Shown: positions 1-41,887 of the stretch, in pieces | How the letters are laid out: each line of letters begins with the position of its first letter | How positions within the stretch are numbered: the first letter of the stretch is position 1 | Assembly: GCF_029889805.1 (NCBI RefSeq) | Contig: NZ_JARANT010000015.1 | Coordinates: 1-41,887 of the forward strand | Reading direction: 5' to 3' | Length of the DNA stretch: 41,887 nucleotides | DNA from: Halorubrum sp. Boch-26 | Lineage (GTDB): Archaea; Halobacteriota; Halobacteria; Halobacteriales; Haloferacaceae | The notes under the pieces: model-generated | The model's input: the letters and a program-made list of their open reading frames with translations, nothing else | Databases searched by the model: none | What the model was told of the DNA's origin: nothing | Program-made: the position numbers and the translations under genes

Positions 1-1524
1 CACCAGCGTCGCTCTCGGCGCGCCCTCCACGGGCGTGACGGGCTGGTGACCGTCGGCCGCGGCGTCGTCGCCCGCGGCGTCGTCGTGCCCGCCGTCGGCG
101 GCCACGCCGGCGGGGTCGTCGTCGGGCCCGCCGGTCGTGTCATCGCCGTGACCGACCGCGCCGTCGCCGTGGCCGCCGGGGAGCCCGACGCCGGCGAAGT
201 AGAACCGTTCGATCAGCCGCGCGACGTACGACAGCGTGAACAGCGTGCTGACGAAGATCACGACGGCGATCCCGATTCCGGCCGGCCCGGCGCCGGCCAT
301 ACTGGACTCGACCGCGCCGACGCCGATGTACCACTTCCCGAGGAAGCCGACCGACGGCGGGATCCCGACGAGCCCCAGGCCGAGTAAGGCGATCGCCCCG
401 GCCGTGAACGGCGCCTCGCGCGCGGCGCTCGCGGCGTCCTCGATCCGACGGACGCCGTAGCCGAGCGCGAGGGTACCGATCCCGAGGAACAGCCCGAACT
501 TCAGGAGGCCGTGCCCCACGAGGTGGACGATCCCGCCGAGCAGCGCGGTCTCGTTCGCCAACGCGATCGCGGCCCCGATCATCCCGAACTGCGCGACCGA
601 GGAGTACGCGAACATCCGCTTGAGGTCGGACTGCATCGCGGCGAGCACCGACCCGGCGAGGATCGACGTCCCGGAGACGACGAGCATCGCCGTCGTGATC
701 GCGTCGTTCGCGGCGAGGAAGTCGACGGTGAAGACGGTGTAGGTCACCCGAATCAGCGCGTACGCGCTCGTCGTCGACACGAGCGCGGCCACGACCGCCG
801 TGACGGCGTCCGGCGCGCGCTGGTAGGCGTCCGGCTGCCAGGTGTGAACCGGGAATAACGCGATCTTCAGCGCGAGCCCGGCGACTATCAGCGCGTAGCT
901 CGCCTGTATCAGCGGGTCGCCGTACCCCGCCTGCGCGACGATCTGTTCCTGCATGTCGAGCATGTTCAGCGTCCCGGTCGCGAGGAACGCGTAGCCGACG
1001 CCGACGAGGTACAGCGAGGCACCGACGGTTCCGACCACGAGGTACTTCAGCGAGGCGTACGCGCTCGCGCCCGAGCGGTCGGCCGCGATGAGCGCGTACG
1101 TCGTGATCCCGACGATCTCGAGGAAGACGAACATGTTGAACAGGTCGCCCGTGAGCGCCATCCCCGAGAGCCCCCCGACCAAGAGGAGGTACGCGCTGTA
1201 AAAGGAGTTCCCGCGCGGGCCGGCCACCCGCGAGAACGCGAGCGTCGCCAGCGAGACGACCGCGATCAGCGCGAGCACCGCGGCCGACAGCTCGTCGGCC
1301 ACGAGCTCGATCCCGATCGGCGGCTGATACGTGCCGAGCGCGTGGGTGAACCGTCCACCGAGCGCGACCTCGACCCCGATCGCGGTCGCGATACCGACGA
1401 CGGCCGTCGTCGCGACCGCGGCGATCGGCCAGCCGACGTCGTCGTATCGCAGCCCGAGCGCGATCGGGAGGGTCGCCGCCACGATCGGAACCGCGACCGT
1501 CAGCGGCAGGAGCACGTCAGTCAT
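1..1524 (-). CDS. mnhD: Mrp/Mnh cation:proton antiporter subunit D (partial, runs off left edge)
   Basis: Membrane-embedded proton-pumping subunit of a multisubunit Na+(or K+)/H+ antiporter, related to NuoM/NuoN of complex I. The minus frame starts with ATG at 1524 and is open for 508 codons to the window edge, so the C-terminus is missing. Visible hallmarks are TGDLFNMFVFLEIVG, whose glutamate is the conserved TM5 acid, and GLALKIALFPVHTWQPDAY, whose lysine is the conserved TM7 base. Near the cut end (about 46-190) there is an Asp/Gly/His-rich insert of roughly 45-50 residues, followed by VTPVEGAPRATLV. That suggests the chain re-enters the membrane, so the insert is a loop rather than a tail. 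The start overlaps the mnhC stop by 8 bases, indicating translational coupling as last visible gene of the operon. The family is clear; the transported ion cannot be read from sequence. Confidence 0.93.
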   Translation of the reverse strand, partial: MTDVLLPLTVAVPIVAATLPIALGLRYDDVGWPIAAVATTAVVGIATAIGVEVALGGRFTHALGTYQPPIGIELVADELSAAVLALIAVVSLATLAFSRVAGPRGNSFYSAYLLLVGGLSGMALTGDLFNMFVFLEIVGITTYALIAADRSGASAYASLKYLVVGTVGASLYLVGVGYAFLATGTLNMLDMQEQIVAQAGYGDPLIQASYALIVAGLALKIALFPVHTWQPDAYQRAPDAVTAVVAALVSTTSAYALIRVTYTVFTVDFLAANDAITTAMLVVSGTSILAGSVLAAMQSDLKRMFAYSSVAQFGMIGAAIALANETALLGGIVHLVGHGLLKFGLFLGIGTLALGYGVRRIEDAASAAREAPFTAGAIALLGLGLVGIPPSVGFLGKWYIGVGAVESSMAGAGPAGIGIAVVIFVSTLFTLSYVARLIERFYFAGVGLPGGHGDGAVGHGDDTTGGPDDDPAGVAADGGHDDAAGDDAAADGHQPVTPVEGAPRATLV

Positions 1525-2074
1525 CGCTCGCACCCCCGTCCGTCGCGGCGTCGTTGCCGGCGGCGGACGCGGTCGCACCCGTCGCGTCGCCGGCGGGCGT
1601 ATCCGCGTCGCGCTCGACCGTCGGTCCGGTCGGAAGCGCCCCCTCGTCGCGCATCAGATCGCGGAGCGTGTCGGTCCGGAGCGTCCCGTACTCGTCGTAG
1701 ATCCGGATGCAGAGCGCGAGCCCCACGGCCGTGAGGCTCACGCCGACGACGATGGCGGTGAGCACGATCACGTGCGGGAGCGGGCTGACGAACGTCACGG
1801 TCTCAGCCTCCCCGGAGTGGACGATCGGGATCGCGCCGCCCTCGACGTACGCCGAGGCGATGAACAGCAGGAAGATCGCCGTCTGGAACAGGTTGAGTCC
1901 GATGACCTTCTTCACGAGGTGAGGGTTGGCTATCATCATGTAGAGCCCCACACAGAGCAGCAGCGCGAACGCGACGTAGGCGTGCCGCGTCGCGAGGACG
2001 TCGAGCGCTCCCGCGGACGCGACGCCGGCGGCGACGTCGGTAGCGTCGATTCCGGCGTCCGCGACGCCCGTCAT
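1517..2074 (-). CDS. mnhC: Mrp/Mnh antiporter subunit C
   Basis: Small NuoK-like membrane subunit (185 aa, against about 115 in bacterial MrpC). The core from about residue 28 to 130 has three hydrophobic helices and the family-typical string LYMMIANPHLVKKVIGLNL, followed by SPLPHVIVLTAIVVG and a third helix ending in CIRIYDEYGT. The N-terminus (about 27 residues) and C-terminus (about 50 residues, Asp/Ala/Gly-rich) are halophile-style extensions. The ATG at 2074 overlaps the stop of mnhB (ATGA), and the stop at 1517 lies inside mnhD. In complex I and Mrp homologues this subunit sits next to the D subunit and carries part of the proton path. Assignment is firm from motif and operon order. Confidence 0.93.
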   Translation of the reverse strand: MTGVADAGIDATDVAAGVASAGALDVLATRHAYVAFALLLCVGLYMMIANPHLVKKVIGLNLFQTAIFLLFIASAYVEGGAIPIVHSGEAETVTFVSPLPHVIVLTAIVVGVSLTAVGLALCIRIYDEYGTLRTDTLRDLMRDEGALPTGPTVERDADTPAGDATGATASAAGNDAATDGGASDD

Positions 2075-2697
2075 CGCTCACCTCCGTCGGCGACGGTGGT
2101 GCGACCCGCGTCCGGCGTGTCGGGCTCGTCGCGCTCCTCGTCGTCGCTCTCGGCGTCGTCGTCGCCGAAGCCGCCCTCGTCCGAGTTGAACCCGTTCGCG
2201 AGCAGGAAGAACAGTCCCATGAGCACGCCGCTCACGATGGCCGCGATGCCGAAGATCTCGACGCTCTCTAACCCGTACTTCACCGGGATCGGCAGCAGGT
2301 CGTACTGGAGGAACGCGCCGCCGCGTGCCACCGGTACAAGCCCGATACCCGCGAACGCCAGCGCCCCGCCGACCGCGAGCGCGACGACGACGGTGTTGGC
2401 GAGCCAGTCGCGGGTCGCCTCGATCCCGAATGCGAACGCGATCATGAACACGACCGCGGCCATGATCGCGCCGCCCTGGAACCCGCCACCGGGCGAGCCG
2501 CTACCGTGAAAGGTGATGAACAGGCCGTAGGTGAACGCGAACGGCGCCACGATCTTCACGGTGGGCATGATCACCTGACTCTCCGTGTACGGCGTGCCCT
2601 GACGCCGTTCGGAGTCGAGCTGCACGGACCGGGAGCGCGTCCGGTGAGGCGGAGCGCCCTCGGCGTCGCCGTCGTCCTCGGGGCGGGCGTCGCTCAT
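2071..2697 (-). CDS. mnhB: Mrp/Mnh antiporter subunit B
   Basis: Membrane subunit of the antiporter (208 aa). I place the start at ATG 2697 because it overlaps the preceding stop as ATGA; the open frame extends further upstream but there it only shadows the previous gene. Residues 1-45 are a hydrophilic, charged leader. The MnhB domain follows with MPTVKIVAPFAFTYGLFI and the highly conserved HGSGSPGGGFQGGAI loop, then three more helices. The last 40 residues are acidic (DDDAESDDEERDEPD). MrpB is needed for assembly and activity of the whole complex but has no separately known catalytic role. Confidence 0.93.
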   Translation of the reverse strand: MSDARPEDDGDAEGAPPHRTRSRSVQLDSERRQGTPYTESQVIMPTVKIVAPFAFTYGLFITFHGSGSPGGGFQGGAIMAAVVFMIAFAFGIEATRDWLANTVVVALAVGGALAFAGIGLVPVARGGAFLQYDLLPIPVKYGLESVEIFGIAAIVSGVLMGLFFLLANGFNSDEGGFGDDDAESDDEERDEPDTPDAGRTTVADGGER

Positions 2698-3269
2698 GCG
2701 AACACCTCCCGGTGGAGCACGATGAGTGCCGCGATCCCGCCGGCGAAGACGACGACCGCCTCGCCGAAGGTGTCGAACCCGCGGAACGCCGCCAGCACGG
2801 CCATCACCGTGTTCTCGACCCCGGTCTGTGCGTACGACTCGCTGAGGTACCACTGGCTCACGTCCGGGTTCGACCACACCGGCGCGTCGGGCGAGCCGAC
2901 CGCCGGCACGTCGCCCATCGTGAGCAGCAATCCGCCGAACAGCAGCCCGACCGCGCCGACGGCCGGGAGGTTCACCGACTCGAAGGCGACATCGTGGTCG
3001 ATCCGGGTCGTCTTCGCGAGGGTCAAGACGAGTAGGACGGTGGTCACGCCGGCTGAGATCGCCGCCTCCGTCAGCGCCACGTCCGGCGCGCGGTAGAACG
3101 TGTACAGCGCGGCCATCCCGAGGCTGTACGCGCCGAACACGATGACCGCCGCGAGCACGTCGCGAGCGAGGGCCGTCGCGAGCGCTGTCAACACCACGAA
3201 CGCCAGCAGACTCGCCTCGATGGCGGTGATCTGGGCGACGATCGGCGCTGCCAGAGTGGACCCCGTCAT
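2694..3269 (-). CDS. Mrp antiporter subunit equivalent to the MrpA C-terminal module (DUF4040, MbhD+MbhE-like)
   Basis: This 191-aa membrane protein corresponds to the C-terminal part of bacterial MrpA, encoded here as a separate gene. Residues about 15-85 are the DUF4040/MbhD region (FGAYSLGMAALYTFYRAPDV, then ALTEAAISAGVTTVLLV). Residues 95-190 match the MbhE region, with YLSESYAQTGVENTVMAVL and AAFRGFDTFGEAVVVF. ATG 3269 overlaps the mnhG stop (ATGA). No MrpA N-terminal, NuoL-like part is visible in the window; it may lie beyond the left edge or be replaced by a D-type subunit. The gene order EFG-A'-B-C-D is the same as the antiporter module of membrane-bound Mbh hydrogenases. Confidence 0.88.
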   Translation of the reverse strand: MTGSTLAAPIVAQITAIEASLLAFVVLTALATALARDVLAAVIVFGAYSLGMAALYTFYRAPDVALTEAAISAGVTTVLLVLTLAKTTRIDHDVAFESVNLPAVGAVGLLFGGLLLTMGDVPAVGSPDAPVWSNPDVSQWYLSESYAQTGVENTVMAVLAAFRGFDTFGEAVVVFAGGIAALIVLHREVFA

Positions 3270-3595
3270 CGCCGATCGTCCCCCTCGGTCCACGGCACGA
3301 TCCCCTCCTCGAAGGCCGCCCGAGAGATCGCGTGGGCGGCCGTCGGGTTCGTCACGAAGATGAAGAACAACAGCAGCACCGTCTTGAAACCGGCGCCCTC
3401 CAGACCGATGGCCAGCGCCACGGCGGCGAGTCCGAAACCCGCGCCGAGCGTGTCCGCCTGGGAGGCGGTGTGCGCGCGCGAGTACACATCGGGCAGCCGG
3501 AGCACGCCGGTCATCGAGACGAGGCTGAAGAACAGCCCGAGCAGGGTGAACGCGACGATCAGCCAGACGCGGAGCGTCCCGACCGCGTCCATCAC
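3266..3595 (-). CDS. mnhG: Mrp/Mnh antiporter subunit G
   Basis: Small three-helix subunit (109 aa, normal family size). The family pattern is obvious: LFFSLVSMTGVLRLPDVYSR, then AHTASQADTLGAGFGLAAVAL, then FIFVTNPTAAHAISRAA. ATG 3595 overlaps the stop of mnhF and its stop overlaps the next start, both as ATGA, so expression is tightly coupled. MrpG belongs to the EFG part of the complex, which in homologous structures forms the peripheral end carrying the likely sodium pathway. Confidence 0.95.
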   Translation of the reverse strand: MMDAVGTLRVWLIVAFTLLGLFFSLVSMTGVLRLPDVYSRAHTASQADTLGAGFGLAAVALAIGLEGAGFKTVLLLFFIFVTNPTAAHAISRAAFEEGIVPWTEGDDRR

Positions 3596-3897
3596 AGCAC
3601 ACCACCCCGCTCGACCGTGAACTTCGAGATGGCGATCGCCATCAGGAAGTTCAACAGCGCGTACACGAGTGCGATGTCAAGGAACGTCGGCTCCGAGAGC
3701 GCCGCGGCCAGAAGCGCGAGGATGACGACGGTGTTCGTCCCGAGGACGTTCACCGCGAGAACTCGGTCTTGCATCGTCGGGCCCTTCACCGCACGGTACA
3801 GCATGCCGATCGCGAGCACGGTGAATCCGGCGGCCGCGAGAAGCAGGAAGTCGCCGACCGTGTAGCCGGCGGCGACCGTGGCATCGACGAGCGTCAC
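3592..3897 (-). CDS. mnhF: Mrp/Mnh antiporter subunit F
   Basis: Three-helix membrane subunit (101 aa, typical length). Hallmarks are MLYRAVKGPTMQDRVLAVNVL with the conserved Gly-Pro and Asp-Arg, and LDIALVYALLNFLMAIAISK. The aspartate in that last helix is the family's conserved membrane acid. The ATG at 3897 overlaps the mnhE stop by 4 bases (ATGA). It forms the E-F-G block with its neighbours. Confidence 0.95.
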   Translation of the reverse strand: MTLVDATVAAGYTVGDFLLLAAAGFTVLAIGMLYRAVKGPTMQDRVLAVNVLGTNTVVILALLAAALSEPTFLDIALVYALLNFLMAIAISKFTVERGGVL

Positions 3898-5150
3898 TCG
3901 TCGGTCACCCCTTCGTCCCCGGCGTTCGTCTCGTCGCCGTCGGCGGTCGCCGCAGCCTCATCGGGTGGCGCCCCCGTCTCGTCGCCGGGAGTCGCACCGC
4001 CGTCCGCAGCGGCGATGGGTAGCTCTTCGGTGGCGTCAGGACCCTGCAGAACCGCGTAGTCCTCACGTTCACGCGGCGTAGGTAGGCGCGCCGCCGAGCG
4101 CCCGTAGTAGACGAAGCGCGTCCACCGCTCCAGCGAGCCGTCGAACAGCCCCTCGCGTGCCCACGGCACCAGCGAGTGGACGTACAGGTTGCTGTCGCGC
4201 GCACGGACCGTCAGCGTTCCCGGCGTCAGCGTGATCGAGTTCGCGAGCGTCATCAGCGGGAGCCCGCTTCCCACGATCACGCGGACGCGGTTCAGCGTCG
4301 GGTCGATCGGGAGCCGCGGGTCGAGTATCACGCGAGCGACCACCAGATTCGCCACGACGATCTCGTACAGCAGGACGGGGACGTAGATCGCGCCGCGGAC
4401 CAGCCGCTGTGGCGTCCGCGGGACGCCCGGGTCGGCGTCGAAGCTGATCTGAGAGAGGGTGATCGAGACGATGACCGCGGTGGCGACGCCAGTCACCCAG
4501 TCGAACCAGTAGAGCGGGTCGCCGAGGACGAAATAAAAGGCGAGAGAGAGCCCGAACATCGCCGCGAACCGCACGCCCGTCGCCTCGCTCCGGAGCCGCT
4601 CCCGCCGGGTCGGTCGACCGACCGGCGCCGTCCGAACGGCCAGCGGCGTGTTCGAGAGCGCGAACTCCAGCGGCTGGAGCAACGCCGTGTTGCCGACCGG
4701 CGTGTACTCGGGGTCGAGCACCACCGTGTCGGCGCCCTGGTCCTCGGCGTACTCGGCGATCACGTCGACGTAGTCGTCCGGGCCGAACAGGTACTCGTCG
4801 GCGCCGATCAGCGTCGAGACGACGGTCACGCCGTCGCCCGTGTCGCCGTCGGCGTCGTCGAGGTCCGCCTCGGCCCACGCGACCACCCGTTCGAGGACGC
4901 GCCGGGCCTCGGCGGTTCGGTCACCGGAGCCCGGGTCACCGTCGCGCCACGAGGCGATTTCCACGAAGTGGACCACGGAGAACTCGCCGTCGACTGCGGC
5001 CTCGACGACGTGTGCGACGGTCGCACGGAGCGTCGGTGACGGTTCGACGGGGACGACGACCGTCGGTCGCCGTTCCGCGCCGGCCGCATCGGTTTCGGCC
5101 GCACCGGCGTCGTCCGTGACGGCCCCGTTTGCGTCGTCGGTGTCAGTCAC
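3894..5150 (-). CDS. mnhE: Mrp/Mnh antiporter subunit E with N-terminal USP-like domain
   Basis: First gene of the antiporter operon. I choose GTG at 5150 because GGAGG (5159-5163) sits 8 bases upstream; the frame also has a GTG at 5159. The product is about 418 aa, against 160-170 for a plain MrpE. Residues about 25-170 form an alpha/beta domain resembling universal stress proteins (TVVVPVEPSPTLRATVAHVV, a mid-domain GADTVVLDPEYTPVGN, and a final TPLAVRTAP strand). The usual ATP-binding G-x2-G-x9-G-S/T pattern is absent. Residues about 190-350 are the MnhE domain (GIYVP-type segment AIYVPVLLYEIVVANLVVARVIL, with PGTLTVRARDSNLYVHSLVPW). The last 65 residues are acidic. The fusion implies a cytoplasmic sensory or regulatory domain built into the antiporter; the ligand is unknown. 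Confidence 0.9.
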   Translation of the reverse strand: MTDTDDANGAVTDDAGAAETDAAGAERRPTVVVPVEPSPTLRATVAHVVEAAVDGEFSVVHFVEIASWRDGDPGSGDRTAEARRVLERVVAWAEADLDDADGDTGDGVTVVSTLIGADEYLFGPDDYVDVIAEYAEDQGADTVVLDPEYTPVGNTALLQPLEFALSNTPLAVRTAPVGRPTRRERLRSEATGVRFAAMFGLSLAFYFVLGDPLYWFDWVTGVATAVIVSITLSQISFDADPGVPRTPQRLVRGAIYVPVLLYEIVVANLVVARVILDPRLPIDPTLNRVRVIVGSGLPLMTLANSITLTPGTLTVRARDSNLYVHSLVPWAREGLFDGSLERWTRFVYYGRSAARLPTPREREDYAVLQGPDATEELPIAAADGGATPGDETGAPPDEAAATADGDETNAGDEGVTDE

Positions 5151-5296
5151 CCACCACACCTCCGACGGGTCCGGAGTCGACCGTCTCTGGGCATATGGGT
5201 ATCACTACCGGGATCCTTTCCCTACCGCCTCAAAACAGTTTGTATCCCAGTCGATATCGGCGGACCGGCCGCGGTGGCGGCGACGAGCGGCGACGG
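5151..5296 (-). promoter_or_regulatory. Intergenic region expected to hold the mrp operon promoter
   Basis: The 146 bases between coaBC and the operon contain a Shine-Dalgarno GGAGG (minus strand, 5163-5159), so the transcript must have a leader. An AT-richer stretch around 5228-5252 (GATACAAACTGTTTTG on the minus strand) is the best place for a TATA element, but it is not a clean match. I see no convincing operator. Confidence 0.35.
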
Positions 5297-6472
5297 TCAG
5301 GAGTCCGCTTCTCGCCCCAGTACGACTGCGAGTCGGTCGGCGATCCGCCCGGCGACGCGATCTTTCGAGCCGGCCGCCTCCTCCGGCTCGGTCCCCTCGG
5401 CACCCACGAGGAGGACGCGCGTCTCGTCGTCGCCCATCACGCTCGCGTCGTTGGCGACGACAAAGGCGAGATCGACGCGGTCGCGGATCCCCTCGGCCTC
5501 CGCGACCATCCCGTCGTCGTCGCCAGACGTCTCGGCCTTGAACCCGACGATCGGCAGGTCCGGATACGCCTCTCGCACCGAGTCGATGAGCTTCGGCGTG
5601 GGGCGGAGGTCGACGGAGAGCGGCGATCCCGACCGGATCTTCTGGTCGACGGCGTCGGCGGTGAAGTCGGAGATGGCCGCCGCGGAGACCAGCGCGTCCG
5701 CCGTGGCCGCGGCCCGTCGACACGCCGCCATCATCTCGTCTGCGGTCTCGACGGCGACGACGTCGGCGTAGGGTGCGTCCGAACCGTCTTGCACGAGCGT
5801 CACCTTCGCGCCGCGAACGTAGAGCGCGCGGGCGACCGCCCGGCCGGTCTTCCCCGACGCCCGGTTCGTCAGGATGCGGATCGGGTCGATGCGCTCCTTC
5901 GTCGCGCCCGCGGTGACAACGACGTGCGCGCCCGAGAGCGACTGGGGGGTCGTCGCGCGGGCGACCTCCGTGACGATCTCCGCCTCGGCCGCGATCTTCG
6001 CCTTCCCCTCCTCGATTCGGGGGTCCGCGAACGTCACGCCCCACGCCTCCAGCCGGTCGAGCGCCTCCAGCACGCCGGGGTGGTCGTACATCGGTTCGTG
6101 CATCGCCGGGGCCATCACGACCGGTACGTCCGCCCCGAGCGCCGTCGTCGCGCAGGTCGTCACGGGCGTGTCGTCCACGGCGGCCGCGATCTTCCCGGCC
6201 GTGTTCGCGGTCGCCGGCGCGAGTAGGAGCACGTCGGCCCAGCCCTCGCGGCCGCACAGCTCCACGTGTTCCACGCTCCCGGTGATCTCGGTGACGACGG
6301 GCTCGTCGGTCGCGAAGTCGACCGCCCACGGGTGGACGATGTTCGTCGCCGCCGGAGACATGACGGCGCGCACGCTCGCCCCCTGTCGGCGCAGCTCGTG
6401 GGCGAGTTCGACGACCTTCACCGCCGCGATGCTCCCCGAGACGCCGAGCGCGACGTTGACCCCCTGTAGCAT
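5297..6472 (-). CDS. coaBC: Bifunctional phosphopantothenoylcysteine decarboxylase/phosphopantothenate-cysteine ligase
   Basis: Makes 4'-phosphopantetheine from 4'-phosphopantothenate in two steps of CoA synthesis: ligation to cysteine (CoaB), then FMN-dependent decarboxylation (CoaC). The 391 aa match the usual length. The CoaC half (1-170) has the flavin-binding GVSGSIAAVK near residue 10, His69 in EHVEL as the likely active-site base, and APATANTAGKIA. The substrate-clamp motif reads PAMHEPM, with His where bacterial enzymes have Asn (PxMNxxM). The CoaB half (from about 185) shows VVTAGATKERIDPIRILTN, ASGKTG and the FKAET segment. A TATA box (6498-6504) at -26 to -32 supports a leaderless start at 6472. 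The gene for the preceding pathway step lies at 9007-9771. Confidence 0.95.
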   Translation of the reverse strand: MLQGVNVALGVSGSIAAVKVVELAHELRRQGASVRAVMSPAATNIVHPWAVDFATDEPVVTEITGSVEHVELCGREGWADVLLLAPATANTAGKIAAAVDDTPVTTCATTALGADVPVVMAPAMHEPMYDHPGVLEALDRLEAWGVTFADPRIEEGKAKIAAEAEIVTEVARATTPQSLSGAHVVVTAGATKERIDPIRILTNRASGKTGRAVARALYVRGAKVTLVQDGSDAPYADVVAVETADEMMAACRRAAATADALVSAAAISDFTADAVDQKIRSGSPLSVDLRPTPKLIDSVREAYPDLPIVGFKAETSGDDDGMVAEAEGIRDRVDLAFVVANDASVMGDDETRVLLVGAEGTEPEEAAGSKDRVAGRIADRLAVVLGREADS

Positions 6473-6497
6473 TACCTGAACGGTCGGCCCGGGGAGA

Positions 6498-6504
6498 TTT
6501 ATAA
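6498..6504 (-). promoter_or_regulatory. TATA box of coaBC
   Basis: TTATAAA on the minus strand lies 26-32 bases upstream of the coaBC ATG (6472). This is the position expected for a haloarchaeal leaderless transcript that starts at the start codon. Confidence 0.7.
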
Positions 6505-6562
6505 CATCCCGTTGCGGCCCTCACCCGAGTCGGGTCGGCGCCGAGAGCGCGGTCGCCCCGAA

Positions 6563-7087
6563 TCAGGAGCCGTTCGGTTGCCCGCCTTCCCGCGGTGCGG
6601 GGAAGTCGGCGGCGGACAACAGCGCGTTCACCGGCCCGGCCTCCAACGCGCCCAACACCGCCGCGGCCGCCCCGGCGACAAGGACCGCACCGGCCCGCTC
6701 GTTGGCGTTCTCCACGGTGAGGTCGTCGGTATCGGCTGCGTACGTCCGCACCTCCTCGACCGCGGCCGAGATGATATCGGCCTGGGCGTCGCGCAGTTCC
6801 CCCTGCGCGTCCTCCCGGGAGAGGTTCCCCTCCTCGACACGCGTTCCGATCTCCTCTCGGGCCGCCTGAATCTCCGCCTGCACGTCGAGCGCGACCGTCG
6901 CGCGCGCCGCCTCACTGTCTCCGGGTCCGCTCCCGGAACCCTCGTCGCCGGCCCCGCCATCCTCGCCGCCGTCAGTCTGTCCGGCGGCGTCGCCATCTGA
7001 TCCGGCGAGGTCGCCGCAGCCGGCGAGCCCGAGCGTCGATCCCGTCGCCGCCGCCGCTAACACGCGTCGTCGCGGTGTGTCAATCAC
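6563..7087 (-). CDS. Tat-exported lipoprotein of unknown function
   Basis: Starts with GTG at 7087 and encodes 174 aa. The N-terminus has a twin-arginine signal (RRR at residues 6-8) and a short hydrophobic stretch ending in the lipobox LAGC, so Cys24 is the expected lipid anchor after folding and Tat export. Next comes a Gly/Asp/Glu/Ser-rich linker (about 25-60), common in halophile surface proteins. A helical region of alternating charge follows (about 60-125, e.g. VQAEIQAAREEIGTRVEEG) that could form a coiled coil, then a small hydrophobic Ala-rich segment and a polar tail. I recognise no catalytic motif and no family name. It stands 91 bases upstream of coaBC on the same strand. Confidence 0.75.
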   Translation of the reverse strand: MIDTPRRRVLAAAATGSTLGLAGCGDLAGSDGDAAGQTDGGEDGGAGDEGSGSGPGDSEAARATVALDVQAEIQAAREEIGTRVEEGNLSREDAQGELRDAQADIISAAVEEVRTYAADTDDLTVENANERAGAVLVAGAAAAVLGALEAGPVNALLSAADFPAPREGGQPNGS

Positions 7088-7229
7088 GCCCGGGGCTCGG
7101 TTCTCGGGCCACTTGGCGATTCCGTCAGGCGCCGACGGAGACGCGTCACGCGGGGCGTGCTGCTCGTCCCCCGGTCGGCGACCCGCTTGCCGTCCGCCTC
7201 TCAGTTCGTCCCGGCGAATTCGGATCGGC

Positions 7230-8384
7230 TCAGATCCCGAACGTCGCGCGCAGCATGTCCCGCGTGCCCGGACCGAGGCCCACGGCCAGCACGGTGATAA
7301 GCAGCATCAGCGTGTAGCGCGGCGACTCCTCGAACATCTCGCCGTTGAACACCCAGACGACGAACGTCGCGGCCGCGAGCTTCACGAGGAGGAACGGCCA
7401 CGCGTCGCCGGTGACGGCGAGGATCGAGTCCGGGAGGAGCCGAGCGGTCCAGTCGACGATCAGCGCGTTGACGACGTGTTTCGGCACGAGGTTCGCCGTC
7501 CCGGTCAGGGCCGGCATCCAGTTGAGTCCGATCACGTTGGCGACGCCGTCGATCGCGTGCCCCCAGATGATGACGATCCCCGCCGCGCCCGTCCCCTGCC
7601 GGACCGTCGGTTCGTACGCGGTCGCGAGCTTCCACGTGACCGCGGCCGAGACGGTCGCGATGACGAGCGTGAGTCCGAGCACCTGCGGATAGAACTCGAC
7701 GTAGTCGGTCGCGCCGGCGAGATACGAGAGGTACCCGACCGAGGCCGCGAGGGCGAGCGTCCCCATCGCGAACAGCGGTCGGGCGTAGTCGTCGACGATC
7801 TCTCGGTTCTCCAGCGCGTACGCCGCGAGGACGCAGCCGAGGGTGACGCCGAACGCCGTGAAGTAGATGAACGGGCTGATCAGCAGCGCGCTCGCGGGGA
7901 ACGATATCAGCGGCTCGGTGCCGGCGCGGACCGCGGCGACGCCCGAGTCCTCGACGGTGCGGAGCGCGCCGCCGAGCAGCATGAACGGGAACAGCGCGTA
8001 GAAGAATCGCAGTTCGTTGCCGATGTCCAACCGGCGGAGCAGGAAGACCACGCCGATCAGCATTCCGAGCAGGACGACCACGTAGCTCACCGTGGAGACG
8101 GTGGTGTACCCCGGGAACGCGACGACCTCGCCCGCGTCGATGGCCGCCTGACACGCCGTCGAGCCGCCGAGCAGCTCCGTGCCGCCGGCGTCCCGAACGG
8201 CGCACTGCGCCCCCCGACCGTCGGCGACGACCGGTCCCCAGAAGTACCGCCAGAGGAAGCGGTCGTACACGGCCCGTGGGAAGACGGCCGATCCGATCGC
8301 GAGCAGGAGCGCGATCCCGCCGACGACCGCCGCCCACGCCCGCTCCGGCGACTCCCTCACCCGTTCGGCGACCCGAGTACTCAT
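7230..8384 (-). CDS. DUF63 family membrane protein
   Basis: Integral membrane protein of 384 aa with about eight to nine hydrophobic segments. It matches the archaeal DUF63 pattern: an early [14 protein letters not shown], then [25 protein letters not shown], and near residue 270 [15 protein letters not shown] with conserved His and Asp, followed by PKHVVNAL. A segment between helices 1 and 2 has two cysteines ([10 protein letters not shown] and STACQAA) that could form an extracellular disulfide. The biochemical role of DUF63 is not known. It stands between an Lrp regulator and a lipoprotein on the same strand, with gaps of 64 and 142 bases that give no strong operon signal. Confidence 0.85.
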
Positions 8385-8448
8385 GATACCCGTTCGGCGA
8401 GTGCCCGAGTTGAGCGTTCCGGTCCCGACTCGTCGCGTCAGACTGCGC

Positions 8449-8898
8449 TCAGATCGGCGGGCCGTCGGCCTCGAAATCGCTGCCGAGTATGATCATCGTC
8501 TGGGAACGGGAGAAGCCCTCTATCTCCGCGATCTCATCGAACATCAGTTCGCGGAGGTTATCGGTGTCGGCGGCGACGACGCGCAGTATCACGTCCCACT
8601 CGCCGGTCGTCAGGTGGATTTCACTGACGCCGTCGATGTCGCGGAGCCGTTCGAGCGCGTCCTCTTCGCGTCCCTGCTCGACGCGGAGCCCGACGAACGC
8701 GCTGACCCCGTATCCGACCGCCTTGGGGTCGACCTCGGCGTGGTACCCCTGAATGACGCCGGCCTCCTCCATCCGTCCCACCCTGTCGTGGACGGTCGCG
8801 CTCGACATGTCGATCCGACGCGCGACCTCCGAGAACGGCGTCCGGGCGTCCTCCTGGAGGATTCTGAGAATTGCGCGGTCCGTCTCGTCGATTTCCAT
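8449..8898 (-). CDS. Lrp/AsnC family transcriptional regulator
   Basis: DNA-binding regulator of the feast/famine family, 149 aa from ATG 8898 (typical length 140-165). Residues 1-60 are the AsnC-type helix-turn-helix ([20 protein letters not shown], then [20 protein letters not shown]). Residues 65-149 form the RAM effector/oligomerisation domain ([20 protein letters not shown]). The frame is open to an ATG at 8994, but the extra N-terminus lacks family character and I regard it as non-coding. Upstream on the minus strand a TTAAGAAT (8959-8966) could serve as TATA box for a transcript with a short leader. The targets are not readable; adjacent genes make DUF63 and the CoA genes possible ones. 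Confidence 0.9.
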
Positions 8899-9006
8899 GA
8901 GTGTGCTAGGTCGGGGGTGGACTTTGCAGTTCCGGCGTAGTAGGGCGCTACCCGTCGTATTCTTAACACCTCCCGGCTGCGTCTCGCCCGACATCGGCCC
9001 ATCCGG

Positions 9007-9771
9007 CTACGTCTCGTCCTGCGCCGCGAACGAACCGTCCCGGATGGCGGCCTCCGCGGCCGCGAGTGCCTCGTCGGCGTCGAACGCGTCGACGATCTCT
9101 CGCAACTCCTCGGGAGGCGCGTCCGCGAGATCCCGCGCGTGATCCGTGATGTTCGGTACCGCCCGGATCAGGTTATCGATGATCGGCACGTCCGCGGTCC
9201 GTGGCGACCGGCTCCCGGGGTTGAGGTCGATCACAATCTCCGTCTTCCCCATCGAATCGAGCGCCGCGGCGCGGTCGCCGTCCTCCAGCGGGACGACCAC
9301 GACATCCGCCGACTCGATCCCGTCGGCGTCGACGACGCCGCGGGCGTGTGACAGCCCGGGGATCTCGCCGTCGCCGGTCAGCCCTTTCACCTCATCGGCG
9401 CCGTGCTCGCGGAGGTGGTCGGCGATACGTCCGACGCGCTCGGCGGTGTGATTGAAGAGGTTCACCTCGATATCGGCGTCGACCGTTTCGGCGAGTTCGA
9501 CCGTCTCCGTGGGGGCGAGGGCCGCGACGTTCCCGTTCACCGAGATCACCGGGTGCTCGGCCGCGAGCAGCGTCGCCGCGGCGGCGCGCGCGGCGCGGTC
9601 CGCGCTCGGGAGCGTCCGTTCGCCGAGGAGGTAGTCGAAGGCCTCGCCGCGCCCCTGCGCGATGAGCCCCTGCTTCGAGGTGATCCCCTCCTCGACGCCC
9701 GCCTCGATGCGGTGGCGCGTCACGAGCGAGGCGTACCGCGGGTGGTCCTCCGAGACCTCCGTCTCCGTCAT
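9007..9771 (-). CDS. 4-phosphopantoate-beta-alanine ligase (archaeal phosphopantothenate synthetase)
   Basis: Archaea make 4'-phosphopantothenate by phosphorylating pantoate and then ligating it to beta-alanine with ATP. This gene encodes the second enzyme (DUF137 family, 254 aa). Recognisable stretches are HPRYASLVTRHRIEAGVEEG with ITSKQGLIAQGRGEAFDYLL, then PVISVNGNVAALAP, NLFNHTAERVGRI, and near the end KTEIVIDLNPGSRS and VPIIDNLIRAVPNI. I use ATG 9771 because the homologous region begins there and TTTAAT at 9794-9799 sits at -23 to -28. The product feeds CoaBC at 5297-6472. The partner pantoate kinase is not in the window. Confidence 0.92.
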   Translation of the reverse strand: MTETEVSEDHPRYASLVTRHRIEAGVEEGITSKQGLIAQGRGEAFDYLLGERTLPSADRAARAAAATLLAAEHPVISVNGNVAALAPTETVELAETVDADIEVNLFNHTAERVGRIADHLREHGADEVKGLTGDGEIPGLSHARGVVDADGIESADVVVVPLEDGDRAAALDSMGKTEIVIDLNPGSRSPRTADVPIIDNLIRAVPNITDHARDLADAPPEELREIVDAFDADEALAAAEAAIRDGSFAAQDET

Positions 9772-9851
9772 ACCCGAGCGAGGCGACGCGCCGATTAAAG
9801 TGAACCGTTCGCGGTCGTCGCGTGTGACTCCGGCACCCATTCGCACAAGCG

Positions 9852-9860
9852 TTAACATAC
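9852..9860 (+). promoter_or_regulatory. TATA box of the 78-aa gene
   Basis: TTAACATAC lies 24-32 bases before the ATG at 9884, fitting a leaderless plus-strand transcript divergent from the phosphopantothenate synthetase gene. A perfect 8-base palindrome CTACGTAG (9865-9872) follows at the expected start region, but it may be chance. Confidence 0.55.
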
Positions 9861-9883
9861 GTCACTACGTAGCGTCGAGCGGG

Positions 9884-10120
9884 ATGGAACAGACTGGCAA
9901 GTACACCGTCGTGAGAGCGTGCAACGACCACGGGGCGGTCACCCTCCGTGAATACCCCCGCAACGGGACGCTGTACGTCGTCGAGTACGACGACCCCGAC
10001 GTGGAAGCCGAGCTTTCGTCGCTCGACGCCGGGTCGGTCGTCGAGCTCGATCTCCGGCGCGCGGGCCGCCGAGGCAACGCGTGGTGCGCGGAGTCGGCCC
10101 GCCCGGTCGATCCGGCGTAG
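9884..10120 (+). CDS. Small protein of unknown function, 78 aa
   Basis: A short protein read from ATG 9884 with a good TATA box at -24 to -32. The sequence has a beta-rich look (KYTVVRACNDHGAVTLREYP, then GTLYVVEYDDPDVEAEL, then SVVELDLRRAGRRGNAW) and ends with a cysteine and ESARPVDPA. There is no signal peptide or membrane helix. Alternation of hydrophobic and charged residues suggests a small five-stranded barrel or swapped-hairpin fold, but I recognise no family. Its last codons lie inside a perfect 34-base tandem duplication (10096-10163), so the C-terminal eight residues may be recent. Confidence 0.7.
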   Translation: MEQTGKYTVVRACNDHGAVTLREYPRNGTLYVVEYDDPDVEAELSSLDAGSVVELDLRRAGRRGNAWCAESARPVDPA

Positions 10121-10163
10121 CGTGCCTCCGGCCCGCCCGGTCGATCCGGCGTAGCGTGCCTCC
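10096..10163. repeat. Perfect 34-bp tandem duplication (two copies plus a degenerate fragment)
   Basis: The 34-base unit at 10096-10129 is repeated without a mismatch at 10130-10163. A third, partial copy of about 10 bases with one change follows at 10164. The first copy covers the end and stop codon (TAG, 10118-10120) of the 78-aa gene; the second lies in the gap before methylmalonyl-CoA mutase. Total identity suggests a recent duplication by slippage. Confidence 0.95.
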
Positions 10164-10199
10164 GGTCCGCCCGTCTCGCCGTCCCCGTTTTGGGCCCGC

Positions 10200-11900
<1,701 letters not shown>

Positions 11901-11923
11901 GCCGTCAGCTACCCACCGAACTC

Positions 11924-11930
11924 GTATAAA
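11924..11930 (-). promoter_or_regulatory. TATA box of methylmalonyl-CoA mutase
   Basis: TTTATAC on the minus strand, 24-30 bases upstream of ATG 11900, preceded by a very AT-rich stretch (11931-11947) in otherwise GC-rich DNA. This fits a strong leaderless promoter. Confidence 0.75.
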
Positions 11931-12021
11931 CATTCATTATATTTTAAGGGGCGACCGGCGGATTCGCCGCCGCACCGAATCCGTACCGACTGTTATGTGG
12001 GCTCGGAATCAACCCTCGACC

Positions 12022-12378
12022 ATGACCGACGACTCGGATCGACCGACTCCGCCCGAGGGATTACCCCCGAAGCTCGTCGACCAGCTGACGAACAGCACGC
12101 CGGAGGAGCTCCGGAAGGCGATCGTCCACGCGCAGGAGCTGCTGTACTACCACGAGGAGTCGGCGCTCCCGGTCGAGGCGGAGGCCGGCGACGACATCCT
12201 TCGGATGACCGAACACGACGGCTACACCGAGGTGGTGAAGCAGTACTCCTGTTCGGAGGGCTGCGACGACTGCCCGCACGGGCCGTACCTCTACCACGTC
12301 ACCGAAGAGACCCTGCCCAACGGGACCCGCGAGACCCACTGGTCGTTCATCGGTCGAGTGAACGCGGACGGGGACTGA
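12022..12378 (+). CDS. Small protein with CxxxCxxCPHGPY motif (DUF6788-like), 118 aa
   Basis: Divergent from the mutase gene. I choose ATG 12022, which has TTATGT at -24 to -29; an in-frame ATG at 11995 is possible but would put that element inside the gene. The first half is a helical domain (PPKLVDQLTNSTPEELRKAI, then VHAQELLYYHEES). The second half has a cysteine cluster, CSEGCDDCPHGPYLYHV, followed by strands and a Trp (THWSFIGRVN). A Cys-rich motif followed by HGPY-type residues is typical of small zinc-binding domains such as DUF6788. No function is known to me; zinc or RNA/DNA contact is a guess. Confidence 0.75.
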   Translation: MTDDSDRPTPPEGLPPKLVDQLTNSTPEELRKAIVHAQELLYYHEESALPVEAEAGDDILRMTEHDGYTEVVKQYSCSEGCDDCPHGPYLYHVTEETLPNGTRETHWSFIGRVNADGD

Positions 12379-12458
12379 CCGCGGGCGCCGGTCGCGCCGG
12401 CGGCGCCGGCGGGCCGATCACCCGCTCGGCGGGGACCCGCGGCGTCGAGGGGGACGGC

Positions 12459-14153
12459 TCACGGGTTTAACCCCCAGATCCCGGCCCGGATGAACACCAG
12501 CACCGGGATGATCTCCAGCCGCCCGATCCACATGTTGAAGAGGAACATCGCCTCCGCCACCGGCGACATCGACGGGCCGGTGATCCCGGACGAGAGGCCC
12601 ACGTTGCCCTGGGCGCTGGCGACCTCGAACAGGGCGTCGGCGTAGCCGAACTCCGGGCCGGCGACGTTGACGAGCACGACGCTGGCGACCGCGAGCGCGA
12701 CGAGCCACAGCAGGGTGACGATGGCGGCCTCGCTGAACTCCCGCTCCATCGTCTCGCGGTCCAGCGTGCGGTCCCCGATGCGCGCGGTGACGACGGCGTT
12801 GCTCGGGAGGAACACGCGGGAGAACTGCCAGACGATGCCGCGCGCGACGGTGTACGCTCTGACGATCTTGATGCCGCCGACGGTGGACCCGGCCGCGCCG
12901 CCGAGCACCATCGCGCCGACGACCACCACCTTCGCGCCGGCGACCCAGCGACCGATCGGGGCCGACTGGAAGCCGGTGGCGGTCATCGCGCTGATCCACT
13001 GGAACGTCGAGTCCCGGACCGCGTCGAGCCCGGCCCCGTCGAGGAGCGGGACCGGGAACGAGAGGAACGACTCCGTCGCGAACGCGCCGGAGGCCACCGG
13101 AACCGACGCGACGTTCTGCGCCGAGAGCGCGGCGACGCCGGCGGCGAGCAGCGCGAACAGCCACCGGGTCTGGAGGTCCCCCACCAGCTCGCGGAGGCTC
13201 CGGTCCCTGAGCACGACGTAGTGGACCGGGAACGCGATCGCGCCCAGGATCATGATCGGCAGCAGCACGGCCTCGACCAGCGGCGAGCCGTACGTCGCGA
13301 TCGAGTTGTCCGTGACGGAGAACCCGCCCGTCGTCAGGCCGGTCATGGCGTGGTTGAGCGCCTGCCAAGCGGTCTCGCCGAGCGAGAGCGACTCGGCGTA
13401 GTCGCTTTCGCTCGCGCGGATCGCGGCGAACAGCGCCGCGAACGACAGGAGGGTGTAGCCGACCACGAGCTTCCAGACGGTCCGGACCGTCGAGACGACG
13501 CTCGGGTGGATCTTCCGCTCGCGGGCCTCGCTCCGGTAGAGCGCGTAGCTCCCGCTGCCGGGCCGCGAGAGGATGGAGACGGTGAGGACGATGACGCCGA
13601 CGCCGCCGACCCACTGGATGAACGACCGCCACCACTGCACCGTCCGCGGCAGCGACGGCTCGTGGACCGCCATCGTCAGGCCGCTCCCGGTCCAGCCGCT
13701 CATGCTCTCGAAGAAGGCGTGCAGCGGGTCGCGGAAGTAGGCGAGACTGGAGAGGGTCGTCGTCCCGCCGACCCCGATCGGCTCCCACGAGGCCGTGTCC
13801 GCGGCGGCGGGGACGAACGCGTCCATGACGGCCGGCGGCGTCAGCCACGCCGTGAGGAACAGCGGGAGGGCGCCGAAGACGGCGACCATGAGCCACCCGC
13901 CGGCGGCGATCACCATCCCGTGTTTCATCTTCGGCTCCGGGGCGTCGGCGAACCGCCGGTTGGCGACGCCGCCGACGAGGGCGGTCGCGCCGCCCGCGAC
14001 GAGGAAGCCGAGCGCGGCGTGGAACTCGCGGAACCCGAGCGCGACGAGCACGGTCACGGTCATCAGCCCGGCCTCCATCAGGAGGAGCGAGCCGACGTCG
14101 CGGGCGATGACGCCGAGGTCGCCCGGGATTCGGCCGCCGGTCCGTTCGGCCAT
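12459..14153 (-). CDS. trkH: TrkH-family potassium channel/transporter, copy 1
   Basis: Membrane-spanning K+ uptake subunit (564 aa) with four pore repeats. The selectivity segments are WTGSGLT (about 154-160), GLTTGGFSV (272-280), SAMTATGFQS (389-397) and AQGNVGLSSG (514-523); each keeps the central glycine that binds K+. The gating loop of the third repeat reads GGAAGSTVGGIKIVR (419-433), and the C-terminal NMWIGRLEIIPVLVF is typical. Compared with the other two copies it has a longer outward loop before the first filter (about 104-143). It starts one base after the trkA stop, so it is translated with TrkA at 14155-14838, its likely gating partner. Confidence 0.95.
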   Translation of the reverse strand: MAERTGGRIPGDLGVIARDVGSLLLMEAGLMTVTVLVALGFREFHAALGFLVAGGATALVGGVANRRFADAPEPKMKHGMVIAAGGWLMVAVFGALPLFLTAWLTPPAVMDAFVPAAADTASWEPIGVGGTTTLSSLAYFRDPLHAFFESMSGWTGSGLTMAVHEPSLPRTVQWWRSFIQWVGGVGVIVLTVSILSRPGSGSYALYRSEARERKIHPSVVSTVRTVWKLVVGYTLLSFAALFAAIRASESDYAESLSLGETAWQALNHAMTGLTTGGFSVTDNSIATYGSPLVEAVLLPIMILGAIAFPVHYVVLRDRSLRELVGDLQTRWLFALLAAGVAALSAQNVASVPVASGAFATESFLSFPVPLLDGAGLDAVRDSTFQWISAMTATGFQSAPIGRWVAGAKVVVVGAMVLGGAAGSTVGGIKIVRAYTVARGIVWQFSRVFLPSNAVVTARIGDRTLDRETMEREFSEAAIVTLLWLVALAVASVVLVNVAGPEFGYADALFEVASAQGNVGLSSGITGPSMSPVAEAMFLFNMWIGRLEIIPVLVFIRAGIWGLNP

Positions 14154-14154
14154 C

Positions 14155-14838
14155 TCAGTCGCCGTCCTCCGGGTGCCCGAACACGTCCGTCACTTCCGGG
14201 GTCACGCCGTCCCCGGAGTACACCGTGAGCAGGTCGCCCGCCTCGATGCGCGTGTTCCCGCGCGGCGTTATCGGCGTCTCCTCCCCGTCCCGTTCGACGG
14301 CGACGATCAGGGTCTGCTCCCCGATCAGCTCCGCCTCGTCCGCCTCGCGCAGCGTCTTCCCCGCGATCGGCGCGTCGGGCCCCACGGTGATCTCGAACAC
14401 CTCCGCCTCCTCGCCGATGTGCATGAAGTCGACGACTGAGGGACGGCTCACCGCCCGGTAGAGGTACTCGGCGATCAGGCTCTGCGGGTTCTGCATCGTG
14501 TTGACGCCGATCTGATCGAACACGTTCATGTGCTCGGGGTTGTGGACGACGGAGACGATGTTCGGGACCGACAGCTCCTGTGCCAGCAGACAGACCATGA
14601 TGTTCGTCGCGTCCTGGTCCGTCGTCGAGATGAGGGCGTCCGCGCGCTCGGCGCCGGCGTCCTGCAGCGTCTCCTTCGAGGTCGCGTCGTCGTTGATGAC
14701 GAGGCAGTCGTACCCCCGCGACGCCCGCTCCGCGCGCTCCTCGTCGCTCTCGATGACGACGACCTCGTTGCCGCTCTCGGTCGCGAGCTTGACGAGCGGC
14801 GTCCCGATGTCGCCCGCGCCCACGACGATCAGATACAT
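14155..14838 (-). CDS. trkA: TrkA-family potassium uptake regulator (single RCK unit), copy 1
   Basis: Cytoplasmic nucleotide-binding gating subunit for TrkH. At 227 aa it has one RCK_N plus one RCK_C, half the size of the second TrkA here. The Rossmann start LIVVGAGDIGTPLVKLA carries GxGxxG, with an acidic end of strand 2 (VVVIESDEERAE) suited to NAD(H) or ATP ribose. RCK_C follows from about residue 140 (EVFEITVGPDAPIAGKTLRE to AGDLLTVYSG). It precedes trkH copy 1 with a one-base gap. Half-size TrkA proteins (KtrA-like) assemble as octameric rings; whether that holds here is inference. Confidence 0.95.
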   Translation of the reverse strand: MYLIVVGAGDIGTPLVKLATESGNEVVVIESDEERAERASRGYDCLVINDDATSKETLQDAGAERADALISTTDQDATNIMVCLLAQELSVPNIVSVVHNPEHMNVFDQIGVNTMQNPQSLIAEYLYRAVSRPSVVDFMHIGEEAEVFEITVGPDAPIAGKTLREADEAELIGEQTLIVAVERDGEETPITPRGNTRIEAGDLLTVYSGDGVTPEVTDVFGHPEDGD

Positions 14839-14947
14839 GTGTCACCCGTTCAGAAGCGACCACCGAAAGCCTACCGCTCCGCGGCGAAACGCGGGGACGG
14901 GCCGCCCTCGGTTTCCGTCCTCAGCGATCGTCCTCGTCGCCCCGCCC

Positions 14948-15811
14948 TCAGCGCCCGCCGAACAGCCGCTCCCACAGCGACCGCGCGGACGGCCGCTCGG
15001 CGAGCAGCACCGGCGTGTCGAGGTTCTCGATCGTCTCGAACGCCAGCGACCCGCGGACGATCCGCGAGAGCAGCCCGCGCTCGGTCGCGCCGATGATGAC
15101 GAGGCTGTACTCCTCGCCGACGCGGCCGATCGTCTCCTCGACGCCGCCCGTCTCGATCCGCAGGTCGGCGTCGCCCAGACCGTGGCCGTCGGCCCAGCCC
15201 GTGAGGAACTCCCGGCCGGACTCCTCCTCCCCCAGTTCGACGACGTACAGCAGGGAGACGTCGACGCCGACGGCGTCCCGGAGCGCCCTCGCGACCTCAG
15301 CGGAGAGGTCGGAGGAGGGGCCGCCGGCGGTCGGGACGAGCACGTCGGAGAGGTCCAGCCGCTGGCCGTCTAAGACGAGGAAGTCGCACGGGAGGTCGTG
15401 GGTGAGCTCGTCCAGCGACCCCTCGACGCGCCCGCCGGCGAACCGCGTCCCGCCGTAGCCCATCACGACGGTGTCGGCGTCGTTCGTTCTCGCGGCGTCG
15501 AACACCTCCTCAATCCCGCGGTGCGAGAGGATCGTCTTCGTCTCGATCGGCACGTAGAACGCCTCGGCGTCGGCGGCCGCGGCGGCCAGCAGCTCCTCGG
15601 ATGACTCGTCGAGACCGGTGCGGTCCTCGGCGGCCTTCTCCAGCGACGTCTGGTCCGGGACCGTGACGATGTGCGTCGCGAGCACGCGACCGCCCTCGTG
15701 CCGTGCGATCGCGCCGGCAAGTGTGATGAGCGCGCTCTCCGTGTGCGGGTTCGACACCGCGACCATGACCGTCGGGCCCTCGTCTCGGGACCCGTTCGTC
15801 GTCTCGAACAC
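14948..15811 (-). CDS. Tandem universal stress protein (two USP domains)
   Basis: Cytoplasmic protein of 287 aa from GTG 15811, made of two USP domains. Domain 1 (about 14-147) begins VMVAVSNPHTESALITLAGA and keeps a full nucleotide-binding pattern, GYGGTRFAGGRVEGS (G-x2-G-x9-GS). Domain 2 (about 155-275) begins [20 protein letters not shown]; its pattern GATERGLLSRIVRGS has Glu at the second glycine, so ATP binding is doubtful there. The layout closely copies the C-terminal part of the permease upstream ([23 protein letters not shown] all recur), so the two probably arose by duplication. It lies between that permease and trkA copy 1, 65 and 109 bases away. Confidence 0.92.
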   Translation of the reverse strand: MFETTNGSRDEGPTVMVAVSNPHTESALITLAGAIARHEGGRVLATHIVTVPDQTSLEKAAEDRTGLDESSEELLAAAAADAEAFYVPIETKTILSHRGIEEVFDAARTNDADTVVMGYGGTRFAGGRVEGSLDELTHDLPCDFLVLDGQRLDLSDVLVPTAGGPSSDLSAEVARALRDAVGVDVSLLYVVELGEEESGREFLTGWADGHGLGDADLRIETGGVEETIGRVGEEYSLVIIGATERGLLSRIVRGSLAFETIENLDTPVLLAERPSARSLWERLFGGR

Positions 15812-15876
15812 GGTCCCTATGTCCTCGGTGGTCGTCCGTTCGCTCGTTCGTCTGTTTCGCTCATCGCTCCGTTCGC

Positions 15877-18264
15877 CTACTCCTCCGCCCGCTCGTCCGC
15901 TTCCGCCCGGTCGTCTGCTTCCGGCCGCCCCACCCCGCCGTCGCCTCGCGCCTCGGCGGTCGCGTCGTCCGCCTCAGGGGCGTCGACGTCGCCCGGGGCG
16001 TTCGACCGGGCGCCGCTCCCGAACAGCCGCGCTCGGATCCCCCGCTCGTCGCGCTTCTCGGCGAGCAGTACCGAGCACTCGACGTCCTCGAGAACCTGTA
16101 GCACGAGCGAGCCGCTCACCAGCCGCGAGAGCAGCCCTTTCTGGGTCGCGCCGATGATCAGCATCGTCACGTCCCGCGCTGCGCGCTCGATGGATTCCTC
16201 GATGTCGCCGCTCTCGACGCGGAGCGTCGCGTCCGCGAGGTCGTGCTCGGCGGCCCACCCCATGAGGAACCGCCGTCCGGCCGCCTCGTCGTCGGCGACG
16301 TGCAGCAGCGTGACCTCCCCGTCGAACTCGACCTGAAGCATCTTGGCGACCGCCCCGGACAGGTCCGAGGACGGGCCGCCGGCGGTCGGCACGAGGATCC
16401 GCGACGGGTCGAACCCGCGGTCGCGGAACACGAGGAAGTCGGAGGGCAGCGAGCGCGCCAGCTCGTCGACCGCCGTCTCCGCGCGGCCGGGCGCCCCGTG
16501 GGAGTCCTCCCCCCAGCCCATCACCGTCATATCCGCGCCGTACGTCCGGGCCGCGTCGAACACCTCTTCGAACACGCGGTGCGAGAGTACGACGTGCGTC
16601 TCCACGTCGACGCCGAACGTCTCGGCGTCGTCGCGGGCCTTGTTCAGCAGGTCGTGCGCCGCCGCGTGGGCGCCGCGGTCGCGGGCGGCCTCCAGCGACG
16701 TCTGGTCGGGCACGTTCGCGATGTTGACCGCGACGACCGTCCCGTCCCGCTGCTTGGCGATGGCCGACGCGAGCGTGATCAGGTGCTCCTCGGTCGCGGG
16801 GTTCGCGAGCGGCACCATCACGCGGTAGTCGTCGCCGCTCGGCTGGACCGACGTGGCCGCCGACACGGCGGCCTTGGGGAGCTCGTCGGAGCGGTCGAGG
16901 ATCCACGCGCCCAGCACGCCCCGCGCCTCCACCTTGTTGCGGGCGTACAGCAGGTACCAGAGAACGGCGAAGGCGACGAGGCCGAACGAGATCAGGATGA
17001 TCGTCGGCTCGATGTAGATGATCAGCGCGAACGACGACAGCGTTCCGATAATCGGGACGGCCGGGTAGAAGGGGACCTCGAAGTCCGGGTCGTACCCCTC
17101 GACCCCCGACTCGCGCATCACGATGAGCGCGAGGTTGAGCAGGCCGTAGACGATGAGGTGGAGCACGGATCCCATCGTCGACAGCGACTCCACGCCCCCG
17201 GCGACGAGGAACACGAGGATGAGCGCGCCGGTGAGCGCGATCGACTTGTACGGCGTGCCGAACCGCTCGTGGATCTCGTTGAGCTTCGGAGTGACGATCT
17301 TCTCGCGGCCCATCGCGAAGTTGATCCGGGACGACGAGAGGATCGACGCGTTCGCCGACGAGGCGGTCGCGAGCAGTCCGCCGATCAGTAACATTCCGGC
17401 GCCGAGGGCGCCCAGCGAGAAGCCGAAGATCGAGTAGTTACCGAACAGGAGGCGGGCGGCATCGACCACCGCGGTCTCGTTGTTCGCCACGAGCTCGTTC
17501 GGGACCGCCGCGAGCAACACCAGCAGGAACAGCGCGTAGACGACCGTGACGATCACGACCGAGCCGAGGACCGCGAGCGGGAGGTTCCGGCCCGGGTTCT
17601 TGATCTCCTCGGCGACCGAGGTGATCTGGACGAAGCCCAGATAGGAGACGAAGATGATCCCCGTCACCGGGAGTATCTCCGGCGTCGTCTCGGGCGTCGC
17701 GATCGGCCGCAGCGACTCCATGTCGGCGTTCAAGAGGCCCACGACGGTGAAGACGGCGAGGATTCCCAGAAGCGACATGACGATGACGATCTGGAGCCCG
17801 CCCGTCTCCTTCGCGCCGAAGTAGTTGACTGCGATAAAGAGGAGGGCGCCGGCGAGCCCGATCACCTGCGCGGCCTCCAGCGTCACCGGGCCGATCCCGA
17901 CCGGTCCGAGCTCGACGAGCGCGTTGACGTACTCGCCGAAGCCGTACATGTAGAACGCGGAGGCGAACGCGAGGCCGAGCCAGTTCGCCCACCCCGCGAT
18001 GGAGCCGAACATGGGTCCGAGCGCCCGGTTGACGTAGAAGTACGCGCCGCCCGATTTCGGCATCGCCGTCCCGAGCTCGGAGGCGGACAGCGCCGTGAAC
18101 AGGGCGATGACGCCGCCGAGGACGAACGTGAACGCCGCGAGCGGACCGGCACGCGCGACCGCGGTGCCGGGGAGGACGAAGATGCCGGCCCCGATCATCG
18201 TGCCGATCCCGATCGTGAGTGCGGCGAGGGGACCGAGGTCCTTCGCCAGCTCCTCGTCGCTCAT
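15877..18264 (-). CDS. APC-superfamily amino acid permease fused to two USP domains
   Basis: Fusion of 795 aa. Residues about 8-440 form a 12-helix APC transporter: the first helix has the substrate-binding [16 protein letters not shown], followed by [20 protein letters not shown] and, in helix 6, a [20 protein letters not shown] segment. Residues about 475-610 and 615-735 are two USP domains ([40 protein letters not shown]). Neither keeps an intact ATP motif ([23 protein letters not shown] with Gln in place of Gly). The last 60 residues are an Asp/Glu/Ala-rich tail. The ATG overlaps the stop of the upstream USP gene (ATGA). Substrate is unknown; amino-acid/compatible-solute traffic controlled by the attached sensor is a reasonable inference beside K+ channels. 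Confidence 0.94.
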
Positions 18265-18713
18265 TCGGTGGATCCCTCGCGCGGGAGCGCGATCACGGGA
18301 ACGTGCGACTTCGTCACGAGCTTCACAGAGAGGTCGCCCGAGAGGAACTGGACGAGCCGGTTCCCGCCCCGAGACTGGTAGGCGATAGCGGTCGCGTCGA
18401 CCTCGTCGACCGCGTCGAAGATGGCGCCCACGACGTCCCGCGAGTAGGCGGTGTGCTCGCCGGCGTCGGGGAACACCGATCGGACCGCGTCGTACGACTC
18501 TGCCGCGAGCTCCTCGGACTGTTCGACGGGCGTCTTGTCCGGGACGCCCTCGCCCTTCTCGACGACGTGCAGCGCCGTGACCCGCTCCGGTCGATACGGT
18601 CCGAGCGCCTGCGCCGTCGCCATCGCGTCCTCCTCGTGAGCCACTGGCAGGAGAACGTGGTCGAGTAGGCCTCCTCCCTCCGGTTGGTCGGTGCTCGTCA
18701 TACCCTCATTCAT
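18261..18713 (-). CDS. Universal stress protein (single USP domain, degenerate ATP site)
   Basis: Single-domain USP of 150 aa from ATG 18713; a second in-frame ATG at 18701, preceded by GAGGGT, is an equally good start. The domain opens with [20 protein letters not shown] and has the typical [12 protein letters not shown] strand. The C-terminal half reads [20 protein letters not shown] and [11 protein letters not shown]-like residues. The usual MGTHGRTG stretch is replaced by YQSRGGNR, so it may not hold ATP in the normal way. It overlaps the permease start by 4 bases and probably regulates that transporter or the flanking channels. Confidence 0.9.
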
Positions 18714-18821
18714 ACTCTCGTCAGTTAAGAAGATACGCTCTGCACAACCGAGCAATCAGATGGTGTTACAAGCCGTCTTCGGCGCTGAAAACGCACCGCT
18801 TGTGGTTTTCGACCCCCTCTG

Positions 18822-20357
18822 TCACCGACTGTCCATCGCGGAGATGAACACCGCGAGCACCGGGACGATCTCCAGCCGGCCGATCCACATCAGGAACACC
18901 ATCAGCAGCTTCGACGTGTCGGGGAAAAAGAGGTAGCTCCCGAACGGCCCGAGCCGACCGAACCCCGGGCCGATGTTCCCGATCGTCGCGAGCGACGCGC
19001 TCGTCGACTCCAGCATCGTCAGTTGGGTCCCGATCCGCGCGGCGTCGAGCGAGAGGAACACCGCCGAGAGCGCGAACAGCACGACGTACATCATCGTGAA
19101 CGCCATGATGCCGCGGATGGCGTCCTCGTCGACGACGCTCCCGCTGAGGCGGATCGGTTGGACGACGTCCGGATGCGCCGTGGTGAACAGCTCGCGGCGG
19201 ATCGCCTTCCCCACGATGAGCCACCGGACGATCTTCACTCCGCCGCCGGTCGACCCGGCGGATCCTCCGATGAACATCGTAAACAGAAGAAACACCTGCG
19301 CGTGGGTGTCCCACTGCGCGAAGTCGGCCGTCGCGAACCCGGTCGAGTTCAACAGCGACCCGACCTGGAAGGCCGCCTGCCGGAGCGAGTTCTCGGCGAC
19401 TCCTTGGGTCGTCCCACCGAGTTCGAGCGGCGGGGCAGCACCGCCGAACAGGATCACGGCGAGCAGGGCGGTGATCACCGCGAGCGCGCCGGCGTACGTG
19501 CGGAACTCCGCGTTCTCCAGCATGACCTCGGCCTCGCCGCGTAGCACGTGCCAGAACAGCGCGAAGTTGACGCCGGCGACGAGCATAAACGGGATGATGA
19601 CCCACTGGACGACTGCCGAGAACGCGCCGATGCTGTCGGCCTGCGGCGAGAATCCGCCGGTCGGGAGGGTGGAGAACCCGTGGGCCACGGCGTTATACAG
19701 GTCCATGTTCGGCGCCATTCCGAGAAGGTGAAGCGCGTACAGGAGCGCCACGAGCAGGACGGTGAAGCCGAAGTAGATCAGCCAGAGCGCTCGCGCCGTC
19801 TCCGCGATCTTCGGTGTGAGCTTCTGTAGTTCCGGGCCGGGGGCCTCCGACGCCATCAGCTGGGCGCCATTGACGGCGACTTCGGGCAGAATGGCGATCA
19901 TTAGGACGATGATCCCCATGCCGCCGAGCCACTGCGTGAGCTGACGCCACATCAGCAGGGCGTGAGAGTGCCTGTCCGTACTGATCTCTCCGAGGACGGT
20001 CGCGCCCGTGGTGGTGAACCCGCTCATCGACTCGAACAGCGCGTTCACCGGAGTCGCGACGGTCGACGCCGTGCCGTGCCCGGCGAGCATGTAGGGAATG
20101 GTCCCGATGACCGCAGCTGCGAGCCACGCGAGCGAGACGAAAAGCAGCGCCTCTCGTGGCCCGAGGTCCGGGTCCGGATCCACCCGCTCTACCGCGATTC
20201 CGATCGCGGCGACGAGCGCCATCGAGGCGAGGAACACCCAGATATCTTCGCCGTACACGGCTGCCACGACCAGCGGCACCAGCATCGTGACGGCGAGGTA
20301 CTTGATTCCGACCCCGAGAAGCCCCACGCTCGCCTTCCAGTTGACGCCCCAAGACAT
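18822..20357 (-). CDS. trkH: TrkH-family potassium channel/transporter, copy 2
   Basis: K+ uptake pore subunit of 511 aa. Filters are SGFTTTGATV (112-121), FSTLPTGGFSP, LLNSTGFATAD and SLATIGNIGPGFG; all four glycines are kept. The gate loop is the canonical GGSAGSTGGGVKIVRW, followed by a cytoplasmic segment REL-FTTAHPDVVQPIRLSG typical of TrkH/TrkG. The C-terminal LMWIGRLEIVPVLAVF is shared by all three copies. It is clearly closer to copy 3 than to copy 1 (for example LGPREA and LTPKI segments). TTTAATAC (20391-20398) on the minus strand could be its own TATA box with a leader of about 10 bases. Confidence 0.95.
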   Translation of the reverse strand: MSWGVNWKASVGLLGVGIKYLAVTMLVPLVVAAVYGEDIWVFLASMALVAAIGIAVERVDPDPDLGPREALLFVSLAWLAAAVIGTIPYMLAGHGTASTVATPVNALFESMSGFTTTGATVLGEISTDRHSHALLMWRQLTQWLGGMGIIVLMIAILPEVAVNGAQLMASEAPGPELQKLTPKIAETARALWLIYFGFTVLLVALLYALHLLGMAPNMDLYNAVAHGFSTLPTGGFSPQADSIGAFSAVVQWVIIPFMLVAGVNFALFWHVLRGEAEVMLENAEFRTYAGALAVITALLAVILFGGAAPPLELGGTTQGVAENSLRQAAFQVGSLLNSTGFATADFAQWDTHAQVFLLFTMFIGGSAGSTGGGVKIVRWLIVGKAIRRELFTTAHPDVVQPIRLSGSVVDEDAIRGIMAFTMMYVVLFALSAVFLSLDAARIGTQLTMLESTSASLATIGNIGPGFGRLGPFGSYLFFPDTSKLLMVFLMWIGRLEIVPVLAVFISAMDSR

Positions 20358-20436
20358 GTGTATTCGATCGCTATGGGGGTTGCTCGTTCGCTGTATTAAA
20401 CTGTCGAAGGGACGACGCCGAGAGGCTGAAAGGGAG

Positions 20437-21939
20437 TCACGACATCCAGAACGCTTTCGTGAACAGCACGAGTACGGGAATGATCTCGATTCGTCCGATC
20501 CACATTAAGACGATCATCACGGCCCGAGTGCTCATCGAGAACGACGCGAACGTCCCGTACGGGCCCGCGTCGCCGAACGCGGGGCCGATGTTGAGGAACG
20601 TCGTCGCCGCGGCGCCGAGCGCCTCGAACTCGGTCACTCGGAGGTCTCCCCGTTCGGCGTCGACGACGATGAACACGGCGAGCAGGAAGAAGATGATGAG
20701 CGACAGGAGGAGGTACGCGTAGATGTCGCGGATCGCGCTCTCGTCGACCGACTTCCCCGAGACGCGGACCGGCCGAACCGCCTCCGGGTGGACGGCGGTG
20801 TAGAGGTTCCGGCGGAACGACTTCAGCGCGACCAGCCACCGGAGCGACTTAATCGAACAGGTGGTCGACCCGACCATCCCCCCGATGAACATTCCCATGA
20901 ACAGCATGTGCTTCGCGGCGGGCGCCCACAGCACGTAGTCGGTGCTGGCGTACCCCGTCGTCGTCACGATCGACGCGACGTTGAAGACGGCGTGCCGTAT
21001 CGTCCCCTCGGCGCCGAATGCGGTGCTGGGATCGAGGAACAGCCCGACGGCGACGATCGACGCGAGCGTCCCCATTGCGCCGAGATAGAAGTGGAACTCC
21101 TCGTTTTTCAACAGGCGCATCGGCTCCCCGTTGATGAAGAAGTAGATGAGCACGAAGCTCGTCGAACCGATCACCATGAACGGGACGACCGCCCACTGGA
21201 TCACGGGATGGAACGCGCCGACGGAAAGCGGCTCCGGGGAGAACCCCGCCGTGGCGACCGACGTGAACGCGTGCGCGACCGCGTTGTACAGGTCCATCCG
21301 CGGGTCGACGGCGAGCCCGAGCAGGAAGTAGGTGATGACGGCGAGCCCCGTGAGCCCGAAGTAGGTCCCCCAGATGAGCTGCGCGGTCCGCGAGATCTTC
21401 GGCGTGAGCTTGTTGACGTCCTGCGTCTGCGACTCCGACTCCATCAGCTGCGCCCCGCCGACCCCGACCTCGGAGAGCACCGCGGTCGCTAAGATCAGAA
21501 TGCCGAGCCCGCCGAGCCACTGGATCACCTGCCGCCACATCATGACCGAGCGCGAGTGGAGCGAGAAGTCGCGCAACACGGTCGCGCCCGTGGTCGTCAG
21601 CCCGCTCATCGACTCGAACATCGCGTTCACGGGATGCGCGACCGTCCCGACGCCCGCGACCACGAACGGGATCGCGCCGACCGCGGCGACGAGGAACCAG
21701 ATCAGCGCCACCGCGAGGAACGCCTCGCGGGGCCCGAGGTTCTCCTCCGGGTCCTGCACCGACCGGAACGCCGCGCCGAGAGCGAGCGAGACCGCGATGG
21801 CCGCGACGAACGGGAGCGGCGACTCGCCGTAGTAGAGGGCGATCAGCAGCGGGAACGCGAGCGGAACCGGGAGGGCGGCAAGGACGTCGCCGGTGAGCCC
21901 CACGCTCGCCCGCCAACCGACCCGGATACCGGAGGTCAC
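20437..21939 (-). CDS. trkH: TrkH-family potassium channel/transporter, copy 3, with altered gate loop
   Basis: K+ uptake pore subunit of 500 aa. Filters are TTTG (115-118), ATAG (229-232), TTTG (326-329) and FLNIG (448-452). The third-repeat gate loop, normally GSTGGG(V/I)K, reads GSTTCSIK (357-364): the glycine run is replaced by Thr-Cys-Ser. This should stiffen the loop or make it redox-sensitive. The remainder, including FRRNLYTAVHPEAVRPVRVSG and MWIGRIEIIPVLVLF, is normal. The start lies 7 bases after the stop of trkA copy 2, so the two genes are almost certainly cotranscribed. The gap to copy 2 is 79 bases. Confidence 0.94.
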   Translation of the reverse strand: MTSGIRVGWRASVGLTGDVLAALPVPLAFPLLIALYYGESPLPFVAAIAVSLALGAAFRSVQDPEENLGPREAFLAVALIWFLVAAVGAIPFVVAGVGTVAHPVNAMFESMSGLTTTGATVLRDFSLHSRSVMMWRQVIQWLGGLGILILATAVLSEVGVGGAQLMESESQTQDVNKLTPKISRTAQLIWGTYFGLTGLAVITYFLLGLAVDPRMDLYNAVAHAFTSVATAGFSPEPLSVGAFHPVIQWAVVPFMVIGSTSFVLIYFFINGEPMRLLKNEEFHFYLGAMGTLASIVAVGLFLDPSTAFGAEGTIRHAVFNVASIVTTTGYASTDYVLWAPAAKHMLFMGMFIGGMVGSTTCSIKSLRWLVALKSFRRNLYTAVHPEAVRPVRVSGKSVDESAIRDIYAYLLLSLIIFFLLAVFIVVDAERGDLRVTEFEALGAAATTFLNIGPAFGDAGPYGTFASFSMSTRAVMIVLMWIGRIEIIPVLVLFTKAFWMS

Positions 21940-21946
21940 GAAACTT

Positions 21947-23284
21947 TCACGCCATCGAGGTGATCGCGCTCACGGACTCCGACTCCACGAACAGGATGAC
22001 GTGATCGCCGGCCCGGAGCACGGTGTCGCCCCGCGGCGTGACGAGCTCGTCGTCCCGCGTGATCGCGCCGATGACGAACCGCGCGTCGCTGTCGGCGACG
22101 ATCTCCGATATCGGCCGACCGGTGAGCCCGCACCCCTCGGTGAGTTCGAGCTCCAACACCTCCGCCTGGTCGTTCTCCAACACGGCGATGTTCTCCGCGA
22201 CGCTCTCGTAGGTGAACCGCGTTATCTCCTCGGCGGTCACGGTCCGCGGGTTGATCGCGATGTCGATGCCGATCTCCTCGAAGACGGTGACGTAGTCCGG
22301 GCTGTCGACGACGGCGATCACCCGGTCGACGCCGAGCCGCTTGGCGAGCACGGAGATGAGCAGGTTCTTCTCGTCGGAGCGGAGCGCGGTGACGACGATA
22401 TCGGCCTCGTCGACGTGCTCGCGCGAGAGGAACTCCGTGTCGGTGGCGTCGTGTTCCATCACGACGGTGTCCGGGAGGTTCTCCGCGAGCCAGCGCGCGC
22501 GATCGGGGTCCCGCTCTATCAGCCGCGGCCTGAAGTCGCGCTCTTCCAGCAGCCGCGCGGTCTGGTAGCCGATCTCGCTGCCGCCGACGACGACGATCTC
22601 GTCGGCGCGGCCGGGGGTCGTTTCCGGCGCGAGGTCGGTCGCGAACGCCTGGACGCTCTCGGGGCTCCCGATCACCACCGCGCGGTCGCCGGCCTCGATG
22701 CCCGTGTCCCCGCGCGGGATCGTCATCTCGCCGTCGCGGAACAGTCCGACGAAGGTGAGCGACTCGAACCGGTCCGCCTCCGAGACGGTCTGCCCGGCCA
22801 CGGGGCTCTCTTCGGCGATCTCGAACTCGGCCATCTGGACAAGCCCGCTCGCGAACGGGTCGACGTCTATCGCCGCCGGGAGCCCGATCACGCGGACGAT
22901 ATTCTCCGCCGTTTGGAGGTCCGTACACACCATGAAGTCGACGCCGAAGGCCCCCTCGCTGCTCTCCCAGGTCCGGAGGTACTCGGTGCTCTTCACGCGG
23001 GCGATCGTGAACGCGTCGCCGAGCGTCTTCGCGGTGCCGCAGGCGACGAGGTTCGTCTGGTCGTTGTCGGTGCAGGCGATGACCATGTCCGCGCGGTCGA
23101 CCTCCGCCGCCGTCTGGATGTCCGACGCCGTGCCGTCGCCGGCGATCGTGAGCACGTCGAGCTCGTACTTGAGCTGCTCCGCGCGGTCGGGGTCGACGTC
23201 GACGACGACGACCACGTGGTCCGACGCGAGGCTTGAAGCGATGCTCGTGCCGACCTCGCCGGCCCCGATGACGACCACATGCAT
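21947..23284 (-). CDS. trkA: TrkA potassium uptake regulator (double RCK), copy 2
   Basis: Full-length TrkA (445 aa) with the order RCK_N1 (1-130), RCK_C1 (140-220), RCK_N2 (228-350) and RCK_C2 (360-445). N1 shows VVIGAGEVGTSIASSL and an acidic strand end VDVDPDRAEQL, the usual NAD(H) site. N2 shows VVGGSEIGYQTARLLEE with LIERDPDRA; GGSEIG keeps two of three glycines. Both RCK_C parts have the characteristic PRGDT turn (TIPRGDTGIEAGD and VTPRGDTVLRAGD). It heads the trkA-trkH-trkH group and follows mscS by 93 bases. It may serve both trkH copies 2 and 3. Confidence 0.95.
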   Translation of the reverse strand: MHVVVIGAGEVGTSIASSLASDHVVVVVDVDPDRAEQLKYELDVLTIAGDGTASDIQTAAEVDRADMVIACTDNDQTNLVACGTAKTLGDAFTIARVKSTEYLRTWESSEGAFGVDFMVCTDLQTAENIVRVIGLPAAIDVDPFASGLVQMAEFEIAEESPVAGQTVSEADRFESLTFVGLFRDGEMTIPRGDTGIEAGDRAVVIGSPESVQAFATDLAPETTPGRADEIVVVGGSEIGYQTARLLEERDFRPRLIERDPDRARWLAENLPDTVVMEHDATDTEFLSREHVDEADIVVTALRSDEKNLLISVLAKRLGVDRVIAVVDSPDYVTVFEEIGIDIAINPRTVTAEEITRFTYESVAENIAVLENDQAEVLELELTEGCGLTGRPISEIVADSDARFVIGAITRDDELVTPRGDTVLRAGDHVILFVESESVSAITSMA

Positions 23285-23377
23285 GGACGCAACGAGTTAC
23301 CGGACCCTCAAGTTCGTTACTATCGATGTCGACGCGGTCTCGGAGACGTCGCTCCGCGATCCCTCGCCGATACCGGC

Positions 23378-24295
23378 TTACGAGTCGCCGCCGAGTCCGC
23401 CTTCTCCCGCACCGCCGAACGACGAGGGCTCGGACCACGCGTCCCGTCCGGAGACGGTGCGCTGCGGGAACGGGATGGTGATGTCCTCCTCGTCGAACCG
23501 CACTTTGACCGCCTTCACGTAGTCGGCGCGCGCCTTCACGAAGTCGGCCCGGGACGGGTCGTCGATCCAGATCCGCGACTGCAGGCCGACGTACGAGTCG
23601 GCCAGCTCGGTCAGCCGGACCGACGGCGCCGGGTCGTCGAGGATGGCGTCGCTCTCTTCGGCCTCCTCGACGATTATCTCGGTCGCCTTCTCGACGTCGT
23701 CCCCGTAGTCGATTCCGAAGACGAACTTCAGGCGCAGCGTCTTCTTCGCGACCGGGTTCTTCACCACGTCGCTCGTCAGGGCGTGGTTCGGCACCGTGAG
23801 CAGCTCGTTGTCGAACGTGCGAACGCGAGTGACCCGGAGCGAGATGTCCTCGACGATCCCCGAGTTCCCCTGCCACTCGATCCAGTCGCCGATGCGAAAC
23901 GGCCTGTCGGTGTAAATGAAGACGCCCGCGACGAAGTTCTTGATCACGTCTTGGAGCGCGAAGCCGATCGCGAGCGTCGCCGCGGCGGCGATGGTCGCCA
24001 GCGACCGCAGGAATCCCTGATACCCCGCCGCGCCGAACGCGACCGTGACGCCCCCGAACAGCACGAGGAACGCGACGATCTTCTGGAGCGGGCGCCGCGC
24101 GTGCTCGTCGAGCCCCTGTCTGTCGAACAGGCGTTCCATCAGCGACGTGATGACGGCCTTATAAATGACGTACGTCGCGACGACGACGACGAGGAAGATC
24201 GCGGCGTCGATAACGATACCGGTCAGCGGGCCGAGAAACGGTTCCAGCGTCCCCGCGACCGCGACGACCGAATTCGTACCGCCCGCGGCGCTCAT
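23378..24295 (-). CDS. mscS: MscS-family mechanosensitive channel
   Basis: Small-conductance mechanosensitive channel of 305 aa. Three hydrophobic helices span about 20-125. The pore-lining third helix contains IGFALQDVIKNFVAGVFIY and is followed by the beta domain with DRPFRIGDWIEW, GIVEDISLRVTRVRTFDNEL and the signature TVPNHALTSDVVKN. The C-terminal domain ends in DITIPFPQRTV and a Gly/Ser tail. Channels of this type release solutes when turgor rises, the counterpart of the TrkH uptake genes downstream. The ATG shares one base with the stop of the YhbY-like gene (TGATG), implying coupled translation. Confidence 0.95.
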   Translation of the reverse strand: MSAAGGTNSVVAVAGTLEPFLGPLTGIVIDAAIFLVVVVATYVIYKAVITSLMERLFDRQGLDEHARRPLQKIVAFLVLFGGVTVAFGAAGYQGFLRSLATIAAAATLAIGFALQDVIKNFVAGVFIYTDRPFRIGDWIEWQGNSGIVEDISLRVTRVRTFDNELLTVPNHALTSDVVKNPVAKKTLRLKFVFGIDYGDDVEKATEIIVEEAEESDAILDDPAPSVRLTELADSYVGLQSRIWIDDPSRADFVKARADYVKAVKVRFDEEDITIPFPQRTVSGRDAWSEPSSFGGAGEGGLGGDS

Positions 24296-24540
24296 CAGTG
24301 AAGCACCGCCGTGTTCCCGCGCGTCTCCACGAGCTCGGCGTCGACCGCGTCGGCCAGCTCGGCGGCGAGCTCGTCGGTCGTGGTCCCGCCCCGCGCCGCG
24401 CGGAGAAACTTGGCCTTCACGAGCTTGGCGTCGTCGAGCTGATCGGCGGTCTCGTCGACGACGGCGTCGACGCCTTTCTTCCCGACCCAGACGGTGACGT
24501 CGAGGTCGTGCGCTTCCTTGCGGAGCTGTTGGTCGCTCAT
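24295..24540 (-). CDS. CRM-domain (YhbY family) RNA-binding protein
   Basis: A short protein of 81 aa, the full length of the YhbY/CRM domain. It starts LRKEAHDLDVTVWVGKKGVD, continues with a helix TADQLDDAKLVKAKFLRAAR, and ends VDAELVETRGNTAVLH, matching the alpha-beta CRM fold with its GxxG-type turn (GKKG) used for RNA contact. Bacterial YhbY associates with pre-50S ribosomes; the archaeal role is unproven. It is coupled to mscS through a TGATG junction. A strong TATA element lies at 24608-24619 with about 45 bases of leader. Confidence 0.9.
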   Translation of the reverse strand: MSDQQLRKEAHDLDVTVWVGKKGVDAVVDETADQLDDAKLVKAKFLRAARGGTTTDELAAELADAVDAELVETRGNTAVLH

Positions 24541-24589
24541 ACGTCGTTCACTCGGTCGCGGCAGTTGAAGCTTGAGGTTCGCGGGTCGA

Positions 24590-24619
24590 GCAGGGGTACC
24601 TGCGCTTGTTTATATATAC
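24590..24619 (-). promoter_or_regulatory. TATA element plus palindrome upstream of the yhbY-mscS genes
   Basis: GTATATATAAAC (24619-24608 on the minus strand) is the clearest TATA box in the potassium block. Directly downstream, GCAGG-GGTA-CCTGC (24590-24603) is an inverted repeat with 5-base arms at the place where transcription should start, so it could be an operator or a leader hairpin. The box is nearly symmetric and could also fire on the plus strand, antisense to the end of the SHOCT gene. Confidence 0.6.
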
Positions 24620-24629
24620 TGCAGGCGGT

Positions 24630-25076
24630 TCAGCGCTCGCGCTCGACATCGCGCTCCGAGTCCGCCCCGGCCCGGCGGCTCCGTTCGACGTACTCCGCGG
24701 CGTCTTCCGGTGTCTCCGTCTCCATCAGCCGGCCGAGCTTCCGCTCGAACTGCTCGTCGGTGAGATCGCCCTCGGCGTACCGGGTCCGGAGCCGATCGAG
24801 CGCGTCCTGCACGCGCTCAGGTCCGTCATCGACATCGGTCTCGGCGCTCGACTCGCGCTCGATCTCCGCGGCCCGCGCTCTCTCTTCGTCCCATTCTCTC
24901 TCCTCCTCGAACAGCATCGCGATCACCGGCACGACGACGATGTACCCGAACAGCATCAGCGGGAGCCACCACTCCACGTTGAGGAACAGCGCCGCGAGCC
25001 ACGTTCCCGTCACGACCGTCGCCGCGATCCCGCTCGCGTTCCGCTTGAAGCGCTCGCGCACGGTGGTGCCCGCCAT
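24630..25076 (-). CDS. Two-helix membrane protein with C-terminal SHOCT domain
   Basis: Encodes 148 aa from ATG 25076, which has TTTAGT at -26 to -31 (25102-25107). Residues about 10-55 contain two hydrophobic helices (ASGIAATVVTGTWLAALFL and WWLPLMLFGYIVVVPVIAML). A charged helix EEEREWDEERARAAEIERE follows. Residues about 95-128 are a SHOCT motif (DALDRLRTRYAEGDLTDEQF, then ERKLGRL), a short helical oligomerisation domain found at protein ends. The tail is rich in Arg and Glu. Haloarchaeal genomes carry many such proteins; function is unknown. It is divergent from the metal importer. Confidence 0.85.
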   Translation of the reverse strand: MAGTTVRERFKRNASGIAATVVTGTWLAALFLNVEWWLPLMLFGYIVVVPVIAMLFEEEREWDEERARAAEIERESSAETDVDDGPERVQDALDRLRTRYAEGDLTDEQFERKLGRLMETETPEDAAEYVERSRRAGADSERDVERER

Positions 25077-25158
25077 TATGCTGCGCCTCTCGGCCTGCCG
25101 ACTAAATCGTATCGGCGGTCTCGTGGCGCTCCGTCGTGTTTCTCCGCCCGCCGACAAA

Positions 25159-25186
25159 ATTAGACTTATCTAATCTTTTTATTAGA
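25159..25186. promoter_or_regulatory. Three ATTAGA half-sites: likely metal-responsive operator
   Basis: ATTAGA-CTTA-TCTAAT (25159-25174) is a perfect 6-base-arm inverted repeat, followed by a third half-site ATTAGA at 25181-25186. Centre spacings of 10 and 12 bases put the half-sites on nearly the same DNA face. The array ends 9 bases before the importer's TATA box. The form resembles operators of DtxR/SirR/MntR-type metal repressors (TTAG...CTAA), but the binding protein is not in the window. Confidence 0.65.
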
Positions 25187-25195
25187 TCCAAAGGG

Positions 25196-25205
25196 TATTA
25201 TATAC
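25196..25205 (+). promoter_or_regulatory. TATA box of the metal ABC importer
   Basis: TATTATATAC lies 21-30 bases before ATG 25226, the position for a leaderless transcript. It directly follows the ATTAGA array, so a repressor bound there would contact the BRE/TFB site. Confidence 0.75.
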
Positions 25206-25225
25206 ACCTCGCCAAACAAGCGGTA

Positions 25226-26296
25226 ATGAGTACCGACACGAACGAGACGACTGGCGTCTACCGGCGGCGGTTCGCCGGGATCGGCGCAGGCGTTCTCGCG
25301 GGCGGTCTCGCGGGCTGTACGGGGAACGCGGCCGATCCGGGAACTGGCAGCGGGGGTTCGGCGGCCGACGAGTCCGGCGACGACGACGGCGAGTACACGG
25401 TCGTGGCGTCCTTCTTCACCTTCTACGATTTCGCCGACACCCTCGCCGAGGGGACGGCCCTGACGGTCGAGAACCTAGTGCCGACCGGGCTCCACGGCCA
25501 CGGCTGGGAGCCGGATCCGTCGATCCAGCGCCGGATCACCGACGCCGACGCCTTGGTCCACGTCGGGCCCGACTTCCAGCCGTGGGTCGACCGCGCGATC
25601 GAGACGCTGGCTGCGGAGTCGACGGAGACGGCGCTTATCAACGCCCGAGCCGGGGTCGAGCTGCTCGACCTCGCCGACTCGCTCACCGAGGAGGAGGCGG
25701 TCGAGGACGCGAAGGACCCTCACTTCTGGCTCGACCCCCAGCGCGCGAAGGTCGCGGTCGAGAACATCGCGGACGGGCTCGCGGCGCTCGCTCCCGACGA
25801 CGAGGCGACGATCCGCGAGAACGCCGCCGCGATCGACGCGGAGCTCGACGCTCTCGACGAGGAGTGGACGGCCGTCTTCGACGCCGCCGAACGCGAGGTG
25901 GCGTTTCTCGCCGCGCACAACGCCTTCGCCTACGTCTCGGAGCGCTACGGCGCGACGATCGAGCCGCTGGTGGTGAATCTCGCGGCCAGCAACGACGTTC
26001 GGCCGGCCGACATGCAGCGGGCGCAGGACACGATCGCCGACAACGACATCCGCCACATCGGCGCGGCCGTGTTCGAACCCATCCGCCCGGCGAGACAGCT
26101 CTTGGAGCAGACCGACGTCAAGGCGTACTTCCCGGTGACGCCGTACGCCGGCACCGCCGAGTCGTGGGTCGAGCGGGGGTGGGGGTACTTCGAGATCGCC
26201 CGTCAGGTGAACCTCCCGACCTTCCGGATCCTGCTCGGGATCGCGGACCCCGCCGACGTGACGTTCGCCGACTACGGCCGAAACTTCGAGCCATGA
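25226..26296 (+). CDS. Metal ABC transporter substrate-binding lipoprotein (ZnuA-like)
   Basis: Surface-anchored metal receptor of 356 aa. It has a Tat-type signal (RRR at 13-15) and the lipobox LAGC with Cys31 as anchor, then a Gly/Ser/Asp linker to about residue 56. The mature part is a cluster A-I (ZnuA/TroA/MntC) fold: VVASFFTFYDFADTLAEG, then LVPTGLHGHGWEPDPS with His90/His92, DPHFWLDPQ with His166, and FLAAHNAFAYVSERYG with His231, the three expected histidine ligands. There is no long His-rich loop, so zinc, manganese or iron are all possible. ATG 25226 is chosen for its TATA box at -21 to -30. The stop overlaps the ATPase start (ATGA). Confidence 0.93.
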   Translation: MSTDTNETTGVYRRRFAGIGAGVLAGGLAGCTGNAADPGTGSGGSAADESGDDDGEYTVVASFFTFYDFADTLAEGTALTVENLVPTGLHGHGWEPDPSIQRRITDADALVHVGPDFQPWVDRAIETLAAESTETALINARAGVELLDLADSLTEEEAVEDAKDPHFWLDPQRAKVAVENIADGLAALAPDDEATIRENAAAIDAELDALDEEWTAVFDAAEREVAFLAAHNAFAYVSERYGATIEPLVVNLAASNDVRPADMQRAQDTIADNDIRHIGAAVFEPIRPARQLLEQTDVKAYFPVTPYAGTAESWVERGWGYFEIARQVNLPTFRILLGIADPADVTFADYGRNFEP

Positions 26297-27048
26297 GCGG
26301 GGAGTCACCCCTCGTCGACGTCCGCGGGCTGACGTTCGGCTACGCCGCGACGCCGGTGATCGAGGACGTGGACCTGCGGGTCGACCGCGGCGAGTACGTC
26401 GGGATCGTCGGCCCGAACGGCTCCGGGAAGAGCACCCTGCTCCGCCTCGTGTTGGGCCTCCACGAGCCTGACGCGGGATCGGCCGAGCTGCTCGGCCACC
26501 CCGCCCGGGCGTTCGCGGAGCGGGAGCGCGTCGGCTACGTCGCGCAGGACGTGACCGAAGACGAGAAGCGCATGCCGATCACCGTGAGCGAAGTCGTCCT
26601 CATGGGGCGGTTCCCGCACGCCGGCTTCGGCCGCGTGACCGAGGCCGACCGCGACCGCGCCCGCGACGCGCTGGAGACGGTCGGGATCGGACACCTCGCC
26701 GACCGGAAGATCACCGCGCTCTCGGGCGGCCAGCGACAGCGGGCGTACATCGCCCGGGCGCTCGCCGGCGAGGCGGAGCTGCTCGTCCTCGACGAGCCGA
26801 CCGTCGGCGTCGACGCCGAGTCGGTCGACGCCTTCTTCGACCTCCTCGACGGGCTCGTCGCGGACGGGCTCACCGTCCTGCTCGTCGAACACGACATCGG
26901 CGCCGTCATCGAGCACGCCTCGCGGGTGGTCTGTCTCAACCGCGAGGTGTACTTCGACGGCGATCCGGCGGCGTTCGCCGAGAGCGACGCGCTCGACCGG
27001 GCCTATGGGACAAACGTCCGTCGTGAGGAGGGGGGGATCGTCACGTGA
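26293..27048 (+). CDS. Metal ABC transporter ATP-binding protein (ZnuC-like)
   Basis: Cytoplasmic ATPase of the importer, 251 aa from ATG 26293, which overlaps the previous stop. All motifs are present: Walker A GPNGSGKST, Q-loop in YVAQD, signature LSGGQRQR, Walker B LLVLDEP followed by TVGVD, and switch His in LLVEHDIG. The helical insert TVSEVVLMGRFPHAGFG with the charged segment before it is typical of the metal-importer subfamily. Its stop overlaps the GTG of the permease gene (GTGA), so the three products are made in step. Confidence 0.95.
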   Translation: MSGESPLVDVRGLTFGYAATPVIEDVDLRVDRGEYVGIVGPNGSGKSTLLRLVLGLHEPDAGSAELLGHPARAFAERERVGYVAQDVTEDEKRMPITVSEVVLMGRFPHAGFGRVTEADRDRARDALETVGIGHLADRKITALSGGQRQRAYIARALAGEAELLVLDEPTVGVDAESVDAFFDLLDGLVADGLTVLLVEHDIGAVIEHASRVVCLNREVYFDGDPAAFAESDALDRAYGTNVRREEGGIVT

Positions 27049-28052
27049 CCCCGCCGGTCTCTCTCCCGACGACCGCGCTGATTCCCCTGCTGAACGCCCC
27101 CGTTGAGCTCCTCTCGCGGCTCGTCGGGCTGTGGAGCGACGGGCTCGGCTGGGTCGGCGACCGGCTCGGGATCGCGATGCTGGAGTACGTCTTCATGCAC
27201 CACGCGTTCCTCGTGGGCGCGCTCATCGCCGTGATGGCGCCGCTGATCGGCACCTTCCTCGTCCACCGGCAGCTCGCGCTCATCGGCGACGCGCTCGCGC
27301 ACACCGCGTTCGCGGGGGTCGCCGTCGGGCTGTTCGTCAACTCGCTGCTCGGCACGGGGATCTCGCCGTACGTCACCGCGATCGTCGTCGCCGTGATCGC
27401 CGCCTTGGCGATCGAGCTGATCGCCGAGACCACCGACGCGTACAACGACGTGTCGATGGCGATCGTGCTCTCGACCGGGTTCGCGCTCGGCGCGGTCCTC
27501 ATCAGCCTGAACACCGGCGGGCTCGCGGTCGGGATCAACCAGTACCTGTTCGGAAACCTCTCGACGGTCTCGCGGGAGAACGCCGTCCTGCTGGTCGTCC
27601 TCTTCGCGATCGTCTCGCTGGTCGTCACGATCACCTACAAGCAGCTGCTGTACGTCACGTTCGACGAGACGGCGGCCCGCGTCGCCGGGATCGACGTCCC
27701 GTGGTACAACCGTCTGATGACGACGCTGACCGCCCTCGTCGTCGTCGGCGCGATGCAGATCATGGGCGTCATCCTCGTCGCGGCGATGCTCGTCGTCCCC
27801 GTCGCGGCCGCCGCGCAGCTCGCCCGCGGCTTCCGCGAGGCGCTGCTCGCGTCGGTCGTGCTGGCGCAGATCGCGGTGGTCGCCGGGATCACGCTGTCAT
27901 TCAACTACAACACGACCGCCGGGGGCACGATCGTCCTCGTCGCCGTCGGCGTCTACATCGCCGCGGTGCTCGCCGGGAAGGTCCAGTCGCGGCGCGCGGG
28001 CGACGAGGTCCCGGAGCGCGCCGACGACGCCGAGAAACCGACGAGCGACTAG
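27045..28052 (+). CDS. Metal ABC transporter permease (ZnuB-like)
   Basis: Inner-membrane channel subunit of the ABC-3 family, 335 aa, starting with GTG 27045 inside the ATPase stop. After an amphipathic N-terminus the domain begins with LEYVFMHHAFLVGALIAVMA, then HRQLALIGDALAHTAFAGVA, the segment that contacts the ATPase. FGNLSTVSRENAVLL and FDETAARVAGIDVPWYNRLM follow, then QIMGVILVAAMLVVPVAAA. Eight to nine hydrophobic segments fit the family. The stop TAG forms the palindrome CTAG with the stop of the convergent exporter gene (28049-28052), leaving no intergenic space. Confidence 0.94.
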   Translation: MTPPVSLPTTALIPLLNAPVELLSRLVGLWSDGLGWVGDRLGIAMLEYVFMHHAFLVGALIAVMAPLIGTFLVHRQLALIGDALAHTAFAGVAVGLFVNSLLGTGISPYVTAIVVAVIAALAIELIAETTDAYNDVSMAIVLSTGFALGAVLISLNTGGLAVGINQYLFGNLSTVSRENAVLLVVLFAIVSLVVTITYKQLLYVTFDETAARVAGIDVPWYNRLMTTLTALVVVGAMQIMGVILVAAMLVVPVAAAAQLARGFREALLASVVLAQIAVVAGITLSFNYNTTAGGTIVLVAVGVYIAAVLAGKVQSRRAGDEVPERADDAEKPTSD

Positions 28053-30574
28053 TCCGCCCGTTCAGCCGACTCGTCGCGAAGCCCGCCGTCGAGCCCCAGC
28101 CCGACGCGGTCGCCGTACCGGTTCCAGACGACAACCAGCGACGGGACCAGCAGGATCGAACAGAGGTACGCGTACAGCACGCCGAGCGCGAGCAGCACGC
28201 CGAAGTCCCGCAGGAGCGGGATCACTGCGAGCCACAGGACGCCGAGCCCGCAGACGGTCGTGAGCATGCTCCCGGTGAGCGCCCCGCCCGTGCCCGCGAT
28301 GGTGACGTCGAGCGCCTCGTCGACCGCCTTGCCGGCCTTGAACTCGTCGACGAACCGGTGGACGAAGTGGACGGTGTAATCCACCCCCAGCCCGATCGAC
28401 ACCGAGAGGATCGGCGCGTTGATCGGCGTCAGCGGGATATCGAACAGCCGCATCGACCCGACGAGCAGCCCGACCGTGACGAGCACGGGGACGAGGTTGA
28501 GGAGGCCGTAGACGGCCTTCCCCTCCAGGTAGGCGTACGACAGCGCGAGGAACACCGCGGTGAGCCCGAACGCGGCGAACAGGCTTCGGATCGCGGAGGT
28601 CGTGAGCCGGTCGATCACGGCCTCGTTGACGACGAGATCGCCGGTCGGCACCGCCTCCAAGGGGGTGCGCTCGGCGAGGTCGCGGACGTCCGCGACCGCC
28701 TCGGAGTTGTCGACGCCGGGGCGGATAGTGTAGTCGATCCGCGCGCTCCCGCGATCGGCGGCGAGGTACCCGCGTGCTTGGCCCCGGGCGGGCGAGTCGA
28801 GCAGCGCGTCGTACACCTCGTCGACGTCGCGGTCGGGGACCCCGGTGCCGAGCCGGTCGTTGCGATCCACGAGCGCGCTGAACTCGGGGTCCCGTTCCGC
28901 TTGGTCCCGAATGACGGTCACGACGCTCGTGGACGCGGCGCGCCGCTCGTCGGTCGTCGCGAAGGTGTCCGGCGGGTTGCGCGTGGTCCGGTCGATCAGC
29001 TCCAAGGCGTCGTCGTCGCGCACGGACTGGTCGACGTACAGCGTCACGCTCCCGACGAAGCTCTGCTCGAACTCCTCTTCGAACAGCGAGAGCACCCGGA
29101 GGAAGGTGTAGTCGGTCGGCGCGAACGGCTCCGGCAGGTTCGAGTACGTCTCCAGCCGGTCCTCGTCGGGGAAAAAGGCCTCCTCGGAGAACTCGGTGTT
29201 CACGCCGGTCCCGTACGCGCCCCCGACCGCCCCGCCGACGAGCAACACGGCGACGACCGCCACGGGAGCGACCTTCGAGAGGTCGACGCCGACGCGCAAC
29301 ACGCGCCCGAGCCGCGAACCGCCCGACCCGAGCGCGGTCGTCCCGAACTCGGGGATCGGGAGCCGCTCGCGCCAGCGGTCGACGAGCACCTTCGTCGCCG
29401 GGAGGAACACGCCGAACACCGCGAGCGTGAACGTGATCCCCGCCGCGGCGACGATCCCGAAGTCCCGGTTCGGCTCGAAGGGGCTCACCACGTTCGACAC
29501 GAGCCCGAACACGGTGGTGATCGTGACGAGCAGGAAGGCGATCAAAAGCTGGTCGGTCGTCGTCCGCATCGCGGCCGCGATCGAAAGCCCCTCGCCGCGC
29601 TCCTCCCGATAGCGGTTGACGATATGGATCCCGAAGTCGATCCCGACCGCGAGCAGCAGCGGGAAGACGGTGATGAGCGAGTCGGAGAAGGGGATCCCCG
29701 CGTACCCCATGAACCCGAACGTCCATAACAGCGACAGCAGGAGGGCGACGAGCCCGATCCCCATGTCGATCGGATCGCGGTAGGCGAACACGAGGAAGCC
29801 GAGGATGAGCAGCAGCGCCGCGGGGAAGACGATGATCGCGGTGTCGCCGAGCAGCGCCGTGATCTCCGACTGAAGGATGCCGTCGCCGAAGAGGACGGCG
29901 TTGTCACCGGCCTCGTTGCCCGGGACGGAGTCGACGACGGCGACGCTCTGCGTCTGCAGCTCGGTCACCCGACCGGTCGTCGCCGACTCGGGCAGGTCGT
30001 AGGTGATACCGACGATGGCGGCGTCGGCTCGCTGGGCGGTCGGATTGTAGTCGACGGACACCTGTGCCGCGACGGCCCCGGACGCATCGGCGTCCGTGAT
30101 CGCCGCCCGCAGCTCGGCCGGCGTCGCCTCCGCGACCGCGTCGCGGCGCTCGCCCGGCGCTTCGGCGGACGGGTCGAGCTGTCTTGCGATCGCGTCCGCG
30201 TGGCTCGTCGTCGAGCGTACCCGGAGAGTCGACCGCGACTCCAGCCGATCCTGCGTCTCCAGGACGCGGATCAGCGTCGACCGCGAGAGCACGTTGTCGT
30301 CGGTGACGATGACCTGCGCCGACGTCGCGGACCCGCCTATCGACGTCTCGAACTCCTCGTCGATGTCGTCGAGCGCGCGCTGCGCGGGGATGTCCTGCGT
30401 GAACTGGTCGGCGCCGGCCGAGGTGGTGATCCCCGCCAGACCGCCGACGGCGACGACGCTGACGAGGAGGAAGACGGCGATCACGGCCGCCGGTCGGTCC
30501 GTGACGAGCGCGTCGACCCGCTCGACGATCCGGTCGGCCGCAGTCACGGCCGCCTCCGTCGGCTCCGGGCCCAT
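28049..30574 (-). CDS. RND superfamily (MMPL-type) exporter
   Basis: Large membrane protein of 841 aa with the classic duplicated RND plan: TM1 at about 30-50, an outward domain (50-240), helices 2-6 (245-390), TM7 (about 450), a second outward domain (475-665) and helices 8-12 (680-825). Each half has the proton-relay helix, GIDFGIHIVNRYREERGEG and GLGVDYTVHFVHRFVDEFKA, with the conserved acidic residue. RND/MMPL proteins export lipids, hydrophobic compounds or solutes using ion gradients; the substrate is not readable. It lies 42 bases downstream of a secreted NEW3-like protein and probably forms an export system with it under TetR control. No separate promoter is seen. Confidence 0.92.
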   Translation of the reverse strand: MGPEPTEAAVTAADRIVERVDALVTDRPAAVIAVFLLVSVVAVGGLAGITTSAGADQFTQDIPAQRALDDIDEEFETSIGGSATSAQVIVTDDNVLSRSTLIRVLETQDRLESRSTLRVRSTTSHADAIARQLDPSAEAPGERRDAVAEATPAELRAAITDADASGAVAAQVSVDYNPTAQRADAAIVGITYDLPESATTGRVTELQTQSVAVVDSVPGNEAGDNAVLFGDGILQSEITALLGDTAIIVFPAALLLILGFLVFAYRDPIDMGIGLVALLLSLLWTFGFMGYAGIPFSDSLITVFPLLLAVGIDFGIHIVNRYREERGEGLSIAAAMRTTTDQLLIAFLLVTITTVFGLVSNVVSPFEPNRDFGIVAAAGITFTLAVFGVFLPATKVLVDRWRERLPIPEFGTTALGSGGSRLGRVLRVGVDLSKVAPVAVVAVLLVGGAVGGAYGTGVNTEFSEEAFFPDEDRLETYSNLPEPFAPTDYTFLRVLSLFEEEFEQSFVGSVTLYVDQSVRDDDALELIDRTTRNPPDTFATTDERRAASTSVVTVIRDQAERDPEFSALVDRNDRLGTGVPDRDVDEVYDALLDSPARGQARGYLAADRGSARIDYTIRPGVDNSEAVADVRDLAERTPLEAVPTGDLVVNEAVIDRLTTSAIRSLFAAFGLTAVFLALSYAYLEGKAVYGLLNLVPVLVTVGLLVGSMRLFDIPLTPINAPILSVSIGLGVDYTVHFVHRFVDEFKAGKAVDEALDVTIAGTGGALTGSMLTTVCGLGVLWLAVIPLLRDFGVLLALGVLYAYLCSILLVPSLVVVWNRYGDRVGLGLDGGLRDESAERAD

Positions 30575-30616
30575 CGCTCGATCAGATTCGCGCGGGCGCT
30601 GTGGTCGCCCATCCGG

Positions 30617-32290
30617 TCACCGCCGCCGATAGCGGACGACGGCTCCAGCGCCGGCGACGACGACGAGGAGGCCGACGGCGATCGGGACGAGCGGAAGCCC
30701 GCCGTCGTCGGTCGACTCCGTCACCTCGACCGGATACTGGGTGACGTCCGAGATCCGGTCGTTGCCGCGTTCGTCGTCGTAGCGGAAGTCCAACTCGATC
30801 GGGTGGGTCTCGACGCTCGCGCCGGACGAGGCGGCCACCTCGAAGCTGATCTCGGTCGACTCGCCCGGCGCCAGTTCGTCGATGAACGCCTCGTCGTTGG
30901 GGGCCGAGAGCGGGCTGTCGGCGTACAGCCCGGCGTTGATCGACGAGAGCGTCTCCGGCCGCTGGTTGGTGATCTCGAAGGTGACCCGTCGCGTCTCGCC
31001 GGCCGGGACGGTCGCGTTGTTCGCGACGAGGGCGAACTCGGGCTGGCGCGGCGCGACTTCGATCCGACGGGTCTCGTCGACCGCGATGGTCGAATCGCCG
31101 TTCGTGTACTCGGTGGTGAACCGGAACTGACGGGGGCCGGGGTCGGCGCTCCCGCTCACGTCGGCGTCGAACGAGAACTCGACGGACTCGCCCGCCGAGA
31201 TCTCCGGGAGCGCGTACCGCCGCTCGCCGATCGTCACGCGGTCGCTCTGCGGGTCGGCGACGAGCACCGCGTCGTCGACGTCGAGCGGCCCCTCGTTGGT
31301 GAGCGTCCCGCTAACGGCCCCGGAGTAGCCGACCTCTAAGCTTCCCTCCACCCCGTCGATCGAGAACGACTGTTCGCCGATCGGCACCACGCCGGCCCGA
31401 GAGGAGGGAGAGGTCTCGTCGATCCCGTCCGGGTCCCGATAATCGACGGACGTGACGAGCGCGTACGCTCCCTCGCCGAACGACGAGGATATCGTGGAAT
31501 CAAACGTCACGGTCCGGTTCTCTCCGGGCGCCCAGTCGCCGACGAACGTCTCGGCGCTCCCGTCGCCGACCACCGCCGCGCTGCTGGTCGTCGTCCCGGA
31601 GACGACCGCGTCGCGGGCGGCCTCGTCGCCGACGTTCCGGAGCGTCGCGGTCACGTCGCCGCCCCCGCCGACCTGGGCGTCGGTGTCGGTCTCGACGATC
31701 GCGAACCGCGCGCCGTCGTCGACGACGATCGTGACGTCGAAGCGGTCGGTGCCGCGCCGGTCCTTGTGGTCGTTGAACTCGGGGATGACCTCGAAGGTGT
31801 ATCGGTAACGGGCCGTCACCTCGACCTCGTACTCCCCGTCCGGCACGTCGTCGGGGACCGTAACGTCGAGCGGAACCTGGACCGGGCTCGCCTCGGTTCG
31901 CACGTCGCCGACGACGGTCCGACCGTCGCCGACCTCGATCGGTACGTCGCCGTCGTCGATCTCCAGCGTGAGCCCGCGTGCCGTCGTCACCCGCGAGTCG
32001 AGCTGGTTCCCGAACACCATCTGCCCGGTGTTGAGGATGTCGAGGGTCACCGTCGATTCGGCGCCGCTCGGCACCGTTCGCTGGGAGGCGAACAGTTCGA
32101 GCGCGGGTGATCCGCGGATCTGTCGATCCGTCGTCTGCGCGGCGATATCGTCGTCTGCAAGGGAGGAGGAGGGCGTGGGCGCATCACCTCCCGCGGGCGC
32201 CGCGGCCCCAGCGAACGCGGTGGCGCCGACGAGGGCCGTAACGGCGACGGCCACCAGTACGAGCGTGCCGGCCCGTGCGAGCCGACTCAT
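30617..32290 (-). CDS. Secreted, membrane-anchored NEW3/COG1361-like multi-domain protein
   Basis: A surface protein of 557 aa from ATG 32290. Residues about 4-30 are a signal helix (LARAGTLVLVAVAVTALVGA). The body contains three to four Ig-like beta domains of the kind found in COG1361/NEW3 proteins, with recurring patterns such as VTATLRNVGDEAARDAVVSG, GAVSGTLTNEGPLDVDDAVL and RRVTFEITNQRPETLSSINA. The end has a helix (LPLVPIAVGLLVVVAGAGAV) and a basic YRRR stop-anchor, so the body faces outside. Such proteins sit beside MMPL exporters in haloarchaea and may act as periplasm-like adaptors; this is inference. The start overlaps the stop of a 28-codon upstream ORF as ATGA. Confidence 0.85.
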   Translation of the reverse strand: MSRLARAGTLVLVAVAVTALVGATAFAGAAAPAGGDAPTPSSSLADDDIAAQTTDRQIRGSPALELFASQRTVPSGAESTVTLDILNTGQMVFGNQLDSRVTTARGLTLEIDDGDVPIEVGDGRTVVGDVRTEASPVQVPLDVTVPDDVPDGEYEVEVTARYRYTFEVIPEFNDHKDRRGTDRFDVTIVVDDGARFAIVETDTDAQVGGGGDVTATLRNVGDEAARDAVVSGTTTSSAAVVGDGSAETFVGDWAPGENRTVTFDSTISSSFGEGAYALVTSVDYRDPDGIDETSPSSRAGVVPIGEQSFSIDGVEGSLEVGYSGAVSGTLTNEGPLDVDDAVLVADPQSDRVTIGERRYALPEISAGESVEFSFDADVSGSADPGPRQFRFTTEYTNGDSTIAVDETRRIEVAPRQPEFALVANNATVPAGETRRVTFEITNQRPETLSSINAGLYADSPLSAPNDEAFIDELAPGESTEISFEVAASSGASVETHPIELDFRYDDERGNDRISDVTQYPVEVTESTDDGGLPLVPIAVGLLVVVAGAGAVVRYRRR

Positions 32291-32373
32291 CTCCCGCCCC
32301 CGTCGCCGTCCCCGTCGACCGCGGTCGAGCCTCGAGCCGCCGATCGACCGCCGAATGCCTCGCGTCGAGTCAT
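32287..32373 (-). CDS. Possible leaderless upstream ORF, 28 codons
   Basis: ATG at 32373 opens a 28-codon frame (MTRREAFGGR at its start, DGDGDGGGR at its end) that stops in an ATGA overlap with the main gene at 32290. A TATA-like TTAACAC (32395-32401, minus strand) lies 22-28 bases upstream of this ATG, so a leaderless transcript would begin right here. No in-frame start in the main gene's frame is closer to the TATA. It may be a real leader that delivers ribosomes by re-initiation; chance in GC-rich DNA is also possible. Confidence 0.4.
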   Translation of the reverse strand: MTRREAFGGRSAARGSTAVDGDGDGGGR

Positions 32374-32384
32374 ACGGTCGTATG
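32371..32384. promoter_or_regulatory. Inverted repeat CATACG-GT-CGTATG at the predicted transcription start
   Basis: Arms of 6 bases with a 2-base spacer. One arm contains the ATG of the upstream ORF, placing the repeat over the expected start of the exporter transcript. It is a candidate second operator, separate from the TetR-like palindrome. Confidence 0.4.
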
Positions 32385-32394
32385 GATCGCTCCC

Positions 32395-32401
32395 GTGTTA
32401 A
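32395..32401 (-). promoter_or_regulatory. TATA-like box of the NEW3-RND operon
   Basis: TTAACAC on the minus strand, 22-28 bases upstream of ATG 32373 and 6 bases from the TetR-type palindrome. Confidence 0.5.
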
Positions 32402-32407
32402 GCGTGT

Positions 32408-32425
32408 TGAATGAACGTTCAATCA
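32408..32425. promoter_or_regulatory. 18-bp palindrome, likely operator for the TetR regulator
   Basis: TGAATGAAC-GTTCAATCA has only one mismatched pair across its dyad and closely resembles known TetR-family operators (TGAATGA...TCATTCA type). It lies 6 bases from the leftward TATA (32395-32401) and 7 bases from the rightward TATA (32433-32439), so it would cover both BRE elements and let one protein shut off both transcripts. Confidence 0.75.
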
Positions 32426-32432
32426 GGGCCGA

Positions 32433-32439
32433 TTTATAC
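32433..32439 (+). promoter_or_regulatory. TATA box of the tetR gene
   Basis: TTTATAC, 21-27 bases upstream of ATG 32460, as in leaderless haloarchaeal genes. Confidence 0.75.
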
Positions 32440-32459
32440 GTGGCCGCGGTACGTCGCCC

Positions 32460-33140
32460 ATGCACGACCCGTTCGCGGAGCCGACCGACACCCGTCAGGC
32501 CATCCTCGGGGCGGCGTTCCGCGCGCTCTGCGAGCACGGGTACGCCGACCTCACGATCAGCCGGATCGGCGAGGAGTTCGACAAGAGCCCGTCGCTCGTC
32601 TACCACCACTACGACGGGAAAGACGAGCTGCTCGTCGACCTGCTCGGCTTCCTCCTCGACGGATTCGAGGCGTCGGTGTCGGCCGGCGAGTTCGACCTGA
32701 CGCCCCGAGAGCGGCTCGACGTTTACCTCGCGGCGACGACGGAGCCCGGGTCCGTCGACGACGAGTACGCGCCGGACGCCGAGTTCCTGACCGTCATCAT
32801 CGAGCTCCGGGCACAGGCCGCCAGCGACGACGCCTACCGCGACCACTTCGACCGCAGCGACCGCGTGTTCGAGGCGTTCCTCGAACGGACCGTCCGCGAG
32901 GCGGCGGCCGCCCTCGACGCGGGGAGCCCGGCCGACGCGAACCTCGGCGACGCAACCGACGCGCCTCACGAGCCGTCTCGGATAAGCTCGGCGGAGGTCG
33001 CCTCTACGCTGCAGACGCTCGCGATGGGCGGGATGCTCCGCTGGGCGACGACCGCCGACCGCGACTGGGCGGACGGCACCCGGCGCGGCACCCGAAAATA
33101 CGTAGAGACGATGCTCCCGCGGGTCGACCCGGAGAAGTGA
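32460..33140 (+). CDS. TetR family transcriptional regulator
   Basis: DNA-binding repressor of 226 aa. The N-terminal TetR helix-turn-helix spans about 8-55: TRQAILGAAFRALCEHGYAD, LTISRIGEEFDKSPSLVYHH, YDGKDELLVDLL, a textbook match. The remainder is the all-helical ligand and dimer domain, with a loop rich in Ala/Asp/Gly (about 145-175) and an end EVASTLQTLAMGGMLRWATT. The gene is divergent from the NEW3-RND operon and has the palindrome 32408-32425 beside its own TATA. Autoregulation and repression of the exporter are therefore likely; the inducer is probably a substrate of the exporter. Confidence 0.94.
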   Translation: MHDPFAEPTDTRQAILGAAFRALCEHGYADLTISRIGEEFDKSPSLVYHHYDGKDELLVDLLGFLLDGFEASVSAGEFDLTPRERLDVYLAATTEPGSVDDEYAPDAEFLTVIIELRAQAASDDAYRDHFDRSDRVFEAFLERTVREAAAALDAGSPADANLGDATDAPHEPSRISSAEVASTLQTLAMGGMLRWATTADRDWADGTRRGTRKYVETMLPRVDPEK

Positions 33141-33152
33141 GACGCGCCGCGC

Positions 33153-33845
33153 TCAGCGGTCGGTGACGCCCTCCGCGTCCATCCGCGTGACCTCTTCTTC
33201 TAACCACTCGCGGAGCCACTTCACGCGCTTGATACGCTGGTGGGCGATGCTCTCGGCGCTGTCGGAGACGACGCGCTCCGTGTGGTCGCGGGCGCGCTGG
33301 AGCACGCGGTCGACCATCTTCGCGGCGTCCATGTGCGTGCGAGACTCGTACCCCATCCGGAGCAGCATCAGCACGGCGCCGTTCGCGCCGACCTTGTCCA
33401 GCAGGTCCGCCTCCATCAGACACCGGCTCTCCAGCGGCACGTCGGCGAGATCGCCCGTGTACGAGTGCTCGACGACGGCCCCGCACACCTCCTCGACGAA
33501 CGACTCGGGGTAGTTGCCGCGGCTCTGGAGGTACTCGCGGGCGACGCGCGCGCCCGCCTCGGCGTGCACGTCCTGTTCCGCCTCCAGCTTCGCCACGTCG
33601 TGAAACACCGCGGCCACTCGGACCACGTCGCCGTCGGCGCCCTCCGCCTCGGCGATCTCGGTCGCGAGATCGACGACGTTGAGGATGTGGTTGAACCGGT
33701 AGTCCGCGGAGTGCCACGGATACCAGCGCATTCGACCGCCGTCCACCTCGCTTTCGACGCTGGCTGCGAGGTAATCTCTCACAAACCCTTTCATTTCCTC
33801 GAAGTCCTCGTCGCTCACCTCCGTTTCCTTAATCTCGACGCCCAT
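33153..33845 (-). CDS. HD-domain metal-dependent phosphohydrolase
   Basis: Cytoplasmic hydrolase of 230 aa. I choose ATG 33845 because GAGGTGG precedes it at suitable distance; an ATG 27 bases upstream (33872) is an alternative. HD residues are in place: His53 in RFNHILNVVDLATEIA, His82-Asp83 in AAVFHDVAKLEAE, and a later Asp in MEADLLDKVGANG, with VVEHSYTGDL between. HD enzymes cleave phosphate bonds in nucleotides or signalling molecules; the substrate here is unknown. The C-terminus is a long charged helix (IKRVKWLREWLEEEVTRMD). It converges with tetR (12 bases between stops). Confidence 0.9.
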   Translation of the reverse strand: MGVEIKETEVSDEDFEEMKGFVRDYLAASVESEVDGGRMRWYPWHSADYRFNHILNVVDLATEIAEAEGADGDVVRVAAVFHDVAKLEAEQDVHAEAGARVAREYLQSRGNYPESFVEEVCGAVVEHSYTGDLADVPLESRCLMEADLLDKVGANGAVLMLLRMGYESRTHMDAAKMVDRVLQRARDHTERVVSDSAESIAHQRIKRVKWLREWLEEEVTRMDAEGVTDR

Positions 33846-34032
33846 GGGGACCACCTCGGGCGAAAGACTCATAATTCATTATCGTAACCGAGGAGCGTTT
33901 CGTTCTTAGTCGTTACGACGGGAGGCGATCCGCGTTTTTCCGCAGAACGCACCGGTCGTCGACGGCCTCGACGGACCGGAACAACTTCACGCGCGTCCGC
34001 GGGTCGACGATGCCGACCGAAACGGCGAGGTT

Positions 34033-34039
34033 CTTAAAC
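34033..34039 (+). promoter_or_regulatory. TATA box of the CDF gene
   Basis: CTTAAAC at 24-30 bases upstream of ATG 34063, consistent with leaderless transcription. The rest of the 217-base gap between the HD gene and the CDF gene shows an AT-rich patch at 33868-33890, probably the HD gene's promoter, and nothing else. Confidence 0.55.
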
Positions 34040-34062
34040 ACGGCCGACGGCAACTTGGACGT

Positions 34063-34995
34063 ATGTGGCGCCCGTGGGGCGACGGCGAGAAGGCTCGGTT
34101 CCAGCGAGCCGCGTGGATGAACGTCCTCGGCAACGCGGTGAAGATCGCGGTCGAGGGCGCGGCCGGGGTGACGTTCGGGAGCGTGGCGCTGCTGGCGGAC
34201 GCCGCGCACTCGGTCGCCGATCTCGTCGCCAGCGCGGTCGTGTTCGTCTGGGGCGGCTCGCGGTACGACGACGCCGACGAGACGCATCCGCACGGTCACC
34301 AGCGGATCGAGCCGCTGACGGCGCTGTTCGTCGGCGCGACCATCGTCCTGCTCGGCGCCCTCCTGCTCCGGGAGTCGGTCGTCGGACTGATCGGTCCCAC
34401 GGAGGTCGCTGCGAGCCCGGTCCTCGTCGCCGCGCTGCTGTTCGCGATGGTCGACATGTACCTCCTCTACTGGTACACGGAGCGCGTCAACGCGACCCTC
34501 GGATCGACGGCCCTGACCGCGCTCGCGGCCGACTGTCTCAACGATATCTACACCACCATCGCGGCGCTGGTCGGCGTGTTCGGCGTGCTGCTCGGATTTC
34601 CCGTCCTCGACCCGATTGCCGGCGCACTGGTCAGTCTCCTCGTCGTGTATCAGGGCGTCAAGATCGCCCGCGAGAACGTCACCTACCTCGTCGGGGCGGC
34701 GCCGCCGGCCGGTGACCGCGAGCGCGTCACCGAGGCGCTCCGCGAACACTCGGCCGTCGAGGGCGTGCACGACCTGACGGTGTATTACGACGGGACCGAC
34801 TTGGAGGTCGAGGTCCACGTCGAGGTCGACGGCGGGATGACGCTCCACGAGGCCCACGCGGTCGAGACGGCGCTCGTCACCGGGCTCCGTGATCTGGAGG
34901 ACGTCGGCGATGTCCACATCCACCTCGATCCCTCCGGACTCGGGGAGTGGAAGGAGGCCGAAGACGCCCCCGATTCACGGGCTCGGAGCGACTGA
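34063..34995 (+). CDS. Cation diffusion facilitator (CDF) metal exporter
   Basis: Six-helix divalent-metal/proton antiporter of 310 aa with a cytoplasmic C-terminal domain. TM2 carries LLADAAHSVADL, giving Asp46, His49 and Asp53. TM5 carries AADCLNDIYTT, giving Asp157 and Asp161. A DxxxD in TM5, rather than HxxxD, is the pattern of manganese/iron-type CDFs, while TM2 keeps a histidine. Between TM2 and TM3 there is the conserved HPHGHQRIEPL. The C-terminal domain (about 220-290) has VHDLTVYYDGTDLEVEVHVE and a final DVHIHLDP with histidines that bind metal in homologues. It probably exports Mn, Fe or Zn and so opposes the ABC importer at 25226-28052. Confidence 0.93.
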   Translation: MWRPWGDGEKARFQRAAWMNVLGNAVKIAVEGAAGVTFGSVALLADAAHSVADLVASAVVFVWGGSRYDDADETHPHGHQRIEPLTALFVGATIVLLGALLLRESVVGLIGPTEVAASPVLVAALLFAMVDMYLLYWYTERVNATLGSTALTALAADCLNDIYTTIAALVGVFGVLLGFPVLDPIAGALVSLLVVYQGVKIARENVTYLVGAAPPAGDRERVTEALREHSAVEGVHDLTVYYDGTDLEVEVHVEVDGGMTLHEAHAVETALVTGLRDLEDVGDVHIHLDPSGLGEWKEAEDAPDSRARSD

Positions 34996-35091
34996 CGAGG
35001 GCGGATCCCTTCCGGTCGCGCTCCGATCGCCGAACGCGGCGGTCGGCTCGCCCGCCGTGCGGGTTTTGCCCCTCGCGACCCTACCGTTCGT

Positions 35092-35781
35092 ATGCTCGGA
35101 CGCCGCTGGCTGGAGATGACGTGGCGCGACGGTCTGTTCCTTCATTGGCCGGTCGATCCCGCCGTCGTCGACGAGACGCTTCCGGAGGGTCTCTCGGTCG
35201 CCACCCACGACGGGGAGGCCTACCTCGGCGTCGTCGCGTTCGTGATGGAGGACATCCGTCCCCGGGGAGCTCCCGTCGGCCTCACCTTCCCGGAACTCAA
35301 CCTCAGGACATACGTCGAGGGGCCGGAGGGTCCCGGCGTCTACTTCTACAACCTCGACGCCGACGACCGGCTCGGCGTCGCTGTCGCCCGGCGGCTGTTC
35401 GCCCTGCCGTACTACCGCGCCGAGATGAGCGCGGCGGCCGCCGGCGACGACGGGGGCGTCCGGTTCCGAAGCCGCCGGACGCACCGCGGCGTCCCGAGCG
35501 CCCGGTTCGACGCGACCTACGGGTCGACCGGCGAGGCGTTCACGGCAGACTCGGGGTCGCTCGCGGCGTTCCTCGTCGAGAACTACCGGTTTTACGCCCA
35601 CGGCAACCGCCTCTACCGCGGCGAGATCGCTCACGAGCCGTGGACGCTGCGCGAGGGGACCGCCGAGGTCCGGGAGAACACCCTCTTCGCGGCGAACGGC
35701 TTCGAGCGACCCGACGGCGAGCCGATCGTTCACTCCGCCGAGAGGATCGACGTGAGTGCGGACCGGATCCGGCGGGTCTGA
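35092..35781 (+). CDS. DUF2071 (YqjF family) protein
   Basis: Soluble protein of 229 aa. The family pattern is clear: LEMTWRDGLFLHWPVDPAVV, LPEGLSVATHDGEAYLGVVA, FVMEDIRPRG, FPELNLRTYVEG, GVYFYNLDADDRLGVAVARR, LPYYRAEMS, FLVENYRFYA with a following YRGEIAHEPW. DUF2071 resembles the acetoacetate-decarboxylase fold, but the lysine that makes those enzymes catalytic is not evident. No biochemical role is established. The GTTTTG stretch 25-30 bases upstream is a weak TATA candidate. It stands alone between the CDF gene and the PH-domain genes. Confidence 0.87.
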   Translation: MLGRRWLEMTWRDGLFLHWPVDPAVVDETLPEGLSVATHDGEAYLGVVAFVMEDIRPRGAPVGLTFPELNLRTYVEGPEGPGVYFYNLDADDRLGVAVARRLFALPYYRAEMSAAAAGDDGGVRFRSRRTHRGVPSARFDATYGSTGEAFTADSGSLAAFLVENYRFYAHGNRLYRGEIAHEPWTLREGTAEVRENTLFAANGFERPDGEPIVHSAERIDVSADRIRRV

Positions 35782-35890
35782 CGCGAGACGATCGGGTTCG
35801 ACCGCCGACGGGACCAACTCGCGGTCCTCTGGAAGCTCGGCGTGCGAACGCGAGCCGGTACGCGACGGAGCGAGCCCGTTTCGCCCGGAC

Positions 35891-35897
35891 TTATACG
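35891..35897 (+). promoter_or_regulatory. TATA box of the PH-domain gene pair
   Basis: TTATACG lies 23-29 bases before an ATG at 35920 and 55-61 bases before the PH-domain start at 35952. A leaderless transcript would therefore start at 35920, not at the annotated gene. The rest of the 170-base gap after the DUF2071 gene shows no other signal. Confidence 0.65.
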
Positions 35898-35919
35898 TCG
35901 CCGCCGACAACGGCGGCGT

Positions 35920-35955
35920 ATGACACGTGGACACGCGGCGGGGGAACGTCGATGA
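35920..35955 (+). CDS. Possible leaderless upstream ORF, 11 codons
   Basis: ATG 35920 opens MTRGHAAGERR and stops in an ATGA overlap with the PH-domain gene (ATG 35952). It is placed exactly where the TATA box predicts the 5' end. The arrangement repeats that at 32373-32287. It may direct ribosomes to the main start; a purine run (GGGGGAA, 35940-35946) before 35952 could also work as a weak ribosome binding site, so the ORF may be dispensable. Confidence 0.4.
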   Translation: MTRGHAAGERR

Positions 35956-36416
35956 CGACACAGTCGCTGCACCCCCGCATTCAGGTCGTGTGGGTCCTCC
36001 GTGCGGTGATCGTCGCGGCGGTGCTCTCCCTCCCGTTCGTCGGTGCGTTCTACCTCGATCGCCTCCCGAGGTGGGCGCCGGTCGTCGCGGGCGGCGTCGT
36101 CCTCGCGCTCGGCGTGGTCCACGCCGTGCTCAAGTACCGACGCTGGAGCTACGAGATCCGCGAGGACGCGCTGTACCTCGACCGCGGCGTGGTCACGCAG
36201 GTCCGGACGACGGTGCCGCTGGTACGGATCCAGCACGTCGACTCCCGACGCGGTCCGGTCGAGCGCAGCGTCGGCCTCGCCTCCTGTGTGGTCTACACGG
36301 CCGGCTCCCGCGGCGCGGACGTCCGAATTCCGGGACTGACGCCGGACGGCGCGAGCGACCTCCGCGAGGAGCTGAAGCGACTGGCGATCCGTGCGGACGG
36401 GGAGGACGCGGTGTGA
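35952..36416 (+). CDS. PH-domain membrane protein, YdbS-like
   Basis: Membrane protein of 154 aa. Two hydrophobic helices occupy about 12-60 (VVWVLRAVIVAAVLSLPFVG and WAPVVAGGVVLALGVVHAVL). A bacterial-type PH domain (bPH_2) follows at about 65-145: YEIREDALYLDRGVVTQVRT, TVPLVRIQHVDSRRGPVERS, LASCVVYTAGSRGADVRIPG. The I/V-Q-x-V-D-x-x-x-G/R-x-x-x-R turn is the family hallmark. It overlaps the next gene as GTGA, a two-gene arrangement like ydbS-ydbT of Bacillus. The role of this pair is poorly known; membrane or secretion stress has been proposed. Confidence 0.9.
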   Translation: MTTQSLHPRIQVVWVLRAVIVAAVLSLPFVGAFYLDRLPRWAPVVAGGVVLALGVVHAVLKYRRWSYEIREDALYLDRGVVTQVRTTVPLVRIQHVDSRRGPVERSVGLASCVVYTAGSRGADVRIPGLTPDGASDLREELKRLAIRADGEDAV

Positions 36417-38377
36417 AACTCGCGCCCCAGTCGGTCCCGTACCGCACACTCCAGAAGGTGTCGGGGTTCGTCGTCGTCGCCTTCTTCGTCGTGAACAGCA
36501 ACGACTGGGGGCTCCCGGCGGCGGCGGCCGCCGGGGGCGCCATCCTTCTCGTCGCGCTCGCGTACGAGGTCGCCTACTACCGGCGGTTCGCGTACGATCT
36601 CACGGCGGACACGCTCGACATCTCCTCGGGCGTGATCTCGCGGCGCGAGCGGGAGATCCCCTACCGGCGGATCCAGAACGTCGACGTGAGCCAGAGCGTG
36701 ATCCAGCGGGCGCTCGGGATCGCCGCGGTCGACCTGGAGACCGCCGGCGGCTCCTCCACCGAGGGGTCGATCCGCTTCGTCAAGCCGGAGGAGGCGACGC
36801 GGCTCCGCCGCGAAGTCCAGCGCCGCAAGTCCGGCGCGTCGGCCGGTGAGGCCGGTGCGGTGGACGGGGCTGCCGACGCCGACCGCGACGCGGTCGAGCC
36901 CGCGGAGGAGGACCTGTTCGCCATCTCGCCGGGCGAACTCGCCCTCGTCGGCGCGCTGTCGTTCGACGGCCGGCTCATCGGTCTGATGGCCTTTTTGGGC
37001 TCGGGATCGGTCCCGGTGCTCTCGGGATTTATCCCCGAGACGTCCGCCGTCGCACTCACTGCGACCGCCATCGTCGCCGTCGGCGGGTTGTTCCTCGTGT
37101 CGTGGATCCTCGGCGCCGGCGTCGCGTTCTCGAACTACTACGGGTTCCGCCTCTCGCGGGCCGGCGACGAGCTCCGGTATGAGCGAGGGCTGTTCCGGCG
37201 GTACAGCGGCTCGATTCCGACCGAGAAGATCCAGACGCTGACGATCACCGACAACCCGGCGAAGCGGGCGCTCGGCTACGCGAGCCTGTCGATCGAGACC
37301 GCCGGCTACGCCCCCGGACAGTCCAGTGACGGGGGGAGTCAGGCGGCCGTTCCCATCGCGACGACGGACCGCGTTTACCGGCTCGCCCACGAGGTGGAGT
37401 CGTTCGGGACGCCGACGTTCTCCCGCCCGCCGAAGCGGATCCGGTGGCGGTACGTCTTCCGGTATGCGATCGCCGTCGCGGTCCTCGTCGGAGTCGCCTT
37501 CGCGGTCGACTGGTACGTGACCCCTGACCTCCCGTGGTACGGACCCGCCGTTCTCCTGGTGGCGGTGCTGCCCGCGGCGCACCTGAAGTGGAAACACCGC
37601 GGCTATTGGCTCGGTGACGACCACCTCCTCACGCGCAACGGCTTCTGGAGCCGAACGGTGACCGTCGTCCCGTACTACCGGATACAGACCGTCATCGACA
37701 GCCGGACGATCTTCCAGCGCCGCTGGAACGTGGCGACGATCGTCGCCGACACCGCCGGGAGCAGCTCCATCGCCGGCACGTCGGCCGCCGCCGTCGACTT
37801 CGAGGTCGACGAGGCGATCGAGCTCCGCGAGGCGCTCCAAGAGCGGCTCCAGTCGGCGCTCGCGAGCCACCGCGACCGGCGCGACCGCTTCGAGTGGTTC
37901 GAGGGCGACCTCGACGACGCGGTCGAGTCGGACCGCGGCGACGATGTCGCTGCCGTCGACACCGCTGGCGCCGACGATGCCACGGACACCGAATCCGCCG
38001 AAGGCACCACCGAACCGGGTATCGCGGACACCGCCGGGACTCCCGACGCTGACCGCGATCCCGAGCGCAGCGGTATCGACGCCGACGACGCCGACGACGC
38101 CGACAACCGCGACGACGAGACCAGCCCGGAGATCCCCGACAACGGCGTGATCCGACCGGACTTCGCCACGAGCGAACGGGACTACTCCGAGCCCGCCGAA
38201 CGGATCGACACCGGTGAGTACGCGGTCGACCGGTTCCCGTCCGACGCGGACGTGGCACGTCGGGGAGACGAACGAGACGAGGAGAGTGACGATGAGACTC
38301 CGGACGACGAGCTCTCAGACGATCCGGCCGAGACCGAGGAGGAGTCGGACGACGACACCGCAGGCGACGAAAAGTAA
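36413..38377 (+). CDS. Triple PH-domain membrane protein, YdbT-like, with long acidic tail
   Basis: Starts at GTG 36413, with GGAGG eight bases upstream inside the previous gene, and encodes 654 aa. Three bPH_2 domains alternate with helix pairs. PH1 (about 55-135) has REIPYRRIQNVDVSQSVIQR. PH2 (about 245-325) has SIPTEKIQTLTITDNPAKRA. PH3 (about 400-485) has VVPYYRIQTVIDSRTIFQRR. Helices lie at about 15-50, 190-235 and 345-390. From about residue 490 the chain is a 160-residue tail made largely of Asp, Glu, Ala and Thr, with a triplet-repeat core DADDADDADN (about 38083-38110). The tail may act as a halophile solubility or electrostatic spacer. It converges with the acyl-CoA dehydrogenase. 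Confidence 0.9.
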   Translation: MKLAPQSVPYRTLQKVSGFVVVAFFVVNSNDWGLPAAAAAGGAILLVALAYEVAYYRRFAYDLTADTLDISSGVISRREREIPYRRIQNVDVSQSVIQRALGIAAVDLETAGGSSTEGSIRFVKPEEATRLRREVQRRKSGASAGEAGAVDGAADADRDAVEPAEEDLFAISPGELALVGALSFDGRLIGLMAFLGSGSVPVLSGFIPETSAVALTATAIVAVGGLFLVSWILGAGVAFSNYYGFRLSRAGDELRYERGLFRRYSGSIPTEKIQTLTITDNPAKRALGYASLSIETAGYAPGQSSDGGSQAAVPIATTDRVYRLAHEVESFGTPTFSRPPKRIRWRYVFRYAIAVAVLVGVAFAVDWYVTPDLPWYGPAVLLVAVLPAAHLKWKHRGYWLGDDHLLTRNGFWSRTVTVVPYYRIQTVIDSRTIFQRRWNVATIVADTAGSSSIAGTSAAAVDFEVDEAIELREALQERLQSALASHRDRRDRFEWFEGDLDDAVESDRGDDVAAVDTAGADDATDTESAEGTTEPGIADTAGTPDADRDPERSGIDADDADDADNRDDETSPEIPDNGVIRPDFATSERDYSEPAERIDTGEYAVDRFPSDADVARRGDERDEESDDETPDDELSDDPAETEEESDDDTAGDEK

Positions 38378-38395
38378 CCCGGCACCCACCCCTGA

Positions 38396-39541
38396 CTACT
38401 CGTCGAGCAACCGTTGCGCGATGGTGTTTCGCAGGACCTCGCTGGTCCCCTCGTAGATCTCCGAGAGCTTCGCGTCGCGGTAGAAGCGCTCGGCGGGGAA
38501 GTCCTTCGTGTACCCGTAGCCGCCGTGGATCTGGATCCCCTCGTTGGCGACCTCGCGGGAGATCTCGGAGGCGTACAGCTTCGCTTGCGCGGCCTCCTTG
38601 ATGTAGTCCTCGTCGCGCATCTTCAGGTCCGCCGCCTCGTGCATGAGCAGCTCCGCGGCGCGGGCCTTCGTATCCATATCTGCGAGCTTGTGCTGGATCG
38701 CCTGGAAGTCGGCGATGGCGCGGTCGAACTGCTCGCGCTCCTGCGCGTACGACGCCGCCTCGTCCAGCGCGGCCCGCGCGATCCCGACCGAGCGCGCCGC
38801 GATCGTGATCCGGCCGCCGTTCAGCGTTTTTAAGGCCTGCACGAACCCCTCACCCTCCGCGCCGAGCCGGCGTTCCTCGGGGATCCACACGTCGTCGAAG
38901 CGGAGCTCGGCGGTCGGACACCCCTTGTCGCCGAGCTTGTCTTCCGTCCCCTCGACGACGAACCCGTCGTCCTCCTCCGGGCGGACGACGAACGCGGAGA
39001 TTCCCTTCCGGCCCGCGTCGGGGTCCGTCTTCGCGAACAGGGTGACCGTGTCCGCGACGGAGCCGTTCGAGATCCAGAGCTTCCCGCCGTTCACGACGTA
39101 GCCGTCGCCGTCGCGCTCCGCGGCGGTCGTCATCGCCGGCACGTCCGAGCCGGCCTCGGCCTCCGAGAGCGCGAACGCCCCGATGTCCTCGCCGGTGTTG
39201 AGCGCGGAGAGATAGGTCTCCTTCTGACGCTCGTCGCCGAACTCGTACAGCATATTGCCCGCAAGCGAGGTGTGAGCGGCGACGACGGTGCCGAGCCCGC
39301 CGGAGCCTCGCGAGATCTCCGCGAGACCGATCGCGTAGCTGTGATAGTCGAGCCCGGCGCCCTCGTATTCGACGGGGAACGGCATCCCCATGAGCCCCAA
39401 CTCCGCCATCTCGTCGATCAGGTCGGCCGGGAACTCGTCCGTCTCGTCGATCTCGGCGGCACGCGGAACGACCTCCTCGTCGACGAACTCCGCGACCGTG
39501 TCGCGGATCTGGCGCTGTTCCTCGGAGAGCGTGAAGTCCAT
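38396..39541 (-). CDS. Acyl-CoA dehydrogenase
   Basis: FAD enzyme (381 aa) that makes the 2,3-double bond in acyl-CoA during beta-oxidation or amino-acid breakdown. The N-terminal helices start MDFTLSEEQRQIRDTVAEFV. The FAD/substrate segments AFALSEAEAGSDVPAM and KLWISNGSVADTVTLFAK are canonical. The C-terminal domain has RITIAARSVGIARAALDEAA, the FAD-clamping FQAIQHKLADM, QIHGGYGYTKDFPAERFYRD, and Glu364 in IYEGTSEVLR as the catalytic base of the short/medium-chain type. CTAAGTTT on the minus strand, 21-28 bases upstream, is a possible TATA. The exact chain length cannot be told from sequence. Confidence 0.95.
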   Translation of the reverse strand: MDFTLSEEQRQIRDTVAEFVDEEVVPRAAEIDETDEFPADLIDEMAELGLMGMPFPVEYEGAGLDYHSYAIGLAEISRGSGGLGTVVAAHTSLAGNMLYEFGDERQKETYLSALNTGEDIGAFALSEAEAGSDVPAMTTAAERDGDGYVVNGGKLWISNGSVADTVTLFAKTDPDAGRKGISAFVVRPEEDDGFVVEGTEDKLGDKGCPTAELRFDDVWIPEERRLGAEGEGFVQALKTLNGGRITIAARSVGIARAALDEAASYAQEREQFDRAIADFQAIQHKLADMDTKARAAELLMHEAADLKMRDEDYIKEAAQAKLYASEISREVANEGIQIHGGYGYTKDFPAERFYRDAKLSEIYEGTSEVLRNTIAQRLLDE

Positions 39542-39620
39542 GGCTACCCCTTCCCGCAGGGAAACTTAGCCGTTTCCACACGGTTGTACACGCCCTCCGA
39601 GTTCGCGCGTTCCACGAGGC

Positions 39621-39628
39621 TTTTTATG
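39621..39628 (+). promoter_or_regulatory. TATA box of squalene synthase
   Basis: TTTTTATG lies 28-35 bases upstream of ATG 39656, consistent with a transcript with a leader of a few bases at most. Confidence 0.55.
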
Positions 39629-39655
39629 CGTTGTGCCGTAAGTGTCGGTAACTGA

Positions 39656-40723
39656 ATGAGCGGACGAGCACACGGTCCCGCTGATCCCGATCTCTCGTGG
39701 TGTCACGAGGCGGTTCAGGGCGTTTCTCGGACCTTCGCGCTGACGGTCGACGTGTTGGAGGAGCCGATGGCCTCGCAGATCTGCGTGGGGTACCTCCTCT
39801 GTCGAGTCGCCGACACCGTCGAGGACGCCGGCCACATCCCTCCCGAGGCGCAAAGCGACGTGCTGCGCACGTACCGGAACGCCATCGACCCGGACACGGA
39901 CGTCGACATCGCGGCGTTTCGCGACGGTGTCAACGAGTGGCTCCCGGCGCCCGCCGAGCGCGACGAGGACTGGGAGGTCGTCGCCGAGGCCCCGACGATC
40001 GTGGCGACGTTCGAGGACCTCGGCCCCGAGGCCCGCGGGGCGATCGTCCCGCCCGTGCTGGAGATGGTCGACGGGATGGCGATGTTCGTCGACCGCCACG
40101 CCACCGAGGGCGGGCTCCGCATCGACGACCGCGACGAGTTAGAGCAGTACTGCTACTACGCCGCCGGTACCGTCGGCAACCTCATCACGAACCTCCTCAC
40201 CCGCGGCGACGTCGGAGAGGACCGGGCACAACAGCTCCGCGACACCGCCGAGGAGTTCGGACTCCTCCTCCAACTCGTCAACGTCTCGAAGGACGTGTAC
40301 GACGACTACACCGAGGAGAACAACGTCTATCTGCCCGCCGAGTGGCTGGCCGACGAGGGGGTCGAACAGGAGCGCGTCGTGCACCCAGAGAACCGCGAGT
40401 CGTCCGCCCGCGTCGTCGGGCGTACCGCCGAGTACGCCCGGTCTTTCCTCGACGACGCGCAGGCGTACCTCGAGACGATGCCGCTCTCGAACGGGAACAC
40501 GATGGAGGCGTGGACGGTCCCGTACCTGCTCGCGGTCGGCACCCTCCGCGAGCTCAGCTCCCGCCCCGAGGACGCGCTCACCGAGACCGGCGTGAAGGTG
40601 TCAAGACAGGAGGTGTTCGCCGTAATGGCCGTCGCCGGCGACGCCGGCCGCGATTCGCTGGCCGACCTCCGGCGGACGATCGCCCGGACGCCGTTCCACC
40701 GGGCCGTCGAGCCGGCCGACTGA
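39656..40723 (+). CDS. Squalene synthase (farnesyl-diphosphate farnesyltransferase)
   Basis: Joins two farnesyl diphosphates to squalene, an apolar lipid of haloarchaeal membranes. The 355 aa are the family's usual size. The first Mg-binding motif is DTVED (Asp53-Asp57) in LLCRVADTVEDAGH, preceded by SRTFALTVDVL. The second is DVYDD (Asp213-Asp217) in LVNVSKDVYDDYTEENNVYL. These forms are the squalene-synthase versions; phytoene synthases usually read DELVD and DVGED...RxYLP. YYAAGTVGNLITNL near residue 168 is also typical. There is no C-terminal membrane anchor, unlike in eukaryotes. It converges with the helicase gene, with 22 bases and a T4 tract between the stops. Confidence 0.93.
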   Translation: MSGRAHGPADPDLSWCHEAVQGVSRTFALTVDVLEEPMASQICVGYLLCRVADTVEDAGHIPPEAQSDVLRTYRNAIDPDTDVDIAAFRDGVNEWLPAPAERDEDWEVVAEAPTIVATFEDLGPEARGAIVPPVLEMVDGMAMFVDRHATEGGLRIDDRDELEQYCYYAAGTVGNLITNLLTRGDVGEDRAQQLRDTAEEFGLLLQLVNVSKDVYDDYTEENNVYLPAEWLADEGVEQERVVHPENRESSARVVGRTAEYARSFLDDAQAYLETMPLSNGNTMEAWTVPYLLAVGTLRELSSRPEDALTETGVKVSRQEVFAVMAVAGDAGRDSLADLRRTIARTPFHRAVEPAD

Positions 40724-40745
40724 CGGTCGCTTTTCATTACGGATC

Positions 40746-41855
40746 TCAGAGTCTCGCCCGCGCCCGCGAGACCGCCGGCACGCTCACGCCGGTCGTCTCC
40801 GCCAGCGCCTCGGCCGCGCTCAACAGCCACTCGGCGCGCTCGATCCGCGAGTCGAGGTCGCCCGGCCCGATCCGGTACGCCTCCACGAGCTCCTCCACCG
40901 TCGACCCGCCGATCCACTCGTCGAGGATCCGGGCGGTCTTCACCGACTCCAGCCACTCCTCGAAATCGTCGGTCTCGTGCATCGCCGTGGTCAGATCGCC
41001 CGCGTTCGCCCGGGCGAAGCGGTAGATCTCGGCGCGTTCCTCGTTGCCGAGGTAGGTGTCCTGCATGTCCGGCGTGTCGCAGATCACCTCGAGGACGGTG
41101 AGCGTCGTCGCGGTCGACATCCCCGCGGCGGTCCGAAGGCCGGCGACGATTCGCTCGCCGGTCTCCGGCCTGACGTACTGCTTCGAGGTGGTCTCGCCGA
41201 CGGGCGTGGCGACCAGCCGGTACTCGTCGACCCCGCCGGTCTCCCGGCGGACCATCCCGGCCGCGACGAGGCCGTCGACCGCGACCGCGACGGCGTCGGC
41301 GAGGCCGCCGGCGCCGGCCTCCCGGGCGTAGAAGGTGCCCTCGAACACGCCGAGGATCTCCTCTTCGGTCTCGGCGAAGCCGGTCGCGATCGCCGAGAGG
41401 ACGTGGGTCCGGAGCGAGGCGGGGTCCGCGAGCGTCGAGTCGACGGCCTCTGGATCGCCCTCCACGTAGCGCTCGACGAGCTCGGCCTCGGTGTCGTCGT
41501 CGCCGACGAGCACCGCCTCGCCGTGCGGGTCGAGCCCGGGGCGGCCCGCGCGGCCGCACATCTGGTGGACCTCCAGCGTCGGGAGCCACTCCATCGCCGA
41601 CCCGGCGTACCGCTTCTGGTCGCGGACCACGACGCGGCGCGCGGGGACGTTGACGCCGGCGGCGAGCGTCGGCGTCGCGCAGATACAGGCCGCGTCGCGG
41701 TCGCGGAACGCCGCCTCGACGACCGAGCGGTGGCCCGAGCGGAGCCCGGCGTGGTGGAACGCCACGCCCGAGCGGAGGCAGTCGGCGAGCTGTCGCCCCG
41801 TGACGGTGCCGTCGACGTCCTCGACCTCGTCGGCGGCGGCCGCGGCCGCCGACAC
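40746..41855 (-). CDS. Hel308-like DNA helicase, C-terminal part (partial; in-frame TGA near window edge)
   Basis: C-terminal 369 residues of a superfamily-2 helicase. Present are GVAFHHAGL, motif V ATPTLAAGVNVPARRVVVRD, and motif VI EVHQMCGRAGRPGLDPHGEA. A winged-helix region (about 125-210), a helical ratchet (about 225-310, ending EEWLESVKTARILDEWIGG) and a terminal helix-hairpin-helix (ESVKTARIL to SRIERAEWLLS) follow. This is the layout of Hel308, an archaeal fork-processing helicase. The ATPase half with Walker motifs should lie to the right, outside the window. At 41861-41859 the frame holds TGA; the codons before it, SDGPAVET, look like continued coding sequence. The listed start (GTG 41855) is only the first possible codon after that stop, not a believable gene start. 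Nonsense mutation, split gene or assembly error are all possible. Confidence 0.85.
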   Translation of the reverse strand: MSAAAAAADEVEDVDGTVTGRQLADCLRSGVAFHHAGLRSGHRSVVEAAFRDRDAACICATPTLAAGVNVPARRVVVRDQKRYAGSAMEWLPTLEVHQMCGRAGRPGLDPHGEAVLVGDDDTEAELVERYVEGDPEAVDSTLADPASLRTHVLSAIATGFAETEEEILGVFEGTFYAREAGAGGLADAVAVAVDGLVAAGMVRRETGGVDEYRLVATPVGETTSKQYVRPETGERIVAGLRTAAGMSTATTLTVLEVICDTPDMQDTYLGNEERAEIYRFARANAGDLTTAMHETDDFEEWLESVKTARILDEWIGGSTVEELVEAYRIGPGDLDSRIERAEWLLSAAEALAETTGVSVPAVSRARARL

Positions 41856-41887
41856 GAATCACGTCTCCACGGCGGGCCCGTCCGAGG

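Follow-up and report, generated by a model that had tools for sequence, protein, structure and literature searches.

In streptomycetes, a divergent gene within 200 bp of the regulator gene is the usual pattern for local repressors of the TetR family (PMC3511530). In Haloferax volcanii, HVO_A0466/A0467 encode an RND permease with an Ig-fold partner, and the pairing of an RND permease with a secreted beta-domain protein is reported to be widespread in haloarchaea (PMC11349517). As for translation, overlapping genes in Haloferax are strictly coupled, and Shine-Dalgarno motifs are non-functional in 5'-UTRs, yet they aid reinitiation (PMC6728339). Haloarchaeal promoters are described as carrying a TTWT box together with a WW -10 element, and uORFs of 15-31 codons are reported in long 5'-UTRs of Haloferax volcanii (PMC4983044).

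The locus studied here lies in a stretch of 41,887 nucleotides from Halorubrum sp. Boch-26 (the window; contig NZ_JARANT010000015.1). With TetR, QacR and the streptomycete set (PMC3511530) it shares a TetR_N protein, a divergent target within 200 bp, a palindrome between the two promoters and a transporter as the target; it differs from them in that the promoters are of the archaeal TBP/TFB type, both predicted to be leaderless, and in that two BRE/TATA elements flank the predicted operator. Like HVO_A0466/A0467, the window has an RND permease gene beside a gene for a secreted beta-domain protein; for the Haloferax pair induction by iron starvation is reported and TetR is not mentioned (PMC11349517), whereas the pair in the window has a divergent tetR and an operator of its own. 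A stop/start overlap is shared with known coupled overlapping genes, which often carry a Shine-Dalgarno motif in the upstream gene, but the upstream partner here is a predicted leaderless uORF without a conserved peptide and not a full gene. The uORFs of Haloferax volcanii are likewise short ORFs in haloarchaeal transcript leaders; the section of PMC4983044 on them gives single-species predictions in leaders of 150-250 nt and describes no conserved stop/start overlap. Local control by TetR is a known kind of regulation; the coupled uORF is the newer part.

Gene products and layout of the locus

The tetR gene (32460..33140, plus strand), whose start at ATG 32460 is predicted to be leaderless, encodes a TetR-family regulator of 226 aa; the TetR_N helix-turn-helix of Pfam matches its product at 36.5 bits against a cut-off of 24, and the nearest solved structure is 3crj. 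On the minus strand, the NEW3/CARDB gene (30617..32290, start ATG 32290) encodes a secreted beta-domain protein of 557 aa with a hydrophobic, signal-like N-terminus and with matches to NPCBM_assoc (39.8 bits) and CARDB (39.7 bits), both above the Pfam cut-offs. The permease gene (28049..30574, minus strand, 841 aa) matches Pfam MMPL in two stretches at 118.7 bits against a cut-off of 20.5, which places its product in the RND/MMPL superfamily; the best NCBIfam relative is the HAE3 family, for which the TIGR00921 score of 227.5 bits stays below the membership cut-off of 351.9. Between the tetR ATG (32460) and the uORF ATG (32373) there are 86 bases, and 169 between the tetR ATG and the NEW3 ATG (32290); the divergent target is thus within the 200 bp that characterize local regulators of the TetR family.

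More specific identities for the TetR protein were rejected: the two NCBIfam BetI models gave 33.3 vs 118 and 32 vs 201.3 bits, and the FadR model (Bacillus type) gave 19.7 bits against a cut-off of 200. The operator of Bacillus FadR, which is itself TetR-type, is an 18-bp site with TGAATGA arms, and an earlier sequence-only reading of this DNA had likened the palindrome between tetR and NEW3 to TetR/FadR-type sites. The FadR part of this likeness concerns at most the look of the site, since the score of the protein falls far short of that model's cut-off; the target also differs from that of Bacillus FadR in being an exporter.

The predicted operator and its two core promoters

The predicted TetR operator TGAATGAACGTTCAATCA is an 18-bp near-palindrome at 32408..32425, with 8 of the 9 pairs of its dyad matched and one mismatched; it lies between two divergent TATA boxes, exactly where the sequence-only reading had put it. 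The spacings given by that reading were also correct: the left AT-rich box (TTAA, minus strand, 32401-32398) is 6 bases away, and the right one (TTTATA, 32433-32438) 7 bases. Its claim that the operator overlaps both BRE sites has to be withdrawn, however; the operator abuts both BRE positions instead. The left core promoter, which comprises the BRE position and a TATA-like box (ACACGCTTAAC in the window and ACACGCTTATG in most relatives), occupies 32397..32407 on the minus strand, and that of tetR on the right, with its BRE position and TTTATA box, 32426..32438 on the plus strand. Occlusion of the BRE would therefore need the footprint of the bound protein. The single dyad mismatch is almost invariant in Halorubrum, and symmetric versions of the site occur in other genera.

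The left TTWT-type box is found 25-28 nt before the uORF ATG 32373 and the right box about 22-27 nt before the tetR ATG 32460, and both distances fit haloarchaeal promoters; within Halorubrum, the distance from the AT-rich box of tetR to the tetR ATG hardly varies. From the operator edge to the uORF ATG 32373 there are exactly 52 bases; relative to this ATG, TTAW occupies -28 to -25, and the A at -10 is 98% conserved. Box and -10 A fit the haloarchaeal elements (PMC4983044). The leftward TATA box had been assigned to the NEW3-RND operon: the box is there, but the first start codon that it serves is the uORF ATG at 32373, not that of NEW3 at 32290.

The operator occurs as a single copy in the whole 2.76-Mb genome, and shuffles of the window gave zero matches at up to 3 mismatches. 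Literature searches returned nothing relevant for the operator sequence and no direct match for haloarchaeal TetR operators or Halorubrum transcript starts. A second inverted repeat at 32366-32389, inside the interval considered in the earlier reading, is not conserved and was set aside as probably due to chance.

Conservation of the predicted operator and its loss with tetR

Regions upstream of tetR homologues were compared across many haloarchaea. The earlier reading would have been refuted, by its own account, if related intergenic regions did not conserve the palindrome, but conservation proved to be strong; in Halorubrum the site is nearly invariant, and its distance from either start codon is almost fixed. 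Across 44 loci, the pairwise difference per site is 1.25% in the operator and 9% in the adjoining BRE/TATA, while the spacer reaches 46% and the four-fold sites of tetR 36%. Among 52 Halorubrum genomes, the operator is present with at most one mismatch in 44 of the 45 that have a tetR orthologue, and in 0 of the 7 that do not (Fisher p about 6e-8, a value that ignores relatedness; the compared genomes are related, and the presence counts are not independent). The lone exception, G148, has an operator differing at two bases (L025). In a search of 170 genomes of the family, Halorubrum genomes had one copy at most, and in the Halorubrum loci examined the operator is always beside tetR. A palindromic operator that stands by the regulator's own gene and is conserved together with the protein is characteristic of TetR local regulators, and such a pair is found here. 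We also observed a near-identical site at 1501-1518 of L096 (genome G042), with no TetR homologue within this 3-kb locus; the nearest tetR match in G042 is about 2 kb from the site.

Natural loss of tetR provides a further comparison. Five of the seven Halorubrum genomes without the tetR orthologue have no close NEW3 orthologue, only distant paralogues, while the other two (G108 and G118; loci L155 and L156) have kept NEW3 and RND with tetR gone. An HD gene is now directly upstream of their NEW3-RND operon, and unrelated sequence replaces the operator up to its edge, whereas CAACACGCTTAT is preserved, CTTAT still stands 29 nt from the start codon, and the uORF remains too. As the operator was lost with tetR and the promoter was kept, only the former depends on tetR. 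The junctions of L155 and L156 are alike, so the loss of tetR was probably a single event.

Beyond Halorubrum, TetR homologues at 33-50% identity that have a KSxSL(V/I/L)YHHYDGKD-like recognition helix often come with the same 18-mer, which in several other genera is located directly before the tetR start codon, unlike its position in Halorubrum; in L093, where the helix is altered (DLSKSTFYHHY), the sites are of the CGAACGAACGTTCGGTCG type. Not every TetR homologue whose helix is similar comes with the site: for some, the sequence within 160 bases of the start contains none. The link of site to recognition helix across genera is thus strong, although not perfect.

These comparisons bear on a different interpretation, in which the palindrome is the site of a global regulator or a core promoter element and the neighboring TetR is incidental. 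The site does adjoin both core promoters and is conserved like a promoter element; such an element would nevertheless hardly be limited to one copy per Halorubrum genome beside tetR, be absent where there is no tetR orthologue, disappear with tetR while the promoter stays, and take up different positions relative to tetR in other genera. We regard this interpretation as very improbable, and the comparisons argue instead that the adjacent TetR almost certainly binds 32408-32425. Control of both genes from one operator, as the sequence-only reading had proposed, is likewise well supported by a site that is conserved, is lost with tetR and follows the recognition helix.

TetR is likely to act as a repressor of both promoters. 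Some TetR-family proteins do activate, and the site is upstream of both TATA boxes and not over a start, as might be expected if TetR bound the site but activated the exporter operon, or regulated its own gene only. This is rather unlikely, as the site directly adjoins the two BRE positions and a dimer bound there would be expected to block TFB/TBP, as the site sits at the tetR start codon in several genera, and as divergent TetR regulators of streptomycetes within 200 bp are usually repressors (PMC3511530).

A predicted leaderless uORF and its probable coupling to NEW3

The left promoter should yield a leaderless, unannotated uORF of 28 codons (MTRREAFGGRSAARGSTAVDGDGDGGGR; 32287..32373, minus strand), the TGA of which overlaps the NEW3 ATG as ATGA (32290-32287); the sequence-only reading had overlooked it. 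In 43 of 44 Halorubrum-type loci the first stop of this frame meets the NEW3 start, 42 times as NTGA and once as TGATG; L155, L156 and L039 add three more coupled loci, giving 46/47 in total. A conserved stop/start overlap of this kind is a mark of a pair coupled by termination and reinitiation. The lack of in-frame stops within the uORF was not counted as evidence, since it follows from how the uORF is defined. There are 15 distinct uORF lengths, from 27 to 77 codons and all in frame, and divergence by codon position reveals no third-position excess of substitutions; together, the varied lengths in frame and the missing excess indicate that the frame is kept and the peptide is not. In most species a Shine-Dalgarno-like GGAGG is found about 6 bases before the NEW3 start, while the window has only a weak G-rich variant; in coupled pairs such a motif is common without being essential.

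Single loci show how the uORF has changed. In L050, L121 and L155, tandem repeats with units in multiples of three bases lengthen its middle and leave the frame unbroken. L004 (NEW3 start at 2345 on the reversed locus) is the only Halorubrum-type locus in which the uORF stop is lost; ATGG replaces ATGA, so that the uORF runs on inside NEW3. In L039 (Halorubrum persicum), a deletion fuses the NEW3 start to the RND end, out of frame, and has left the operator, the uORF and tetR unaffected.

To assess the uORF beyond this locus, we scanned for a coupled frame of 10-90 codons, with ATG or GTG as start and with a TATA-like box 23-31 bases before it. Such a frame was found in 63 of 98 NEW3 loci, many of which are related Halorubrum loci, compared to 2 of 45 tetR and 0 of 25 CDF loci; candidate start codons per locus are slightly more frequent for NEW3 (1.2 vs 1.0). 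By these limits a leaderless coupled uORF is predicted for both NEW3 paralogues in the genome of the window, L168 (where it starts with GTG) and L169, and further coupled uORFs, outside the strict limits, are present in L061, L063, L083, L093 and L095. Many NEW3 paralogues of other genera lack the uORF, which is therefore recurrent but not universal.

At this G+C few stop codons occur, and a Ser or Thr as second residue is enough to produce ATGA; the uORF might thus be a chance open frame in GC-rich DNA, with NEW3 translated from an ordinary 5'-UTR. We find this improbable, considering that 15 lengths are all in frame with the stop meeting the NEW3 start in 46/47 loci, that control genes rarely show a coupled uORF, and that both the uORF start and its spacing from the TATA box are conserved. 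The uORF is, in our judgment, probably translated and coupled to NEW3. That it would encode a functional small protein of the exporter is highly unlikely, even though MTR recurs as the first three residues and GG.R in the last few: these conserved ends coincide with signals at the nucleotide level (the 5' end and the Shine-Dalgarno stretch), substitutions are without third-position excess, the middle expands by tandem repeats (L050, L121, L155), and sequences are unrelated between genera.

Proposed mechanism and significance

We suggest that the adjacent TetR, as a dimer or a pair of dimers, occupies 32408-32425 and would there cover the flanking BRE/TATA, repressing the exporter operon to the left as well as the leaderless tetR, until a ligand releases it from the operator. 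With the operon on, the left transcript would begin at ATG 32373; ribosomes would translate the 28-codon leaderless uORF, the peptide itself being presumably unimportant, terminate at its TGA (32289-32287) and reinitiate at the NEW3 ATG that overlaps this stop. Given the coupling of overlapping genes and the behavior of Shine-Dalgarno motifs in Haloferax (PMC6728339), a leaderless uORF that ends on the NEW3 start is a plausible route for ribosomes, and the conserved overlap points to termination-reinitiation as the way in which NEW3 is translated. As a whole, a one-operator TetR switch combined with a coupled uORF is the explanation that we consider likely on the basis of these sequence comparisons.

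A wider proposal, which we advance with only slight preference, is that haloarchaeal NEW3-RND operons use an obligatory leaderless uORF as a ribosome-delivery device, selected for its frame and stop position and not for its peptide; it would allow translation of a gene that does not begin at the transcript start but downstream of it, where leader Shine-Dalgarno motifs fail, here under the control of a one-operator TetR switch. The locus supplies an archaeal pair of TetR and operator that is strongly supported, comes with an evolutionary deletion control and would be useful for haloarchaeal inducible promoters, and the uORF is a directly testable answer to how haloarchaeal mRNAs are translated when the first long gene is well downstream of the transcript start.

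In other haloarchaeal genera, a different palindrome, TTTGTAGAAATTTACAA, is found just before the TATA-like box of NEW3-RND paralogues (upstream of NEW3 in L130, L134, L136, L137, L144, L147, L148 and L151); it is probably the operator of another regulator.
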